DNA from: Candidatus Microsaccharimonas sossegonensis
Lineage (GTDB): Bacteria; Patescibacteriota; Saccharimonadia; Saccharimonadales; Saccharimonadaceae
Assembly (NCBI GenBank): GCA_004100325.1
Contig: SCKX01000001.1
Coordinates: 62,001-126,000, forward strand
Direction: 5' to 3'
DNA: 64,000 nt
The notes below the pieces were generated by a model that was not told where the DNA came from, made no database searches, and worked only from the letters and a program-made list of their open reading frames with translations. Below, piece after piece: positions 1 to 64,000 of this stretch (its first letter is position 1; each line of letters opens with the position of its first letter). Both the position numbers and the translations under genes were made by a program.

Positions 1-2
1 CA

Positions 3-857
3 GTTGATGGATTCATCAATTCATCGAATGCTAACCCAACATCAGTATGGGATAGCGCAAACCTAAAGAACGGAAGCACGGGCGCAGTTGCCCTACGGTA
101 CGTTGCAGGTTCAGCAAAAGTTACCAGCAATGGTGCAGTTAATGGTGCGACGCTTCCAGATGCCTTCCTGACAACAGGAACGCCACTTGGATACGACGCA
201 CTCAACGGTACCCTGCCTGGTTGTAACCAATATGCCGGATATGTAACCTACAAGTTTACTGTTGTTCAGCCTAACTTTACTGTTGAAAAAACGGTCAGCG
301 TTGACGGTGGTAAGACGTACGTAAAATCAGGTGCTACCACACCTGGAAGCACCGTTATTTACAAAGTTGGTTACACAAATACAGGCTCAACGCAACAAGA
401 CAACGTGACGCTAAGCGACAAATTGCCTGCCGGTGTTACGTATGTTCAGGGATCATCTTTGATAGCTAACTCAAAGACTTCTGGTAAATACGAAGCAACG
501 TCTGATGGTATTACTACCACTGGACTGAATATTGGTTCATATGCACCAAATGGCGGAAACGCATTCTTCAAGTTTAGCGCTAAGGCTCCAGCTGCCGACA
601 CCCTAAAATGTGGTGTCAACACCTTTACAAACACTGCTCGTGCAACCACAAGTGGTGGATACAAAGAAAGTAGCGCTGACATTACTATTACCAAAGAGTG
701 TGTCCCGGGTACACCCCCACCTGTGACTCCACCTGTAACACCGCCTGAACTACCACGTACTGGTATGTCAGAAAACATTGTTGCCGTTATTGGTCTGGGT
801 GCCATTGTCGCCAGCGTTGCTTATTACATCGCTAGCCGCCGTGCGCTTAACCAATAA
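3..857 (+). CDS. Partial LPXTG-type surface protein with DUF11-like repeat
   Basis: The frame is open from the window edge, so the N-terminus is missing; at least 284 residues are present. The middle part (roughly bases 285-700) reads like a DUF11-type beta-sandwich repeat, with phrases such as VEKTVSVDGGKTYV and SGATTPGSTVIYKVGYTNTG that are usual in bacterial surface adhesins. A Pro/Thr linker of repeated TPPV units follows. The C-terminus is a classic cell-wall sorting signal: LPRTG at bases 750-764, a hydrophobic stretch, and a short tail with two arginines. A sortase would anchor it to the wall or to a partner protein, but no sortase gene is in the window. A strong terminator follows directly. 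The role in adhesion is inferred. Confidence 0.85.
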   Translation, partial: VDGFINSSNANPTSVWDSANLKNGSTGAVALRYVAGSAKVTSNGAVNGATLPDAFLTTGTPLGYDALNGTLPGCNQYAGYVTYKFTVVQPNFTVEKTVSVDGGKTYVKSGATTPGSTVIYKVGYTNTGSTQQDNVTLSDKLPAGVTYVQGSSLIANSKTSGKYEATSDGITTTGLNIGSYAPNGGNAFFKFSAKAPAADTLKCGVNTFTNTARATTSGGYKESSADITITKECVPGTPPPVTPPVTPPELPRTGMSENIVAVIGLGAIVASVAYYIASRRALNQ

Positions 858-904
858 TTAGAGTCTGACCGCTCCGCTCTCACATTTCTGAAGCGACTTC
901 AGAC

Positions 905-941
905 AAAAATAGCCCCCGCTTTAAACGGGGGTTATTTTATT
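905..941 (+). terminator. Rho-independent terminator after the LPRTG gene
   Basis: A six-pair GC stem (CCCCCG 913-918 with CGGGGG 926-931) and a seven-base loop are flanked by an A-rich 5' side and a TTATTTTATTT tail. It ends the surface-protein transcript 50-80 nt after the stop codon. Confidence 0.9.
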
Positions 942-944
942 TGT

Positions 945-950
945 TATAAT
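945..950 (+). promoter_or_regulatory. -10 element TATAAT eight nt before the ATG at 959
   Basis: A consensus -10 ends at 950 and the start codon is at 959, so transcription would begin at or within two bases of the ATG. No good -35 is seen because the position is taken up by the upstream terminator. Confidence 0.6.
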
Positions 951-958
951 AATCCTAC

Positions 959-1180
959 ATGGCAAACAAGCAAAAGAAAAAACGAAATAAAGCATACACC
1001 GGCGTTGATGCGGCGATTACTCGACCAATCGTCACAAAGATTAGCGCCGTCAACCGCAATACGGTTAGTCAATGGTGGTTTGATCACAAACGAATTGCAC
1101 GACCGATTATTATTGCGGCGATCGTTGTCGCTATCATTATTATATTAATTGTTCAAATTGTCAGCCTCGTGTCCAAGTAG
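959..1180 (+). CDS. Small basic single-pass membrane protein, function unknown
   Basis: This 73-residue protein starts with a lysine-rich stretch (KQKKKRNK, residues 4-11). It has a soluble basic part to about residue 48 and one strongly hydrophobic isoleucine/valine segment (about 49-71). The positive-inside rule suggests that the N-terminal 48 residues face the cytoplasm. No family was recognised. It sits between a terminator and a convergent histidine kinase gene whose stop lies six bases away, so it is probably transcribed alone from the TATAAT at 945-950. Composition matches its neighbours and the start follows the leaderless pattern seen elsewhere in the window, which supports a real gene. 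Confidence 0.7.
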   Translation: MANKQKKKRNKAYTGVDAAITRPIVTKISAVNRNTVSQWWFDHKRIARPIIIAAIVVAIIIILIVQIVSLVSK

Positions 1181-1185
1181 CATTT

Positions 1186-3303
1186 TTATGCTTTCTTCAC
1201 TGGTAGCATAAAACCAAAGGTGCTTCCCTTATGTTCTTCTGATTCAAAAACGATTTTTCCATCATGTGCATCAACTACTTTTTTGGCAAGAAAAAGCCCT
1301 ACGCCGGTTCCATCAGGCCGTTGTTTGCGAGCGTTCGTCGCACGGAAGAATTTAGTAAAAAGCTGCCCTTGCTCGGTAACCGGTACGCCAATTCCTGTAT
1401 CTTTGACGGTAAATTCTACTTGGTTACCAATAAGCGCAAGGCCGACGTTGATTTTAGAATGCTCTTTTGAATAATAGATCGCATTATCGCAAAAATTCAT
1501 AATCACCTGCTGAATTTTATTTTCGTCCAGTTCGATTTCGGGAATATTCTTCGGCTTTTTGTATATAAATTTTAAGTTATGCGCCGCCGCACTTGACGCT
1601 AATGCATCGACCTGCTGCGCCACCAACTTCGCTAGATTGACGGGATGTTTATCGACGATGAATTTTCCGGTTTGCAGGCGCGAGACATTCAAAAAATCGC
1701 TGATTAATCGCACCATGCGTTCACTGCTCATAAAAGCTTCTTCTAGAAGATGTTTCTGATCTTTAGAAATCTTCCCCACATCACCGTCCATGATCATGCT
1801 GATGTACCCTTTTATGCTCGTCAGAGGTGTTCGAAGTTGATGACTTGCCATGCTAATAAATTCATCCTTCGCCTCATCGAGCTTCTGTAGCTGCGCATTG
1901 CTGGTACGAAGTTCTTTTGTGGCGGCGTCGATGCGTTGTTCAAGGTGCGCGTTCAAGTCTTTCACCTCCTGGACCGATAGGGCATTTTGAATGGCAATGA
2001 CCAACTCATCAGCAATCGTCCGAAGCACTCGACGATCGCGGCGGCTGTAGGTTGATGTTCGATGATCGCCGAGGCAGACATAGCCAATCAATTCATGTTC
2101 ACGAATCAGTGGCATAATAAGCGCAATTTTATGGCTAATCATCATGCGACGAACTGTTTTGGAAATAATCGGTGAATCAGGCAAAATAATTTCCGTCAAG
2201 TTTCGAATCTCCTGGGCGTCGTGATAGGGCAGTTTACTATGATCGTCCGTTCCTGATGAAATAAATCCCCTATCTTCCGTAAAAACAAATATGAATGCCT
2301 GTTCACTTTTAAACGTATCCGACAGCATATGTGAAATACGCTTTAAGAGACTTCGTAAATCAGTTGTTGATGTAAGTACTTTGTTGAGCGCCGCGTAGAA
2401 ATCATCAGCGCTATATCCGTCCTTATAAAACAAACTATTTGTTAAATGATCGAAAAATATTTTTACTGGCTGAAATAAAAAGGCTAAAGTCAGTGTCAAC
2501 CCAACATTGATGAGTATCTGGCTGATGGTCGATGTTTGTCCCAGAATCTGATTGAAAATAATATAAGCGACGACAACATATACTGCGGCAAGTGTCGATA
2601 AAGACAGGACATACGTCACCGTCCTGACGAATGCAAGACGTATATCGAATAATCCGTGTTTCGCGATCGAATAAAAAACCGAAAATACCATAAAAAAACT
2701 AAAAAGTGGGCCAAAGATGATCAAACTGTAATTACCAAACAATGGCATCAGTAGATTAAAGTACGAACCGCCTAAAATACAAATAAAGAGCGCGACCGTC
2801 AGCGTGCGTAGATGCGCACCGTAACGATTACGGAATGCCTTAATTGCCATATATCCTAATCCGATCGAAACGTATAAGACAAAAATTGCACTATAAATAA
2901 TGTAATACGATGACTCGAGCTGCACAGTTTTGTTTGTTATTTCAACCGAAGAAATAAACATCCCTGGAACAACAATAAATCCCGATAAAATAGCCCACGG
3001 CAATAATGCCAAAATGGAAGTAGCGTGTGACAATTTCACCCCACTGTACGATAGGCTGAATACTAAAAATGCATAGGCGATAAGCAAAGCAGCAACATAA
3101 TATATCCCAACAAATATTTCCCCAGCAACCGCATTTTTCACGATCATGAACAAGCTAATAAATACAGCCCATACACCCACGCTACCTGCAAACAACACAA
3201 AAGACCATTTGCTATTTTTGGTGTCCGCTCCGACTATCAAGACGACGAGTCCGAGAATGAATGAGAACAATCCAGCGATAAATGGAAATACTGCCAAAAT
3301 CAT
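1186..3303 (-). CDS. Membrane sensor histidine kinase with 7TM-like and GAF-like regions
   Basis: The protein has 705 residues. The first ~245 contain about seven to eight hydrophobic helices, like the N-terminal 7TM sensor modules of some histidine kinases. A GAF-like region follows (about 290-440), then a coiled coil (about 445-475). The HisKA dimerisation helix carries the phospho-acceptor in SHQLRTPL (His488). The ATPase domain shows the N box (NFCDNAIYYS), G1 (DTGIGVP) and G2 (GTGVGLFLAKK) motifs. The ATG overlaps the stop of the upstream methyltransferase gene by four bases (ATGA), so the two are translationally coupled. A receiver-only regulator diverges just beyond that gene and is the obvious partner. 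The signal sensed cannot be read from the sequence. Confidence 0.92.
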   Translation of the reverse strand: MILAVFPFIAGLFSFILGLVVLIVGADTKNSKWSFVLFAGSVGVWAVFISLFMIVKNAVAGEIFVGIYYVAALLIAYAFLVFSLSYSGVKLSHATSILALLPWAILSGFIVVPGMFISSVEITNKTVQLESSYYIIYSAIFVLYVSIGLGYMAIKAFRNRYGAHLRTLTVALFICILGGSYFNLLMPLFGNYSLIIFGPLFSFFMVFSVFYSIAKHGLFDIRLAFVRTVTYVLSLSTLAAVYVVVAYIIFNQILGQTSTISQILINVGLTLTLAFLFQPVKIFFDHLTNSLFYKDGYSADDFYAALNKVLTSTTDLRSLLKRISHMLSDTFKSEQAFIFVFTEDRGFISSGTDDHSKLPYHDAQEIRNLTEIILPDSPIISKTVRRMMISHKIALIMPLIREHELIGYVCLGDHRTSTYSRRDRRVLRTIADELVIAIQNALSVQEVKDLNAHLEQRIDAATKELRTSNAQLQKLDEAKDEFISMASHQLRTPLTSIKGYISMIMDGDVGKISKDQKHLLEEAFMSSERMVRLISDFLNVSRLQTGKFIVDKHPVNLAKLVAQQVDALASSAAAHNLKFIYKKPKNIPEIELDENKIQQVIMNFCDNAIYYSKEHSKINVGLALIGNQVEFTVKDTGIGVPVTEQGQLFTKFFRATNARKQRPDGTGVGLFLAKKVVDAHDGKIVFESEEHKGSTFGFMLPVKKA

Positions 3304-4418
3304 GGCTTTCGAATCTCCATCACCGCATAGACCCCATCACTTGGTGTCGTAATACGCACTAGTTCAGTCGGGATGCCAGCCTTATCAACAATACCTAGAA
3401 GATCTTCGTCTGATCGCATGATAACATCTGGCCATCCCACAGCTACCATATTATATTGTGGGTGCGGTCTTTTTTTGCGCATATTAGAAATGATCATTGC
3501 CGCACCTGGCTTAAGCTTCGGGTACATCATTTGTAAAAATGACTTTCCTTGATTATCGGAAAGATATTCCCATAGCCCCAACGCATCTACCGCGTCAAGT
3601 GACTCGTGCTCAACGTGACGCGCCTCAATATAACTACGTCCTTTAAACCCAGGTTTTTGAGGATCATGATTTAATGGACCAAAATCAAAAGTTGATAAAG
3701 ATAGTTTTGCCTCACTCGTCATTTCATATGCGTGCATCAATGCTTCAGGATCAAGGTCAAACAACTGCCAGTCTACATGTTTGCCCGTTTGCTGTTCGAT
3801 TTTTTGAGATGCTTCAATATTAGGAACCGAAGCACCACTTCCCAGGCTTACGATTCGGAGAGCGTCACCTTCGGACTTTTCTGCTTGCTTCACCAGTAAG
3901 TCCGCATAAATATGTTGGCGACTACGTAACCCAATGCCATCTGGCATGTATGTAAATCGTTCGAGGGTTCTTCGATCGAGACGACCAAGCGTCAAAAATC
4001 GACCACCCTTATGTAGGTTTTGGAGCGGCTCCAAAGCAATTGCCTTTTTCATTTGATGTCCCCATTCAAACATCTGCGTTTTCCGTCCATCCTGATAGTA
4101 CAAATCCATAGCTGGTATATTTCTCTCGTCAATATAAAGCTTCGTAGGATCTTCACCATGTTTTGGATTGCCAAGGTGTGTTGCCATCCACTGAGGATTG
4201 TGTTGAATCATGCTTTCAAACTGATTGGTACGTTCAAAGTACCATTGTCGCAGTGCAGGGTCCTGGTCACTTTCATCACCCACGATAACACTGCGCTTTT
4301 CATACCGTCGACCGAACGTATCTCGTGACTGCGCCTCGAACGTGACCGAAACCTCACCAATAGGAACAACTTCATCATGAAGACGTTTTAACGATTCTCG
4401 CTCCTCGATGAATGTCAT
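3300..4418 (-). CDS. Class I SAM-dependent methyltransferase-like protein
   Basis: This 372-residue protein has a Rossmann methyltransferase core in its C-terminal half. The glycine-rich motif I is VSLGSGASVPNIEAS, the acidic end of strand 2 is QLFDLDPEAL, and a later strand reads DALGLWEYLSDNQG with the typical LKPGAAMIISNM that follows. The N-terminal ~170 residues are not recognised. The substrate is unknown; the layout resembles proteins annotated as fatty-acid or small-molecule methyltransferases. Its stop overlaps the histidine kinase start by four bases, and the response regulator gene diverges 74 bases away. This suggests a joint signalling locus in which the methyltransferase is part of the output or the sensing path. 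Confidence 0.75.
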   Translation of the reverse strand: MTFIEERESLKRLHDEVVPIGEVSVTFEAQSRDTFGRRYEKRSVIVGDESDQDPALRQWYFERTNQFESMIQHNPQWMATHLGNPKHGEDPTKLYIDERNIPAMDLYYQDGRKTQMFEWGHQMKKAIALEPLQNLHKGGRFLTLGRLDRRTLERFTYMPDGIGLRSRQHIYADLLVKQAEKSEGDALRIVSLGSGASVPNIEASQKIEQQTGKHVDWQLFDLDPEALMHAYEMTSEAKLSLSTFDFGPLNHDPQKPGFKGRSYIEARHVEHESLDAVDALGLWEYLSDNQGKSFLQMMYPKLKPGAAMIISNMRKKRPHPQYNMVAVGWPDVIMRSDEDLLGIVDKAGIPTELVRITTPSDGVYAVMEIRKP

Positions 4419-4452
4419 CTGATCTTTCTTTGACTTTCTTTAATGATTGTTT

Positions 4453-4481
4453 TTGTCATAACCAGTTTCTACTGCTATTAT
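4453..4481 (+). promoter_or_regulatory. Promoter of the response regulator gene
   Basis: TTGTCA at 4453-4458, a 17-base spacer and TATTAT at 4476-4481 (overlapping TATATT 4479-4484) lie 8-11 bases before the ATG at 4493. The transcript would have almost no leader. Confidence 0.6.
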
Positions 4482-4492
4482 ATTACTTAACT

Positions 4493-4861
4493 ATGACAAA
4501 AATTGCTATCATCGAAGACGACCCGGTTATTAGCCAAATGTACCGTATGAAGTTTGAGGCGGACGGCTTTGATGTGCAACTTGCGAACAACGGGGAACGC
4601 GGTGTTGATATGGTCGAAAGCTTTACCCCGGACATCATTTTGCTGGACCTCCAAATGCCCGAGATGGGCGGCGCAGAAGCTCTGGCAGTTATTCGTAAAA
4701 GTACTTGGGGTCAGACGATTCCAGTTATTATTCTGACAAACCTTGGTGAAGAGGAAGTGCCCAAGAATATTCGTTCGCTTGGCATTCATAGTTATATCGT
4801 CAAGGCAGAACTGACACCGCGGCAAGTTGTTCAGCGCGTCAAAGAAGCTTTAAAAGTATAG
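4493..4861 (+). CDS. Receiver-only (CheY-like) response regulator
   Basis: A single receiver domain fills all 122 residues. The acidic pocket is E8-D9-D10, the phospho-acceptor is D52 in IILLDLQMPEMGG, the switch Thr is in IILTN and the conserved Lys in IVKAE. There is no DNA-binding or other output domain, so it must act by protein contact or as a phosphate relay. An earlier in-frame ATG at 4412 would overlap the divergent methyltransferase gene and the promoter, so the ATG at 4493 is chosen. The divergent histidine kinase/methyltransferase pair is the likely partner. Convergent with folD, only seven bases apart. Confidence 0.92.
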   Translation: MTKIAIIEDDPVISQMYRMKFEADGFDVQLANNGERGVDMVESFTPDIILLDLQMPEMGGAEALAVIRKSTWGQTIPVIILTNLGEEEVPKNIRSLGIHSYIVKAELTPRQVVQRVKEALKV

Positions 4862-4868
4862 AGTTAAT

Positions 4869-5681
4869 CTAAAGCTCTTCAGCTTTCGAACGGGCGGCTT
4901 GAATCAAGTTATCAAATAACGCCGTCACTGTTAATGGACCAACGCCGCCCTTTTTAGGGGTTATTGTGACGTCACTGCGGTTGCGGACATCTTCCGCTAC
5001 GTCGCCGATCAGTTTGCCATTTTCTGACGCTGTTCCGGCGTCAACGACCACAGCTCCCGGTTGGATCATTTGACTGGTAATCAAACCTGGAACCCCTGTT
5101 GCAGTCACGATGACCTGCGCTTTTCGGATTTCATTTGCCAGATTTTCAGTTGTATCATCATAAACGCTGACATTCAGACCGGCATTTGCCCACAAACGTG
5201 CAAGCGGGGCGCCAACCAATCGACCATTCCCGACAATCGCAATATTTTTTCCCTTTAATTCAACATTGTAGCCAGCAAGGAGCCAATCAATTGCCATAGC
5301 CGTAGCAGGAGTTAACATCGCATCCTCACTTAACCCATCAACATCCTTTGCAGGAATAACAGCATTAACTGCTTGTTCGGTCTCAGACGTATCAGCAAGT
5401 GGCAGTTGAACGATAATACCGTGCACCGCATTGTCTTCGTTCAAGCGTTGAATAGTATCAATCAGTTTTGCCTGATCAATTTTATACACTTCCACTTCGG
5501 CAAGAATATCTTTAGCATATTGTTGTTTTAAATGGACATACCTATCAATCACCAAGCTATCAATGGTTTGAACAATCGCCAGCTTTGGAAAAACCTTATA
5601 TTCTTGACGAAGCTGTCGGATTTGACGCGCCTGACGTTCGGTAATATATCCTGACAGTTCTATGCCGCTTAGTATTTTCAC
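4869..5681 (-). CDS. folD: Methylenetetrahydrofolate dehydrogenase/cyclohydrolase FolD
   Basis: FolD interconverts 5,10-methylene-THF and 10-formyl-THF with NADP. At 270 residues it is slightly shorter than most family members. The catalytic Tyr and Lys are in the Y-x3-K motif (Y48, K52), followed by VQLPL (91-95) and PAKDVDG (110-116). The nucleotide-binding part has VGNGRLVGAP (150-159) and the C-terminal GGVGPLTV loop. The start is a GTG at 5681; an ATG at 5683-5685 is out of frame. A TG-T-TAAGCT extended -10 sits seven bases upstream, so the message looks leaderless. With glyA at 13 kb it supplies one-carbon units. Confidence 0.95.
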   Translation of the reverse strand: MKILSGIELSGYITERQARQIRQLRQEYKVFPKLAIVQTIDSLVIDRYVHLKQQYAKDILAEVEVYKIDQAKLIDTIQRLNEDNAVHGIIVQLPLADTSETEQAVNAVIPAKDVDGLSEDAMLTPATAMAIDWLLAGYNVELKGKNIAIVGNGRLVGAPLARLWANAGLNVSVYDDTTENLANEIRKAQVIVTATGVPGLITSQMIQPGAVVVDAGTASENGKLIGDVAEDVRNRSDVTITPKKGGVGPLTVTALFDNLIQAARSKAEEL

Positions 5682-5688
5682 TCATTTT

Positions 5689-5697
5689 AGCTTAACA
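5689..5697 (-). promoter_or_regulatory. Extended -10 for folD
   Basis: On the minus strand the sequence TG-T-TAAGCT lies seven bases before the GTG start of folD. The same TG-N-TAAGCT form stands six bases before the ATG at 17318. Confidence 0.5.
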
Positions 5698-5704
5698 AAA
5701 CCTA

Positions 5705-5713
5705 TGCTACAAT
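5705..5713 (+). promoter_or_regulatory. Extended -10 for the DUF5684-like gene
   Basis: TG-C-TACAAT ends six bases before the ATG at 5720, divergent from the folD promoter. No clear -35 is visible, which is usual for extended -10 promoters. Confidence 0.55.
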
Positions 5714-5719
5714 CAAACT

Positions 5720-6232
5720 ATGAATAATTTATTACAACTTGCACAAAGTTCATATGATTACACGTATACAACCACAAGTTCGAACACGGATCCTTCGATA
5801 GCCGCAGCCTTGAGCGTAGGTATTCTATTATTTTATTTCATCACTATAGCAATCACGTACGTTGTCACCTCAATCTTCCTTGGAATGATTTTTAAAAAAG
5901 CCGGCGTTCCTGCTTGGGTCGCTTGGGTACCCTTTTACAACACATGGAAACTTCTTGAAATCGGTGGTCAGCAAGGTTTCTGGGCGATTCTTGCTGTTAT
6001 CCCGTTTGTAAATCTAGTTTCAGCCGTGTTTACGTTTATCGCTATGTACAATATTGGTTTGAAGTTCGGCAAATCGGGTGCCTTCGTTGTATTAGGAATT
6101 TTCCTTCCCATCGTTTGGCTTATCTGGCTAGCAGTTGATACTTCAAAGTGGAATAACTCACTCGGCGAACCGAGTCGAGCAGTTGAACACAATCCTAATG
6201 CCACTCCACCGGCTGCGACACCACCAGTGTAA
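5720..6232 (+). CDS. DUF5684-like multi-pass membrane protein
   Basis: The 170-residue protein has about three to four hydrophobic helices (about 27-60, 68-105, 110-137). A conserved-looking central part reads KAGVPAWVAWVPFYNTWKL, typical of the DUF5684 family of uncharacterised membrane proteins, some members of which are fused to signal peptidase I. The last ~30 residues are a Pro/Ala/Thr-rich tail. It has its own near-leaderless promoter and a terminator at 6246-6277, so it is a single-gene unit. The function is unknown. Confidence 0.75.
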   Translation: MNNLLQLAQSSYDYTYTTTSSNTDPSIAAALSVGILLFYFITIAITYVVTSIFLGMIFKKAGVPAWVAWVPFYNTWKLLEIGGQQGFWAILAVIPFVNLVSAVFTFIAMYNIGLKFGKSGAFVVLGIFLPIVWLIWLAVDTSKWNNSLGEPSRAVEHNPNATPPAATPPV

Positions 6233-6245
6233 TCTTTATATAGAA

Positions 6246-6277
6246 ACGAGCAAGCCTTATATCTTACTCGTTTTTTT
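6246..6277 (+). terminator. Terminator after the DUF5684-like gene
   Basis: ACGAG pairs with CTCGT, and AAG with CTT around a C-A mismatch, followed by seven T. It lies 14 bases after the stop codon. Confidence 0.8.
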
Positions 6278-6328
6278 ATGTAGCACCGCTAGCATTTTCG
6301 CCAAAGGCTAGAAAAGCAATCCTATTTA

Positions 6329-6337
6329 TGTTACAAT
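6329..6337 (+). promoter_or_regulatory. Extended -10 for the tRNA-Arg/tRNA-Lys pair
   Basis: TG-T-TACAAT ends 15 bases before the mature 5' end of tRNA-Arg(TCG), leaving room for a short 5' leader. Confidence 0.6.
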
Positions 6338-6352
6338 TACCTCTGTTACTAT

Positions 6353-6429
6353 GCACCCGTAGCTCAGTGGATGAGAGCACTGGTCTTCGGAACCAGGTGT
6401 CGCAAGTTCGAATCTTGCCGGGTGTACCA
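6353..6429 (+). tRNA. tRNA-Arg (anticodon TCG)
   Basis: A complete cloverleaf is visible: acceptor GCACCCG/CGGGTGT (with a G1-U72 wobble), D arm GCTC/GAGC, anticodon stem CTGGT/ACCAG with loop CTTCGGA, and T arm GCAAG/CTTGC with TTCGAAT. CCA is encoded at 6427-6429. It reads CGA codons. It is followed after eight bases by tRNA-Lys(CTT). Confidence 0.97.
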
Positions 6430-6437
6430 AACTGAAT

Positions 6438-6514
6438 GGGCCAGTAGCTCAGCTGGTTAGAGCGTCTGCCTCTTAAGCAGAATGTCGTGGGTTCAAGTCC
6501 CACCTGGCCCTCCA
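6438..6514 (+). tRNA. tRNA-Lys (anticodon CTT)
   Basis: Acceptor GGGCCAG/CTGGCCC, anticodon stem TCTGC/GCAGA with loop CTCTTAA, and T loop TTCAAGT are all intact. CCA is encoded at 6512-6514. It reads AAG codons and is cotranscribed with tRNA-Arg(TCG). Confidence 0.97.
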
Positions 6515-6597
6515 AATACGAATCTAAAATAGATTGAGTCTGATACAATAGAAATAACTGATAAATGTGGGATGAGTACCTGCCTCAACCTCGATCA

Positions 6598-7500
6598 CTA
6601 ACCACCCCTCTGGTTGATCCTTGATTGCACCGATAGGTACATTGCATACGTCTCAATCGCATTCATTAATACATACACATTAAGCGAGTAGGCCCCGGCA
6701 TAGGTATTGGCGACGACAGCAACTGGTTTTGGGGCAAGGTTACTCACCGCATCAATAGCTCCTGCTGGTGCACTAGATACACTCCCGTTAATAAAGTCTT
6801 CCATGACATACCTCAAGGTGTCTTTGAGTTTCGTAGCATGTGCCATTGTAGTGGCATTTTTTAGTATTTGTTGATTAGAGAGTTGCTCTGTACCATCAAG
6901 CGCTTCAATCAAGCTAATGGAAACGTATCGCAGAATATCACGGGTTACAAGCCAGTAAATAATTGCGAATAATCCACATAAAGGTACCGCAAGAATCGAA
7001 TACAAAAAGATATAGCCAACGATAACACGTACGGCGCCGCTAGTTACACCAGCAAGACTAACTGAGGCTACCGCACCAAAAATCGGTATAAGGCAGATAA
7101 TCATTGGGATAAGAAAGTATCGATTCCAAACATATTGTTTATATGAGGTGATCCGCGAGATATTTCGCTGCATGAATTCATGGCTTTCCTCAACCGGTAT
7201 AACTTCGTTATTTCTGAGGTAGCGTTTTATCCATAACAACTCCTCGATCTTAAACAAGCGAAACCTTGGGTAGCTATAGATAAAGAAAACCGCAACACTC
7301 GCTACTAATAGGAGTGGTTGAATCACCACCCATGGCGACCATGCCTTCATGAGTGGTTGAAGCGACAATAGAACAACAAACACAATAAGTGGCCAAAAAA
7401 GAACCCATGTTTTTCCTGTTAAGTACACAGCCCGTTGTCGAAAAATCTCGACCATTTGTTTTGTCAGATTACTTCTGGAAAAATCACTTTGTTGAAACAT
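6598..7500 (-). CDS. Multi-pass membrane protein, function unknown
   Basis: The 300-residue protein starts with a soluble helix (1-28), followed by two hydrophobic helices (about 32-75). A charged stretch (about 78-125) comes next, then another two or three helices (about 128-190). The last ~110 residues are largely soluble and rich in Ala/Asn, with a weakly hydrophobic VVANTYAGAYSLNVYVLMN. No family was recognised. The start is supported by a Shine-Dalgarno-like AAAGGT seven bases before the ATG. It diverges from murB, whose promoter lies about 90 bases away, and runs toward the tRNA pair. No terminator is obvious at its end. Confidence 0.7.
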   Translation of the reverse strand: MFQQSDFSRSNLTKQMVEIFRQRAVYLTGKTWVLFWPLIVFVVLLSLQPLMKAWSPWVVIQPLLLVASVAVFFIYSYPRFRLFKIEELLWIKRYLRNNEVIPVEESHEFMQRNISRITSYKQYVWNRYFLIPMIICLIPIFGAVASVSLAGVTSGAVRVIVGYIFLYSILAVPLCGLFAIIYWLVTRDILRYVSISLIEALDGTEQLSNQQILKNATTMAHATKLKDTLRYVMEDFINGSVSSAPAGAIDAVSNLAPKPVAVVANTYAGAYSLNVYVLMNAIETYAMYLSVQSRINQRGG

Positions 7501-7590
7501 TTTTTTACCTTTCAGGTGGTAGCGTTTAAATGAGTATGGACGCCGTCACAGTGAGGTACGCTTTCCATACTAATGTTTTCATATTGCTAG

Positions 7591-7596
7591 TATACT
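7591..7596 (+). promoter_or_regulatory. -10 element for murB
   Basis: TATACT ends nine bases before the murB ATG at 7606, leaving a leader of two to three bases at most. No strong -35 is seen. Confidence 0.5.
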
Positions 7597-7605
7597 AATA
7601 CCACC

Positions 7606-8628
7606 ATGGAAGTACATACAAACATACCACTTAAAAACTTCACAACGATGAAATTGGGTGGACCGGCTCGTTTTATGGCAGAAGCCCGGACGCCAGAGGA
7701 AGTAAAAGCCCTCTACGAAAACGCATCGTCGAAACATATTCCTGTCTTTGTGTTAGGTGGTGGAAGTAATGTGATTGCCCGTGATGAAGGCTACGCCGGA
7801 ATGATTATTCGCATCCGTATTCCTGGTTTCGACGTTATTGCAGACGATATCAACACCACAACCATTAAAATTGGTGCGGGTGAAAACTGGGACAGTGTCG
7901 TGAAACGAACTGTTGATATGCACCTTAGTGGTATCGAAGCCATGTCGTGGATTCCAGGAACAGCTGGCGCCGCACCAGTTCAAAATGTTGGTGCATACGG
8001 ACAAGAAATAGCCGATACGCTGGTGTCACTAGAAGCCTACGATGCGCAAACAAAAACGTTTGTTGTGCTGCAAAATGAAGCCTGTGGATTTGCCTACCGT
8101 GATAGTATATTTCGTCGTGATCAAAAAGGACGCTATATTATTACCAGCATCACGCTAAAATTATCAAAAAGTCTGCCGCAGCCTCCTTTTTATGATGCGC
8201 TTCAGACATACTTCGAACAGCAAAACATCAAGATTTTTACCCAAGAGACCATTCGTGATGCGGTTATAGCGATTCGGACGGAAAAGCTCCCTGATCCAAC
8301 CGTCACGCCAAACACCGGCTCGTTCTTTAAGAACGCCATCGTTGAGAATTGGCAACTGACTGAACTTCGACAAAAATATCCAGATGTCACCGTCTTTGAT
8401 ATGGGTAATGGCACATCGAAGGTTCCGACTGGCTGGCTGATCGAACACACTGGTCTAAAAGGCCAGTTGCTTCATGGTATGCGCGTTCATGATAAAAACG
8501 CCCTCGTTCTCATTAACGAATCGGCGACCGGATATGCTGATCTAGCTGCCGCTCGTGACCAAATCATTGGTGCTGTTCGTGACACATTTCGCATCCAGAT
8601 TGAGCAAGAACCCCTCGAACTGGCATAG
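7606..8628 (+). CDS. murB: UDP-N-acetylenolpyruvoylglucosamine reductase MurB
   Basis: MurB reduces UDP-GlcNAc-enolpyruvate to UDP-MurNAc with NADPH and FAD, the second committed step of peptidoglycan synthesis. The 340-residue length matches the type I (E. coli-like) enzymes. Visible are the FAD-binding region with VLGGGSNVI, the WIPGTAGAAPVQNVGAYG stretch, YRDSIFR typical of type I, and NTGSFFKN with the proton-donating Ser (S239) late in the protein. It works after the XRE-MurA protein at 14.4 kb; the two are not in one operon. The transcript appears leaderless. Confidence 0.96.
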   Translation: MEVHTNIPLKNFTTMKLGGPARFMAEARTPEEVKALYENASSKHIPVFVLGGGSNVIARDEGYAGMIIRIRIPGFDVIADDINTTTIKIGAGENWDSVVKRTVDMHLSGIEAMSWIPGTAGAAPVQNVGAYGQEIADTLVSLEAYDAQTKTFVVLQNEACGFAYRDSIFRRDQKGRYIITSITLKLSKSLPQPPFYDALQTYFEQQNIKIFTQETIRDAVIAIRTEKLPDPTVTPNTGSFFKNAIVENWQLTELRQKYPDVTVFDMGNGTSKVPTGWLIEHTGLKGQLLHGMRVHDKNALVLINESATGYADLAAARDQIIGAVRDTFRIQIEQEPLELA

Positions 8629-8670
8629 CTTGCGATTTACCATTAAACCCCTTATGCTAATAGCATGATT

Positions 8671-9195
8671 ATGTTCAGGCGTGGGTTCACGATTGTTGAA
8701 TTGATTATCACAATCACGATTATGGGTATTCTGCTGACGTTAGCGGTGGTTAATGTTGGCACCACGCAGGCAAAGGCACGTGATGATAGCCGAAAGTCAG
8801 ACATAGAGGCAATAGCCAGCAATCTTGAGTCTTTTTATATCTCCGGGACAAACAACTCGACAGATTTTGCACGCTATCCTTCAGTTGGTGTCACTGGCTC
8901 AGCCGCAAACATTACCACAAACCTCCGTGATGCAAACCTAAATTCATTCCTGCCGCCAGGGACAACCGATGTATCGCAAACATTCTTACCATCAACCAAC
9001 ACAGGCTCTTCACCAAGTATCCAAACCACCGCAGGCGTACTCCCACAACCGACAATCGCCCAGTATGTATATCAACCAATTAAATCTGATGGTTCAGTCT
9101 GTCAATCAGGTGAAATTGACTGTCGAAAGTTCAATTTGTTTTACCGCCTTGAAACAGATAATACGGTCTATAAGTGGACAAGCAAGAATCAGTAA
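8671..9195 (+). CDS. Minor type IV pilin-like protein (prepilin 1)
   Basis: The 174-residue product has a short basic leader ending in RRG, then FTIVELIITITIMGILLTLAV, a textbook class III prepilin signal. A prepilin peptidase would cut between Gly and Phe. The rest is a Ser/Thr/Asn-rich pilin head containing two or more Cys near the C-terminus (VCQSGEIDC) that could form a disulphide loop. An ATG six bases earlier (8665) is possible; TG-C-TAATAG stands seven bases before 8671. The stop overlaps the next pseudopilin start (TAATG). Confidence 0.85.
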   Translation: MFRRGFTIVELIITITIMGILLTLAVVNVGTTQAKARDDSRKSDIEAIASNLESFYISGTNNSTDFARYPSVGVTGSAANITTNLRDANLNSFLPPGTTDVSQTFLPSTNTGSSPSIQTTAGVLPQPTIAQYVYQPIKSDGSVCQSGEIDCRKFNLFYRLETDNTVYKWTSKNQ

Positions 9196-10232
9196 TGAAT
9201 ACGAGAAAGCAAGCCTCAGGATTTACCGCCGTCGAACTTTTGATCACGCTATTCGTGGCAGCGGCATTTTTAATTGCCTCGTATCAACTTTTCAACCTGA
9301 TTATTAAAGATGGTGGCGCAACGCGTTCTCAATCACGTGCTGCCAATGTCGCTTATGATTATCTCCGCCAGTATGGGGCTTCATCGACAACCATTCCTTG
9401 CACGGCTTCGACACCCCTCAACAATGCACCGATTAGCGTCGATGGGCTCTCTAATGTCACGATAAGTGTAAGTGTCACCTGTCTACCCGATGCAATTAAT
9501 AGTCTCTCTAAGGTTGAAGCTACTATCAGTTATAACAACCCTCAGCAAACTGTGTCATACGCAACCTATACGAGCTCTGCGGGATCCTCAAACACGGCAG
9601 ATATCACCAACGGGCTGGTTGCGTGGTGGAAATTAAATGGCGATGCGAATAATTCTGTCGGAAGTCCAAACGGCGTTATCAACAATGCCACGTCGACGAC
9701 TAATCAAAGGGGTGATGCAGACACAGCATATGCATTTAATGGAAGCAATGCTTCAATTACGACTGGTTCTAGTTTTGGTCTGGGGACTTCCAATGTGACG
9801 ATATCGACATGGATATATAACCCGACTGCCACGAATTCTGGTGCTTTTGTAAAAGTAGGGAGTAGTGGATACGGCATCGGGATTGGGAGTACAGTCTTTG
9901 ACAACGCATCTCCCGGAACAAAACTCATCATGCTATACGAGGGTGTTCGCTGGATCGTCACCAGCAAAGATGTCGGAACCGGCTGGCATCACATCGTCAT
10001 GGTGATAGACGGCAGTGGCGTCCCGACCGCTTATATCGACGGTGTATCTGCGGGCACCTACGCGGGTGCACCTCCCGCGGCGCCTGGTTCCGCAATGACC
10101 TACATTGGTGGTCATACCTCCTCTGGTTCAAACAATCGTTATTTCAATGGTGCCGTCGATGATGTCCGTCTCTACAACCGCGCACTTCCGCAATCAGATA
10201 TTCTCGCTCTATATTCAGCGGGGGCCAAATGA
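9195..10232 (+). CDS. Pseudopilin fused to a LamG/concanavalin-like domain
   Basis: The 345-residue protein begins with a prepilin signal (SGFTAVELLITLFVAAAFLIA). A pilin-like part runs to about residue 135. The C-terminal ~200 residues form a LamG-type beta-sandwich: GLVAWWKLNGDANNS at its start, WHHIVMVIDGSG in the middle and GAVDDVRLYNRAL near the end, all typical of LamG-like folds that bind glycans or proteins. It could sit at a pilus tip as an adhesin. The start at 9195 overlaps the previous stop by one base and the end overlaps the next start by four, so the three genes are coupled. Confidence 0.85.
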   Translation: MNTRKQASGFTAVELLITLFVAAAFLIASYQLFNLIIKDGGATRSQSRAANVAYDYLRQYGASSTTIPCTASTPLNNAPISVDGLSNVTISVSVTCLPDAINSLSKVEATISYNNPQQTVSYATYTSSAGSSNTADITNGLVAWWKLNGDANNSVGSPNGVINNATSTTNQRGDADTAYAFNGSNASITTGSSFGLGTSNVTISTWIYNPTATNSGAFVKVGSSGYGIGIGSTVFDNASPGTKLIMLYEGVRWIVTSKDVGTGWHHIVMVIDGSGVPTAYIDGVSAGTYAGAPPAAPGSAMTYIGGHTSSGSNNRYFNGAVDDVRLYNRALPQSDILALYSAGAK

Positions 10233-12322
10233 TGAAACGTTTTCGCAAACGTCCCGACCAAGCAGGTTTTACCCTTATCGAAATGTTGGTTATCGCACCA
10301 ATTGTTATTTTAGCAATCGGCGCGTTTTTGACGGTTATCATTAGCATGACTGGTGAAGTATTAGCCTCTCGAGCATCCAATACCCTGACGTATAACGTCC
10401 AAGATGCACTGAATCGCATCGAACAAGACGTCAAAATGAGTAGTAGTTTTCTCGCCACCAATAATGTGCTGGGAACCAACCAAGGTTACAACGACGACGC
10501 GACCAATTTTACAAACGTTGGTGGTGCAAGTGGGACGAGTCTTATCCTGAATGCAATTGCTACTACCTCCAACCCCGTTTCAGCAAGTAGCTCGTATGTA
10601 TACTTGGTGGATAAACCGAATAACTGCTCGGCGCCACAAGGCAATGTCCCATTCACGTATAATATTGTTTATTTCATTAAAAATAATACCCTGTATCGTC
10701 GGACGATTATGCCGACAAACTATAATGATACAACCAACAATGTCTGCGATCCTCCATGGCAACAACCCAGTTGTTCACCAGCCTTTATGGACTCCCAATC
10801 CGGATCAGTATTTTGTAAAACAAAAGACGTCCAACTGGTTGATGGTGTCTCGCCAGCTAACTTTAGTGTTCAGTATTATAACGGAGAAGCTACAACTGCC
10901 GTCAATACTCCAGCCAGTTCAACCTCGGCCTCAAATAGTGACCGAAATACTGCCCTACAGTCAGCTACAACTGTTGCCGTTTCAATTACCGCCCAGCAAA
11001 CTGCCGCCGGTCGTGCGGTAGAGCGTGCTGCCATTCTACGCGTTTCACGACTTGATGCAAATGCATCCGGCATCGCAGTTATGACGTCTGATACAGTTCC
11101 GTCGGCGCCACAAGTCAGTTCATCGACTAGTGAACCGACCAATGTTACCTTCAGTTGGCCAAAAGTAAATACCGCAAGCGGATACACGTTCGAATACAAG
11201 ATCAATGGTGGCGGCTGGAGCACTGGATTTAGCAATCAGCCAACTCAAACGTTTACTGTCACCAATGCAACGCACCAGGACGTTGTCCAAGCCCGCGTCA
11301 CGGCAATCAACAGCGCTGGCAATTCTGGATACGGAACGTCAAGTGTAACCGTTCCATTATGGACTCCATTTAACCTGCAAAATGGCTGGCTTGATTATGC
11401 ACCTCCATATGCAAGTGCCGCCTATACCAAGACTTCGGCTGGAATGATTCTCCTCAAAGGACTGGTTCGCTCTGGAAGCGGGGTTATTGCAACACTTCCT
11501 CCCGGTTATCGACCTGCTATGGCACTCATATTTGAGAATTCCTCTACAAGCGCTGGTGGGCGACTTGACGTCTATCCTGATGGGACTATCTACATGTCGG
11601 TGGGTTCAAACGCCTGGTTCTCACTCGATGGCATCGCGTTTATGCCCGCAGGTACGACGTTTACGACACCTCCATTTTATAACGGCTGGGTGAATTACAG
11701 CCCGTCCAGTGGAGACTCGCGGTGGCAAGGTGCTGGCTATGCCCTTGATGGTGCAGGTCGGGTACAGTTAACTGGGTTGATGCGCAATGGTGCTACTTCT
11801 GGCTCGATGGTAATTCTCCCGACAGGCTATCGCCCCGACGCATATATACATATTCTGAACGACAACGGTAACTCCCCAGGACATATCAGCGTTGATAGTA
11901 GTGGTAATGTTCTTGCAAAGGGATACGGCGCAGTTTATTCATCCCTTCAAGGAATGTTCTATCCGGCAGGTCGCGCGACTGGTACAGACTGTACAACACA
12001 GTGGTGCGCGCTGCCAATGGTCAACGGGTGGACATATTACGGACCATCGTATTCAACACCACAATATACAAAAGGGACGGATGGAGTGGTGCTGTTGAAA
12101 GGACTTATTAAAGGTGGTAGCTCAACTACTGCTCTTATCGCCACTCTTCCTGCCGGATATTGTCCTGCTGAGCGTGCATTACTAGCTACCGCGTCAAATG
12201 CCGCGTGGGCACGTCTTGATATCGTTCGTCAGCCCGATAGAAGTTGTCAAGTATTACCTATGGAAGGCACTTCGACGACATGGCTGGCGCTTGACGACAT
12301 CCGCTATATGGCTGAGCCATAG
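10229..12322 (+). CDS. Large pseudopilin with Fn3 domain and three tail-fibre-like repeats
   Basis: This 697-residue protein starts with a prepilin signal (GFTIEM-like: AGFTLIEMLVIAPIVILAIG). A pilin-like region extends to about 285, then a fibronectin type III-like domain (about 290-375, with TSEPTNVTFSWPKV and VQARVTAINSAG). Three tandem repeats of about 90-105 residues follow. Each begins NGW-x-Y-x-P and contains a G-x-V/Q-x-L-x-G-L stretch and an LP-x-GY-x-P turn, and the unit resembles receptor-binding repeats of phage tail fibres. The third repeat carries extra Cys. Coupled to the gene before it; a minor, tip-located adhesive pilin is the most likely role. Confidence 0.82.
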   Translation: MMKRFRKRPDQAGFTLIEMLVIAPIVILAIGAFLTVIISMTGEVLASRASNTLTYNVQDALNRIEQDVKMSSSFLATNNVLGTNQGYNDDATNFTNVGGASGTSLILNAIATTSNPVSASSSYVYLVDKPNNCSAPQGNVPFTYNIVYFIKNNTLYRRTIMPTNYNDTTNNVCDPPWQQPSCSPAFMDSQSGSVFCKTKDVQLVDGVSPANFSVQYYNGEATTAVNTPASSTSASNSDRNTALQSATTVAVSITAQQTAAGRAVERAAILRVSRLDANASGIAVMTSDTVPSAPQVSSSTSEPTNVTFSWPKVNTASGYTFEYKINGGGWSTGFSNQPTQTFTVTNATHQDVVQARVTAINSAGNSGYGTSSVTVPLWTPFNLQNGWLDYAPPYASAAYTKTSAGMILLKGLVRSGSGVIATLPPGYRPAMALIFENSSTSAGGRLDVYPDGTIYMSVGSNAWFSLDGIAFMPAGTTFTTPPFYNGWVNYSPSSGDSRWQGAGYALDGAGRVQLTGLMRNGATSGSMVILPTGYRPDAYIHILNDNGNSPGHISVDSSGNVLAKGYGAVYSSLQGMFYPAGRATGTDCTTQWCALPMVNGWTYYGPSYSTPQYTKGTDGVVLLKGLIKGGSSTTALIATLPAGYCPAERALLATASNAAWARLDIVRQPDRSCQVLPMEGTSTTWLALDDIRYMAEP

Positions 12323-12400
12323 GCATCGTACTGAGGTAAAAATGCACCAGAAAATGCTTGCGCTTAATCAATTTGCATAGTACATTAGTTTTAGAGTCAT

Positions 12401-12418
12401 TACAATTTAAATAGGGGG
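12401..12418 (+). promoter_or_regulatory. -10 and Shine-Dalgarno of the main pilin gene
   Basis: TACAAT at 12401-12406 and a GGGGG run at 12414-12418 precede the ATG at 12429 by 22 and 10 bases. Unlike most promoters here this one leaves a leader with a ribosome site, which fits a strongly expressed structural gene. Confidence 0.5.
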
Positions 12419-12428
12419 CAACTCGACA

Positions 12429-12905
12429 ATGAGCTTAAACAATATCAAAACCAAATTGCGAGAAGAACGCGGTTTTACCATCGTCGAACTCTTGATCGTG
12501 ATCGTCGTCATCGGTATCTTGGCAGCAATCACCATTGTATCCTTCAACAATGTCACATCAAAAGCAAACACATCGAACGCTGCATCTAACGCTGAGGCAG
12601 TTCAGAAGGTTGCGGAGTCTTTCAACGCCGACAACAATCGTTACCCAGGGACTTTAGCTGACTTCACTGCAACTGCCAACACGGTGAAGTTGCCTAGTGG
12701 TGTCACTGTGTTAATTAGCCCAACGGCCTTAGCTTCATCTAACGGTAAAAATTCAATCGTTTATAAGTACAAGGGTGCAAGCGCAACAACCGCAACTGGC
12801 GGAAGCGTTAACTACTGGGACTTTGGTACAAATGCTGTCTCAACAACCGTTATCTACGTTGGTGACGGCAAAGCCGGTGACACATTCGTACAAATAGCAT
12901 CTTAG
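12429..12905 (+). CDS. Major type IV pilin (PilA-like)
   Basis: The 158-residue product carries a charged leader (KLREERG) and the canonical N-helix FTIVELLIVIVVIGILAAITI, cut after Gly by a prepilin peptidase. The helix continues through a Ser/Ala/Asn-rich stretch (SKANTSNAASNAEAVQKV) into a head with YPGTLADF, a phrase seen in many Gram-positive-type and CPR pilins. There is no Cys pair. It has its own promoter, 106 bases after the minor pilin operon, as expected for the major subunit. Assembly genes (pilB, pilC, pilT) are not in the window. Confidence 0.9.
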   Translation: MSLNNIKTKLREERGFTIVELLIVIVVIGILAAITIVSFNNVTSKANTSNAASNAEAVQKVAESFNADNNRYPGTLADFTATANTVKLPSGVTVLISPTALASSNGKNSIVYKYKGASATTATGGSVNYWDFGTNAVSTTVIYVGDGKAGDTFVQIAS

Positions 12906-12923
12906 TATATCCATCCTGCTAGT

Positions 12924-12953
12924 AATAACATAGCTTTTCGAGGCTATGTTATT
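12924..12953 (+). terminator. Hairpin between the pilin gene and glyA
   Basis: A perfect 11-pair stem (AATAACATAGC with GCTATGTTATT) and an 8-base loop lie between two convergent genes. There is no T tract beyond the arm, but both arms are AT-rich at the base, so it may act in both directions. Confidence 0.65.
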
Positions 12954-12989
12954 GGCAATAGAATGGTTGTGTGATTTGATAACTTTTAA

Positions 12990-14291
12990 CTATCGATCAC
13001 TTGGTAATGGAAAGTCCTGCAAAAAAACCTTTACTTGTTCACGAAGCTCATTCAGTCTTGCCGGCTCCTCGCGTGCACCAATCGCCTGTTTCATCCAGTC
13101 AGCGACTCGTTCCATATGTACTTCTTTTAGGCCTCTAGTTGTCAGTGCGGGCGTACCTAAACGAATACCACTTGGCCGGAATGGAGGCAATGTATCGTCA
13201 GGAATGGTATTTGCATTAAGCGTCAGACCAATCGCATCGAGCGCTTCCTCGGCGACTTTACCATCAATACCAAAACTTTTATGGACATCGACCAAGATGA
13301 GGTGATTGCTTGTCCCTCCCGTAATCAGATGGAAACCTCTCGTTTGTAGTGCATCAGCTAATACAGCCGCATTCTTGACTACCTGTGCTGCATACTCTTT
13401 AAATTCAGGCTGTAATGCTTCATGAAAAGCAATCGCTTTCGCCGCAATGACGTGTTCGTGTGGACCACCCTGCATGCCAGGGAAGATTGCACGGTCAATC
13501 AGGGATGGGATATTTTCAATTGTCCTCTCTGGTGCGCGAAGTGGATTACTGACGATACCTTTTGAAAGAATAAGACCGCCACGTGGACCACGCAGTGTCT
13601 TATGGGTCGTCGTTGTCATGACATGAAAACCATGATCAAGTGGGTTTTCTGCCACTCCACCGGCGATCAACCCAGCAATGTGCGCGACATCAGCCATCAA
13701 TAGCGCGCCAATTTTGTTTCCGATCGCAGCAAACTTATCATAATCAAGTTCACGCGGATAGGCACTAAACCCGGCCAGGATAATTTTTGGTCTATGCTCT
13801 AAGGCCAGCGCACGCAGCTCGTCGTAATCAATTTCACCAGTCGAAACATCCTTCATCTTGTAACGGACAAAATTATACAGCTGGGCACTTCTGGTGACTG
13901 GTGCGCCGTGTGTCAGATGACCACCGTGACTCAAATCCATTGCAATGATAGTATCGCCCGGCTCTAGCCATGCGCTATAAACCGCTTCATTAGCTGGGGC
14001 ACCTGAATGAGGCTGTACGTTCGCGTGATCAGCGTGAAACAACTGTTTGGCGCGGTCAATGGCTAATTGCTCGACTTGATCGGTAAATTCCTGACCTCCA
14101 TAGTAACGTCGTCCTGGGTAGCCTTCGGCATATTTATTCGTAAAAATACTTCCAAGCGCCGTTAACACATCGCGGCTAACATAGTTTTCACTTGGAATAA
14201 GTTCTAATCCATCACGTTCGCGCTGCTCTTCACCAGCGATATATGCCGCTACTTTATCATCGTGCTGTATGGTTGGGATATGTTCGGACAT
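12990..14291 (-). CDS. glyA: Serine hydroxymethyltransferase GlyA
   Basis: GlyA converts serine and THF to glycine and 5,10-methylene-THF using pyridoxal phosphate. The full 433-residue family length is present. Recognisable stretches are ELIPSENYVS, NKYAEGYPGRRYYGGQEF, the PLP site THKTLRGPRGG with K231 as Schiff-base lysine, and FPGMQGGPHEHVIAAKA. The start has a very good Shine-Dalgarno (GAGGAGG, seven bases before the ATG). It is divergent from the XRE-murA gene and supplies FolD with substrate. Confidence 0.97.
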   Translation of the reverse strand: MSEHIPTIQHDDKVAAYIAGEEQRERDGLELIPSENYVSRDVLTALGSIFTNKYAEGYPGRRYYGGQEFTDQVEQLAIDRAKQLFHADHANVQPHSGAPANEAVYSAWLEPGDTIIAMDLSHGGHLTHGAPVTRSAQLYNFVRYKMKDVSTGEIDYDELRALALEHRPKIILAGFSAYPRELDYDKFAAIGNKIGALLMADVAHIAGLIAGGVAENPLDHGFHVMTTTTHKTLRGPRGGLILSKGIVSNPLRAPERTIENIPSLIDRAIFPGMQGGPHEHVIAAKAIAFHEALQPEFKEYAAQVVKNAAVLADALQTRGFHLITGGTSNHLILVDVHKSFGIDGKVAEEALDAIGLTLNANTIPDDTLPPFRPSGIRLGTPALTTRGLKEVHMERVADWMKQAIGAREEPARLNELREQVKVFLQDFPLPSDR

Positions 14292-14337
14292 ACTAAAGCC
14301 TCCTCTTTCCTCTGATTATACACCAGGGCTAAATGTC

Positions 14338-14366
14338 TTGAATATATACCATACATGATATATAGT
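14338..14366 (+). promoter_or_regulatory. Sigma-70-type promoter of XRE-murA
   Basis: TTGAAT at 14338-14343, a 17-base spacer and TATAGT at 14361-14366 are followed after seven bases by the ATG at 14374. This is the clearest leaderless promoter in the window. The site is a natural place for self-regulation by the XRE domain, though no operator could be defined. Confidence 0.7.
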
Positions 14367-14373
14367 AGGCAGC

Positions 14374-15906
14374 ATGCAACCAAAAACCTATACATCCAAA
14401 ATCGGAACGCTCATTCAAGAGACGAGACAGAACCGAGGCATGACACAAGCTCAGCTTGCAGCGGCGTTAAACACTAGCCAAAGCGCAATAAATCGGATTG
14501 AAAAAGGCGGTCAAAATATCAGTCTTGATATGTTAGCTCGTATTAGCGATGTTTTGTCAAGTCAAATTGTGACGCTTAATCAGTCTGGATCGGTCAACTT
14601 CCGAATTGAAGGTGGTCACAAATTATCTGGTCACATCGTCGCCAAGACCAGCAAGAACGCCGCGGTGGCGCTCCTCTGTGCCTCTCTTCTTAACCGCGGC
14701 ACAACTATCCTGCGCCACGTCGCGCGTATTGAGGAAGTAAACCGTATTATCGAAGTACTGAACAGTATAGGTGTAAAAACTCGTTGGTTCGGTGATAATG
14801 ACCTCGAAATTATTCCTCCAGCTAAATTAAAACTTGAAAGCATGGATGTCGAAGCTGCCGAAAAGACACGTAGCATCATTATGTTTCTTGGTCCACTGAT
14901 GCACCGCTACAAAACATTCCAGCTGCCGTACGCTGGTGGCTGTACGCTGGGTGAACGAACCATTGAACCTCACCTCAGTGGTCTTGAATACTTTGGTCTG
15001 TCTGTTGATACCGTCACTGGTCACTACGATGCCGTATCAAATCCAGTCAAGCCAGAAAAAGCCATCGTGTTGTCAGAACGTGGTGATACTGTCACGGAAA
15101 ATATTCTCATGGCGGCCGCATTAAATGATGGCGTCACGATTATTCGTAATGCCAGTCCAAACTACATGGTACAAGATCTTTGTTTTTACCTTGAAAAGTT
15201 AGGTGTAAAAATCGAAGGCATTGGTACGACCACATTGACTATCCACGGGCTGCGCGATATCAACAAGAACGTGGAATACGCTCCAGCCGAAGATCCGATT
15301 GAAGTCATGAGCTTCATCGCTGCTGCTATCGTCACGAAATCAGAGATCACGATTGAACGTGCCCCGATTGAATTCCTAGAAATCGACCTGAAATTCCTTG
15401 AAAATATGGGCTTTGAATATGAGCTAAGCGATGAATACACTGCGCTTAATGGCAAGACACGTTTGGTTGATATCACGACAAAAATCAGCAAACTTAAGGC
15501 GCCGATCGACAAGATTCATGCAATGCCGTTCCCTGGTCTTAATATAGATAACCTGCCTTTTTTTGCTGCTATTGCCGCATCAGCGGAGGGTCGTACGCTG
15601 ATCCACGACTGGGTGTACGAAAACCGCGCAATTTACTTAACCGAACTAAACCGCCTTAACGCGAATGTTCAGTTAATCGATCCGCACCGCCTGTATATTA
15701 CCGGTCCTACTAAATGGAAAGCTGCTGAAATTGTGACACCACCCGCACTTCGCCCGGCGGTGGTCATTATGCTTGGCATGCTGGCGGCGCCTGGCGTATC
15801 AACACTTCGAAATATTTACTCGATTAATCGTGGCTACGAAGATCTCGCCGAACGATTGAATACACTTGGTGCCAAGATCACCATTATTCGTGATATTACT
15901 GATTAA
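14374..15906 (+). CDS. murA: XRE helix-turn-helix fused to UDP-GlcNAc carboxyvinyltransferase MurA
   Basis: Residues 9-65 form an XRE/Cro-type helix-turn-helix (RQNRGMTQAQLAAALNTSQS, then INRIEKGGQNISLDML). The remaining ~430 residues are a complete MurA/EPSP-synthase fold. It has the lysine-asparagine pair (K94-N95 in KTSKNAAV) and the PEP-binding cysteine C190 in GGCTLGERTIEPH. The enzyme transfers enolpyruvate from PEP to UDP-GlcNAc, the first committed step of peptidoglycan synthesis. A Cys at 190 rather than Asp predicts fosfomycin sensitivity. Fusion to a DNA-binding domain hints that the enzyme senses its own substrate and controls transcription; that part is inference. Confidence 0.93.
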   Translation: MQPKTYTSKIGTLIQETRQNRGMTQAQLAAALNTSQSAINRIEKGGQNISLDMLARISDVLSSQIVTLNQSGSVNFRIEGGHKLSGHIVAKTSKNAAVALLCASLLNRGTTILRHVARIEEVNRIIEVLNSIGVKTRWFGDNDLEIIPPAKLKLESMDVEAAEKTRSIIMFLGPLMHRYKTFQLPYAGGCTLGERTIEPHLSGLEYFGLSVDTVTGHYDAVSNPVKPEKAIVLSERGDTVTENILMAAALNDGVTIIRNASPNYMVQDLCFYLEKLGVKIEGIGTTTLTIHGLRDINKNVEYAPAEDPIEVMSFIAAAIVTKSEITIERAPIEFLEIDLKFLENMGFEYELSDEYTALNGKTRLVDITTKISKLKAPIDKIHAMPFPGLNIDNLPFFAAIAASAEGRTLIHDWVYENRAIYLTELNRLNANVQLIDPHRLYITGPTKWKAAEIVTPPALRPAVVIMLGMLAAPGVSTLRNIYSINRGYEDLAERLNTLGAKITIIRDITD

Positions 15907-16968
15907 TTACCGAATGTCATTAATTAATCTAAAAGAAGTCGGGTGATTGTAGCGTGCCACGCGTTCGGCAATTTTTTGCTCGCGTTGAGCTTTTGCCTCA
16001 GCACGAAGCCGTTCGATATTCACTGCCCCAGGTAGTGGCTTGGCGTGTAATGGTATTCCAGTGCGCTGTCCCTTGACGATATGAATGGGCGTTGAGTTGA
16101 TGTGCGACGACGCTGTAGCCTCTGACGCTGCGACGTGTGCAAACATAGGAGTTTCAACAAAATCGGAGATAAAATGGTTATTGAGCATTATTTCTTCTTT
16201 GCCAAGCGGAACAGTCACTGGACGTTCAGCTTTCTTGTGATGAGCCACCGCATGACGAATCATAATGATTGCGACAGATACGTTATAGAGAATAATAATC
16301 GGGCTTGCGATTAACAAACTAGTTGTAACATCGAGTGCAAACGGTACGAGCAAACTGACGAGCAACCCTCCAAGTACTACCCATTTTTCAGCCTTCAACA
16401 ACTTACTGGGGGAGATTGGCTTGATGTGGTCGATAATAACCATAAGGAGCGGTATTTGGAACACGACGATAAATGTTACCATCGCATTGGTCACAAAGTT
16501 CAAATAGTTGTTCGCATCAATCAAAGCCGATAACCCGGCAATCTGAAAACCAGCAAAGAACTTTAACGCGCCCGGTAAAATGACATAAAAAGCAAACAAG
16601 GCACCTGTAACCGCCAAAAGAATTGAGAGGATCGTATACGTCATTACCCTTGCGGTTGAAAGCCGTTCCTTAAAAACCGGCTGTACGAACATAATAAGCT
16701 GGAAAATAACAAACGGTACCGCCGCCAGAATACCGACCATCGAAACTACCTTGATGACAAAATTAAAACTGCCAGCCGGGGTGCTGTAATAAAGATTCGT
16801 ACCAAGTGGTGAACGTAGCCATTCAAGGATAGGACTATAAAAAATATAGCCAATGATGCCACTGATTATGAGAACGACTGCGCAGACAATAATACGTGTA
16901 CGCAGCTCACGGATATGGTCCATCAGGACTTGCCCGTCGGTTTGTACTGCTTTTGTGCGCTTCCTCAC
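15907..16968 (-). CDS. tatC: Twin-arginine translocase subunit TatC with C-terminal extension
   Basis: TatC recognises twin-arginine signal peptides and forms the Tat core with TatA. Residues about 15-245 hold six transmembrane helices preceded by MDHIRELRTRI, the family's N-terminal motif. About 105 further residues form a charged, probably cytoplasmic tail that ordinary TatC proteins lack; it includes an Ala/Arg/Glu helix (ERLRAEAKAQREQKIAER). The start is GTG at 16968 with AGGG upstream. tatA lies 34 bases upstream on the same strand, forming a tatA-tatC operon. The stop meets that of the convergent murA gene without a gap. Confidence 0.93.
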   Translation of the reverse strand: MRKRTKAVQTDGQVLMDHIRELRTRIIVCAVVLIISGIIGYIFYSPILEWLRSPLGTNLYYSTPAGSFNFVIKVVSMVGILAAVPFVIFQLIMFVQPVFKERLSTARVMTYTILSILLAVTGALFAFYVILPGALKFFAGFQIAGLSALIDANNYLNFVTNAMVTFIVVFQIPLLMVIIDHIKPISPSKLLKAEKWVVLGGLLVSLLVPFALDVTTSLLIASPIIILYNVSVAIIMIRHAVAHHKKAERPVTVPLGKEEIMLNNHFISDFVETPMFAHVAASEATASSHINSTPIHIVKGQRTGIPLHAKPLPGAVNIERLRAEAKAQREQKIAERVARYNHPTSFRLINDIR

Positions 16969-17002
16969 CTTTTCCCTAAACCCCTAAAATATTTTTTTTG
17001 GA

Positions 17003-17197
17003 CTATTTTTTCTTTGCAGTTGCAGTCGACTTCTTTTTTGGATCCTCTTCGGGAAGATCTTCGCTAAAACCTTTTTTCAACTCTTTTGCTGATTGACCAA
17101 CACCGCGTGCTAGTTCAGGCAACTTTTTAGCGCCGACAAATAGAAGAATGATAACCAACACGATTAACAAAATAATCTCTATTTTTCCAAACCCCAT
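17003..17197 (-). CDS. tatA: Sec-independent translocase protein TatA
   Basis: The 64-residue protein has one N-terminal transmembrane helix (about 5-20), the FVGAKKLPELARGVG hinge and amphipathic helix typical of TatA/TatE, and a Lys-rich tail. The ATG at 17197 is chosen over an in-frame GTG at 17212 because GAGAGGA, a good Shine-Dalgarno, overlaps that GTG. It is first in the operon with tatC. Confidence 0.93.
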   Translation of the reverse strand: MGFGKIEIILLIVLVIILLFVGAKKLPELARGVGQSAKELKKGFSEDLPEEDPKKKSTATAKKK

Positions 17198-17302
17198 ATT
17201 GTTTCCTCTCACGTTTAATACTGACTAAACTATAAGCGATATATCTGAAATAAGCAAGAGCCATGACCTCAGGCGGCGGTCGCATACTATCCCTATAAAT
17301 TA

Positions 17303-17311
17303 TGGTAAGCT
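17303..17311 (+). promoter_or_regulatory. Extended -10 for the gene at 17318
   Basis: TG-G-TAAGCT ends six bases before the ATG at 17318. This favours that ATG over the GTG at 17312, which would directly abut the hexamer. Confidence 0.5.
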
Positions 17312-17317
17312 GTGAGT

Positions 17318-18196
17318 ATGAAATATAAGGTGACGTACTTTATGTTGGCAGTGGTCATACTTGCGGTTGGGGCAATGGTTCCTGTCGACGCCGTATCCAC
17401 ACCAGATCGTCGCTTGGGTATCAGCCCACTACGAAATGAGCTAACCATTACTCCCGGTACTTCATTTGATGGGAAACTTACTCTTACAAATAGCGGTCAA
17501 GAAAGTCTAGCTGTGACAATGAATGCAGAAGTTTTTTCTGTTATTAATGAGGCGTACGATTACTCATTTAACCCTTCTGGGAAAGAAGTTGCATGGGTGA
17601 CATTCGGCCGCAAACAAGTCACAGTAGCGGCCGGCACATCAGAAACCGTTTCTTACAAAATCGCCGTTCCACTTGATGCTGAACCTGGGGGTCGGTATCT
17701 TAGCCTGTTCGCTTCCAGTCAAACAAACGTCGCAACAACGGGTGTGACGGCAATTAACCGCGTGGCATCTCTTTTATACATCACTGTTGCTGGTAACGTG
17801 ACGCGGACAGGCACATTACTCTCTCTCAATAGTCCCTTTTTAACATTTGAGGACCCGACATGGACAGCAACCGTGCAAAATAGCGGCACTACTCATTTTC
17901 ACAGCATATATAGTGTCTCAGTTACCCCTGTTTTTGGCGGCGCTTCGGTAAAGTCTGCTCAAGGCGACTCATTAATACTGCCGTCGTCCATACGTCTATT
18001 GTCTCAATCGATTCCGCGTCCCGATATTCTTGGCATATACCGTTTAGACTACACGGTAGGTCTGGGTGATGTCGCCGCATACCAAGCAACAAAATGGATG
18101 TTATATGTCCCGCCACTCCAATCACTGTTAGTATTAGCGATAATTATTGGCATCTTCTTCTTGTTTCGTCCAAAAAGACAAAAACCTTCTAAATAG
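17318..18196 (+). CDS. Membrane-anchored DUF916/WxL-locus-like surface protein
   Basis: The 292-residue protein has an N-terminal signal peptide (about 1-27, ending near VDA). Two beta-sandwich regions follow, with ISPLRNELTITPGTSFDGKLTLTN and later AEPGGRYLSLFAS, phrases shared with DUF916-type proteins of Firmicutes WxL loci. A C-terminal membrane helix (LLVLAIIIGIFFLF) and a basic tail end the protein. It is a paralogue of the product at 20936-21919 (shared LTLTN/VLNVTGS-type start, EPGGRY/EPGGHY, VAGN, ILPSSIR). In WxL loci such proteins help hold partner proteins on the peptidoglycan; here that role is inferred. Confidence 0.75.
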   Translation: MKYKVTYFMLAVVILAVGAMVPVDAVSTPDRRLGISPLRNELTITPGTSFDGKLTLTNSGQESLAVTMNAEVFSVINEAYDYSFNPSGKEVAWVTFGRKQVTVAAGTSETVSYKIAVPLDAEPGGRYLSLFASSQTNVATTGVTAINRVASLLYITVAGNVTRTGTLLSLNSPFLTFEDPTWTATVQNSGTTHFHSIYSVSVTPVFGGASVKSAQGDSLILPSSIRLLSQSIPRPDILGIYRLDYTVGLGDVAAYQATKWMLYVPPLQSLLVLAIIIGIFFLFRPKRQKPSK

Positions 18197-18201
18197 ACTG
18201 T

Positions 18202-18738
18202 TTAAGTTGTTTGTGGAACGGCAGTATATATTACTGTAGTGCTATAATTACCAGCTGCCTTTGCCTGATCAATCATCACGCCATATGTCACTGTCGTCGT
18301 GTCTCCTGCACCATATGGCCCTGATCCAGTACGAATCAGTACATCGCTGGTTGTCATACCAACAAAATTTGTGCTGGCATCAAGATTATACCCCCACGTA
18401 TTTGTCGCGAGCGTCGCTGCGCTGCTATTAGATGACGCCGGAATGTTATTCGCACCAGCAGTCATATTAGCAGAACCTAGCGCCCGTACATACAATTTGT
18501 ATCCAACCACATCTGTAGAGACGATAGTCACTGTCCCAGAGGCTGTTCCTAATACCGCTGATGCGCCCGGAGTGATAGGAATTGACACAGTACCACTTGA
18601 ACTAATCGTCAAGCTTGTTTGCCCTCCATATGGTACGGCAGCGTTATATGTACCAGATCCATACGGTGAAGCATAGCTTGTTGGCGTAGCAATAAAGACG
18701 ATTCCAAGAAAGATAAATATAAGCAATACTATTTTCAT
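18202..18738 (-). CDS. Small secreted beta-rich surface protein
   Basis: Starting at the ATG at 18738 the product has 178 residues, with a signal peptide (MKIVLLIFIFLGIVFIATP, cut near SYAS). An earlier ATG at 18819 would overlap the divergent gene and add an odd His/Phe-rich leader. The mature part is Ser/Thr/Gly-rich with a likely beta-sandwich. Its ending (GVMIDQAKAAGNYSTTVIYTAV) matches the endings of the two large secreted proteins at 18818 and 19842 (ANINGATAAGSYATQLTYIA). It therefore belongs to the same surface family, probably as a minor partner. No enzyme motif is visible. Confidence 0.7.
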   Translation of the reverse strand: MKIVLLIFIFLGIVFIATPTSYASPYGSGTYNAAVPYGGQTSLTISSSGTVSIPITPGASAVLGTASGTVTIVSTDVVGYKLYVRALGSANMTAGANNIPASSNSSAATLATNTWGYNLDASTNFVGMTTSDVLIRTGSGPYGAGDTTTVTYGVMIDQAKAAGNYSTTVIYTAVPQTT

Positions 18739-18817
18739 ACTGTTTATGTTATGATACCGTAAGATCATACCAAAAACAAAGAATAACTTGCATATATGAA
18801 AGTGAGATGACAACTCC

Positions 18818-19840
18818 ATGCGATTATTAACAAAAATTAAAAAATTACATTTTCAGCTATTTGCCTTTTTCGCCATCTGTGTTGTAACTTTTGCATCATT
18901 CTCGTCTCTCGCGTCAGCGGCGCAGGTAACAAACCGAACGCTCACAATTGGTAGCTCCGTTGCGAGCGCCAGCACAAGCTACGCCTTTACCTTTACTGCC
19001 CCTTCTGTCACGATTATTAAATCAGCCTCATTCACCGCCTGTACGACTGCGAGCGGTGCCTGTACAACTCCTTCTGGTTTTTCAGTAAGTAGTGCGACTC
19101 TTGCTTCACAACCATCCGGCTTCGGCTCGGGTACTGGTTGGACAGTCAACACTGCGACGGCTGGCTCACTACGTATCGTCAACTCATCAAATGCAACTGC
19201 CCCTAGCGGTAGCCAATCAGTCACCTTTAACAGTGTCACAAACCAAAGTGCTGCTAACGCGACTTTCTTTGTACGCATTACCACCTACTCAGATGCAGCG
19301 TGGACCACTGCAATTGACACAGGTACTGTGGCCGCTTCAACGGCTGGGCAGATTACTGTCACGGCATCTGTTGATGAGACGGTGACCTTCACTCTAGGGG
19401 GCGCAACCGTTCCTCTCGGAACATTAACGACGAGTGGGACTGGTTCTGGCACGTCTTCGATGACCGCATCGACGAACGCAAACAGTGGTTATTCAATCAC
19501 CGTTAACGGCACAACGCTCACCTCCGGTTCTAACACGATTGCGGCGCTTACCTCCCCAACCGCATCAACAGTGAACACAGCACAATTTGGTATCAACCTT
19601 GTGGCAAATACGGCACCTTCTGTGGGAACTGGTGTATCAGGGACTGGTTCTGGCACGGCAGCGACTGGCTATAATACCGCAAACCAGTTTAAATTTGTCA
19701 GTGGAGACACCGTTGCATCAGCCACCACCCCAACCAATAGCAACACATTTACTACCAGCTATATTGCTAATATAAACGGTGCAACGGCAGCTGGATCATA
19801 TGCGACACAGCTGACATACATTGCAACAACCAACTTCTAA
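18818..19840 (+). CDS. Secreted beta-rich surface protein, paralogue A
   Basis: The 340-residue protein has a signal peptide (about 1-34, ending in the ASA-A type site SLASAAQV). A first domain contains two Cys (FTACTTASGACTT) and a second low-complexity Thr/Ser/Gly domain ends in SYIANINGATAAGSYATQLTYIA. It is about 60 percent identical by eye in long stretches to the next gene (shared phrases LRIVN-SNAT, ITTYSD-AWTTAID-GTVA, YSITVNGTTLTSGSNTI), a clear tandem duplication. The context of DUF916-like proteins suggests a WxL-like surface complex, but no W-x-L motif pair was found. Start codon choice is uncertain. Confidence 0.8.
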   Translation: MRLLTKIKKLHFQLFAFFAICVVTFASFSSLASAAQVTNRTLTIGSSVASASTSYAFTFTAPSVTIIKSASFTACTTASGACTTPSGFSVSSATLASQPSGFGSGTGWTVNTATAGSLRIVNSSNATAPSGSQSVTFNSVTNQSAANATFFVRITTYSDAAWTTAIDTGTVAASTAGQITVTASVDETVTFTLGGATVPLGTLTTSGTGSGTSSMTASTNANSGYSITVNGTTLTSGSNTIAALTSPTASTVNTAQFGINLVANTAPSVGTGVSGTGSGTAATGYNTANQFKFVSGDTVASATTPTNSNTFTTSYIANINGATAAGSYATQLTYIATTNF

Positions 19841-19841
19841 T

Positions 19842-20936
19842 ATGATGAAAATAATATCCATAAAAAATCTCAGCCCGATAAAAGCATCTCTTCACAATCG
19901 ATTTATCATAATTGCAAGCATTTTTGCATTGATTACTGCACCACTTCTTGGCGTTTTCACTACGGCAAATGCCGCTCAGATTACCGGTCGATCGGTCACA
20001 CTCAGTAGTTCAGCACCTTCAGCAACTGGTGTCACGTATACCCTTTCTACCGCAGCACTTCCAACGACAACAGCGGTAAAATCCATGCAGATTCAATTCT
20101 GTACGACCGCTTCTGGTAGCTGTACGACACCTGCGGGTTTCTCATCAAGCAGTTCGACACTTGCAAGCCAACCAACCGGACTTGGCGCAACGACAGGCTG
20201 GACTGTTAACGCGGCTACGGCTGGTTCACTTCGTATCGTGAACGCATCAAACGCGACCACTAGTTCTGGTGCCGTCTCTGTTAGCTGGAACGGCGTCGCT
20301 AACCCGTCAGCGACCAACACGACTTTCTACGGCATTATTACGACCTATTCAGACTCAGCCTGGACGACAGCGATTGATTCAGGAACCGTGGCTTTAAGCA
20401 CTGCAACCCAAATTCAGGTCGCCCTTACTGTCGGTGAAGCTCTGACATTCTGTGCCGGTACAAGTATTACTGGGCAAAACTGTGGAACTATTTCTGGTAG
20501 CACAGTCAGTCTTGGTAACGCCTCTACGACTGCGACAGCCAGTGGAACATCGGTCCTTGCTGCTTCGACGAACGCATCAAACGGCTACTCAATCACCGTC
20601 AATGGGACAACGCTGACCTCTGGTTCTAACACAATTACTGCGCTCGCTGGTGGTGCTACTTCATCGGTTGGTACAAAGCAGTTTGGCATCAACCTTGTCG
20701 GCAACACAACTCCAGCTGTTGGTTCAGCTGTATCTGGTTCCGGTACTGGAGCTGCTGCAACTAACTATGGTACAGCCAATACGTTCCGATTTGGGTCGGG
20801 TGAAACGGTAGCAACCGTTGGTGCACCAACAAACGCCAACACTTACACGGTTAGCTATATTGCTAATATTGATGGCGTCACACCCCCGGGTGCTTACACA
20901 TCAAACCTAACGTACGTTGCCACGGCTAACTACTAA
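19842..20936 (+). CDS. Secreted beta-rich surface protein, paralogue B
   Basis: This 364-residue product is the tandem duplicate of the previous gene and starts one base after its stop (ATGATG; the second ATG at 19845 is equally possible). The signal peptide ends near TTANAAQI. It differs by a Cys-containing insertion (LTFCAGTSITGQNCGTISG, about residues 205-225) that could form an extra disulphide. The C-terminus again has SYIANIDGVTPPGAYTSNLTYVA. The stop overlaps the start of the DUF916-like gene (TAATG), so the proteins are made together and probably act as one surface complex. Confidence 0.82.
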   Translation: MMKIISIKNLSPIKASLHNRFIIIASIFALITAPLLGVFTTANAAQITGRSVTLSSSAPSATGVTYTLSTAALPTTTAVKSMQIQFCTTASGSCTTPAGFSSSSSTLASQPTGLGATTGWTVNAATAGSLRIVNASNATTSSGAVSVSWNGVANPSATNTTFYGIITTYSDSAWTTAIDSGTVALSTATQIQVALTVGEALTFCAGTSITGQNCGTISGSTVSLGNASTTATASGTSVLAASTNASNGYSITVNGTTLTSGSNTITALAGGATSSVGTKQFGINLVGNTTPAVGSAVSGSGTGAAATNYGTANTFRFGSGETVATVGAPTNANTYTVSYIANIDGVTPPGAYTSNLTYVATANY

Positions 20937-21919
20937 TGACTTTAATGCTGTCCCTAAAACGTTTACTTGCCATCACCTTCTTGATGGCGGCAATCTTCGC
21001 GTCTGCATTCTTATTGCATCGTGATGCCGCTGCACAATCGACCAATGCGGCCAATGGACTGCAAATTAGCCCAGCATTAGTGCAGTTAAATGGTGAAAGA
21101 GGTAAATCGTATACAGTGCAACTAAAAGTTTTGAACGTTACTGGCAGTGACCTTTCATTCAAAACCACCGTAAACGACTTTGCCGCAAAGGACGAAACAG
21201 GTACACCAAGCATACTATTAGACAGTGCAGCTAAACTACCAACTTCTATCCAGACATGGGTCAGTACAATCCCCGACTTTACCCTAAAAGCCCGCCAAGA
21301 AAAAACTCTTAATGCCATTATCACCATTCCCATCAACGCGGAACCGGGCGGACATTACGGTGTCATTCGCTTTAGCGGAGCGCAACCACAACTGAATGGT
21401 GCTGGCGTAGGACTTTCTGCCAGTGCTGGAACACTTTTTCTTGTGAGTGTCGCTGGGAATATAACCGAAAAAGTTACTCTTGCCACTTTTACCGCTTCCA
21501 AAAACAACTCACCATCGGCCTTCTTTGAAAATGGACCAATTACTTTTACCACCCGTTTCCAAAACACTGGTAACGTTCATGTCCAACCAACTGGGACAAT
21601 TCTCGTTTCAGACATTTTCAACAATAAAGTCGCCACCTTGCCTGTCAATAGTGACAAGGGTAACATCCTCCCTTCCAGCATACGGCGATTCGAGTCGGTA
21701 CTAGATAAAAAATGGCTATTCGGACGCTATACAGCAACGGTGACAGTTAGCTACGGCACGCAAGGGCAAGCCATTGTCGAGACAATTTCATTCTGGGTCA
21801 TTCCCTACAAACTAATCCTCATCGGACTGGCATTACTTGTCACATTTGTGTATATTCTTCGAATCGTCATCAAGCGCTATAATAAGTACATCATTGCACA
21901 GTCACATAAGAAAAAATAG
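20936..21919 (+). CDS. Membrane-anchored DUF916/WxL-locus-like protein
   Basis: The 327-residue protein has an N-terminal signal or anchor (about 8-32) and two beta-sandwich regions (GLQISPALVQLNGERGKSY; later IPINAEPGGHYGVIRFSG and FQNTGNVHVQPTG). A C-terminal transmembrane helix (LILIGLALLVTFVYILRIV) and a Lys-rich tail follow. The order signal peptide, peptidoglycan-binding-like domain, host-binding-like domain, membrane helix is that of DUF916 proteins. It is a paralogue of the product at 17318. Translation is coupled to the preceding secreted protein. Confidence 0.78.
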   Translation: MTLMLSLKRLLAITFLMAAIFASAFLLHRDAAAQSTNAANGLQISPALVQLNGERGKSYTVQLKVLNVTGSDLSFKTTVNDFAAKDETGTPSILLDSAAKLPTSIQTWVSTIPDFTLKARQEKTLNAIITIPINAEPGGHYGVIRFSGAQPQLNGAGVGLSASAGTLFLVSVAGNITEKVTLATFTASKNNSPSAFFENGPITFTTRFQNTGNVHVQPTGTILVSDIFNNKVATLPVNSDKGNILPSSIRRFESVLDKKWLFGRYTATVTVSYGTQGQAIVETISFWVIPYKLILIGLALLVTFVYILRIVIKRYNKYIIAQSHKKK

Positions 21920-21928
21920 GGGAATCCT

Positions 21929-23053
21929 ATGACAAAACAAAAAAAGACAAAGGGACTACTTGCCTATCATATTGGCGCCAGCTTAGTTTCCATTGCTCCG
22001 CATCCGCACACCGGACGAAGGATTCACCGTCGACATACATCACATGGTGCCCTCATCCTCATCTTATTACTCACGGGCATTCTTCTCTTTAATAATCTAA
22101 GCGCACTGCGTGCGTTTGGACTACAGAGTTCTGGTAGTACAACAGTTACCGTCAATGTGGCAGGTAATCCTCCGTCTACTGGTGCTGATATTACATATCC
22201 TACGAATAATTCAATCACTAGGTCTCCTGAAATACAGGTAGTTGGTACCTGCCCAGCACAGCTTTTAGTAGCTACGTACAATAATGGTATGTTTGCTGGG
22301 TCATCCATATGTAAAAACGACAGTACCTACGCAACCGTCATTCAACTAGTGGTTGGTACAAACATTCTACAATCTCAAGATTATGATGGGTTAAATCAAC
22401 CCGGCCCAGCAACCAGTCAGGTAAGGATCACGCGCATGCAAGATCCTTCCGCAAACGGTAATGGTACTCCAACCATCGCAACCTCACCAAATGACATCGT
22501 ACCCAATCCAAAACCATCTGTTGCAGAACCAGCTCCACAACCATCAGTGAATCCCTGTTTTGATATGTCCAAAACAAAAGCTTTAAACCCGGTGAACCCG
22601 ACTATTATTGCTAATTGTATCAAACGCAGTGTTTTCACTGGTGATACTGTGAGCCTTCCTATTCGCGTGACAGGGGGAAATGCGCCGTACGCACTCCTTA
22701 TCAATTGGGGCGACGGCACGACGGATTTAAAAACAGTCCTGACGACCGAATATACCAACTACCAGCATACTTACAACACTGCCGGTATTATTGGCGTATC
22801 GATAAAAGTGACGGATGCAAAAGGAGTCACTTCGTTCCTGCAAACCGTCGTACAAGTAAATGGCTCGACAACACCAGGCGTGAAAACTTCACCTTTTACG
22901 AATATTATTAATGGTCTCGGAACTGTCTGGACTGATGCACCGGTACCCTTATACGTCGCAGCGGTGACGCTTGTACTTGGCTTTTGGGTTGGGGATATAT
23001 TTCAACGATTGTTTGCAAACGATGGCAAGAGAGTTAAAAGCCGCAAGGCCTAA
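21929..23053 (+). CDS. Membrane-anchored PKD-domain surface protein
   Basis: The 374-residue protein has a basic N-terminus with an internal membrane segment (about 39-60, GALILILLLTGILLF). An Ig-like region follows (about 85-165, with two Cys), then a Pro-rich linker and a PKD domain. The latter shows NWGDGTTDLKTV and YQHTYNTAGIIGVSIKVTD, the usual W-G-D-G and H-x-Y-x3-G pattern. A C-terminal membrane helix (VPLYVAAVTLVLGFWVG) is followed by a basic tail. AGGGGAA lies ten bases before the ATG, nine bases after the previous gene, so it closes the four-gene surface operon. It overlaps the convergent YabE-like gene by four bases. Confidence 0.82.
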   Translation: MTKQKKTKGLLAYHIGASLVSIAPHPHTGRRIHRRHTSHGALILILLLTGILLFNNLSALRAFGLQSSGSTTVTVNVAGNPPSTGADITYPTNNSITRSPEIQVVGTCPAQLLVATYNNGMFAGSSICKNDSTYATVIQLVVGTNILQSQDYDGLNQPGPATSQVRITRMQDPSANGNGTPTIATSPNDIVPNPKPSVAEPAPQPSVNPCFDMSKTKALNPVNPTIIANCIKRSVFTGDTVSLPIRVTGGNAPYALLINWGDGTTDLKTVLTTEYTNYQHTYNTAGIIGVSIKVTDAKGVTSFLQTVVQVNGSTTPGVKTSPFTNIINGLGTVWTDAPVPLYVAAVTLVLGFWVGDIFQRLFANDGKRVKSRKA

Positions 23054-24231
23054 ATACCGTCTGGATTCGACCAATCAGTCGCAAGGTCAAATCCGGTTGG
23101 ATAGCGAGTCGCGAACCCTCCGGTGTCATAAACTTTTGCCGGGCCAAGGCTTGTCTCTACTACCGAACATCGTGGATAACGGCCATAGTTTGCCGCGACA
23201 ATAATATAGCCTTGGGCATCAACTTTCGCCCCATCAGGTCGGACTGTATAGTAGCCACCTTGCCCACAGGCTTGCATGACAACGCTCATATTTAAATCGT
23301 AATACGTTTCGCGGTGCGAGACGCCTTTGCTGTCTGTCCAGTACTGTGCGCCTTTAGATTTTGTTAAGCCGGCACCATCATTTCTGACACCAATCACATC
23401 TGTTTCTTTGATTGGAGTACGTGTCACGATAGTGGCTAGTTCGACGCGAGAAATTTCAACTCCATTTTTTATTTCAACTTGGTAGGTTATGTTTCGATTT
23501 CCCAGAATACCTGGAGTTTGCACGGCACGATAGCCAATTGGCTGATCAGCGTCGTACACAATACGATTAGAAAATGAGATCGGCTGAGCAACCGTTATAG
23601 TCTGAATTCCCTCGCGCCAAACGCGCACCCCCATACCCGCAGTAATAGGTGTTTTGATTGAGGGCGATACGTAGTCTTTGCGACCAAGCGTTATACCCTT
23701 TTCCCTTAACATATCGCCCACCGTATTACCACTAGTACGAATTGCCGTTACGTTGCCGTATACATCGAGATTAACAGTTTTAGCCCTAAGGATCGTTAAT
23801 TCCAAGCCCGCACCGTCATTGACATAATCAGTAAGCGGCGTCAACTTTGTTTTATCTTCGGGATAGACCGTAATTCCCACGTCTTTGGCAATTTGTTCGG
23901 CAGTTTGAAATGGAGATACCGTTTTTACACGCGTTGCACCATCCACCACGACAACTGGTCGCGCACGATAAATATTGACTTTATACTCAGATGCCAGTAG
24001 TTTTTGCGCTGTTGATGGTTCAACCGTGTCATGCGCATCAAGCGTAATGTTTTTAGATGTTAACGCCTCACCAATTGTCGTTGCATTCGTCAGAAAAACT
24101 TGCTTTGTTCCGCGATCATACACTGTAATCAGACGATTATTACTTGCCTGAGCCTGTACGGGACGTGTTAGTCCTAATGCAAAAAACGAGACAGTCATAA
24201 GGATAAGTATCACACTAAAACGCCACACCAT
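23050..24231 (-). CDS. YabE/RpfB-like protein: DUF348 repeats, G5 and 3D domains
   Basis: The 393-residue protein has a signal peptide (about 1-28), then three ubiquitin-like DUF348 units (about 33-210; each with a TIGEALTSKNITL- or TVGDMLREKGITL-like helix). A G5 domain (about 215-290) and a C-terminal 3D domain follow. The 3D domain keeps its three aspartates in VYDTGG, FDLATDW and nearby, the catalytic set of MltA-type lytic transglycosylase folds. Such proteins cut peptidoglycan during growth, resuscitation or division. It is monocistronic and convergent with the surface operon. A wall-remodelling role is inferred from family. Confidence 0.88.
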   Translation of the reverse strand: MVWRFSVILILMTVSFFALGLTRPVQAQASNNRLITVYDRGTKQVFLTNATTIGEALTSKNITLDAHDTVEPSTAQKLLASEYKVNIYRARPVVVVDGATRVKTVSPFQTAEQIAKDVGITVYPEDKTKLTPLTDYVNDGAGLELTILRAKTVNLDVYGNVTAIRTSGNTVGDMLREKGITLGRKDYVSPSIKTPITAGMGVRVWREGIQTITVAQPISFSNRIVYDADQPIGYRAVQTPGILGNRNITYQVEIKNGVEISRVELATIVTRTPIKETDVIGVRNDGAGLTKSKGAQYWTDSKGVSHRETYYDLNMSVVMQACGQGGYYTVRPDGAKVDAQGYIIVAANYGRYPRCSVVETSLGPAKVYDTGGFATRYPTGFDLATDWSNPDGI

Positions 24232-24248
24232 TGATATACCGGGTAGTA

Positions 24249-24641
24249 CTAGACTTCTTCGTGTGGTCGAGCGAGTGTCATGAGTTTTACGATACCAAGT
24301 CCAATGAGACTGTAGACGATAATCGCCAGTATACTACTCCAGTCAAACATAAACATACCATAGCTCGGTTGTCCAAAAATACCGACGAACGGCGCGACAA
24401 GACCGCCAGTGATAACGTATACAAAATCAACAAATCCCGATGCCTGATTTGCGCCTAATAACATTAAAATAAATCGAATTGCTAACAAGGCATCAACCAC
24501 CCCAACAATAAACCATACAATTCTTTGTGCAACCACAACGCCAGAAGGCTGTACCGTATTTGTCACGCTTCGGCGTCGCACCTCTGCTCCATCTACATCT
24601 GTTGTTGTTTCGCGGACTTCAGTTTGCTCTACATCTACCAT
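24249..24641 (-). CDS. YggT-family membrane protein
   Basis: The 130-residue protein has an acidic, Thr/Val/Arg-rich soluble N-terminus (about 1-33) and two to three hydrophobic helices. It shows the family pattern of YggT proteins: FILMLLGANQASGFVDFVYVITG, then PFVGIFGQP and a final helix. YggT proteins are thought to help osmotic tolerance or membrane protein organisation, but their role is not settled. A Shine-Dalgarno (GGGAG, seven bases before the ATG) supports the start. The gene upstream in coding direction is tRNA-Arg on the same strand, separated by a terminator. Confidence 0.82.
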   Translation of the reverse strand: MVDVEQTEVRETTTDVDGAEVRRRSVTNTVQPSGVVVAQRIVWFIVGVVDALLAIRFILMLLGANQASGFVDFVYVITGGLVAPFVGIFGQPSYGMFMFDWSSILAIIVYSLIGLGIVKLMTLARPHEEV

Positions 24642-24692
24642 ACTAGATCTCCCTTAACGGTTTGTCTCTCTATTTTAACACTTTTGAATTTT

Positions 24693-24718
24693 AAAAAACA
24701 CTCCTCAACGAAGTGTTT
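24693..24718 (-). terminator. Terminator of tRNA-Arg(TCT)
   Basis: Read on the minus strand, AAACACT pairs with AGTGTTT around a nine-base loop and is followed by a run of T (24693-24698). It lies about 90 bases after the tRNA 3' end. Confidence 0.7.
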
Positions 24719-24805
24719 GATGTGATACAGCTTTCTCAGTCAATTGAGAAAAACTTACCGATCAGTCAAGTTTCACCATAACTGCCAATACCCTAAGCAT
24801 CAGCT

Positions 24806-24882
24806 TGGTACCCCGGGCAGGATTCGAACCTGCGACCTTAGGCTTAGAAGTCCTCTGCTCTTGTCCACTGAGCTACCGGGGC
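24806..24882 (-). tRNA. tRNA-Arg (anticodon TCT) with a weak anticodon stem
   Basis: Acceptor GCCCCGG/CCGGGGT (G1-U72 wobble), D arm GCTC/GAGC, T arm GCAGG/CCTGC with TTCGAAT, and encoded CCA (24806-24808) are all regular. The anticodon loop CTTCTAA gives TCT, reading AGA. The anticodon stem is GAGGA opposite GCCTA, so only the three middle pairs are Watson-Crick, while 27-43 (G-A) and 31-39 (A-G) are mismatched. A TATAAT lies just upstream on the minus strand. Confidence 0.93.
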
Positions 24883-24999
24883 GTGAGTGTCATTATAGCT
24901 TAGGATTGTCTAAAAAACGATTGTTCGTGGTGGGCGATCAATGTACTTATTAGCACAACCATCTTACACGGAACAGCATAAGATTTCCTTTACTATCTA

Positions 25000-25710
25000 T
25001 CAAATGCCAATGCCCATCATCGACAATTTACTCTTCGCGAAAGGATTAGGAGCATTAATTGAAAGCACCAGGTCGTTGCGATTGTCCCTCGTTGAGTCGT
25101 TCGTCACAGTTGGAGCCCATGACGTGGCAGTCGTGTCTTCGGAAAATGCGGATGAATACCAAAGTCCCGTCGTCAGTGTTCCACCGGCAGTGTCTGTATA
25201 TATATCGAGCATTTCGGATGCCAGTGGTCCGGTTCCAGGACCCCACGTACAGTTTGAATAACCATAACCAGCAGGATAATCATTACACTGCACTGCAATA
25301 AGCAGTGTATGGGTCCCAGGCGTTAGCGTGGGCATCGTTGATACGGTATTGTAGTCAATTTGCGTTGCTGACGTATCGTAGGCTGACGTGGACGAAAACT
25401 CAAATATCTCTACAACCATTGGCATATTTGTAACGGCGTGTGTCACCGAAAAGGTGTCCGCACCGGCGGCGGATCGAGTGATGACTCGTAATGTCCCGTT
25501 AGCGGTATTAGCTCCAACAACTTGAGATGTCCATCCGGTGGGGGTTGGGTTCGTTGACGGTCCCCAAAGAATCGCAAGCAGATAATTACCACTTTTGCGA
25601 CTGAATACTGCCCCAGAAATTAGGTTGGTCGTCGTGTTCGGATTGACCGTGTGAGACGTAGTGCCGTTTCGTGGCAGAAGGAAAGCCGCACGTTGAAGCC
25701 ATACACTCAT
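25000..25710 (-). CDS. Beta-rich protein, possibly tail-fibre-like, function unknown
   Basis: The 236-residue protein has no signal peptide or membrane helix. It is rich in Thr, Ser, Asn and Trp with alternating beta-strand patterns (for example GNYLLAILWG, TLRVITRSAAGADTFSVTHA, GTHTLLIAVQC). The style is that of phage or tailocin structural proteins and surface lectins, but no family could be named. It lies next to two tail-fibre-like genes on the other strand, between tRNA-Arg and the tRNA-tail repeats, so it may belong to the same accessory block. Confidence 0.55.
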   Translation of the reverse strand: MSVWLQRAAFLLPRNGTTSHTVNPNTTTNLISGAVFSRKSGNYLLAILWGPSTNPTPTGWTSQVVGANTANGTLRVITRSAAGADTFSVTHAVTNMPMVVEIFEFSSTSAYDTSATQIDYNTVSTMPTLTPGTHTLLIAVQCNDYPAGYGYSNCTWGPGTGPLASEMLDIYTDTAGGTLTTGLWYSSAFSEDTTATSWAPTVTNDSTRDNRNDLVLSINAPNPFAKSKLSMMGIGI

Positions 25711-26054
25711 GGGAATAAGCTTAATTTACAGAGGTTTATAACGGTTGCGACCATACTATGATCATACCACGAAGACTTTTTTTATAGGAATTGTCACTCT
25801 TTGTGCGTCAACAGGCCAAAAAAATGATTCAAGAACTCTTTAGCCACAGTTTTTACTCGCCAATTTTGACAATAGCCAACACATAGCTATCGATTCATTG
25901 CAAAGTGCCTTAGTTTAGCTTATAATTATAATAAAGTGCTTTAAAAGCTGTAAAAACAACTATATATATAATGAATAAGTCAACAATCCATACATTTAGG
26001 AAATGCACGCATACGTCATGGGCTTTTTTCGTAACGAAAAGGTACGATAGTTAA
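25711..26054. other. 344-base intergenic region with a possible 27-codon leader ORF
   Basis: This is an AT-rich divergent region between the genes at 25710 and 26055. A short plus-strand frame from the ATG at 25971 (27 codons, beginning MNKSTIHTFRKC) ends in TAA at 26052-26054, directly touching the next ATG. It has a TATATATA run in front but no Shine-Dalgarno, so it may be chance. Nothing else is seen. Confidence 0.35.
26043..26048 (+). promoter_or_regulatory. -10-like TACGAT before the gene at 26055
   Basis: TACGAT ends six bases before the ATG, matching the leaderless spacing seen elsewhere. The hexamer itself is only a moderate match, and no -35 is clear. Confidence 0.35.
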
Positions 26055-26561
26055 ATGGCCGAACAACGACTGCCAATAGTGAACGGTGATGACGGTCAAT
26101 GGGGTGACATACTTAACCAGTTCCTTCAGAAAGAACATTATAATACTGGCACAAACCTTCCTGCCAACGGTGGGCATAAAACCATAACAGTTCGTGCAGG
26201 TACGACAGGCGCTGGATCAGCGCCTTTAAAGTTCACCTCTGGGTCATTGATGACCGTAGCCGAAGTTGGGGCAGTTGAGTTTGATACTGACAGGCTTTAT
26301 ATTACGCAAACAACTGGTACGACACGTAAGGTAATCGCAGCGTTCGATGATGCATCTGGTGCTACCGGTGATGTGTATTATCGTAATAACGGTGGTCATT
26401 TTACACGACTGCCTATTGGTACTAATAATTATGTACTCACTGTTGCCTCGGGATTACCCACCTGGTAAGCTGTAGCATCTGGCGGGGTAGACAATTTAGA
26501 TGGTGGTGTTGCTTCAAGTATGTACGGCGGGGCAATCAAAATTGACGGAGGAGCTGCATAA
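26055..26561 (+). pseudogene. Tail-fibre-like protein interrupted by an in-frame TAA
   Basis: The first 137 codons (MAEQRLPIVNGDDGQWGDIL...) end at TAA 26466-26468 after LPTW. The same frame continues without another stop for 30 codons (AVASGGVDNLDGGVASSMYG, ending KIDGGAA). It reaches a TAA at 26559-26561 that overlaps the next ATG by one base, the same TAATG coupling used by other operons here. The downstream part has clear coding character (Asp-Gly-Gly repeats) and the N-terminal part resembles phage tail or surface-repeat proteins. The simplest reading is a recent nonsense change (for example CAA to TAA). Readthrough or a sequencing difference cannot be excluded. Confidence 0.7.
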
Positions 26562-27568
26562 TGGCAACACTACTCCAATTCAGAAGAGACACTTCAGCAA
26601 ACTGGACGTCTGTTAACCCTATTCTGGCTGATGGCGAATTAGGATTAGAAACAGATACGTCTGCGTATAAGATAGGTAATGGCGTTGACAACTGGAATAC
26701 ATTGATTTATCGCCAACTATCTCCTCAAGTACAAACACTTCTGATGAGTGCCCAAGCAAGCGACCCTTCACCTCCAGGTGCCAATAGTCTATTATTTTAC
26801 GGTAAAAGTATCGGTGGTAGATCAATGCCAAAGTTCGTCGGTCCCTCTGGTCTAGATACAATTCTTCAGCCTGCACTTTTTGGTAATGGTATTCAAATGT
26901 TATCACCAAATACAACGACAACATTTAATACAATTGGTATGCCCTCGCCGACTGTTGTCGGAACCCTATCTCACCCCGTACTTACTTCAGGCTCACTAAG
27001 AACTCAAACACGAAGGGGGATTGTCACATCGGCCGCAACTGCCAACTCCGCCTCAGAGTTGCGACAAGTAGCAGCGGCATGTTGGCGCGGTGATACGCCA
27101 GGTCAAGGAGGGTTTTTCATGACAACTCGATTTGCGATGAGTACGGCTGTTGCCAACCAAAGAACAGCGATCGGCCTCTTTAGTACGACGGCTGCAATCT
27201 CCACAACCCAGTCTCCATCCTCTCTCACTAGTTGTATATTTGTTGGTAACGACAGCACAGATACCACCTTGCAACTTATGTATAACGACGCGTCAGGGAC
27301 ATGCTCAAAAATAAATCTTGGCACTGATTTTCCATCAAACAATACGTCTGCCATGTACGAGCTAATTCTGTTCGCAGCGCCTAATTCCACCCAAGTTGAA
27401 TACCGAGTTTTACGCCAAGATGTCGCTGCCGTAGCATCTGGAACCCTCACCACCGACCTACCACCAACAACGACATTCTTAGCCTGGCATGCGTATATGA
27501 ATAACGGCGGAACGGCATCATCGGTTGTATTAGAAATTATGCGCTACTACCTCGAAACAGACTATTAA
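26561..27568 (+). CDS. Tail-fibre-like protein with Mtd-type N-terminal domain
   Basis: The 335-residue protein starts with LLQFRRDTSANWTSVNPILA, then DGELGLETDTSAYKIGNG and WNTL, the N-terminal module found in phage tail fibres and in the major tropism determinant (Mtd). The remaining ~270 residues are beta-rich with little similarity by eye, and the C-terminus (FLAWHAYMNNGGTASSVVLEIMRYYLETDY) looks like a lectin or jelly-roll strand set. No signal peptide is present. It is coupled to the disrupted gene before it. A phage remnant or a co-opted contractile or adhesive fibre are both possible; no other phage structural gene is in the window. Confidence 0.75.
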   Translation: MATLLQFRRDTSANWTSVNPILADGELGLETDTSAYKIGNGVDNWNTLIYRQLSPQVQTLLMSAQASDPSPPGANSLLFYGKSIGGRSMPKFVGPSGLDTILQPALFGNGIQMLSPNTTTTFNTIGMPSPTVVGTLSHPVLTSGSLRTQTRRGIVTSAATANSASELRQVAAACWRGDTPGQGGFFMTTRFAMSTAVANQRTAIGLFSTTAAISTTQSPSSLTSCIFVGNDSTDTTLQLMYNDASGTCSKINLGTDFPSNNTSAMYELILFAAPNSTQVEYRVLRQDVAAVASGTLTTDLPPTTTFLAWHAYMNNGGTASSVVLEIMRYYLETDY

Positions 27569-27616
27569 ATTTTTAAACTAGTTGCCGAAGAAATAGGCCT
27601 GTAATACTTGGTAAAA

Positions 27617-27680
27617 GACGTCAGAAAGTTCTGACGTCCCTTAAAAATATTTGGTGCAGGATTCTCTACGAAGCAAGAAC
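27617..27680. repeat. Repeat R1: palindrome plus tRNA-like 3' tail
   Basis: A perfect 22-base palindrome (GACGTCAGAA-AG-TTCTGACGTC, 27617-27638) is followed by TTGGTGCAGGATTCTC (from 27651). On the minus strand this reads as a tRNA 3' end (GAGAATCC-TGCACCA) followed by a hairpin. It matches R2 (28637-28695) in the palindrome core and over GTTCTT-x-C-x-TCGT-x-GAGAATCC of the tail. Confidence 0.7.
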
Positions 27681-27722
27681 CGCACTTCCTATTCAATAAA
27701 TAAAAGAATAAAAATTGATTAA

Positions 27723-28157
27723 CTATAACTGCACTGCTGGTCGCACTTCTTCCAGTGACACATTGGCTTTAATGATCGCTGGGTCACCATAGTGACGAGA
27801 CCTCTTAATACGGCCATTTTCTATTTTACAAACAAGCACATATGGCCAGACTACTTTTTTATCGCCTCTAGGCTCAATTTCGGCCAACTCAACAAATACC
27901 GTTTGAGTCGTTTTGTCGGCCGCAATGTTCCAAATATGAAATTCTCGCCCTTCGACCTCGTACGCTTCTTCTAGGTTAACGGGTACGTCACCCCCTGCGA
28001 AAATTGGGAAAGTTGTTCCGTTTGATATGAACATTCCTCGTTGTTCGAAGTCATCAGTAATAAGTGTTTTTCCGAAAGAAACATTATTAGTACGTTCTGC
28101 TTCAAACGAGTCAGTCACGATTTTCATAAGTTCGTCAGGTAAATATTTTTTTGTCAT
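27723..28157 (-). CDS. NTF2/SnoaL-like small protein
   Basis: The 144-residue protein has the order expected of the NTF2-like cone fold: helices at 6-20, then strands with VFVELAEIEPRGDKKVVWPY and VCKIENGRIKRSRHYGDPA, where the closing strand with K/R-x-R-x-Y-x-D is typical. Members range from isomerases to small ligand-binding proteins, so no reaction is proposed. It lies between repeats R1 and R2 with the truncated ABC-F gene, in a stretch that looks like an old insertion. No operon partner is intact. Confidence 0.6.
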   Translation of the reverse strand: MTKKYLPDELMKIVTDSFEAERTNNVSFGKTLITDDFEQRGMFISNGTTFPIFAGGDVPVNLEEAYEVEGREFHIWNIAADKTTQTVFVELAEIEPRGDKKVVWPYVLVCKIENGRIKRSRHYGDPAIIKANVSLEEVRPAVQL

Positions 28158-28230
28158 TGCATTAATGATGCTACATCTAGCATTTTCTTAAAATATGTGA
28201 TATAAATTTATTATTTTAAGGAGTTAAATA

Positions 28231-28305
28231 ATGAATAACGAAGAAATCATACGAAAAAGCCCTGATGTTGAAACGTTTTTACAAAAGCTTGTCGTGCTTG
28301 CTTAA
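28231..28305 (+). CDS. Short or truncated ORF with perfect Shine-Dalgarno
   Basis: A 24-codon frame (MNNEEIIRKSPDVETFLQKL and four more) starts seven bases after AAGGAG (28218-28223). It has a TG-T-GATATAAAT-like -10 about 20 bases further up. These are full expression signals for such a short frame. Its end overlaps the 3' end of the truncated ABC-F gene on the other strand. It may be the surviving 5' end of a gene cut at the same break that removed the rest of the ABC-F gene, or a genuine micropeptide. Confidence 0.4.
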   Translation: MNNEEIIRKSPDVETFLQKLVVLA

Positions 28306-28588
28306 AACCAGTCACAGATTCTAAAAAGTCAAAGACACTGACATCATGCCACGATTCGAGACTTTGTGGCATAAACCCCACTTCAACATTGTCACGTACG
28401 ACCATTCCATGATTCGGAAGGACTTGACCCGCCATAGCCCGGAGAAGTGTCGTCTTGCCAGCACCATTCTTCCCAACCAATCCTATACGATCTTTTTTAT
28501 TAACTGAAAAAGAGACGTTTCGAAAGACTTCGTGACCGTCGACTTCATATCCAAGATCTTTAACATGTAACAAGCTACAATACTCCAT
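28247..28588 (-). pseudogene. Truncated ABC-F ATPase (N-terminal ~100 residues)
   Basis: The frame opens with LLHVKDLGYEVDGHEVFRN and has an intact Walker A (GLVGKNGAGKTT) and Q-loop region (VEVGFMPQS), diagnostic of ABC-F translation or antibiotic-resistance ATPases. It stops after 113 residues, while the family has about 500-650 with two ATPase domains, and lacks signature motif and Walker B. The last ~15 residues (ARQAFVKTFQHQGFFV) do not look like ABC-F and overlap another ORF, marking a deletion junction. A strong promoter (TG-G-TATAAT) is still present upstream. Confidence 0.85.
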
Positions 28589-28616
28589 CGCCCCTCAAGG
28601 TTGACGTTATAGTGTA

Positions 28617-28625
28617 ATTATACCA
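28617..28625 (-). promoter_or_regulatory. Extended -10 of the truncated ABC-F gene
   Basis: On the minus strand TG-G-TATAAT stands 28 bases before the ATG at 28588, and GAGGGG lies just ahead of that ATG. It is one of the best promoter matches in the window although its gene is broken. Confidence 0.6.
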
Positions 28626-28695
28626 TAACAAAAACGGTCAGAAAAATTCTGACGTCTCGAATGGTTCATTTGGTGCGGGATTCTCAACGATGTAA
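28626..28695. repeat. Repeat R2: hairpin plus tRNA-like 3' tail
   Basis: AACAAAAACGGTCAGAA-AAA-TTCTGAC (28627-28653) is followed after about 17 bases by TTGGTGCGGGATTCTC (from 28670). On the minus strand this is a tRNA tail (GAGAATCCCGCACCA), a short spacer, then a hairpin with a T-rich tail, that is, the 3' end and terminator of a tRNA gene whose body is missing. It shares AACAAAAACGG and the tail with R3 and the hairpin core with R1. An ATG inside it (28661) opens the long frame of the next gene but is not the likely start. Confidence 0.75.
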
Positions 28696-28789
28696 GAACT
28701 ATTCTGATCGAAACGACTTAGATAAATACCCCGAATGTAGACTTGACATATCAATTATAAGTATGTTAAGAGGCCGCGGACTGGAAACG

Positions 28790-30160
28790 ATGCCTATGCA
28801 GGCTCTTATAGACCCTACTGAGTGGGTTATTCTCAATGAAAAAACACAGGAGGTCGCAGTTGATTACCCAGACATTACTGGCGTACTTGCCATCGGTTCA
28901 CTAATCCAGACCTTCCGACCGCCATCTAGCTTCCTGGAGCAACGTCTTCCTGGTCAACTAGGTGCGGCTTATGACTCTGTACGCAATGCTGGGCGTCGCA
29001 AGCTATTCCCTGGCCCGAAAAGTGATTTAGATGTATGGGTGGCTTTAAAAGACACTCCTGAATCATCCGCCGCTGAGTATGCTGTCAGCACCGCTGGTAT
29101 TAGCTTGGTAGAAGAATTGGCTAACCATAGTGTTGAACGTGGCACTCGTCAATGGCACAACAAAAAAAGAGCTGCTTTCGGCGGCTACTACAAACGACCA
29201 GAGTTCTATAGTGCCAGGTTTGCAGAGGCTAACCCTCAGGATGCCCCATGGATGGCCGCTAACTTCAAACAACATTTGGAATCGGCTATCTTAGAAAACA
29301 TTCCTGACTTTGTCGAAAGAGTGAACAGGTTTACTTCTAAGACTATTCCTGGTGACTTCTTAGAGATTCGCGCATACCCAGAATCTGTCTATAACTTACG
29401 CCCAGATCAGATAATGATGGAGGGCGATATTCTAGACCGTGAACCGTTCCCTCAAATCGGTGATGACCAATGGATATCACCAGACCACTCTTCGTCTATT
29501 TTGTACTCCAGCGGTAAAAGTACCATCTATCCTTTCCGCCTTGATGGACGTATCGTCGGTGAGGATATGAATCGTTATATTCTGTCACGTGCTGAACGGG
29601 GATTAGCCCAAAGAGCGGTCGGCGCCATATTGTTGAAACCTGATGCCCTTGATAGAAATCAAGTCGGCGCCATAAAGGAAATCCTACGATCTAAAATTGC
29701 TAAATTTGGTGGTAAGATTGTCTTTGAGAAACTCTTAAGCGGATTAACTTACAGTCAAGTGGTTGAAGTATACCCTGCGCTGTCAGGCGAAGATCTTCGT
29801 GACGCCGCCGAATACTTAGCTAGTGGGCCAAACCTGGGTATTGTCATCGAGGGACCACTTGACGAAGCCGGGGTAATGAAAGAAATCAACGAAATCAAAG
29901 GGCCTCGAGTTGGAGATCGCTCTATAGAGAGGCTCTTGAAGGGACGGATCACTGATGGAACTTTGCGCGATCTACTACCCGTACCGGGAGACGAGAGTCT
30001 ATATCAAGATTTGCTACCTACAATTCTAGAGCGAAAAACCAACCCAGACGTCAGATTCACCAAGAATCAGTATGTCTATTATTCACGCAACCTGGTACAC
30101 TCACCAGACAACGCTATCGAGTTAAGAGGCTTGCTCAACGCCATAGGCTATAGTAGATAA
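28790..30160 (+). CDS. Fusion of a nucleotidyltransferase-like domain and an NDP-kinase-like domain
   Basis: Starting at 28790 the protein has 456 residues. The N-terminal part has the Pol-beta NTase pattern: GS at 36-37 (VLAIGS) and, after a long insertion, SDLDVWV with two aspartates (79, 81). The C-terminal part (about 278-456) resembles nucleoside diphosphate kinase: LLKPDA (K283), an SGP turn, and NLVHSPDN, where H437 matches the phospho-histidine of the NDK HGSDS motif; about 45 extra residues lie between. A consensus TTGACA (28743-28748) and TG-T-TAAGAG 18 bases later precede the start; ATGs at 28763 and 28661 are alternatives. It leads a three-gene operon. Substrate unknown. Confidence 0.78.
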   Translation: MPMQALIDPTEWVILNEKTQEVAVDYPDITGVLAIGSLIQTFRPPSSFLEQRLPGQLGAAYDSVRNAGRRKLFPGPKSDLDVWVALKDTPESSAAEYAVSTAGISLVEELANHSVERGTRQWHNKKRAAFGGYYKRPEFYSARFAEANPQDAPWMAANFKQHLESAILENIPDFVERVNRFTSKTIPGDFLEIRAYPESVYNLRPDQIMMEGDILDREPFPQIGDDQWISPDHSSSILYSSGKSTIYPFRLDGRIVGEDMNRYILSRAERGLAQRAVGAILLKPDALDRNQVGAIKEILRSKIAKFGGKIVFEKLLSGLTYSQVVEVYPALSGEDLRDAAEYLASGPNLGIVIEGPLDEAGVMKEINEIKGPRVGDRSIERLLKGRITDGTLRDLLPVPGDESLYQDLLPTILERKTNPDVRFTKNQYVYYSRNLVHSPDNAIELRGLLNAIGYSR

Positions 30161-30163
30161 TAT

Positions 30164-30682
30164 ATGTTCATCAAAATCCTTAACGACCAGAACGAAGAAA
30201 TCGGTTGTATCAGTCGAGAATATGTTGTTCCCATGGGTCTTCGCCATCAGATTGGCAGAGTTATAATCTATTCTCGTAATAATCAATCGGTTCTACTTCA
30301 ACAGCGTAGTCTTAATAAATCAACCATGCCAGGCGCATGGGATACCAGTTCCAGTGGCCATGTAGACGCCCACGAAGACGCTTTTGAAGGTGCTATCCGC
30401 GAGTTAAAAGAGGAGATTGGCGTCTACGCTTCGGGACTAGAATTGCAATATGTTGGTGAGTACAGTACCTACGAAAAGCTTGATGATGGAGTCCTAAATC
30501 GACAAACTGTCATATATGCATTACTCATAGATGACCCGGCTGAAATATCTTTTACGGTTGATCCTATTGAACTCGAGACTATCGACTGGATAGAAATTTC
30601 TAAAATCGACGACCTTGGAGACAAAGTGACAAAAGGCGCTAAACAGGCCCTATCAATCTTCTCTGACTGGATCAAAGGATAG
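30164..30682 (+). CDS. NUDIX hydrolase (isopentenyl-diphosphate isomerase-like subfamily)
   Basis: The 172-residue protein has a complete Nudix box, G-x5-E-x7-REL-x-EE-x-GV: it starts with GHVDAHE (about residue 65) and ends RELKEEIGV. The preceding MPGAWDTSSSGHVD and QQRSLNKSTMPGAW stretches are typical of the IDI-like/YfcD NUDIX group. Such enzymes hydrolyse nucleoside or sugar diphosphates. The gene starts three bases after the NTase-NDK fusion and ends 13 bases before the MYG1-like gene, so the three products are made together. A role in removing or editing the nucleotide product of the first enzyme is inferred. Confidence 0.92.
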   Translation: MFIKILNDQNEEIGCISREYVVPMGLRHQIGRVIIYSRNNQSVLLQQRSLNKSTMPGAWDTSSSGHVDAHEDAFEGAIRELKEEIGVYASGLELQYVGEYSTYEKLDDGVLNRQTVIYALLIDDPAEISFTVDPIELETIDWIEISKIDDLGDKVTKGAKQALSIFSDWIKG

Positions 30683-30695
30683 GACTAGTAAGGAG

Positions 30696-31559
30696 ATGAT
30701 TATCGCTACCCATGACGGTCCTTTTCATGCAGATGATGTTTTTGGTTACGTGTTACTAAAAAGTATTTTTCCAACCGCTGATTTTATACGAACCAGAGAT
30801 ACCGACAAGTTAGCTAAAGCTGACATAGTGTTTGATGTTGGTGGCGTGCAAGACTCTACTATGAAGCGTTTTGATCATCATGTACTATCAGCAGCAAAGA
30901 GACCAAATGGGGTAATCTACTCTGCTTTTGGTCTGCTTTGGAATGAATACGGCCTCCAATATTGTGATAATGATAAAGATATTCACCGACGTATCGACAA
31001 AGAACTAGTTGAGTTTATTGATGCGGACGACAACGGGCAGATAATCGACACCCGCACCGACTTCCAAGCTCTCCGTCCTACTATAGATGAGTTAGTAAGG
31101 TCTTTTAATCCAGTCGATGCCGAAAGCTTTGACGAACAATTCATCAAAGCTTCCGACATTGCCGAACAAATCCTTGAACGATTCAAGAAAACTATCTTAT
31201 CAAAGTTGACCATAGAAAAATCAGTTATTAAAAGTTTTGAACTATCGAGCAACAAATCTTTCATCTCAATCGACCACTACATACCAGTGCACGACCTTAG
31301 AGACATGCCAGGCCAGTTACTCTATATAGTTTGCCAAGAAAAGCCTGACAGGTGGCTTTTATGCACCGTTCAAAATAACAATTCATTCGATAGTTTGCGT
31401 AAACCCCTGCCGCAGAGCTGGGGAGGGTTATCCGGCGAGGATTTCGTCCGAGAAACCGGAGTAGAGGATGTTCAATCTTGTCACATAAATAGGTTTATAG
31501 CCGTGACATACACCGAGCAAGCCGCTCTCGAACTAGCCCGCCAAGCTACGCAAATATAA
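30696..31559 (+). CDS. MYG1-family (UPF0160) DHH-like phosphoesterase/exonuclease
   Basis: The 287-residue protein has the MYG1 signatures: THDGPFHADDVFG at the N-terminus, VFDVGG followed by FDHH, and EFIDADDNGQ. These Asp/His residues form the metal site of DHH-superfamily phosphoesterases. The C-terminus keeps QSCHINRFIA, equivalent to the family's H-x-N/R-F-I motif. Eukaryotic MYG1 is a 3'-5' RNA exonuclease of mitochondria and nucleolus; bacterial homologues are little studied. AGGAG stands just before the ATG (30691-30695 region). Last gene of the operon, followed by repeat R3. Confidence 0.9.
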   Translation: MIIATHDGPFHADDVFGYVLLKSIFPTADFIRTRDTDKLAKADIVFDVGGVQDSTMKRFDHHVLSAAKRPNGVIYSAFGLLWNEYGLQYCDNDKDIHRRIDKELVEFIDADDNGQIIDTRTDFQALRPTIDELVRSFNPVDAESFDEQFIKASDIAEQILERFKKTILSKLTIEKSVIKSFELSSNKSFISIDHYIPVHDLRDMPGQLLYIVCQEKPDRWLLCTVQNNNSFDSLRKPLPQSWGGLSGEDFVRETGVEDVQSCHINRFIAVTYTEQAALELARQATQI

Positions 31560-31563
31560 TAAT

Positions 31564-31627
31564 AAACAAAAACGGCTAGAAAGTTCTAACTGTCTACATT
31601 GTTTTATCTGGTGCGGGCGGAGAGAAT
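31564..31627. repeat. Repeat R3: hairpin plus exact copy of the tRNA-Gly 3' end
   Basis: AACAAAAACGG and a short hairpin (TAGAA-AG-TTCTA, 31577-31588) are followed by a 19-base stretch at 31609-31627. That stretch is identical to 31787-31805, the 3' end of tRNA-Gly including CCA. In minus-strand sense it is tRNA tail, spacer, terminator. It is the att-like duplicate expected after insertion of foreign DNA into the 3' end of a tRNA gene. Confidence 0.8.
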
Positions 31628-31648
31628 ACTTCGTAACTTCGTCACATT

Positions 31649-31786
31649 CAGAAAAGTAAACTTTTCTGACTTGCTCCTTGTTTTCGAACTACTCATACAA
31701 TTCGCTAAAGCGAATTACGATGAGAGTTCGATCCTCAGTTCGAGAGCAAGAAAGAAAGTTGTATCAAAAGACACAACTTTCTTTCT
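31649..31786. repeat. Cluster of three hairpins between R3 and tRNA-Gly
   Basis: H1 is TCAGAAAAG-TAAA-CTTTTCTGA (31649-31670). H2 is a nested, 81-base structure (31670-31750): outer CTTGCTC/GAGCAAG, middle CGAACT/AGTTCG, inner AATTCGCT/AGCGAATT. H3 is a 15-pair hairpin (AAGAAAGAAAGTTGT with its complement, about 31749-31787) directly at the tRNA 3' end. Within H2, 31719-31736 (GATGAGAGTTCGATCCTC) repeats the tRNA-Gly T arm in the opposite orientation. Confidence 0.75.
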
Positions 31787-31861
31787 TGGTGCGGGCGGAG
31801 AGAATCGAACTCTCATCACATGCTTGGAAGGCACGTATATTAGCCATTATACGACGCCCGC
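31787..31861 (-). tRNA. tRNA-Gly (anticodon TCC)
   Basis: Acceptor GCGGGCG/CGCCCGC, D arm GTAT/ATAC, anticodon stem CGTGC/GCATG with loop CTTCCAA, and T arm GAGAG/CTCTC with TTCGATT are present. CCA is encoded (31787-31789). It reads GGA codons. Its 3' end is duplicated at 31609-31627, so it is the presumed integration site of the neighbouring island. Confidence 0.96.
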
Positions 31862-31872
31862 GAATGTGGTCT

Positions 31873-31881
31873 ATTATAGCA
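31873..31881 (-). promoter_or_regulatory. Extended -10 of tRNA-Gly
   Basis: On the minus strand TG-C-TATAAT ends 11 bases before the tRNA 5' end. The same TG-C-TATAAT precedes tRNA-Pro at 62.6 kb. Confidence 0.65.
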
Positions 31882-31903
31882 TATTTTATTCTTTGGCCTC
31901 ATC

Positions 31904-31912
31904 TGTTAAAAT
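31904..31912 (+). promoter_or_regulatory. Extended -10 of tRNA-His
   Basis: TG-T-TAAAAT ends 20 bases before tRNA-His and diverges from the tRNA-Gly promoter. Confidence 0.55.
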
Positions 31913-31932
31913 AACAAAGCTAACGCATTCAT

Positions 31933-32010
31933 GGCGGATGTAGCTCATCTGGTTAGAGCGACGGGTTGTGGTTCCGTAGGTAGAGGGTTCGATCCCCTTC
32001 ATTCGCCCCA
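31933..32010 (+). tRNA. tRNA-His (anticodon GTG)
   Basis: The extra G at -1 (31933) faces C73, as required for HisRS. Acceptor GCGGATG/CATTCGC, anticodon stem ACGGG/TCCGT with loop TTGTGGT, T loop TTCGATC and encoded CCA (32008-32010) are all present. It reads CAC/CAT. Confidence 0.96.
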
Positions 32011-32014
32011 TATA

Positions 32015-32047
32015 AAATCTCGGTCTGATTTTCAACCGAGTTTTTAT
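32015..32047 (+). terminator. Terminator of tRNA-His
   Basis: CTCGGT pairs with ACCGAG around a ten-base loop, followed by TTTTTATTT. It also lies just past the 3' end of the convergent Clp-like gene. Confidence 0.8.
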
Positions 32048-32079
32048 TTGCACTCATTTTATTGACACTAGCTATACGA

Positions 32080-34482
32080 TTATTTTGCAATGATGTCGTC
32101 GGCTTGGCTTTTTTTATCGAGAATCTCTTTTACTTGATCAAGCGTCATTTCAATCGAGCCACCAGCCTGTAGTTCTTTGGAAAGCATTAGTTTTGCAACC
32201 GTATTTTCTACCGAACGTTGCACGACTCGGCGCATGGGACGCGCACCGAGGCGTGGATCGTAGCCCGCTTCCACCAAATATTCTTTGGCATCCTGCGCAA
32301 CCGTCACAGTGATCTTTTGCTCCGATAGGTTTTTATTGACATCGACAAGAATCAAATCAATCACTTTTAATAATTCTACTTTATTAAGTGGGGCAAAAAC
32401 GACGATCTCATCAAAACGATTTAAGAATTCAGGGTGGAATACATTACTGCTAATCAGTTCGTCGACAAACGTATCTTCAAATTGTTCAAGGTTATAGCCA
32501 CGGTGCAAATATTCTTGGATTCGATCCGACCCAGCATTACTCGTCGCAATGACAATTGTATCGCGGAAACTGACTTCCCTATTTTTAGCGTCGCGTAAAA
32601 TTCCTTCGTCGAGTAATTGCAACAAGGTCGTCAGCACGCTGGAGTGCGCTTTTTCAATCTCATCTAAAAGAATCACGCTAAACGGCTGCTTCATCACCTG
32701 TGCCGTCAAACTACCGGCATCCTCGGTACCATCCGCAATCAACCGTGCCACGTCATTAGTGGAAACAAATTCATTCATATCAAGGCGGATGATATTCTGT
32801 TCGCCTCCAAAATATACAGCTGCCAGCGACTTTGCGAGCTCTGTTTTTCCAACGCCCGTAGGCCCTAAAAACAGAAAGGTGCCAACTGGTCGCTGTTGAT
32901 TACGAATTCCCGCCCGCGCCCGACGAAGTGCATCAGCAATCACACTCACTGCTCGCTCTTGTCCAATCATCCGCTGGTGAATGAGCGACTCAAGATGAAG
33001 TAGCTTGTCCCGTTCGTTTTCATCATCAACGATATTAGTTTTGACACCAATTGTTTTCTCGATAGCTTTTCCCACCGATTGCGCCGTCACCAGTCCGGAC
33101 TCGGCATAATCCGCCGCCGCGTCAAGTAAACTCAGCGCCTGTCCAGGCATCGCAATATCATAGACGTAGCGCGCACTTAATTTATAGGCTTCACGAATTG
33201 CCTGATACATATAAGTGACGTGTCGCTTGAACTCAATCGTCGGCAGCTGCTCTTCGAGGACGGCAAGCGTTTGTACTTCATCGGTTGGGTGCACAGTAAT
33301 ACGATTGACTGCCGCAGCGAGTGCTGGAGTACGCTTACTGATCTGCAAGAATTTTTGTTCATCGACAGTAAGGATGATCGGGAGACGCCCCACTTCAAGA
33401 ATGGGAAGCAGCATATTTGTCATATCGACAGACCCAACTCCTTCTTCAAAAAATACCTGCGCATTGTCGAGACAAATAATAATATTTTTTGCAGTGTACG
33501 CTTCTGACAACAGCTTTTGTATCAATCCTTCCAGCTCACCTCTGCCACTTGCCATCGACACAAGTCGTGTTGCATCGAGCATAAATATCTGATGGTACCG
33601 AATCGCATTTGGCACGTCTTTTGAATCACTCATTAATTCGCTGGCAAGCTCATATACGACTTGGGTTTTCCCCACACCGGTTAGTCCGACCAATGCGACC
33701 ACTCCTCGTCCGTTAATCGCCTTTGTAATCTGGTTGATCGTATCAATTCGTAGGTCTGTTCGTCGAACTGACAGCTCAGAAATATTCTGTCCAAAATGAG
33801 AAAGTGTCGGAATCCATCCGAATGACCAGTCACGCCCAATACCGCCAGGCTTACGAGCGGCCACTTTTGTCGAGTCAATAAGATTACGGAGGTGATGGTA
33901 CCATTTGATACCACGAAAAATATCATCTTCACTTAGCTGCAGGTGACCGAGTAATGTTTCTTTGGCTGGAATCTGCCGTACTAACGCCAGCATTAGTACC
34001 CCTGCTGTGATTCTATTACCCACCTCACTCGAAATATGCAGGGCTTCTTCGAATACAGCCTTCGTATCATCTCGATTCGACGAAACGATTTGCTCGAGGA
34101 ATCCACCACTGATACCAAAGCGAACCGCAAAGAATTGCCCACTGATTGACCTTGAGAGCAACGTCGCAATATTTTGCGGAGTGGGTTGATCAGTGAAAAG
34201 CCCGAGGATTTCACCGTCAAGGAGATCATCAACTCTTTTGCCGTTTGTTAGTCTTGGCACGTCTCGAAGCTCATACTTGTACCATTCGACAATCATGCCC
34301 GGAATTGCCGCAAGTCCAATCGCTAGCCAACCGATTGCAAATCCAAACGCCAGTAACGTAATACCGCCAACAATCAGACATACGACGCTTATTTCAAGCG
34401 TCAGTGCCCACGGCGAAAGTTGCCGACCGAGCCGAGCTTTCATCGCTCGCGGGCTTTTATAATCAAACAAGCTTACATCCAT
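32080..34482 (-). CDS. Membrane-anchored ClpA/ClpC-like double AAA+ ATPase
   Basis: From the ATG at 34482 the protein has 800 residues. Two transmembrane helices (about 25-75) replace the usual Clp N-domain. The first AAA+ domain has Walker A GLTGVGKT (K272), but its Walker B reads CLDNAQ, with Asn340 where the catalytic Glu is expected. The second has Walker A GPTGVGKT (K546), Walker B LLDEIEKAH, sensor TSNAGSD, and the ClpB-type C-terminal domain (DPRLGARPMRRVVQR). No ClpP-binding loop is evident. A membrane-linked unfoldase is inferred. The start overlaps the end of the upstream small membrane protein gene by ten bases. Confidence 0.87.
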   Translation of the reverse strand: MDVSLFDYKSPRAMKARLGRQLSPWALTLEISVVCLIVGGITLLAFGFAIGWLAIGLAAIPGMIVEWYKYELRDVPRLTNGKRVDDLLDGEILGLFTDQPTPQNIATLLSRSISGQFFAVRFGISGGFLEQIVSSNRDDTKAVFEEALHISSEVGNRITAGVLMLALVRQIPAKETLLGHLQLSEDDIFRGIKWYHHLRNLIDSTKVAARKPGGIGRDWSFGWIPTLSHFGQNISELSVRRTDLRIDTINQITKAINGRGVVALVGLTGVGKTQVVYELASELMSDSKDVPNAIRYHQIFMLDATRLVSMASGRGELEGLIQKLLSEAYTAKNIIICLDNAQVFFEEGVGSVDMTNMLLPILEVGRLPIILTVDEQKFLQISKRTPALAAAVNRITVHPTDEVQTLAVLEEQLPTIEFKRHVTYMYQAIREAYKLSARYVYDIAMPGQALSLLDAAADYAESGLVTAQSVGKAIEKTIGVKTNIVDDENERDKLLHLESLIHQRMIGQERAVSVIADALRRARAGIRNQQRPVGTFLFLGPTGVGKTELAKSLAAVYFGGEQNIIRLDMNEFVSTNDVARLIADGTEDAGSLTAQVMKQPFSVILLDEIEKAHSSVLTTLLQLLDEGILRDAKNREVSFRDTIVIATSNAGSDRIQEYLHRGYNLEQFEDTFVDELISSNVFHPEFLNRFDEIVVFAPLNKVELLKVIDLILVDVNKNLSEQKITVTVAQDAKEYLVEAGYDPRLGARPMRRVVQRSVENTVAKLMLSKELQAGGSIEMTLDQVKEILDKKSQADDIIAK

Positions 34483-34856
34483 TTTGGCGCCCATCCAACT
34501 ACGAATAGTATCAATCCAACTACTGGAAATGCCGGAAGGAGCAACCAAATAATTAAAATGACACCTTCAAAGATACATTGGAAAAATAGCACGACAATGC
34601 CGGCAAAAATGGTAAACAATCTGACGACCGCACCGATGAAGCGAGAAAGCGTCTTATCAAAGAAGGCACGGAGCTGGACGCCAGCTGATCCAGTTACGCT
34701 TCCAGCGGATATCTGACGGAACGGTGAAAAAAGTGTCGCCAATAACTGACCGATTGAAAAGTAGCCAGCAGTTGCCGCTAACCGATCACGAACTCGACGT
34801 ACCTGCGCCTTCCAACCGCCGCCATACCACCAAGAGAGTTTTCCCACCAGAAACAT
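34473..34856 (-). CDS. Small membrane protein upstream of the Clp-like ATPase
   Basis: The 127-residue protein has a basic N-terminal half with WWYGGGWKAQVRRVRDR, a weakly hydrophobic stretch, and a long hydrophobic C-terminal part (about 74-122, two helices with VLFFQCIFEGVILIIWLL). No family was recognised. Its stop codon overlaps the likely start of the membrane-anchored ATPase, which argues that the two form one membrane complex. It diverges from murT, 28 bases away. Confidence 0.7.
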   Translation of the reverse strand: MFLVGKLSWWYGGGWKAQVRRVRDRLAATAGYFSIGQLLATLFSPFRQISAGSVTGSAGVQLRAFFDKTLSRFIGAVVRLFTIFAGIVVLFFQCIFEGVILIIWLLLPAFPVVGLILFVVGWAPKWM

Positions 34857-34871
34857 AGCCTCATTATACGA

Positions 34872-34877
34872 TATAAT
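34872..34877 (+). promoter_or_regulatory. -10 TATAAT of murT-gatD
   Basis: TATAAT ends seven bases before the ATG at 34885. An in-frame ATG at 34876 overlaps the hexamer itself and cannot be the start of this transcript. Confidence 0.6.
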
Positions 34878-34884
34878 GGTCTAT

Positions 34885-36165
34885 ATGCCTCAACACTTTA
34901 GTTCATTAGTGATAGTTCTGGGAAAAGCCGTTCGCTACGTGACTCGCCTTCGAGGTGGTGGATCAGCACTCCCTGGATTATTTGTTGAGAAAATCAGCCC
35001 CGACTTCATCAGGCAGACCTTAGGGCAGCTGCAGCGCGGCGTCGTTGTGATTAGTGGTACCAATGGAAAAACAACCACGACCAAAATGGTTGTCGCTCTG
35101 CTGGAAGCACATGGACTGAAGGTATTCACAAACCGTACCGGCAGTAACTTTACGCGCGGTGTAGCGGCGGCACTGCTTGGTGATATTGACGTGAAAGGCA
35201 ACCTGGATGCCGATATTGCCGTCCTTGAACTTGATGAAGCCCATGCCGTAAAGTTTGTTCAAGCCATACCGCCTCGATATAGCCTCTTATTAAATGTCAT
35301 GCGCGACCAACTAGACCGCTACGGTGAAATTGACGCCACTGCTAAAATGCTTGAAAAGATTGCCATCGCGACAACCAACACGGTCGTTTTAAACCGTGAA
35401 GATGCTCGCGTGTTGGCTATTAAAGGTTCACTACAAGATCAAAAAGTTGAGTTGTTTGGACTAAGCGACGAGTTATTATCCCATTTCCCAAGCGATGACG
35501 ATATGCGAAGTGACGTCGTAAAGACAAAACAGCGCCCAGAGGCAAACGTTATCCTAAAAAAATATTCTGGTAGTGAAGCGACCTATAGTATAAATGGTAC
35601 CGAGTTTTCGACGAAGCTAAAACTGAATGGTGTGTACAACGTTTTTAACAGCGCGGCGGCAATCGCACTAGCGCACGCTGTACTTGATATAGCGATGGAA
35701 ACCGCCACCATCCTTGCTACAATCGCCTCCGTCACACCGGCATTTGGTCGCGGCGAAGCACTCACCGTCGGTGGTAAGCCACTTGAATTAGTACTTGTCA
35801 AAAATCCCTCCGGTTTTCGACTTGGTTTGAAATCTTTTTCGCCCGAGGGCTATGCAACAATGATCGCCATTAATGATAACTACGCCGATGGACGTGATAT
35901 GTCGTGGCTGTGGGACGTAGATTTTGAAACACTTTGTAAAGATGGTGTATCGCAAGTTGCGGGTATTCGCGCCTACGATATGGCACTGCGCCTGCAGTAT
36001 GACGAAGTGCCCATTGGACACATTGAAAGGGATCTTCCGACCGCCCTGCGTCAGTTCATTGATATCAATGCCGACAACCCAAAACGTATTTACTGCACCT
36101 ACACCGCGATGCTCGCCCTTCGCCGTGAACTCGCTAAAATCACCAAAGTGGAGGTTATTTCATGA
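34885..36165 (+). CDS. murT: Lipid II isoglutaminyl synthase, Mur-ligase subunit MurT
   Basis: MurT with GatD amidates the D-Glu of the lipid II stem peptide to D-isoglutamine. The 426-residue protein has the Mur ligase P-loop GTNGKTTTT (58-66), the central ATPase with TGSNFTRG and LNVMRDQLDRYGE, and the DUF1727 C-terminal domain with NDNYADGRDMSWLWD, whose Asp residues belong to the amidation site. The only cysteines are near the C-terminus (LCKDG, YCTYT), so the four-Cys zinc ribbon of Firmicutes MurT is absent. Its stop overlaps the gatD start by four bases. Confidence 0.92.
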   Translation: MPQHFSSLVIVLGKAVRYVTRLRGGGSALPGLFVEKISPDFIRQTLGQLQRGVVVISGTNGKTTTTKMVVALLEAHGLKVFTNRTGSNFTRGVAAALLGDIDVKGNLDADIAVLELDEAHAVKFVQAIPPRYSLLLNVMRDQLDRYGEIDATAKMLEKIAIATTNTVVLNREDARVLAIKGSLQDQKVELFGLSDELLSHFPSDDDMRSDVVKTKQRPEANVILKKYSGSEATYSINGTEFSTKLKLNGVYNVFNSAAAIALAHAVLDIAMETATILATIASVTPAFGRGEALTVGGKPLELVLVKNPSGFRLGLKSFSPEGYATMIAINDNYADGRDMSWLWDVDFETLCKDGVSQVAGIRAYDMALRLQYDEVPIGHIERDLPTALRQFIDINADNPKRIYCTYTAMLALRRELAKITKVEVIS

Positions 36166-36884
36166 CCAAGCCAACTATCACCGTTTTGCAGCTATATCCA
36201 AAAGACATGAACATCTATGGAGATTACGGCAACCTGCTTGTTATCCAACGCCGGCTGGAATGGTATGGTTATGAACCGACCATTATTCATTACAATGTTG
36301 GTGATGTCTTTCCCTCCGACGTCGATATTATTATTGGCGGTGGTGGGCAAGACAGCGGACAAGAAGTTATACATGCGGACCTGCTGAAAATCGGTCCGAA
36401 GCTAAAAATACTGGCCGAAAAAAATGTTCCCATGCTACTAGTATGTGGTCTGTACCAACTATTTGGCAACTTTTTTAAAACCTTAAATGGAAAAACGCTA
36501 CGTGGTATTGGCATATTAGACGTTGAAACTATCGGGACTCACGAACGACTTATTGGCAATATCGTGACGAATCACCCAGATTTTGGCGATATCATTGGGT
36601 ACGAAAACCATAGCGGTCAAACTTTCCTCGGTCAACATGCCGAACCATTTGCAACCGTTATAAAAGGTGCAGGCAATAATTCTAAAGATAGCCACGAAGG
36701 TGCGCGTTTCAAAAATGTTATCGGTACCTACCTGCATGGATCGATTCTTCCGAAAAATCCAAAGCTTGCGGATTTCCTCATCCACACCGCAGTGACAAAA
36801 AAATATGGGGATTTTAGTACTGACATCATTGACGACCATTTTGCAGATATGGCTCGTGCCATAGCCAGTGAACGTCCTCGATAG
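36162..36884 (+). CDS. gatD: Lipid II isoglutaminyl synthase, glutaminase subunit GatD
   Basis: This 240-residue class I glutamine amidotransferase supplies ammonia to MurT. The nucleophile is C95 in LLVCGLYQLFG; the catalytic His is in GTYLHGSILPKNPKLADFL (about residue 189). The N-terminal LQLYPKDMNIYGDYGN is diagnostic of the CobB/CobQ-like GatD family. Coupling with murT (ATGA) gives the stoichiometric complex. The gene ends directly at the stop of the convergent comEC. Confidence 0.95.
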   Translation: MTKPTITVLQLYPKDMNIYGDYGNLLVIQRRLEWYGYEPTIIHYNVGDVFPSDVDIIIGGGGQDSGQEVIHADLLKIGPKLKILAEKNVPMLLVCGLYQLFGNFFKTLNGKTLRGIGILDVETIGTHERLIGNIVTNHPDFGDIIGYENHSGQTFLGQHAEPFATVIKGAGNNSKDSHEGARFKNVIGTYLHGSILPKNPKLADFLIHTAVTKKYGDFSTDIIDDHFADMARAIASERPR

Positions 36885-38330
36885 TTATTCGACAATATTC
36901 ACACCTCGTAAACTAAACTTTGTTTTTCGCTGCATATACACACATATTGTGACAAGAGCGACTATATACGCCGCTATCATCCACCACGTTGGATTCACTT
37001 TTGTTTGCGCCCACGGAAGTCCGGCAAGATACTGCGCCGTAAACGTCATGTACTCTAACAGCCAATTTGCTGGTAACCCAACGTAGGTAACAATCGGTGG
37101 TATAGCTAAGGCTGTGACGCCTACAATAAAGGTCAGCAACATTGCCAGCGGGACAAGCGGCACAATCAATAGATTTGCCGGAATTGCGACATTTGAAAGC
37201 ACCCCAAAAGCTGGCACCACAATTGGGATCGTCATGACATAAGCGGCAACCGTCTCACCCAATACTTGCCGAATCACACCAGGCTTCTTCTCGCCGAAAA
37301 AATAATTCTGGAACAATGGTCCGACGATCATCACGGCTGCAAATGCCGCAAAACTTAACTGCCACCCTAAATCTCCCCAGGCATAACTTGGTTGAAACAA
37401 GACCGTAATTGCCGCTGCAAATGGTAACAACACAAAAGGATGGAACTTTCTGCCATAATACCAAGTCAATAAACTAAGGCCCGACACCAAGCCGGCTCGT
37501 GTCATACTGGGGCTTAATCCAGTCATAGCGATAAACCCCATGATCATTATCCCAGACGAAAATACCGCTAAGAATTTCGATATTTTAACGAATGCACGTC
37601 TGGCAAGTCGCACAAGAATAGTGAGATTATAACCACTGGCGACAATGATATGTGTCAACCCTGCAATTTGTAAGGCAGTCGCAAGATCTGGCGGTAACGC
37701 ACTTTTCTGGCCTGTTAAATAGCCAATCCCTAAGCTTGCTTCGGGCTCGGGGATGCCTTTTCGTATCGCCTCAGCAAACCAGTCCCTGACAACTCGACCG
37801 ATATCTCCAGGTTGAGGATACCTGACTGACACTATTTTCGCCATGAACATGGTGAGCGCCATTGTCCCAAAGCCAGTGGTTGCCTTGCCAGAAACAACAA
37901 CTATGTCTCCTCGTTTCGCTTCCGAATCACCTAAGACACTGACCCATATGACGCCAGGCATATCCTTCGACTCATAACGAACGTGGTCCAGCTGCAACAC
38001 AACCAATCCTTTCGCTGTGGTCGAAGGATCTTGTTTGACCGTGCCTTCAAGACGAACCTGAGCTCCGATCAAGGGTTTATAGACAGCCAGGCCCTTAGAA
38101 ATAATCGATCCATAACATATTCCGAACAATAGCCCCGCAACGACGATGCACGGCAATATGAATACCTGCCGCCGCCATACCCCGAAAACAGCCAACAAAC
38201 CCGCTGCGACCATCCACCAGGCGGATAACGGCACATACTGCGCCAACCACACACCAACAACAAAGAACAAGCAGCCGAGCGCGATGACCCACGACACATG
38301 TATTCGCTGCCGTAATCGCCATAGCTGCAT
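36885..38330 (-). CDS. comEC: ComEC/Rec2 DNA-uptake channel, short form
   Basis: The 481-residue protein starts with three hydrophobic helices, then an OB-like domain (about 85-175). The competence domain follows, with YLTGQKSALPPDLATALQIAG and THIIVASGYNLTI (the conserved H-x-x-x-x-S-G motif) and several more helices. The metallo-beta-lactamase domain of larger ComEC proteins is absent. It would carry single-stranded DNA across the membrane, working with the type IV pilins found at 8.7-12.9 kb. The ATG at 38330 is chosen over 38375 because TATAGT stands six bases before it. Confidence 0.92.
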   Translation of the reverse strand: MQLWRLRQRIHVSWVIALGCLFFVVGVWLAQYVPLSAWWMVAAGLLAVFGVWRRQVFILPCIVVAGLLFGICYGSIISKGLAVYKPLIGAQVRLEGTVKQDPSTTAKGLVVLQLDHVRYESKDMPGVIWVSVLGDSEAKRGDIVVVSGKATTGFGTMALTMFMAKIVSVRYPQPGDIGRVVRDWFAEAIRKGIPEPEASLGIGYLTGQKSALPPDLATALQIAGLTHIIVASGYNLTILVRLARRAFVKISKFLAVFSSGIMIMGFIAMTGLSPSMTRAGLVSGLSLLTWYYGRKFHPFVLLPFAAAITVLFQPSYAWGDLGWQLSFAAFAAVMIVGPLFQNYFFGEKKPGVIRQVLGETVAAYVMTIPIVVPAFGVLSNVAIPANLLIVPLVPLAMLLTFIVGVTALAIPPIVTYVGLPANWLLEYMTFTAQYLAGLPWAQTKVNPTWWMIAAYIVALVTICVYMQRKTKFSLRGVNIVE

Positions 38331-38336
38331 ATAACC

Positions 38337-38342
38337 ACTATA
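38337..38342 (-). promoter_or_regulatory. -10 of comEC
   Basis: TATAGT on the minus strand ends six bases before the ATG at 38330. A TTGGAT 15 bases further up may be the -35. Confidence 0.5.
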
Positions 38343-38362
38343 AAAAACAAAAATGAAATCCA

Positions 38363-38408
38363 AATAAAAAAACACCCTGTTGTAGCAAACGAAGGGTGAT
38401 TTTTATTT
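38363..38408 (-). terminator. Bidirectional terminator between tRNA-Lys(TTT) and comEC
   Basis: CACCCT (38373-38378) pairs with AGGGTG (38393-38398). A T-rich tail stands on either strand. On the minus strand it ends the tRNA-Lys transcript before comEC. Confidence 0.65.
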
Positions 38409-38459
38409 AGAAAGCTTCAAACTTGTGATGGCGTGAATCCTTATGGGAAATTCTTTATT

Positions 38460-38536
38460 TGGAGGGTCCGATGGGGCTTGAACCCATGACACCCTGCTTA
38501 AAAGGCAGGTGCTCTAACCAGCTGAGCTACGGACCC
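38460..38536 (-). tRNA. tRNA-Lys (anticodon TTT)
   Basis: Acceptor GGGTCCG/CGGACCC, anticodon stem CCTGC/GCAGG with loop CTTTTAA, T loop TTCAAGC and encoded CCA (38460-38462) are all present. It reads AAA (and AAG). TATAAG preceded by TG-T lies about 20 bases upstream on the minus strand. Confidence 0.96.
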
Positions 38537-38589
38537 GTAGCGCATAAAAGCTTATAACACTATACCTCAACAGAGGTGGCATGTCAATC

Positions 38590-39072
38590 TTAATGCTTCT
38601 TCTTTTCAGATTTGTGAACAGTCCTTGAAACAAGAAAATCTGCAATTGCAAGGGCGACCCCAACGCTTACAATGAGTTCACGATTCATGACGATCCACTG
38701 ATAGACAATTCCCACCGGTCCAGTCAAGGTCAATGCTGCTGCGATTGGTCCGGCCAGGAATGCAGCGGCAAGGAGCGTAAAGAGCAGTGAGCCAACGACT
38801 CGCCCCAATAAATGTTTATAGGTATACCCATGGAACATAAATAGGACTGCAGGAATCAGTATGATTGCTGAAAGAGCGATCGCGTTGACGAGCGGGCCTT
38901 CGGCAACCAGACCCAGTGCCGAGACGACAAAGCTCGCATTATCTCCCCAGATCGGACTAATGATTGCGCCGGCACTTAGGCCAAGCCCAAGCACCCCGAA
39001 CCGACGCCGTGACAAAAAAGCTCCTACAAATAAAGCCAGCACCAGTACCAAAAGAATCACGATAAACGTCAT
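38590..39072 (-). CDS. Multi-pass membrane protein, function unknown
   Basis: The 160-residue protein has four to five hydrophobic helices (about 2-18, 25-42, 58-80, 88-120, 130-148) and a Lys/His-rich tail. No charged residues stand out inside the membrane parts, and no family was recognised. The ATG starts one base before the stop of the DUF192 gene upstream, so the two genes are cotranscribed. That neighbour is also membrane-anchored, which suggests a shared place in the envelope. Confidence 0.7.
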   Translation of the reverse strand: MTFIVILLVLVLALFVGAFLSRRRFGVLGLGLSAGAIISPIWGDNASFVVSALGLVAEGPLVNAIALSAIILIPAVLFMFHGYTYKHLLGRVVGSLLFTLLAAAFLAGPIAAALTLTGPVGIVYQWIVMNRELIVSVGVALAIADFLVSRTVHKSEKKKH

Positions 39073-39073
39073 T

Positions 39074-39547
39074 TTATTGTGACCCCACTACTGTAAACGT
39101 CGCAAGACTGCCGACTTGAATGCCAGCATTCTTGACTGTACCCGATGGAACTTCCAACACGTATCGCGCTGAATCTTTCGGTTTAAACGTCTTTGTCGTA
39201 CCAAGATCGGGTGATGCATCAGTTACCATATAGATAACCTTTTTTTCATTATTCATCCATATAATATCAAGTGGGACTTTCATGTCCTTCATCCATATCC
39301 CCCACGTATCATCGCTCGGAAAAACCATGAGAAGTCCCTGATTTGCATTTAAGCTATCAACGCCTGATAGCCCCTGTATACGGGCTGCATCTGTTGTCGC
39401 TACCTGGATAGTAAACACACCAGATCCGAGCCGTAGATCTGAGGACGGTTGAAAATTTCTAGACGCATAGGATGCAACCAGTGCAACAAGAATCAGTACA
39501 AGCCCACCGATAACAATCCCAGTTGTATGAGGCCGCCATTTACTCAT
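39074..39547 (-). CDS. Membrane-anchored DUF192 protein
   Basis: The 157-residue protein has one N-terminal membrane helix (about 9-28), so the domain is probably outside the cell. The DUF192 barrel follows with its markers: RIQGLSGVDSLNANQGLLMVF, GIWMKDMKVPLDIIWMN and SARYVLEVPSGTVKNAGIQVG. DUF192 proteins are common in bacteria and archaea but their function is unknown. A TG-C-TATACT about 23 bases before the ATG (39571-39576) is a likely promoter. First gene of a two-gene unit. Confidence 0.88.
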   Translation of the reverse strand: MSKWRPHTTGIVIGGLVLILVALVASYASRNFQPSSDLRLGSGVFTIQVATTDAARIQGLSGVDSLNANQGLLMVFPSDDTWGIWMKDMKVPLDIIWMNNEKKVIYMVTDASPDLGTTKTFKPKDSARYVLEVPSGTVKNAGIQVGSLATFTVVGSQ

Positions 39548-39600
39548 GATAGAGAGATTACCATAAGCATAGTATAGCAGTGTCCGTGCAGGACGGGTAC

Positions 39601-40512
39601 TTAGGCGCCGACTTTGTCTTTTTTGCTGCCGCGCTTTGCGTTTTGTTCTATATATTCGATGATAGGTACGGCAACATTACGGCCAGTCACCTTCTCAATC
39701 CCAAAGCCAGGACTTGAATTTACCTCAAGTACCAGTGGTCCACGCGCGCTACGCATGAGGTCGACCCCAGCAATGTTAAGGCCCATCGCTTTCGCGGCTT
39801 TGACTGCCATTTTGGTTTCTTGCTCAGTCAATTTAATGACCGTTCCTTCACCACCTTTGTGAAGGTTTGAACGAAAGTCATCGTCAAGGCTTTGTCGCTT
39901 CATACTTGCCACCACCCGTCCCCCAACAACGAAGGCACGAATGTCGGTACCAGCCGATTCTTTAACGTACTCCTGCAGCAACACGTTCGTACCGTCTTCA
40001 TTTGTCAGATAGAAGGCTTGCAGTACAGATTTTGCCGCCTTCTTGGTTTCTGCTAATACAACGCCGTTACCGTGCGTACCCCGGGCTAGTTTGATAATAA
40101 TCGGTGTGCCGCCAACCTTTTCAATCAGATCATCAATATCATTTGAACTGCGCGACACGATCGTTTTTGGAATCCCTACGCCTGAGCGAGCAAGTAGTTG
40201 TAGACTACGAAGCTTATCACGAGAACGATTGATCGCAATGGAACTTGATACAGTATAGACACCCTGCATTTCAAGCTGACGAACAATTGCCGTCCCATAT
40301 CGAGTCATATTTGCCGCAATTCGAGGAATAATTGCATCGAACTTCGCAAGGTCTTCACCACGATAGCTTACCGTTGGTTTGTCTTGTTCAATTGAGGCGT
40401 AGCAATCTCGATATTTGATAACCTTCACTTCGTGTCCCCTGGCTATCGCCTCTTCTTTGAGACGCTTTGTTGAATAATTTCCGTTTCCGTTCGAGAGAAT
40501 GGCTATTTTCAT
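39601..40512 (-). CDS. rimK: RimK-like ATP-grasp amino-acid ligase
   Basis: RimK-type enzymes add glutamate (or other amino acids) to a C-terminus or small peptide with ATP. The 303-residue protein has the usual N-terminal domain (MKIAILSNGNGNYSTKRLKE), then the ATP-grasp with PIIIKLARGTHGNGVVLAET, LLQEYVKESAGTDIRAFVVGG, GLNIAGVDLMRS and the metal-binding LVLEVNSSPGFGIE. AAGGAG stands before the ATG. It is third in the operon after a DUF1704 carboxypeptidase-like gene and the retropepsin-like gene, nine bases after the latter. Ribosomal protein S6 is the substrate in E. coli; here it is unknown. Confidence 0.93.
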   Translation of the reverse strand: MKIAILSNGNGNYSTKRLKEEAIARGHEVKVIKYRDCYASIEQDKPTVSYRGEDLAKFDAIIPRIAANMTRYGTAIVRQLEMQGVYTVSSSIAINRSRDKLRSLQLLARSGVGIPKTIVSRSSNDIDDLIEKVGGTPIIIKLARGTHGNGVVLAETKKAAKSVLQAFYLTNEDGTNVLLQEYVKESAGTDIRAFVVGGRVVASMKRQSLDDDFRSNLHKGGEGTVIKLTEQETKMAVKAAKAMGLNIAGVDLMRSARGPLVLEVNSSPGFGIEKVTGRNVAVPIIEYIEQNAKRGSKKDKVGA

Positions 40513-40521
40513 ACTGTCTCC

Positions 40522-41022
40522 TTACTTATCGTTTTGGTAATATTTCTTATGGAATGCATAGGGATCTTTAATCATTTCTTCGTAAATACCCCGTTTTTCC
40601 TTTGGTTTTGGTCTGTATTCTTTCACTGATACATCAACGAGGAATTTCTTATTTAATAACCGACGACCAAGGAGAATAGGGAAATCGTTAAGGGTTCGAT
40701 CGGACAGATAAAATCCTACTCTTAGTCGTCTTTCAGCAATTTTAACAGGCATTTCGACACGATACCGTATCTGTTCATGTCCATTTGAACTTCGTACTGC
40801 GGCTGCCCTGAAAGCCTTACGTTTTATCACCTCGCCAGTATAGTACTTTGAACCTTCTGCAAAAAGAGTGAACTGAAGTGCGCCTTCCTTATTGACAGTA
40901 ATATTCGAAGCCCATATTGCGGAGCTATCAGCGCCGGTATCAACTTTCGCAGGAACACCCTTAATATGACCTATAATATCGATCATGATGTTCCTACCGA
41001 TGATATCTAGTTTTTTACTCAT
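40522..41022 (-). CDS. RimB/Asp_protease-type retropepsin-like protein
   Basis: The 166-residue protein has a single aspartic protease motif, VDTGADSSAIWA (D28-T29-G30), followed by RYRVEMPVKI and FPILLGRRLL. This is the pattern of the RimB/ATP-dependent zinc protease (DUF785-like) family that accompanies RimK in many bacteria. In Pseudomonas RimB takes part in S6 modification. Acting as a homodimer is expected because only one DTG is present. It lies between the MATCAP-like carboxypeptidase and RimK genes with gaps of 15 and 9 bases. Confidence 0.88.
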   Translation of the reverse strand: MSKKLDIIGRNIMIDIIGHIKGVPAKVDTGADSSAIWASNITVNKEGALQFTLFAEGSKYYTGEVIKRKAFRAAAVRSSNGHEQIRYRVEMPVKIAERRLRVGFYLSDRTLNDFPILLGRRLLNKKFLVDVSVKEYRPKPKEKRGIYEEMIKDPYAFHKKYYQNDK

Positions 41023-41037
41023 CTTGATGCTTTCTTA

Positions 41038-42423
41038 TTATACAGTTGCGGTTTCAAGTAAGATACGGCGATGGTCTTTATTGGCGGAGTTGGCTTTGCC
41101 GAGTAGGACAAGCATAAACTCAGTATCATCTCCCTTAATTTCTTCGAGATATTTCCAGACTTCAGCCACACCGTTGTAATATGATAAGTCCTTAAACCAA
41201 GGAAGTGCGTCCGTTCCACGCATAATACGCATTGTAGAACCGTAGGCAATTCCTTTTGATTTAGTAATATTTTCTTCTGTTATATCACCCTTGGACGTGC
41301 CTAAAACATGTAAACGCCATTTGATTTCAAAAATATCCCTGAAGTCTTTATCGTCATAATAAGCGAGACCTGCAGTGATGTAGTGGTCTGCGCCAGCTTC
41401 ACGGTACTTACTAACGATAGCTTGTTCCATAAGAGCACCGAGTCCCTCTTCGGTATCGTAATACTCACTTAATCCCAACTTTAAAGGTTCGAGGTTGGCT
41501 TGTTCACCCATAACCGAACGAAGAAAATGAACACCGATTTCGTGCACAACACGTCCGCGCATTTCTTTAAGACTCAGCTCCTTATCTTTTGGTACGATAA
41601 TTTTCTTCTCAGCAGCCTTTACGTTGATACTTTGAGCGTCTTCGATTACTACCTGCCATAAAATACTATTGTTATCCTCTGATTTAGCAAGCTGTAATTC
41701 AAACTCTTTCACAATAATTTCTTCAAAAATAGATTTGATTTCTTCATCATTAAAACTTGCCTGATCAGGGACGTGTTCTAGCATTGATCCATATAAAGAG
41801 TTTTCGGAATCTGCAATATCGTGCACCCAATCAATTGTTTCCTGGGATGGCTTAAAACGTTCTTCAACTCGTGAATCACGATCACCAACAAGTTCGATAA
41901 GTTCGTCTCGAATCTTCAGTGCTACTTCAGTTAAATTTTTTGATTTAATTAGATCTATTTTTTCGCCAATTAGAGATTGGTATGTTGCCTGATCCGGTTT
42001 GCCATATAGCTCAAGATTCAGTTTCATAAACTCAGATTTAGCAGCTTTTATTTCATCGTCAGTTCCTGCTGACTTTACTTTTGATGCAAGCTCCATAAAA
42101 TTCGTTTTGTTCAAGTAGTTTTGAATGAACTGGCTGTACACATCTATATACTTTTGTTCTGTGTCTGGATGCATCGACAGTTTTTCACCGATTGAAGTAA
42201 TTTTTTGACGATTAGACTCAAAATCAATAGCAGCAAGCTTACTATAATGGTGATCAGGATTGCGCACTTCGCCACTCAAAAAAAGCTTTTTTTGTTCAGC
42301 AGCGTTTGTAGGCACAAAATTGGCAATCGGCTTAGGCTCCATCCCTGTTAGTTGGCTAAAAAGTTCTTCAATAGAAGGCTGTGGTTCTGCTTCTGCAACT
42401 GGTAATACGTTAATTTCTGACAT
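41038..42423 (-). CDS. DUF1704/MATCAP-type metallo-carboxypeptidase-like protein
   Basis: The 461-residue protein has a helical, charged N-terminal half (about 1-230). A metallopeptidase core follows with VVHEIGVHFLRS (H294, E295, H299) and DTEEGLGALMEQ (Glu325/326), the zinc set of the DUF1704 or 'QEGLA' family. Eukaryotic members (MATCAP) remove C-terminal tyrosine from tubulin. Bacterial members often lie next to ATP-grasp ligases, as here. First gene of a three-gene operon with a TTGACT-16-TAAAAT promoter seven bases before the ATG. Function as a de-ligase for RimK products is inferred. Confidence 0.85.
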   Translation of the reverse strand: MSEINVLPVAEAEPQPSIEELFSQLTGMEPKPIANFVPTNAAEQKKLFLSGEVRNPDHHYSKLAAIDFESNRQKITSIGEKLSMHPDTEQKYIDVYSQFIQNYLNKTNFMELASKVKSAGTDDEIKAAKSEFMKLNLELYGKPDQATYQSLIGEKIDLIKSKNLTEVALKIRDELIELVGDRDSRVEERFKPSQETIDWVHDIADSENSLYGSMLEHVPDQASFNDEEIKSIFEEIIVKEFELQLAKSEDNNSILWQVVIEDAQSINVKAAEKKIIVPKDKELSLKEMRGRVVHEIGVHFLRSVMGEQANLEPLKLGLSEYYDTEEGLGALMEQAIVSKYREAGADHYITAGLAYYDDKDFRDIFEIKWRLHVLGTSKGDITEENITKSKGIAYGSTMRIMRGTDALPWFKDLSYYNGVAEVWKYLEEIKGDDTEFMLVLLGKANSANKDHRRILLETATV

Positions 42424-42430
42424 TTAATAT

Positions 42431-42458
42431 ATTTTAGCACTTTGTGACAGAAAGTCAA
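42431..42458 (-). promoter_or_regulatory. Promoter of the DUF1704-rimB-rimK operon
   Basis: On the minus strand TTGACT (42453-42458), a 16-base spacer and TG-C-TAAAAT (-10 at 42431-42436) stand seven bases before the ATG at 42423. The TG extension strengthens the match and the message looks leaderless. Confidence 0.7.
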
Positions 42459-42484
42459 TACGCCACCACTTTAAAACCGTGCAA

Positions 42485-43570
42485 TTACCGTTTCTTGCCA
42501 TCGTCAAAAGTTTCGAGTAGTTCCCGTTGTTTCCGCGACAGCTTCGTCGGCGTATCAACAATCACATTCACGATATGCGGACCACGTTTATCGGCATTAT
42601 TGAGGTGCGGTATACCGTGATTAGAGAGCTTGAAGTCAGTCCCCGACTGCGTTCCAGCAGGAACCCTCATACGCACTACACCGTCAACGGTCTCAACATC
42701 AATCTCGACGCCAAGTGTCGCATCTACCATCCCAACATGTTCTTCGGAAAGGATGATGTCACCTTCGCGCGTAAATTTCTTGTGTGCTTTGACACGGATA
42801 TTGACGTATAAATCACCTTTTTGACCGTCGGTAATTGCCTCACCCCGACCCGACAAACGGATAGTTGAACCATCGTCAACACCAGCAGGTACCTTCAACT
42901 TGATTGATTGTTTTCTGCGCTGCGTACCTTTTCCATGACATACCGTACACACTTTTTCAGGAATTTTGCCACGACCATGACACGTAGGACAAACCACACT
43001 CTGTTGGATCGCACCAAACATTGTATTCATGACGCGTGTTTGCTGCCCCGAACCTTGGCAAGTAGGACAGATCTTCATCTCGTACCCTGGCTCGACCGTT
43101 GTGCCATGACAGTGGGGACACACATCATCAATCTCGAGGTCAATCGCCGTCTGAATACCAAAGACAGCCTCTTCAAAAGTCAACTGTAATGTCACTTCGA
43201 CATCACGACCACGCTGCGGAGTATGTTGACGCTGACCGCCGCCGCCAAAAAATTGGCTAAAAATATCGCCTAGGCCTTCGCCAAAATCAAAACTTTGGCT
43301 GCTAAAGCCTTCAAAAGGATTACCTCCGCCGTAGCTGCCACCACCGCTTGAACCACCGACACCAGCGTGACCAAACTGATCGTAGCGCTGCCTTTTTTGC
43401 GAATCTTTGAGGACATCGTATGCCTCATTAACTTCTTTAAATTTTGCCTCATCACCCCCATCTTTATCGGGGTGGTACTGAAGTGCAGCCTTACGATAGG
43501 CTTTTTTTAATTCATCGGCGCTCGCATTTTTTGGAACACCTAGTATTTCATAATAATCACGTTTACTCAT
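42485..43570 (-). CDS. dnaJ: Chaperone DnaJ
   Basis: The 361-residue protein has all type I DnaJ parts: a J domain with HPD at 33-35, a Gly/Phe-rich linker (about 75-115), four CxxCxG zinc motifs (CPHCHG, CPTCQG, CPTCHG, CTVCHG) and the C-terminal substrate domains with [18 protein letters not shown]. It stimulates DnaK. A CIRCE operator overlaps the -35 region and TATACT lies eight bases before the ATG, so it is an HrcA-controlled, nearly leaderless transcript separate from dnaK. Confidence 0.97.
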
Positions 43571-43578
43571 CTGTTATT

Positions 43579-43607
43579 AGTATATAAAACTAGCACTCAA
43601 TTGTCTA
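43579..43607 (-). promoter_or_regulatory. Promoter of dnaJ
   Basis: Minus-strand TAGACA (43602-43607), a 17-base spacer and TATACT (43579-43584). The -35 lies inside the spacer of the CIRCE element. Confidence 0.75.
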
Positions 43608-43615
43608 GAGTGCTA
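43591..43615. promoter_or_regulatory. CIRCE operator upstream of dnaJ
   Basis: TAGCACTC, nine bases, GAGTGCTA: the inverted repeat bound by HrcA, with both arms perfect over eight positions (consensus TTAGCACTC-N9-GAGTGCTAA). Binding would block the -35. Confidence 0.93.
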
Positions 43616-43762
43616 AAGATTATCTGTGATATAACCATAAGCAATTTTAAGCTAAAAATAAGTATTGTCAAAGCTAAAAAGGAAGCGTACGATGAGTGGT
43701 AAGGAATGGTGAGGGTTCTCATATTACATAAGTTTCTCTGCGAGAGAATAGGAGTATACATT

Positions 43763-44536
43763 ATGAGCTACCAAGCCCAGCCCACGTACCAAAATAATCA
43801 GTTCCTTATGTTCGGAATGGTCATGTTCGGATCAATCGTGACAGCCGTGATCCTTTCAACAGTCATTATCATGTCACTCATGAGTAACAGCGCCGCAAAC
43901 GCCTTGACAACTCAGAATAATAACAACCAATCTGGCGTCGCTGTGAACACTTGTACGACACCTTCAACTTCAGCAACACCTGGGACAAGTTCAACCTCAA
44001 CGACACCTGCGACCCATGGTACAGCTGGGGCTACAACATTTGCCAGCCTTCCAACACTGGGTTCAGTCAGCGGTTCATTCAACACTACTAATTCCAACTC
44101 AACCAGCACCATTACTACTTGGAACACGACTAATACGAACACCTATAACACTAGCACGACGACGACCAAGACCATTACTAAAGACAATGGCAACACTTCT
44201 ACCTACGCACCGACTGTTATCAAAGATAACGGCAACTCACTGAGTCAAAATAATGGTAATTCATTGAGCCAGAACAATGGCAACACCTCTACTGCTACCA
44301 ACAACCAAACCACCAACACGACAACCAACACGACAACCACCAACACGACAACCAAAGACAATGGCAATAGTGTAAACACAACAACCAATACTAGTCAGCA
44401 CAACGGTAACAACAACGGCAATTCGCCAGTGACAGCGCCATCGACGACGACAACCACCACAAATAACATCGACCAGTCTAATAACTCAACAAACGTGACA
44501 GTGAAAGACAACCTCACCGTCGTTCCAGTTCTTTAG
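43763..44536 (+). CDS. Asn/Thr-rich low-complexity surface protein with N-terminal anchor
   Basis: From the ATG at 43763 (AGGAG nine bases upstream) the product has 257 residues. One membrane helix (about 18-45, MFGMVMFGSIVTAVILSTVI) is followed by about 200 residues made almost only of Thr, Asn, Ser and Gly. Short repeats such as KDNGNS, SLSQNNGN and TTTTNTT are visible, and the DNA has matching ACAACCAACACG repeats around 44300-44350. No folded domain is seen. It may be a glycosylated or amyloid-like stalk. A strong terminator follows; dnaJ diverges upstream. Confidence 0.8.
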   Translation: MSYQAQPTYQNNQFLMFGMVMFGSIVTAVILSTVIIMSLMSNSAANALTTQNNNNQSGVAVNTCTTPSTSATPGTSSTSTTPATHGTAGATTFASLPTLGSVSGSFNTTNSNSTSTITTWNTTNTNTYNTSTTTTKTITKDNGNTSTYAPTVIKDNGNSLSQNNGNSLSQNNGNTSTATNNQTTNTTTNTTTTNTTTKDNGNSVNTTTNTSQHNGNNNGNSPVTAPSTTTTTTNNIDQSNNSTNVTVKDNLTVVPVL

Positions 44537-44550
44537 TAACTAGGAAAATA

Positions 44551-44581
44551 AAAAGAGCCTCGTCATGAGGCTCTTTTTTTA
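44551..44581 (+). terminator. Terminator after the Asn/Thr-rich gene
   Basis: AAAAGAGCCTC and GAGGCTCTTTT form an 11-pair stem with a five-base loop, followed by more T. A textbook Rho-independent terminator; its A-rich 5' arm lets it also act on the convergent gene. Confidence 0.95.
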
Positions 44582-44594
44582 TATAGCGTTACAT

Positions 44595-44870
44595 TTACAC
44601 AGTCGTTTTACGACCACCTGTAATTGCGCGCCAAATAAATAGGACAACAACAGCACCGAGAAGTGCTACTAAGAAGCTCCACAGATTAAAGCCAGTCACC
44701 CCATCGCCTCCAAACAGGCTAACGATGAACCCTCCGACAAACGCACCGATGATTCCAGCGATAATATTACCGAGTAATCCTTGCCGGGCATTGGTGCCAG
44801 CGATCATTGAGGCAACCCATCCGGCTAAACCTCCCAGTACTATCCATCCAATAATTCCAAGTCCGTTCAT
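44595..44870 (-). CDS. GlsB/YeaQ/YmgE-family small membrane protein
   Basis: The 91-residue protein has three short hydrophobic helices rich in glycine, with IIGWIVLGGLAGWVASMIAG and LLGNIIAGIIGAFVGGFI, the hallmark of the transglycosylase-associated (YeaQ/GlsB) family. These proteins are linked to general or envelope stress, but their biochemical role is unclear. AGGAGG stands nine bases before the ATG. Single-gene unit between two convergent or divergent neighbours. Confidence 0.92.
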   Translation of the reverse strand: MNGLGIIGWIVLGGLAGWVASMIAGTNARQGLLGNIIAGIIGAFVGGFIVSLFGGDGVTGFNLWSFLVALLGAVVVLFIWRAITGGRKTTV

Positions 44871-44998
44871 TATGACTTCCTCCTTTTATGGTTTCGTACT
44901 TCTTATTATACGCTTGTTTTAAGCTACAGGCCATTAAATATTCATCTGTGACTGAGTCGAAGCGTACGAGTGTTATATACATACGCCTCATCGCGCTA

Positions 44999-45004
44999 TA
45001 TACT
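44999..45004 (+). promoter_or_regulatory. -10 before the glycosidase-like gene
   Basis: TATACT ends eight bases before the ATG at 45013. No clear -35. Confidence 0.45.
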
Positions 45005-45012
45005 GACATCAC

Positions 45013-46119
45013 ATGAAACCTCTTATCAGGACAGTGGGAAAAATACTGGGACTCATCCATGCCGAGTCACGACAACTATATAATCGCTATTTTGGAACGA
45101 TTGAACGATTTGATGGCTCGGCTAAGGAAATTTGTCATCAAATCATCGACCGACTTTGGGAAGGGAATTTTTACCGCACTAGTTTAGGACATTTTAATTT
45201 TTTTTGGATGCGAGATTTCGGTACTGTTGCGCAGTCGCTCGTTCATCTTGGTCACCAAGAAAAAGTACACCATACACTGCAGTGGGCGCTCCGTCGGTAT
45301 CGTCGAGCCGGAACGATTACTTTATGTATCGATCATGCGGGTAATACATTTAACGCACCCGCGAAACGAAGTATCGATGCCTTGCCGTGGTTACTGCATT
45401 CGTTAGTTGTGAGCGATTATCACCTCAATAAAGCCGAGCGTACATTCCTGGATACGCAGTTAGTAAAATACATCAAATCATACCTTGATCCATTGACTGG
45501 CGCATTACAAAAAGGTAGCTACGCTGAGATGCGTGATGCCGTACACTATGATCGAAGCGCCTACAGTGTTGCCTTGATTGCACGTATGGCGCGCTGCGTA
45601 GAACTCCTTCATCTGACTGGATTTCCTTTTCATCCGCAAGTATATCAAGCAGATCTGATACATAATTACTGGAATGGCAACTATTTCAATGCCGATCGAT
45701 CATCGGATGCTTATAGTTCCGACTCTGCCCTTATACCGTTTTTTCTTGATGTCATCAACGATTCCCATATGGTTAAACGAACCTGTGATTATATTAACCG
45801 GGCGAAGCTTCATGCAGTCTACCCTTTGCAGTACGGCGAAAGAGATAAAGAATTTAAGCACCGGCTAGGTATGGGTACATGGGCGATGCCAAACTACACC
45901 GGAACGACTATTTGGACATGGCACGCAACCTTTTATCTACACATGTTAAAACGCTTCAAACGCCCGGAATACACCGCGCAGTATAAAAAATTTGCCGAAC
46001 TGATTGAACGCCATGGTACCTACCCTGAACTTGTTAACCCTGATGGATCATGGTACTACGTGCCGATTTATCGTGCCGACCCCGGTATGGTATGGGCGGC
46101 GCTTTTCGAAGAGTTATAA
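45013..46119 (+). CDS. (alpha/alpha)6-barrel glycoside hydrolase-like protein
   Basis: The 368-residue protein shows the helical-hairpin pattern of six-hairpin glycosidases (amylo-1,6-glucosidase/GH15 or GH63-like). Aromatic and acidic stretches at hairpin ends include FFWMRDFGTVAQSL, RSIDALPWLLHSL, YDRSAYSVALIARMARC and GMGTWAMPNYTGTTIWTWHATFY. The Asp/Glu residues in WMRDFG and near YPELVNPDGSWY are candidates for catalysis. No signal peptide is seen, so it likely works in the cytoplasm, perhaps on a storage or imported glucan. Exact family not certain. Confidence 0.72.
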   Translation: MKPLIRTVGKILGLIHAESRQLYNRYFGTIERFDGSAKEICHQIIDRLWEGNFYRTSLGHFNFFWMRDFGTVAQSLVHLGHQEKVHHTLQWALRRYRRAGTITLCIDHAGNTFNAPAKRSIDALPWLLHSLVVSDYHLNKAERTFLDTQLVKYIKSYLDPLTGALQKGSYAEMRDAVHYDRSAYSVALIARMARCVELLHLTGFPFHPQVYQADLIHNYWNGNYFNADRSSDAYSSDSALIPFFLDVINDSHMVKRTCDYINRAKLHAVYPLQYGERDKEFKHRLGMGTWAMPNYTGTTIWTWHATFYLHMLKRFKRPEYTAQYKKFAELIERHGTYPELVNPDGSWYYVPIYRADPGMVWAALFEEL

Positions 46120-46124
46120 GGCTA

Positions 46125-46151
46125 AGCCCCGCCACTGAATGTGACGGGGCT
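46125..46151. terminator. Hairpin between convergent genes
   Basis: AGCCCCG pairs with CGGGGCT, with a further CAC/GTG inside. GC-rich, no T tract. Located between the glycosidase-like gene and the convergent GNAT gene. Confidence 0.6.
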
Positions 46152-46159
46152 GTGTGGAT

Positions 46160-46834
46160 TTAGGCGAGCTCGACGTTCTTCTCCGCCCACGTCAGCACAT
46201 TACGTGTCAACGTGCGGGCTTCGAGCGAGCGTGCGGTCGGACGCTCTCCATGCCACCACTGGCTCCAGAAAGGATCGTTCGGATTTAGGCACTCCAGGTT
46301 GTCCTGATGACGCGATGCACCATCGATAAACACGGTATTGCGTTCGACATATACCAGCGTGTATCCAGAACGTGCCAGAGCTGTACGACTACCGACGTTA
46401 CCTTGAATCACCGCCGACATAATCCGGTGCAACCCCATGTGGTGAAAACCGTACCACGTACGCGCCTTGTGGGCGGCACTGGCGATACCTTTTCCCCAAT
46501 ATTCCTTTCGAAATATCATGGAACCACTCGTTGCCTGATGAATCAGCGCGGCATTGATAAAGATGTCGTGAAGCGCTGTCGTACCGATCAACATTCGCTT
46601 GTCACCTTCAATCAACCAGATACCCCAGACCATGCTGGTGTTATCTTTCCGCACTTTATCGTAGTACTCTTCCTCATCCTCAAGGGTATGAGAAACGTGG
46701 TGCGCCAGAAATTTATTGACCGAATACAAATTCATACCCGGGTCAATAAACTCACCCATTACCGCTTTGGTAAATGGCGCGAGTTCGATCCGCAGTTCTC
46801 CGACCGACAACCGCATAATAGGACCAAATGCCAT
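46160..46834 (-). CDS. GNAT-family N-acetyltransferase
   Basis: The 224-residue protein has the RimJ/RimL-like GNAT pattern: VWGIWLIEGDKRMLIGTTALHD, SGSMIFRKEYWGKGIASAA with the acetyl-CoA motif A (R/Q-x-x-G-x-G/A: WGKGIAS), and GLHRIMSAVIQGNVGSRTAL. The substrate is unknown. AAAGGAG stands a few bases before the ATG. Codon choice is visibly richer in G and C (CGC, GTC, TCG, CTG) than in dnaK next to it, and its leader holds two hairpins. Both suggest recent gain from outside or a special expression class. The gene at 49407 looks alike in these respects. Confidence 0.87.
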   Translation of the reverse strand: MAFGPIMRLSVGELRIELAPFTKAVMGEFIDPGMNLYSVNKFLAHHVSHTLEDEEEYYDKVRKDNTSMVWGIWLIEGDKRMLIGTTALHDIFINAALIHQATSGSMIFRKEYWGKGIASAAHKARTWYGFHHMGLHRIMSAVIQGNVGSRTALARSGYTLVYVERNTVFIDGASRHQDNLECLNPNDPFWSQWWHGERPTARSLEARTLTRNVLTWAEKNVELA

Positions 46835-46856
46835 AGCCCTCTCCTTTCTTTAATTA

Positions 46857-46923
46857 GTCTCGTATTTCGAGACCAGATCAGCCTCCAAGTGTGTTATTAA
46901 AAAGTCTCCTTCCTTGGAGACTT
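46857..46923 (-). promoter_or_regulatory. Two hairpins in the leader of the GNAT gene
   Basis: Read on the minus strand, a stem AAGTCTCC/GGAGACTT with a six-base loop runs into TTTTT (46902-46923), like a terminator or attenuator. A second hairpin GTCTCG/CGAGAC (46857-46873) follows before the ribosome site. GTCTC occurs in both, so alternative pairing is possible. From here to 47154 nothing else is seen. Confidence 0.5.
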
Positions 46924-47154
46924 ATCTTGCGTCAATATATTGTTGTATCAATTAAGAGTTGAGATAAGTCATATCACGATCAAAGCCGCCAAGCATCTTG
47001 CCTGTGACAATCAATTGAATGTGATATGAATTAAATGTGTTCATACTGCTAGCGTAACAGCTATCATAATATTTGACAATACTTTATTTATGTATAAGTA
47101 TATATGGCTTGCGCAAGAAGAAGCTCATCGTTGGAACCTTACTATCCAACTTAA

Positions 47155-47182
47155 TAAAAAAGACCGATTGCTCGGTCTTTTA
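47155..47182 (-). terminator. Terminator of dnaK
   Basis: AAAAGACCGA pairs with TCGGTCTTTT around a four-base loop and runs into further T on the minus strand. It lies about 20 bases after the dnaK stop codon. Confidence 0.9.
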
Positions 47183-47199
47183 ATGAACAGGAAAAGGTG

Positions 47200-49104
<1,905 letters not shown>

Positions 49105-49153
49105 ATATTTTCTCCTATTAGTTATTCAACGGAATATTTTTTCTTATTTTATT

Positions 49154-49180
49154 TTAGCACTCTACCATGTAGATTGCCAA
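49154..49180. promoter_or_regulatory. CIRCE-like operator 1 of dnaK (leader side)
   Basis: TTAGCACTC, nine bases, GATTGCCAA. The first arm is perfect and the second matches seven of nine positions. It lies between the -10 and the dnaK ribosome site. Confidence 0.8.
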
Positions 49181-49188
49181 GTATTCAT

Positions 49189-49218
49189 ATTATAAGTAAT
49201 TTGGCAGTCTCATGTCAA
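49189..49218 (-). promoter_or_regulatory. Promoter of dnaK
   Basis: On the minus strand a consensus TTGACA (49213-49218), an 18-base spacer and a consensus TATAAT (49189-49194). The -35 occupies part of the spacer of the distal CIRCE element. Confidence 0.88.
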
Positions 49219-49227
49219 GAGTGCTAA
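49201..49227. promoter_or_regulatory. CIRCE-like operator 2 of dnaK (overlapping the -35)
   Basis: TTGGCAGTC, nine bases, GAGTGCTAA. The second arm is perfect and the first matches seven of nine. With operator 1 the good half-sites face outward and the degenerate ones inward, 20 bases apart. Confidence 0.8.
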
Positions 49228-49349
49228 TTTAAACCTATTTCGTCATTAAACCTATTGATTTTTACAGTGTTCAGGGCTATTATTACTTAGTCTTAGAGGA
49301 AACGTTCGATACAGCCTAAAAACTAACACGAAATGCCCGCCAAGAAGTG

Positions 49350-49379
49350 AATCCGCTTTAGTCGATACTAATGCGGATT
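49350..49379 (+). promoter_or_regulatory. Hairpin before the gene at 49407
   Basis: AATCCGC-T-TTAGT-CGAT-ACTAA-T-GCGGATT: seven plus five pairs around one T-T mismatch and a CGAT loop, followed by TTTATAATT. It may be a terminator ahead of a TATAAT promoter (49381-49386) or an attenuator. Confidence 0.6.
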
Positions 49380-49406
49380 TTATAATTCGAGCAGAAAGGT
49401 ATCATC

Positions 49407-49781
49407 ATGACTCTCACGAGTTCCGCATCATCTGATGTCATTGAGCGGTCAAAACAGTCGCGACTGAATGCGCTGAAAATTGACCTCGCTCGTACCCTGA
49501 AAGAATGTGGACCGAGCTTCCTCACTCCTCACCCGACCCGCGGCGAACGTATCTTTGTCATCGCCGCCGACAACATCGAGCTTCCGAAGTACTTGTGCTT
49601 CAAAAGAGGCAAGATGCAGCGTTCGGCCCTGAGGGAAAAGCTCACCGAAGAGGAACTGAGTGAACTGCGCGTCGAGCTCAGCCAACACGGCAAGTACCAC
49701 ATCAAGCTCCACGAGAAGGATGTAGGCGGAAGCTGGATCAGCTACCGGATCGAGTACTTCGCCGGTGATGAGTGGTCCTGA
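49407..49781 (+). CDS. Small soluble protein of unlike composition, function unknown
   Basis: The 124-residue protein has a Ser-rich start, a helical part (ERSKQSRLNALKIDLARTL) and a beta-rich remainder with GERIFVIAADNIELP, EELSELRVELSQHGKYHIKL and SWISYRIEYFAGDEW. No family was recognised, and no signal or membrane segment is present. AAAGG stands before the ATG. Its codons are clearly richer in G and C (CTC, GTC, CGC, AAG, ATC) than those of grpE and dnaK, between which it lies on the opposite strand. This argues for late insertion into the heat-shock locus. Confidence 0.65.
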   Translation: MTLTSSASSDVIERSKQSRLNALKIDLARTLKECGPSFLTPHPTRGERIFVIAADNIELPKYLCFKRGKMQRSALREKLTEEELSELRVELSQHGKYHIKLHEKDVGGSWISYRIEYFAGDEWS

Positions 49782-49807
49782 AGACCGTTCAATCATTCCT
49801 ACAACAA

Positions 49808-49854
49808 GGAAAGTTGAAGCGGTTCGGACTCTTTTCCTTTCTGCTCAACTTTCC
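49808..49854 (+). repeat. Inverted repeat after the gene at 49407
   Basis: GGAAAGTTGA and TCAACTTTCC form a perfect ten-pair stem around a 27-base loop. It could be part of a composite terminator or the remnant of an insertion. Confidence 0.55.
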
Positions 49855-49860
49855 TGAATT

Positions 49861-49898
49861 AAAAAGTACCCCTCCTTTGGAAGGGTGCTTTCTTTTTT
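49861..49898. terminator. Bidirectional terminator between the gene at 49407 and grpE
   Basis: An ACCC-x-TCC/GGA-x-GGGT stem with AAAAAG on the left and CTTTCTTTTTT on the right gives T tails on both strands. It ends both convergent transcripts. Confidence 0.85.
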
Positions 49899-49909
49899 AC
49901 GGACGTCTG

Positions 49910-50422
49910 TTACTGCTTCGTGACTTTGACCATCGCGTGACGAATCACATGGTCGTTCAAGATATAGCCAGCCTGCAGCTCTTCGGCAATCACCTCTTGA
50001 TCACCAGTCGCAGTTTCATCGAACTGAATTGCTTCGTGAAATTCTGGATCAAATGTCGTTCCTGGTGTTGCCTCGATACGAGTCAAGCTGAGTGCACCAA
50101 GAGACTTCTCTAGGTGTTTGACCAGCCCAGCAACACTTTGGACCCAAGAATTTTCTTTCAAATCTTCTGGTGTGTACGCAACTGCCCGTTCTATATTATC
50201 AATCACCGGAAGGAGTTTCAGAATTGCACTCGCTTGCCCTGACTCACGCGCAGCTACTTTTTCAGCATCAACCCGTTTTCGGTAATTTTCGAAGTCTGCA
50301 CGTGTCCGCTTTAAATCAAGTGTTAACTCAGCAACCCGTGTATCAGCAAAATTCTCAACTGCTTTTTTTTGCTGAGCATCCTCACTCGGCACATTTTTCT
50401 TTGTTTTTTTAGCATCAGCCAT
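49910..50422 (-). CDS. grpE: Nucleotide exchange factor GrpE
   Basis: GrpE releases ADP from DnaK. The 170-residue protein has a Lys-rich N-terminus, a long coiled-coil helix (RVAELTLDLKRTRADFENYRKRV), the four-helix region and a beta-wing ending HEAIQFDETATGDQEVIAEELQAGYILNDHVIRHAMVKV, the GrpE family signature. GAGGAG stands before the ATG, only two bases after the hrcA stop, so it is the second gene of the hrcA operon under CIRCE control. Confidence 0.96.
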   Translation of the reverse strand: MADAKKTKKNVPSEDAQQKKAVENFADTRVAELTLDLKRTRADFENYRKRVDAEKVAARESGQASAILKLLPVIDNIERAVAYTPEDLKENSWVQSVAGLVKHLEKSLGALSLTRIEATPGTTFDPEFHEAIQFDETATGDQEVIAEELQAGYILNDHVIRHAMVKVTKQ

Positions 50423-50424
50423 TT

Positions 50425-51138
50425 TTATAAAATCTCCTCTAACATTGCGCCGGTATGACGAACCAGGCGCATTACTTTTTCATAACTTTGACGGGTGGGA
50501 CCAATCACACCAATATAGCTATTGTCGCTGTATGGCGATCGGAAACGACTGATAATCAGCGTGGCACCACTTGACTTACCGATTGGATTCTCAGAACCAA
50601 TATAGACGTTAAGCGGCTCGTTTAATTTTGCTTCACGCAGCCACGGTTCAAGATCATCAAGTAAGCGTGCAACCGTCTGGGCGTGATTTCCTTGATGAAA
50701 CTCAGGTTGTGAAAATAAGTTTCCGATACCTGTCATATATAATTCATCCCCAATCGTTGCGATGCCCATATTCTGTGTTAACTCGACAAGGCTATCAACA
50801 GCACTTCTGATTGCACGGTCCGCTCGGTCCGAGTGAGTGTGCACCCGAGCCTCAATCGCCCTCGCACTGCGATCGGGTAAACTCGGTTGTAATTCGTGGG
50901 CATGCGCCTCGTTTAAAGCGTTGACATAAAAACGATAACCAGCATCTGTAGGAATGCGGCCAGCGCTGGTGTGTGGCTGCTCAATCATGCCCATTTCTTC
51001 AAGATGGACCATTTCACTACGGATCGTCGCGCTCGATACGCCAAAAAGTTTGGCAAGCATAACGCTTCCCACCGGCGCCGCAATCTCGGCATGCTGCTCG
51101 ATAATTGCCGCTAATATCTGTCTCTGACGCTCAGTCAT
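50425..51138 (-). CDS. hrcA: Heat-shock repressor HrcA, short form
   Basis: HrcA binds CIRCE and represses chaperone genes. The N-terminal winged helix is clear (MTERQRQILAAIIEQHAEIA, SSATIRSEMVHLEEMGMIEQ, HTSAGRIPTDAGYRFYV). The C-terminal GAF-like part is present (TLIISRFRSP, YIGVIGPTRQSYEKVM), but total length is 237, about 100 less than in Bacillus, which points to a lost inserted domain. TAGAAT lies six bases before the ATG and a CIRCE covers the promoter, so the gene is autoregulated. Confidence 0.95.
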   Translation of the reverse strand: MTERQRQILAAIIEQHAEIAAPVGSVMLAKLFGVSSATIRSEMVHLEEMGMIEQPHTSAGRIPTDAGYRFYVNALNEAHAHELQPSLPDRSARAIEARVHTHSDRADRAIRSAVDSLVELTQNMGIATIGDELYMTGIGNLFSQPEFHQGNHAQTVARLLDDLEPWLREAKLNEPLNVYIGSENPIGKSSGATLIISRFRSPYSDNSYIGVIGPTRQSYEKVMRLVRHTGAMLEEIL

Positions 51139-51144
51139 AGCTCC

Positions 51145-51174
51145 ATTCTAGCGTGTTTTGGCACTCTCTGTCAA
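51145..51174 (-). promoter_or_regulatory. Promoter of hrcA-grpE
   Basis: Minus-strand TTGACA (51169-51174), an 18-base spacer and TAGAAT (51145-51150), six bases before the ATG. The -35 lies in the CIRCE spacer, as for dnaK and dnaJ. Confidence 0.8.
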
Positions 51175-51184
51175 TGAGTGCTAA
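51158..51184. promoter_or_regulatory. CIRCE operator of hrcA-grpE
   Basis: TTGGCACTC, nine bases, GAGTGCTAA: one mismatch to consensus. It lies between gmk and hrcA. Confidence 0.93.
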
Positions 51185-51198
51185 AAAAGTAGTTGTCT

Positions 51199-51909
51199 TT
51201 AATTGTGAGCGCGAATCTCGTCAAGAATATCACGGGCAAGGAGTCGGGCCACGTCGTCTTTGCGATGAAACACATCGCCGTGTTGGGCAATTTCATCAAC
51301 AATACGAACCGAACGGTCAAGAGCATCGTTAATAATAAAGTGGTAATATGGCACAAAGAGTGCTTTTTCTAATTCCATAATGGCGCTTTCACGGCGCTTT
51401 GGCCACTCAGCCTGAAATTCTTCAACAGTCACATATCGTTTTTGTAATCTTTCTCGCCATACCCCATAACTGGGAGGAAGAATAAAAATCGCGATGACGT
51501 CTTGAGATAGTTCTTTGTATTCATCGACACCCTGAACATCTATATCGGTGACGGCAATTTTATTTGCGGCGTGCGCCAATCGCACCTCATTCGCAGATGT
51601 ACCGTATAATGTGTCGTGAACGAATTTCGCCTCAATAAACGCTTGACGGACAAGCATTGTCCGCGCCGTGTCTGGGGAGATGAAATGATAATCTTCACCA
51701 TCAATTTCCATAATTCCATTATTATTACGCGGCTTCCGGGTCGTATGTGACACGATATCACAGTAGCCTTCTTTTTGAAGAAGCTGGCGTTTAATCGTAT
51801 CTTTTCCGGCACCGGAAATACCTACGAGTAGCGTAATCTTTGTGTTTTTTACAAGTTCAACAGTTTCGGGTGTCGGCGTATAGCCTTGCGTCAATTGTTC
51901 CAAGTCCAT
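51199..51909 (-). CDS. gmk: Guanylate kinase
   Basis: Gmk phosphorylates GMP to GDP. The 236-residue protein has the P-loop GISGAGKDT (about 34-42), the GMP-binding part with VSHTTRKPR and DGEDYHFIS, and DIDVQGVDEYKEL. It is longer than the usual ~205 residues, with a 20-residue N-terminal extension and a C-terminal helix. The P-loop has Asp in place of the usual Ser/Thr after Lys, with Thr next, like the GKGT form of adenylate kinases. TG-C-TAGACT lies five bases before the ATG. Confidence 0.9.
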   Translation of the reverse strand: MDLEQLTQGYTPTPETVELVKNTKITLLVGISGAGKDTIKRQLLQKEGYCDIVSHTTRKPRNNNGIMEIDGEDYHFISPDTARTMLVRQAFIEAKFVHDTLYGTSANEVRLAHAANKIAVTDIDVQGVDEYKELSQDVIAIFILPPSYGVWRERLQKRYVTVEEFQAEWPKRRESAIMELEKALFVPYYHFIINDALDRSVRIVDEIAQHGDVFHRKDDVARLLARDILDEIRAHN

Positions 51910-51914
51910 ACCTA

Positions 51915-51923
51915 AGTCTAGCA
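51915..51923 (-). promoter_or_regulatory. Extended -10 of gmk
   Basis: Minus-strand TG-C-TAGACT ends five bases before the gmk ATG, inside the gap after lepA. Confidence 0.45.
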
Positions 51924-51932
51924 GATACTGTG

Positions 51933-53711
51933 CTAGTCGCGCCTAAGCATCACCATGAAAGCTTCCGAAGGAATATCGACTTTACCAAAGCGCTTCATAC
52001 GTTTTTTGCCTTTTGCTTGTTTCGCCAAAACTTTTTTCTTTCGAGAAACATCACCACCATAGAGGCCGGTCGTGACGTCTTTCCGGTATGCACTCAGGTC
52101 TTCGCGGGCAATGAACTTACCGCTAATGCCAGCTTGTAACGCAACCTGGAAGTTCTGACGTGGAATAACTTCTTTTAGTTTTTTAGTTATCTCTCGACCC
52201 ATACGTTGGGACTCAGTGCGGTGTACCATGACACTTAGTGCATCAACCATTTCACCGGCAACATAAAAATCAACACGAACGAGATCTTCAACCCGGTAGT
52301 CATTAAGCTCATAGTTAAACGACCCATAGCCGCTGGTGACTGACTTCAATTGATCATAAAAGTCCGTCAAGAGATTCGCGAGCGGTGCTTCGAATGCAAT
52401 CAAGGCACGCTCATCAATATAACTCAGGTTCGATTGCATACCTCGTTTTTGAATAATAAGCTGAATCACTGCGCCGATAAATTGTGCCGGCACGATAATT
52501 TCGCCTTTTATCCATGGTTCACGAATTTCTTTAATGCGGGTGACGTCAGGCAGGTTACTGGCACTTTTAATATCAAGTTCTTCTCCAGAGTTAAGTTTCA
52601 CATGGTAATCGGTCGATGGATTAGTAATGACAAGATCTAGGTTGTACTCACGTTCTAAACGTTCGCGAATAATATCAAGGTGGAGCAACCCAAGGAACCC
52701 AATACGCACACCAAAGCCGAGCACTGGTGAGTTCTCTGGCTCGAACTGCAAGGCAGAATCACTGAGACTCAGTTTTTCCACTGCGTCTTTTAATGCCTGA
52801 TACTCATCGTTACTGACTGGAAAGAATCCAGCGTATACAAAAGGTTTTACTAATTTATACCCTGGGAGCATTGTAGCTGCAGGGTGACGGCGAATCGTGA
52901 CCGTATCACCTACCCTTGCATCACGCGTCGTCCGAAGGTTGGTGACTATGTAGCCAATCTCGCCACTTTTTAATACTGGGCTTGGATTCATAGCTGGATT
53001 TAATGATCCGACTTCTAGCGCAATACCATTTGCACTCGTCGCCATCATGTCGATTAGGTCAGCTTTCTTAATTTCACCATCAATGACGCGGACATATAAA
53101 ATAACACCGCGATAGTCGTCAAAATAACTGTCAAAAATAAGTGCTCGAGTTGGTGAGTCGGTATTTCCATGTGGCGCAGCAATTTTTTCAACGACAGCAT
53201 CCAAGACATCAGTCACCCCCTCACCTGTTTTAGCACTGATGTTTAAAATGTCATCTTCGTTGCAGCCAAGAAGGTTAATGATTTCGGCACTGACACGCGG
53301 AACATCAGCTGCCGGCAGATCAATTTTGTTCAGTACTGGAATTATTTTAAGATTAGCAGCAATTGCAAGATAGACATTCGCGAGTGTCTGCGCCTGAATC
53401 CCCTGGCTGGCATCAACGACAAGAATGGCACCTTCACAGGCCTGCAGGCTTCGTGATACCTCATAACTGAAGTCAACATGTCCAGGAGTATCAATAAGAT
53501 TTAGTTCATGGTCTTTGTAGTGCATACGAACTGGGGCAAGTTTGATCGTAATGCCTTTTTCACGTTCCAGGTCCATACTATCTAGCAGCTGTGATTTCAT
53601 ATCACGCTTCTCGACAGTACCGGTGAGTTCCAGCATGCGGTCTGCAAGTGTCGATTTACCATGGTCAATATGGGCAATGATACAAAAATTACGAATGCTT
53701 GTTTGATTCAT
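51933..53711 (-). CDS. lepA: Elongation factor 4 (LepA)
   Basis: LepA is a ribosome-binding GTPase. The 592-residue protein has G1 AHIDHGKST (residues 13-21), G2 around REKGIT, G3 DTPGHVDF, G4 NKIDLP, the EF-G-like domains and the LepA-specific C-terminal part (RKKKVLAKQAKGKKRMKRFG). Its start overlaps the end of murJ by 23 bases on the same strand, so it is cotranscribed with murJ and probably ftsH. Confidence 0.97.
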   Translation of the reverse strand: MNQTSIRNFCIIAHIDHGKSTLADRMLELTGTVEKRDMKSQLLDSMDLEREKGITIKLAPVRMHYKDHELNLIDTPGHVDFSYEVSRSLQACEGAILVVDASQGIQAQTLANVYLAIAANLKIIPVLNKIDLPAADVPRVSAEIINLLGCNEDDILNISAKTGEGVTDVLDAVVEKIAAPHGNTDSPTRALIFDSYFDDYRGVILYVRVIDGEIKKADLIDMMATSANGIALEVGSLNPAMNPSPVLKSGEIGYIVTNLRTTRDARVGDTVTIRRHPAATMLPGYKLVKPFVYAGFFPVSNDEYQALKDAVEKLSLSDSALQFEPENSPVLGFGVRIGFLGLLHLDIIRERLEREYNLDLVITNPSTDYHVKLNSGEELDIKSASNLPDVTRIKEIREPWIKGEIIVPAQFIGAVIQLIIQKRGMQSNLSYIDERALIAFEAPLANLLTDFYDQLKSVTSGYGSFNYELNDYRVEDLVRVDFYVAGEMVDALSVMVHRTESQRMGREITKKLKEVIPRQNFQVALQAGISGKFIAREDLSAYRKDVTTGLYGGDVSRKKKVLAKQAKGKKRMKRFGKVDIPSEAFMVMLRRD

Positions 53712-55338
53712 CTTTTATTTCCGGCCGTTTAAACAGAATTTTTTGAATACGTGATATGACAGGTCTCACTTCCTTTAACTTAAAAATATGACAAAACAAG
53801 AGGTACACCGTAAAGCTAATCGCCGTAATGAGAATAAATTTTGGCGCTGAGTCAAACAATCGTTGGTCGGTGGAAGATAGTGGCAGGACAGCTACTGATG
53901 CGTAAGTAACAATGGCCGTAAAACCAGCTGCGCTCGCCATGCGTCCAATCGCGTGAATAAACGGCGCATCAAATAAACCCTTAATCCGTCGTGACATGAT
54001 CGTGAACAAAACAGAGACTTCAATGATAGAGACAATCACCGCCGCCCATGCAAGTCCTTGAACACCCATCCTCAACCCAAGCGTAAACCACACCGCTAAG
54101 GTAATATTAAGCGCAATGGTGAACAATGAAATATAAAGTGGGGTTCTAGTGTCTTGCTGTGCATAAAAACTTCGGGCGGATATAAAGTACACCGATCGAA
54201 ATATAATTGAAATTGCAAGCACAGCCAAAATATTTGCCATGTATGGGTCACCTCCGTTGACAATAAAGTTGACAATGTACCCGCGACCGAGTATTGCAAG
54301 CACCGTGACTGGTAATGTTAACCAAATAATAACGCGCAGGACTTGTTGCAATTCACTTTTAAATAAGTCGGGACGACCTTCTGCCATACGTTCTGTCATG
54401 CGTGGGAATGCCGCCGTACTAATCGCAACACCGATTAGATTGATCGGGACATAGGTCAGTGACTGAACCTGCTGGTAGGCACGGACGCTCCCAGCTAGCA
54501 ACCGCGACGCTATGTTTGTTTCGACAATACTATTGACATAGTCAATGCCTTGGTCAAGTGAGCGTGGGGGTAGCAAACGTAGAACTTGTCGAAAACCTTT
54601 ATTCTTCCAGTAAATCCTGAATGTGTAGGTGAACCCCATACCAAATAAACCAAAGGTACTGACAACCAATTGAAGCATGGCGCCTAAGACAACCCCAAGT
54701 GCCACGCCCATTATTCCACCATCAAACACTTGCCAGCCAAATATTTTAATACCGTTCGTGAAGAACAGTAACCCGATGATAATACCGACATTGTAGAGTG
54801 CCGGTGCGAGTGCGAAGAAAGCAAAACGACCGACCGCCTGCTGCATACTGGTAATAACGGTTGCGACGGCGAACAAGAAAGGACTGACTGCGATGACACG
54901 CATCATACTGACGGCAAGTGAACGACTCGATTCATCTAGACCTGGTCCAACCACGTAACGAACAAGCGGATCAGCAAAAATAATAATTAAGATACTCGTC
55001 ACCAATGTCGCCAGCGCCATCAAGTTAATAATGCTGGTGGAAAGTTCCCAAGCTGATTTCTTGTTACCACTTGTAAGCCGCTGGTTGAAAACTGGGATAA
55101 AACTGACGCTTAGCGCACCAGAGACTAAAATAATAAACATGAAATCCGGGATTGTGAACGCAACCGTATACGCATCAGCGCCGGTTGGATATGTTATGTA
55201 ATACAAACTGTTAAACAAACGATCCCGAAAAATACCCAAAAGGCTGGCAAGCAGCGACGAGCCTGCAAGCAAAGCTGCCGCTAGTTGCAACGGCAGCTTT
55301 TTGTTGAGCTTGGAGATTGTCGTTCGAAAACTGATCAT
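53689..55338 (-). CDS. murJ: Lipid II flippase MurJ
   Basis: MurJ moves lipid II across the membrane. The 549-residue protein has about 14 transmembrane helices of the MOP/MviN fold. Visible signatures are LLGIFRDRLFN (with the essential Arg pair), GADAYTVAFTIPDFMFIILVSGALSVSFIPVF, and AGSVRAYQQVQSLTYVPINLIGVAISTAAFPRM. Together with murA, murB and murT-gatD it gives most of the peptidoglycan path present in this window. It lies 14 bases after ftsH. Confidence 0.96.
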   Translation of the reverse strand: MISFRTTISKLNKKLPLQLAAALLAGSSLLASLLGIFRDRLFNSLYYITYPTGADAYTVAFTIPDFMFIILVSGALSVSFIPVFNQRLTSGNKKSAWELSTSIINLMALATLVTSILIIIFADPLVRYVVGPGLDESSRSLAVSMMRVIAVSPFLFAVATVITSMQQAVGRFAFFALAPALYNVGIIIGLLFFTNGIKIFGWQVFDGGIMGVALGVVLGAMLQLVVSTFGLFGMGFTYTFRIYWKNKGFRQVLRLLPPRSLDQGIDYVNSIVETNIASRLLAGSVRAYQQVQSLTYVPINLIGVAISTAAFPRMTERMAEGRPDLFKSELQQVLRVIIWLTLPVTVLAILGRGYIVNFIVNGGDPYMANILAVLAISIIFRSVYFISARSFYAQQDTRTPLYISLFTIALNITLAVWFTLGLRMGVQGLAWAAVIVSIIEVSVLFTIMSRRIKGLFDAPFIHAIGRMASAAGFTAIVTYASVAVLPLSSTDQRLFDSAPKFILITAISFTVYLLFCHIFKLKEVRPVISRIQKILFKRPEIKDESNKHS

Positions 55339-55352
55339 TCAGTAAGCCCGCG

Positions 55353-57212
55353 TTAGTAAAGCATGGCCTCCTTAGGAAGTATTGCATCTTTTAGGAGTGC
55401 CACCACACCCTCTTCTTCAAGTGTTTCTTCAATGAGGAGTGCATCAGCAAGTTGCTTTAAACTTTTCATGTTAGCAGTCAGAACGACTTCGGCCCGAGTG
55501 GCAGCTTCTTTAATAAGCTGGGCGACTTCAGCATCAATTTCCTTCGCAGTATCGTCACTGTACGGGCGTTCGTGTGTCATGCGGTCGAACATCATACCGC
55601 CATTGTCTTCATGGAAAACTTGGTCACGCAGTTTTGAACCCATGCCTTGTTCGATGACCATATCACGAGCAATTTCGGTGGCTTTGCGAAGATCAGAACC
55701 TGCACCAGTCGTCACACCATCACGTCCATTGATAAGCTTCTCAGCGATACGCCCACCAAGTGCTCGGGCAAGAACATCTTTAAATTCATAGACACTGGTG
55801 TACATCGTATCTTCAGGCGGTAGGAACCAGGTGACACCACCAGTACCACCACGAGGGATGATAGTCACTTTGTGAACAGGATCACTATCAGGTAGAACAT
55901 GTCCAACCAAGGCATGGCCTGCTTCGTGGTACGCAGTCAATTCTTTATCTTTTTGCGACATGACGCGACTCTTTCGTTCCGGACCAATTGCAACTTTTTC
56001 AAATGCTTCGGTGAGATCTTTGTTGCTGATCTTTTTTGAGTTACGACGAGCAGCAATAATCGCCGCTTCGTTTGCAATGTTGGCAAGATCGGCACCTGAT
56101 GAACCAGCAGTCTTGGCGGCAAGCGTATCAAGATTAACCGTTGAATCAGCTGGTTTGTTTTTGAAGTGAACTTTGAGGATTGCTTCGCGATCTTTGCGTT
56201 CGGGAAGCGTAATGTTAGTCCGGCGGTCAAAACGACCTGGACGAAGCAGCGCTGGATCAAGCACATCAGCTCGGTTAGTTGCAGCCAGTACAATCACATT
56301 TGTTCCTGTTTCAAATCCGTCCATTTCAACCAGAATCTGGTTGAGCGTCTGTTCGCGTTCGTCATGTCCGCCACCCATACCAGAGCCGCGCTTGCGTCCA
56401 ACGGCATCAATCTCATCAATGAAAATAATTGCTGGTGCGTTCTTTTTTGCTTTTGCAAATAGATCTCGCACACGAGAGGCACCAACACCAACGAACATTT
56501 CAACGAATTCTGAACCACTAATACTAAAGAATGGCACATTCGCTTCACCGGCAACAGCGCGAGCAAGCATTGTCTTACCAGTACCTGGATTACCAACCAG
56601 TAGAACACCTTTTGGAATTTTGGCACCAAGCGATTCATACTTCTTTGGATGCTTGAGAAAATCGACAACTTCTTCAAGGTCTTGTTTCGCCGCGTCGTTG
56701 CCGGCAATATCAGCAAACATAACTTTTGTTTTATCTTCACCATATAGTTTTGCTTTTGATTTACCAAAGCCAAGTGCTTGGTTGTTTTGACCCTGCGCCT
56801 GACGCATCATAAACATGAAGAATGCAGCAATCAGGATGACAGGAATAATGATGATCGCTAAGTTCCAAAGGATATTACCGGTATCTGATGGTTGGTTAAT
56901 CACCAGTTCAACTTTCGCGTCGGTTTTTAGACCTTGTTCTTGTAAACTACTAGCCGCATCCTTGGTTGATTTCTCGGTTGGGGTGTCTGCATCATTTGGG
57001 GTGATCTTCAGAGCATTGCCTTGCACTTCGATCTTTTTTAACTGTCCGGCGTTCGCTTCTTTGATCACTTCTGAAAGTGGGACGGACTTTAAGGTATCGC
57101 GTGGAGTCATTACAGCAATCACTGACAGGACAACAATCACTAAAATTGCCCAAAAAAGCGTCAGTCTGAGCATATTATTTGGTTTCTTTGGAATAGGGGA
57201 CTTTATAGCCAT
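55353..57212 (-). CDS. ftsH: Membrane AAA+ zinc protease FtsH
   Basis: The 619-residue protein has two transmembrane helices (about 16-34 and 108-130) around a periplasmic domain. The AAA+ module follows with [11 protein letters not shown] and [15 protein letters not shown], the second region of homology ([21 protein letters not shown]) and the protease site HEAGH (H429, E430, H433). It degrades membrane and regulatory proteins. AAAGGATGAT precedes the ATG. Heads a likely ftsH-murJ-lepA operon. Confidence 0.97.
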
Positions 57213-57265
57213 GGTTAATCATCCTTTCGGGCATATTCTATGTAGGTAGCAGTGTTGTCTTATCT

Positions 57266-58099
57266 TTATTTTAACAGTGAGAGAGAAAAATTACGAGTGG
57301 TGAAATCGAATGTTGTTCCCGATCCCGCTTGATACGAGCTTTTCGGCCTGGCCGTTTTAATGGCAAGCAAGGAACGTTCAATTTGCGGTCGTGTTAATGT
57401 TGCCTTTGTGATGTAGCGTAAGCACTCAAGTGCGACCTGTGATGGGATATGTATAAAGAAGTAACGACTGTACCATGGGCCTTCACCAACTAGTTGCACA
57501 ATATGCTCCTCAATCATCTTTTTTGATGCTACCTGCTGAGCTCGGAGCGCCAATAATTCTTTTTTTACTGTTGGGTCTAATGCTTGAGTTTGGCGTCGCA
57601 CGCGGTTTCGAAGATAGGTGTCACTGCCATTAGTACTATCTTCACGCCAAGTAAGATTGTGCTGTTTCGCATATGCAATAAGATCGGCTTTGTGTACGTG
57701 AATCAGCGGGCGAAGGACATCCGAATCAAGCACCGCCAGTCCTCGCCATCCTGTACCGCGACGAAAATTAATGGCAATCGTCTCCACGATGTCATCAGCA
57801 TGGTGTGCGGTGACAATACGACCATTATATTTTTGAGCTACTCTTCGCAAAAATGCGTAGCGACGATTTCTGGCTGTCTCTTCGCTGGCATCGGGTCCAA
57901 GTGCTTCACGTTTTTTTTCATATCGCATTCCGTATTTTGCAGCCAATGATTCAACGAAGCTAGCATCGTCAGCCGAATCACCACGGATACCATGGTCAAA
58001 ATGCGCCACAATAATCTCATAGCTTTTTGTTCGCGCCAACATATCAAGCAGCGCGATTGAATCAACTCCCCCGCTGACTGCCACGATATACGTCGCCAT
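57266..58099 (-). CDS. tilS: tRNA(Ile) lysidine synthetase TilS, short form
   Basis: TilS turns C34 of tRNA-Ile(CAU) into lysidine so that it reads AUA. The 277-residue protein has the PP-loop SGGVDSIAL (9-17), VAHFDHGIRGDSADD, TAHHADDIVETIAINFRRGTG and LRPLIHVHKADL, then a short helical part. The C-terminal domains of the long E. coli form are missing. The start touches the stop of bcp one base away. Confidence 0.94.
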   Translation of the reverse strand: MATYIVAVSGGVDSIALLDMLARTKSYEIIVAHFDHGIRGDSADDASFVESLAAKYGMRYEKKREALGPDASEETARNRRYAFLRRVAQKYNGRIVTAHHADDIVETIAINFRRGTGWRGLAVLDSDVLRPLIHVHKADLIAYAKQHNLTWREDSTNGSDTYLRNRVRRQTQALDPTVKKELLALRAQQVASKKMIEEHIVQLVGEGPWYSRYFFIHIPSQVALECLRYITKATLTRPQIERSLLAIKTARPKSSYQAGSGTTFDFTTRNFSLSLLK

Positions 58100-58564
58100 C
58101 TACGCCTTTTCTTGGAGATGCTTTAAATCGTTCATCACTCGCTCACCATGACCCATCGGTGTCACACGTCCATACACTTTCACGACTTGTCCAGACGGAT
58201 TAATTATGAACGTTTTACGCAGAATGCCTTCACGTCCATACATTTTTTTGCCCCAAGCACCATAGGCTTCAATCGTCTTTCCTTCGGTGTCGGTGAGTAG
58301 CGTAAAGTTAAGCGAATATTTTGCTTTAAATTTTTCGTGGCTGTTTGCACCATCTTTACTAATACCAATAATTGCCGCCCCCATTTCAGCAAGCGTGTCA
58401 CGAGCATCACGCAAGCTACAAGCTTCGATCGTACAGCCTGGCGTGTCATCTTTTGGATAGAAATATAATACGATCCACTGTCCCTTATAGTCATGTAGTG
58501 TGTGGGCTTTCCCCTCGGTATCTGGAAGTGTAAAATCTGGTGCTTTGTATGGAGGATTGTTCAT
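58100..58564 (-). CDS. bcp: Thioredoxin-dependent peroxiredoxin (Bcp/PrxQ)
   Basis: The 154-residue protein reduces peroxides. The peroxidatic C44 and resolving C49 are in DDTPGCTIEACSLRD, the five-residue spacing of PrxQ-type enzymes; the fold is confirmed by APDFTLPDTEG and IGISKDGANSHEKF. It is probably cotranscribed with tilS. Divergent from the OpgC-like gene 52 bases away. Confidence 0.95.
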   Translation of the reverse strand: MNNPPYKAPDFTLPDTEGKAHTLHDYKGQWIVLYFYPKDDTPGCTIEACSLRDARDTLAEMGAAIIGISKDGANSHEKFKAKYSLNFTLLTDTEGKTIEAYGAWGKKMYGREGILRKTFIINPSGQVVKVYGRVTPMGHGERVMNDLKHLQEKA

Positions 58565-58604
58565 TCTTTTATTATACTCCCGGACTGTCTGTCAGAAAAA
58601 CTTG

Positions 58605-58610
58605 TATAAT
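58605..58610 (+). promoter_or_regulatory. -10 TATAAT of the OpgC-like gene
   Basis: TATAAT ends six bases before the ATG at 58617, which is preferred over the frame-opening ATG at 58500 inside bcp. Confidence 0.6.
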
Positions 58611-58616
58611 AAAGTG

Positions 58617-59660
58617 ATGCCCGTCATTCCTGAAAAAAAGGGCCGATTTGTTGCCCTCGATTATCTCCGTGGTTTTTTCATCATAGTGATTATTGTTGAT
58701 CATTTGAACCGATGGCCAAGCTTTCTTGAGGTGATCAGTGGACGCGGCGAACTTTGGTCATCTGCTGCCGAGGGGTTCGTGATTATATCTGGGTTGCTTC
58801 TTGGGTATATTCGAGGATTCAAAGACCGCGACAAATCTTTAAAAAGTGTCAGTCTCATTGTTTTAAAACGCGCTCTCATTCTCTATGTCTGGGAGGTGAT
58901 AACGACTATTACCCTGACTGTCGTTACCTGGTATGGAAGTTTCAAAGGTGCAGTTGCCTACGTGCCTATTCCGCAAGGAGATTGGGCAACGTTGTTACAG
59001 CAAGCAATCACCCTTCAGTACACATCAATATTAATTCATTTCTTATATTTATATGCAATCTTCCTCGCGTTCTCACCGCTGGTGATCTGGCTTTTACGTC
59101 GTTCATTTTGGTGGCTCATCTTGATAGTTTCAACACTACTGTGGCTTATAGGTTTTCTCTTACAAATTGAGGTGCTTCAGTGGCAAATTCTCTTCTTTAT
59201 TCCCGCAACCGCTGGCTTTTATTTGGAAAAGATATTGCACTGGCTGCTATCACTAAAAGATATCATCCGACGTGTTGGAGGAATAACAATCGTTATGGTG
59301 ACAGTAACGACAATTACAATCTCAATGTTAGACCTCCTTCCCGAAGCCAGTGATTCCTTCAACCGCACTCCACTCATGATTGGAAGAATTTTAATTGCCT
59401 TTTTATGGTTTAGCGGCTTGCTCATTATCACTTGGCGCATAGTACCGTGGCTAAAGAAATATGGCGATTGGTTGCTTACTCCATTTGGTACTCGCTCATT
59501 ATCGGTGTATATTGTGCACGGTATCCCTTTAATGCTTTTTTCACTTTTCATTCCCCTCTACGATAATATCTGGCTCAATACTTTCTTAGGCATTGGCGTC
59601 GTCTTGGTCGTTTGGGGAATTTTAAAAATCCCTCTGGTTGCTAAAATTGTGCCACGTTAA
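58617..59660 (+). CDS. OpgC/acyltransferase-3-like membrane protein
   Basis: The 347-residue protein has about ten transmembrane helices. It starts with RFVALDYLRGFFIIVIIVDHL followed by SAAEGFVIISGLLLGYIRG, the marks of the OpgC family, where His in VDHL is a likely catalytic residue. E. coli-type OpgC succinylates periplasmic glucans; here it may modify a surface polysaccharide. The next two genes code for GT39-like glycosyltransferases, which fits envelope glycan work. Ends with a four-base overlap with the convergent GT39 gene. Confidence 0.85.
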   Translation: MPVIPEKKGRFVALDYLRGFFIIVIIVDHLNRWPSFLEVISGRGELWSSAAEGFVIISGLLLGYIRGFKDRDKSLKSVSLIVLKRALILYVWEVITTITLTVVTWYGSFKGAVAYVPIPQGDWATLLQQAITLQYTSILIHFLYLYAIFLAFSPLVIWLLRRSFWWLILIVSTLLWLIGFLLQIEVLQWQILFFIPATAGFYLEKILHWLLSLKDIIRRVGGITIVMVTVTTITISMLDLLPEASDSFNRTPLMIGRILIAFLWFSGLLIITWRIVPWLKKYGDWLLTPFGTRSLSVYIVHGIPLMLFSLFIPLYDNIWLNTFLGIGVVLVVWGILKIPLVAKIVPR

Positions 59661-61183
59661 CGCTTCTGCCACGTTTGAATACGCAGTGCACCGTACACTT
59701 TTTCTGAGCCAACAGAAAAGTTTGCCATTGGAGAAAGCTGTGGCTGACCGTAATAAACATAATGAATTGTTGTCAGGTAATTTAAATCCGTGAGACTTTT
59801 TATTTGCCGATTACTGTTTGATAGTGGGGCATAGCCACCACGTAGCACATCTGACTGATCGTAAAATACAAGCTTACATGATGCAGGAAGATACTGTTGC
59901 AACTCGGTGGCTACGTATGGATCGGCTGCAAGAATAGCGTCACCGGATGAACAAGTCCCAATTGACGCTGCTGCCTGGTTAACTGTCGGGATTTGTAACC
60001 GCTGAAAATTATAATTCCCTACCTCTGCAAGTTGTACCACGCCCGCAACGAGCACCCCAAAGAGGAATATCCCCCCGACACTTGCCCACATTGGTCGACG
60101 ACGGGCTGCAATGACGATGACAAGTCCGGTGAGTATGTATCCAGCAGGAAGTATTGGTACTAAATATCGCTCGACATAAAACGGACGTATAAGAGAAATG
60201 AGTGCAACCACTACTATTGGTATAATCAGTATGCTCACAAAAAGTGTCAGATATCTTTTTTCGTGCTGTGTGCTTGCTTTGTAGGCAGTAACGCTGAGTA
60301 TCGTCAGGCCTACTAGGACTACTACCATCACAAATGACCCAACTGCACCTAGTTGCCAGGTGGGCCGATAGAGAAAACTAAATGAAATAATACTCACCAG
60401 ATTATCGATGGTCATGGCCTGTACGATACCAGCCAGCGCCCCATTCGTTAGCTGTGAGATAAACGTAGGCATCCACGGTAAGAAGAGGAGTGCTGCCACA
60501 GTGTAGGCTCGTAACCATGGCTGCCTGAAAATTGGTTGATGATGTGTTCGCGACCAATACACTAACCATACGACGTGCGCAATCCATAGCAGTGCGACGT
60601 AGTAAACGGTATACATACTTATGGCAACGATCAAAGCATAGATACCCCAGACAAGCCACTGACGCCGCTTCACTGTCACCGCAAGCGTTAAGATATAGGT
60701 CCCAATAATACCAAGCAGCGCTGCCAAGGCGTACATTCGTATTTCAAAATCATAGCGGATTAAAAACGGTGCCATGACTAAAATGGGCACGACAACCAGC
60801 ATCATTAGGCGTCCAAAAAGTCGCTTGACCAAAAGAGCCGAGACGACTACCAATACGCCTCCAATCAGAGCGCCTAGTGCCCGGTACGCACCGTCATTCC
60901 AGCCGAAAAGACTGCCCCATACTTTTAACAGCAGGTAGTACAGCGGCGGATGGACGTCGACAGACGTCAGCGCCACCAACTGATTCACCGATAATTTTGC
61001 CAGGGTGAGTGAATAGGCTTCATCGAACCAAACACTCTGTCGGATGCCGATCAAAAAAGTGATCGCCGCTACTATCAGCCCGGCCATAATAATGACAACA
61101 ATCCAGTATCGTTCCAAGGCATCAAGCAACCGCCGAAGCAGTGTTAAAATTCTTTTTTCATACCAGGTGCGAAACGTGTTCAT
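59657..61183 (-). CDS. GT39/ArnT-like membrane glycosyltransferase
   Basis: The 508-residue protein has a basic N-terminus, about eleven transmembrane helices and a soluble C-terminal part (about 400-508). The first outside loop has SVWFDEAYSLTLAKLS and VDVHPPLYYLLLKVWG, the Asp-Glu and His-Pro-Pro pattern of lipid-sugar-dependent glycosyltransferases (PMT/ArnT class). It would move a sugar from a polyprenyl phosphate onto a protein or glycan outside. TG-T-TATAAT stands 12 bases before the ATG. Confidence 0.9.
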   Translation of the reverse strand: MNTFRTWYEKRILTLLRRLLDALERYWIVVIIMAGLIVAAITFLIGIRQSVWFDEAYSLTLAKLSVNQLVALTSVDVHPPLYYLLLKVWGSLFGWNDGAYRALGALIGGVLVVVSALLVKRLFGRLMMLVVVPILVMAPFLIRYDFEIRMYALAALLGIIGTYILTLAVTVKRRQWLVWGIYALIVAISMYTVYYVALLWIAHVVWLVYWSRTHHQPIFRQPWLRAYTVAALLFLPWMPTFISQLTNGALAGIVQAMTIDNLVSIISFSFLYRPTWQLGAVGSFVMVVVLVGLTILSVTAYKASTQHEKRYLTLFVSILIIPIVVVALISLIRPFYVERYLVPILPAGYILTGLVIVIAARRRPMWASVGGIFLFGVLVAGVVQLAEVGNYNFQRLQIPTVNQAAASIGTCSSGDAILAADPYVATELQQYLPASCKLVFYDQSDVLRGGYAPLSNSNRQIKSLTDLNYLTTIHYVYYGQPQLSPMANFSVGSEKVYGALRIQTWQKR

Positions 61184-61195
61184 ATGAGTACCTCG

Positions 61196-61204
61196 ATTAT
61201 AACA
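61196..61204 (-). promoter_or_regulatory. Extended -10 of the GT39 gene
   Basis: Minus-strand TG-T-TATAAT (hexamer 61196-61201), 12 bases before the ATG at 61183; leader of about five bases. Confidence 0.55.
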
Positions 61205-61236
61205 AACGCACTCTTTTTTGACCTGCGTAAAGATGG

Positions 61237-61242
61237 TACAGT
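61237..61242 (+). promoter_or_regulatory. -10 of the second GT39-like gene
   Basis: TG-G-TACAGT (hexamer 61237-61242) ends six bases before the ATG at 61249. TTGACC stands 13 bases further up, too near for a normal -35. Confidence 0.45.
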
Positions 61243-61248
61243 TCCTAT

Positions 61249-62598
61249 ATGCCTACATTCTCCCGCTTGAACCTCCTGAACCTTTTCCGTCAGCGTATTA
61301 TGTTGTTTCTGCTGATTAGTAGTATTGTTCTTATCATCCTGCGATTCGTTTTTTTAACGGTATCACCACCAGGGTTTTACATGGATGAGGCCGTTTCTGG
61401 TGCGCATGTCATCACCATGGTTCAGTCTCAGACTAATGCATTTGGACAGGCATGGCCTTTTTATTCTCGGGCGCTGGGGGGCGGCTTCACAACTCCGGTA
61501 TATTTATATCCTCTCGCTCTATGGGCAAGTATTTTTGGCTTTAGTGAATTTGCGCTTCGAGCTTTTTCACAATTTGTGACAATCCTGGCAATTTTGGTAG
61601 TAGCGCTCTGTCTTTGGTTATGGCTGGGTAAACGAGCCGCCGCAATCGCTATGATCGTTGGGTTGGCTCTCCCGTGGAGCTGGCTCCAAGGAAGCATTGC
61701 CTGGGACCCTGTTCTTGTTCCTCTTTTTGTCTCGCTGGCAATGTTTAGCTGGTCACTCCTTGCAACGCAGAGCCTACCGAAACGCCGGTTGCTTGGGTTC
61801 ATCGGGCTTCCGCTAAGCCTCAGTCTCGTCGCCTACGCCTATCCACCCTATTGGGCGGTCGTACCTTTCTTTATTATTGCAGCCTATGGATCACTGTTCT
61901 TATGGAAGCGTATCACCGTACGCCACCTTATCTTCAGTGCTACCGCGATGATCGTACTGCTTATTCCACTTTTATTTTTTATCATTACCCCAGGTACGCT
62001 TGGCCGGGCATCGATAATCAGTGTTTTCCATGACACATCATTCATGCAAGCCATCGGGTTATTTATCCGTAATATGTTCCTCCTCAGTAATCCCTTCTTT
62101 CTCTTCATTTACGGTGACTCCAATATGAGACAATCGATTGGTATCCAGGGCGCGCTCGGACTTGGCGCACTTGCTCCGATTGTGGTTCTCATGGTATATG
62201 GATGGCGACGGGCTCGGCATCGTACATCAAAGCTTTTAAAAAGCACCGAGGCAAAGCTACTACTCATCGCAATCGTTGGGTACATTCTTGCTTTGATTGG
62301 CTCCGCCCTTACAAAAGAAGGTCAACCACATTCACTGCGAGCAACCGGAGCCTGGCCATTTGCAATCATCATCGTGACCATTGGCTGGGTAGCCATTCTA
62401 AGGGTAAAAGCTCAATGGATGAAATGGACAGCAATAACGATGTTCATCCTGGCAACAATTGCGTATGCTATTGACCTAAGCGTTTTCTACCCGATGCGCA
62501 GTAAAAGTTTTTTTGATGTCGGTTCTCGTTCAAAAATTAGTCAGCATCAGCATCTTCACTATCCTCCACTTGCTTTAAAATACTATCAAAATCGCTAA
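61249..62598 (+). CDS. GT39-like membrane glycosyltransferase 2
   Basis: The 449-residue protein has about eleven transmembrane helices. The first loop has PPGFYMDEAVSGAHVITM, with the Asp-Glu pair of PMT/GT39-like enzymes, then RALGGGFTTPVYLYPLALWASIFG. The large soluble end domain of the gene at 59657 is missing. Divergent from that gene with 65 bases between starts. The acceptor and sugar are unknown; glycosylation of surface proteins such as the many Ser/Thr-rich ones in this window would fit. Confidence 0.82.
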   Translation: MPTFSRLNLLNLFRQRIMLFLLISSIVLIILRFVFLTVSPPGFYMDEAVSGAHVITMVQSQTNAFGQAWPFYSRALGGGFTTPVYLYPLALWASIFGFSEFALRAFSQFVTILAILVVALCLWLWLGKRAAAIAMIVGLALPWSWLQGSIAWDPVLVPLFVSLAMFSWSLLATQSLPKRRLLGFIGLPLSLSLVAYAYPPYWAVVPFFIIAAYGSLFLWKRITVRHLIFSATAMIVLLIPLLFFIITPGTLGRASIISVFHDTSFMQAIGLFIRNMFLLSNPFFLFIYGDSNMRQSIGIQGALGLGALAPIVVLMVYGWRRARHRTSKLLKSTEAKLLLIAIVGYILALIGSALTKEGQPHSLRATGAWPFAIIIVTIGWVAILRVKAQWMKWTAITMFILATIAYAIDLSVFYPMRSKSFFDVGSRSKISQHQHLHYPPLALKYYQNR

Positions 62599-62637
62599 GG
62601 TATTTTTTCACCGACCACTAGAAAAATGAGAGAACAA

Positions 62638-62646
62638 TGCTATAAT
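62638..62646 (+). promoter_or_regulatory. Extended -10 of tRNA-Pro
   Basis: TG-C-TATAAT ends 15 bases before the tRNA 5' end. Confidence 0.7.
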
Positions 62647-62661
62647 CATAAAGCATCACAT

Positions 62662-62737
62662 CGGGGTGTGGCGCAGTTGATAGCGCGCTCGGTTTGGGAC
62701 CGAGAGGTCGAAGGTTTGAGCCCTTTCACCCCGACCA
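62662..62737 (+). tRNA. tRNA-Pro (anticodon TGG) with unusual D and T loops
   Basis: Acceptor CGGGGTG/CACCCCG, D stem GCGC/GCGC, anticodon stem CTCGG/CCGAG with loop TTTGGGA, T stem GAAGG/CCTTT and encoded CCA are present. The D loop AGTTGATA has A at position 19 and the T loop TTTGAGC has T at 56, so the normal G19-C56 tertiary pair is replaced by A19-U56. Confidence 0.95.
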
Positions 62738-62774
62738 TAGAATAAAGACCGTCGCAAGATGGTCTTTATTCTAT
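62737..62774 (+). terminator. Terminator of tRNA-Pro
   Basis: A perfect 14-pair stem starts at the last base of CCA (ATAGAATAAAGACC with its complement) with a ten-base loop. The 3' arm is T-rich. Confidence 0.75.
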
Positions 62775-62811
62775 GAACCAGCAACGTAGCAGCTTGTGGT
62801 GATACACTTTA

Positions 62812-63999
62812 TTACTTCGCGTATTCAATCGCCCGCGTTTCCCTAATCACGTTAATTTTAATAGTTCCTGGATACTGCATGGTGCTCTCAATCTTATTGG
62901 CGATATCTCGCGCCAGTTTAATTGCTGATAGGTCATCAATCGATTCAGGCGTCACAATCACCCGGACTTCACGTCCGGCACTAATTGCATATGACTTCTG
63001 AATTCCCTTAAAGCCGTTAGCGATATTTTCAAGATCACGCATACGTTCTGCAAAATTCTCGGCACTAATGTTACGAGCACCGGGGCGGGCGGCAGACAGT
63101 GCATCACAGACTCGAACTACCAAAGCTTCTGGCGTGGTCGCTTCAATATCATCATGGTGCGCTTCAATCGCGTGAACAATTTCGTCGCTCATGCCGTATT
63201 TGCGCGCCAGCTCGGCACCGATATGGTGATGCTTGCCTTCAACTTTGTGCGTGACCGCCTTACCGACGTCGTGAAGCAGTGTCGCAATCTTGGTCGTTCG
63301 AACATCCGCACCAATTTCTTCGGCAATCAGACCAGCCATGTGTGCCATTTCCGTACTATGCATCAAAACATTCTGCCCGTAACTAGTTCGGAACTTTAGT
63401 TCACCCAGTAGCTGAATCATTTCCTTTGGAATACCGACGACGCCCACTTCCCGGGCAGCATCTTCACCAGCGCGAATGACTTCTTTTTCAATTTCCTTTT
63501 CAGCTTTCGCAACCACTTCTTCGATGCGTCCCGGATGAATACGTCCATCTTTCATCAGCATCTCAAGTGCCATACGAGCAACCTGCCGGCGCATCGGATC
63601 GAAGCTGGAAAGAATGATCATCCCAGGCGTGTCATCAACGAGAATGTCGACACCAGTCGCACGTTGCAGTGCCTGGATATTACGACCCTCTTTCCCAATA
63701 ATACGACCTTTCATTTCATCGTCAGTCAATTTAATCGCAGTGACGGTTCGCTCAGCAGTCACTTCGCTACTCATACGTTCCATTGCCGACACAAGAATCA
63801 GTTGCGCCTGCTCTTCGGCGCTGTCACGAGCATCATTTTGCAGTTTCGAAACGAGCCCCACCAGATCATGCTTAATGCTTTTTTCAGTCATGTCCATCAG
63901 CTTTTCAGCGGCTTCTTTTTTCTTCAGTCCAGCTACTTTTTCGAGCTTATCAAGCTGCTTTTTTTGAATATCGCGAATCTCATTTTTTAATGATTCGAC
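62812..63999 (-). CDS. rny: Ribonuclease Y, partial (5' end outside the window)
   Basis: RNase Y is the membrane-bound endonuclease that starts mRNA decay in many bacteria. The visible 395 residues lack the N-terminal anchor and most of the coiled coil. A helical stretch (LDKLEKVAGLKKKEAAEKL) leads to the KH domain (GRIIGKEGRNIQALQRATG) and the HD domain (HSTEMAHMAGLIAEEIGAD, IATLLHDVGKAV, HHHIGAELARKYG). The end EYAK is the family's usual C-terminus. The frame is open to the window edge. Confidence 0.96.
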   Translation of the reverse strand, partial: VESLKNEIRDIQKKQLDKLEKVAGLKKKEAAEKLMDMTEKSIKHDLVGLVSKLQNDARDSAEEQAQLILVSAMERMSSEVTAERTVTAIKLTDDEMKGRIIGKEGRNIQALQRATGVDILVDDTPGMIILSSFDPMRRQVARMALEMLMKDGRIHPGRIEEVVAKAEKEIEKEVIRAGEDAAREVGVVGIPKEMIQLLGELKFRTSYGQNVLMHSTEMAHMAGLIAEEIGADVRTTKIATLLHDVGKAVTHKVEGKHHHIGAELARKYGMSDEIVHAIEAHHDDIEATTPEALVVRVCDALSAARPGARNISAENFAERMRDLENIANGFKGIQKSYAISAGREVRVIVTPESIDDLSAIKLARDIANKIESTMQYPGTIKINVIRETRAIEYAK

Positions 64000-64000
64000 A

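Follow-up and report, generated by a model that had tools for sequence, protein, structure and literature searches.

A probable nucleotidyltransferase fused to a divergent NDK-like domain is encoded next to a NUDIX hydrolase in a tRNA-Gly hotspot of Candidatus Microsaccharimonas sossegonensis

The closest described counterpart of the genomic arrangement reported here is the CIME, a cis-mobilizable element that remains after tandem accretion at an integration site (PMC5704250). On the enzyme side, the nearest families are the NDP kinases (NDK), the Pol-beta-type nucleotidyltransferases (NTases), the NUDIX hydrolases and the MYG1 proteins. As presented in PMC11167044, which cites Grover 2019 on this point, MYG1 is reported to be a 3′-5′ RNA exonuclease for which the DHH motif is essential. 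Our search of open-licence papers turned up no account of an NTase-NDK fusion. Here, we compare with these systems a locus in a 64,000-nucleotide stretch of the Candidatus Microsaccharimonas sossegonensis genome (contig SCKX01000001.1, positions 62,001 to 126,000), called the window below.

A three-gene operon in a tRNA-Gly hotspot

The first-pass annotation had described three closely spaced genes coding for an NTase-NDK fusion, a NUDIX enzyme and a MYG1-like protein. Inspection of the open reading frames on the + strand confirmed this order and the spacing, with the fusion gene ending at 30160 and gaps of 3 and 13 bases.

28763 to 30160, + strand: NTase-NDK fusion gene, 465 aa (alternatively 456 aa from ATG 28790)
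30164 to 30682, + strand: NUDIX hydrolase gene, 172 aa, box complete
30696 to 31559, + strand: MYG1/UPF0160 DHH-family phosphoesterase gene, 287 aa, outside the conserved unit

Alignment with an orthologue from genome G716 suggests ATG 28763 as the start of the fusion, giving a 465-residue protein in which the KPDA lysine is K292 and the candidate phosphohistidine is H446. Residues are numbered on this protein throughout. The earlier numbers for the same residues, K283 and H437, are reproduced when counting from ATG 28790. A TTGACA hexamer is indeed present in front of the operon, at 28743-28748. Its reading as a consensus promoter is however unsupported, because a promoter scan found no sigma-70-like -35/-10 pair at this hexamer, with no -10 partner detected, and because it sits only 14 bases ahead of the likelier start codon (28763). 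Both codon use and G+C content are ordinary, and no sign of foreign origin was seen in either.

The first-pass annotation had missed that the operon occupies a tRNA-Gly integration hotspot, where it is flanked on both sides by copies of the tRNA end and its terminator.

24806 to 24882, - strand: tRNA-Arg(TCT), conserved, marking the far end of the variable interval
27610 to 27680, - strand: third, more diverged copy of the terminator and tRNA end, bounding a neighbouring 1.0-kb unit
28625 to 28690, - strand: left tRNA-Gly terminator hairpin and 3′ end, CCCGCACCA...GTCAGAATTTTTCTGAC, att-like scar
31559 to 31627, - strand: right tRNA-Gly terminator hairpin and 19 nt identical to the tRNA-Gly 3′ end, att-like scar
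31787 to 31861, - strand: intact tRNA-Gly(TCC), presumed integration target, with its 3′ end facing the operon

Only the three cargo genes are found between the left and right repeats; an integrase is absent. A 178-bp segment precedes the intact tRNA-Gly. The stretch between the two tRNA-Gly ends (31628-31786) contains an inverted partial tRNA copy (31719-31736) and a strong hairpin (31747-31788). The neighbouring repeat-bounded unit (27649-28627) carries a truncated ABC ATPase of 113 aa (28247-28588) and a small gene (27723-28157) with a weak SnoaL-like match. Beside these cassettes, phage tail-type genes at 26055-27568, with an Mtd_N domain and a phrog_13925 match that covers the C-terminal half of that longer profile, are probably a prophage remnant.

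Comparison with related genomes showed that tRNA-Gly adjoins tRNA-His in all nine close relatives examined and that the contents of the tRNA-Arg to tRNA-Gly interval differ largely among congeners. The interval measures 1.3-1.6 kb in G003, G005, G009 and G011, 2.4 kb in G015, 3.9 and 4.4 kb in G012 and G013, and 6.9 kb in the window (24806-31861). In G014, the gene for a large serine recombinase runs into the tRNA-Gly end, a hairpin terminator directly follows tRNA-Gly in G005 and G010, and NUDIX genes are frequent cargo of the hotspot (G010, G012 and G015). The repeat layout is the one seen when CIME-like segments without an integrase accrete in tandem (PMC5704250). Overall, the repeats and the variable interval are best explained if the fusion operon is mobile accessory cargo. 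The hotspot shows that a swap-prone cargo site is retained even in sub-megabase patescibacterial genomes.

The two halves of the fusion protein

Each half of the fusion was studied separately; both are encoded on the + strand.

Residues about 1-283, + strand: NTase part
28895 to 29380, + strand: NTase motif set G45-S46, S87-D88-L89-D90-x-W92 (29021-29038) and E201 within F-L-E-[IV]-R, unchanged across four proteins
Residues about 284-465, + strand: NDK part
29636 to 30109, + strand: NDK motif set K292 (KPDA), Y337, R402, N443 and H446, kept residues, with an insertion between R402 and N443

The C-terminal half matches Pfam NDK at 5e-4, under the gathering score (20.4 and 24.0 bits versus 27). 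A profile built from five related sequences matched solved NDKs at 7e-6. Structure prediction, proposed with the first-pass annotation as a check on both folds of the protein, bore out that of the NDK-like domain. The AF2 model, computed from a 16-row alignment in which canonical NDKs were included, has a mean pLDDT of 78.8 with a core above 90, and its best Foldseek matches are NDKs throughout (1e-7). Both the active-site histidine of the N-x-x-H motif and the KPDA lysine are retained in the window protein (H446, K292) and in the G716 orthologue. In this subfamily, an insertion of 20-25 residues separates R402 from N443, ahead of the histidine motif, and the equivalents of the NDK phosphate-binding residues R88 and T94 are altered, with an invariant KG nearby. 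By fold and kept residues, the C-terminal half is thus a divergent NDK subfamily with predicted NTP:NDP phosphotransfer activity. Given the changed R88/T94 equivalents and one subfamily member, in G604, that is without the lysine, some members of the family may have modified or given up the NDK chemistry. The fusion NDK is an additional enzyme, since the host genome encodes a canonical NDK of its own, apart from the fusion (G000:C1:338408-338857).

The N-terminal half had been called Pol-beta-like. The GS...DLD motif on which this rested is conserved: GS, SDLDxW and a later F-x-E-x-R strand are invariant in four proteins, three of which are 33-57% identical to the window protein. E201 is a candidate for the third carboxylate. 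The Pol-beta fold itself, however, found no profile or confident model support. The window NTase half gave no Pfam match and no sequence match in the PDB, and an AF2 model from three sequences only reached a pLDDT of 41.5. Weak Pfam matches of two relatives encoded in G450 point to Pol-beta-type families. Both relatives also match Adenyl_cycl_N weakly (E 0.06-0.08). Among the E. coli NTases tested, the SDLDxWV strand matched CyaA only (hhalign 41; shuffled CyaA at most 22; GlnE, GlnD, CCA and unrelated proteins at most 21.4). This likeness spans about 20 columns around SDLDxWV and stops short of homology over the catalytic domain. In view of the conserved motifs, we consider it likely, rather than proved, that the N-terminal half is an NTase. 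The whole protein would then be a rare enzyme, with a nucleotide-charging half joined to a probable nucleotide-attaching half.

The fusion and its partners in other genomes

Using profile searches in 295 genomes of the order, a second fusion was found in G716, which belongs to another family; the two proteins are 57% identical over 462 aa. This orthologue shows that the NTase-like/NDK-like fusion is real and rules out an assembly artefact. No further NTase-NDK fusion was found in the genomes searched, so that the total is two, and no relative was found in viral contigs, phages or plasmids. Weak matches to the fusion protein in G014 and G135 were spurious, corresponding to LD-carboxypeptidase-like and enolase-like ORFs, and those in G024, G045, G119, G172 and G243 were ordinary NDKs.

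In G716, a NUDIX gene lies directly downstream of the fusion gene, with 18 bp from stop to start, and its product is 52% identical to the window NUDIX. Between the window and G716, pN is about 0.3 and pS about 0.8, the latter saturated, in the NTase half, the NDK half and the NUDIX protein. Comparison of the two sequences thus indicates that fusion and NUDIX are under purifying selection. The G716 unit sits at a different place, with no tRNA nearby. The same pair, kept in the same order in a second family, supports the functional coupling of fusion and NUDIX that had been proposed. A divergent neighbour of the G716 fusion (L120:5558-6775) gives a borderline score, 27.0 versus 27.1 bits, against the phage Mu Mom DNA-modification family.

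The two other proteins of the operon are what they had been taken to be. The NUDIX box, GHVDAHEDAFEGAIRELKEEIG, is complete (GX5EX7REUXEEXGU), with a Pfam NUDIX match at 8.7e-16. The nearest NCBIfam profiles are of the YfcD and IPP-isomerase types, every one below cut-off. The MYG1 protein has a full-length PF03690 match including the DHH motif (2.8e-55; 188.6 bits versus a threshold of 22.1).

MYG1 did not hold up as a constant partner. It is present in 14 of 380 genomes of the phylum and adjoins a NUDIX gene only in the window; within flanks of about 1.5 kb, none of the 13 other patescibacterial MYG1 genes does so, and their neighbour is mostly obg. It is also absent beside fusion and NUDIX in G716. 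A fixed third partner being ruled out by G716 and these 13 loci, the conserved unit consists of the fusion and NUDIX, and MYG1 may be a locus-specific passenger or an optional helper.

Stand-alone relatives of each half were also found. Those of the NDK half are present in G208 and G586, in both cases with a choline-kinase/APH-like gene after them, in G604, convergent with a NUDIX gene, and in G626. A separate NDK, in G073, bears an extra domain at its C-terminus. At L115:2248-3432, in another family of the order, an NDK is joined to an uncharacterised C-terminal domain with a HDARSHGDDIVIIDFGED stretch that looks kinase-like by eye only. The two stand-alone NTase relatives of G450, one of them upstream of an APH-like kinase gene, share a region that contains an APH-like kinase and a phosphodiesterase. 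This region starts with a tRNA-Arg onto which a recombinase-like gene extends. No att repeat was found at the far end of this island. Several proteins of the G450 cluster (L012:7963-9708 and L012:14426 to L013:2783) are without any Pfam match. A 177-aa gene following the G450 NTase was considered as a hidden NDK from a HIHAPD motif seen by eye, and was rejected as neither hhalign nor shuffled alignments supported it. The recurring company of phosphotransferases and nucleotidyltransferases fits, and does not prove, a pathway of small-molecule or nucleotide transfer.

Possible roles and comparison with known systems

Our tentative first choice is that the operon is mobile accessory cargo and that its products form a coupled nucleotidyl-transfer unit, with NDK supply, NTase transfer and NUDIX follow-up. 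We infer substrates, acceptor and direction of flow as follows. The NDK half would make a nucleoside triphosphate via phospho-His446. This may be a non-ordinary one, because the diphosphate-binding residues differ from those of the housekeeping NDK. The tethered NTase half, with DxD and E201 holding two metals, would move NMP from that triphosphate to an acceptor, freeing pyrophosphate. The NUDIX enzyme would hydrolyse a compound linked through a nucleoside diphosphate, whether product, precursor or faulty by-product. A nucleotide-charging enzyme fused to a probable attaching enzyme and kept with NUDIX in two families leads one to expect that a given NTP is supplied, through the tether, for a given transfer. 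The two active sites are well enough defined for mutagenesis, which allows a direct search for substrate and acceptor. It is conceivable, though unlikely, that the locus represents a horizontally moving, undescribed system by which ultrasmall bacteria transfer nucleotides, with the divergent NDK making a non-standard triphosphate for its own NTase half and NUDIX acting as a reversal or safety enzyme.

A role in anti-phage defence or self-protection, at which the first-pass annotation had hinted along with RNA repair, would have the fusion tag RNA, protein or an invader molecule and NUDIX, here with MYG1, reverse or clean up the tag, in the manner of NTase toxin-antitoxin or cyclic-nucleotide systems. 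The phage tail remnants at 26055-27568, the recombinase-bearing element of a congener, the Mom-like neighbour in G716 and the patchy distribution all agree with this. However, neither protein 1 nor MYG1 fits any PADLOC defence family, with NUDIX giving only a weak generic match, the unit contains no recognisable effector, sensor or antitoxin gene, and the tRNA-Gly hotspot holds cargo of all sorts; we regard defence as improbable. The genes might also be unrelated in function, piled up by repeated tRNA-Gly integration and sharing a transcript only. An accretion hotspot whose contents are mostly different in each relative, with MYG1 clearly inconstant and NUDIX genes common, would favour such a pile-up. 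The recurrence of fusion and NUDIX, in the same order, in another family and away from any tRNA makes it an unlikely account. A cyclase-like NTase half related to class I adenylate cyclase, with NDK keeping ATP/GTP charged and MYG1/NUDIX degrading a cyclic or oligomeric product, is very doubtful: the CyaA-specific SDLDxWV match and the weak Adenyl_cycl_N matches point towards it, but the likeness is limited to those 20 or so columns, GS and DxD are 43 residues apart in the fusion versus about 13 in CyaA, and no recognisable cNMP-binding effector is encoded nearby.

Under the preferred reading of a mobile nucleotidyl-transfer unit, the element is closest to a CIME (PMC5704250), with which it shares cargo without integrase between tandemly repeated target-tRNA 3′ ends; it differs in that its repeats have diverged. 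The MYG1 protein resembles MYG1/UPF0160 (PF03690) over its full length, DHH included, whereas the usual patescibacterial neighbours of that family are obg and others, not NUDIX or NTase genes. The NUDIX protein shares the full box and a similar N-terminal region with the YfcD and IPP-isomerase types, but scores below the equivalog cut-offs. Of the fusion, the N-terminal half has SDLDxWV in common with class I adenylate cyclase CyaA, and GS, DxD and a later conserved Glu with Pol-beta-type nucleotidyltransferases (PF01909/PF18765), from which it differs by long insertions between motifs and the lack of a significant profile match. The C-terminal half shares with NDK (PF00334; mimivirus NDK 2b8q and Pyrobaculum NDK 1xqi) the fold, the KPDA lysine, the tyrosine, the third-motif arginine, the asparagine and the active-site histidine. 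It is set apart by its score below the Pfam gathering threshold, the lost R88/T94 equivalents, the 20-25-residue insertion before the histidine motif, an RxLxP signature and the attached NTase-like domain.
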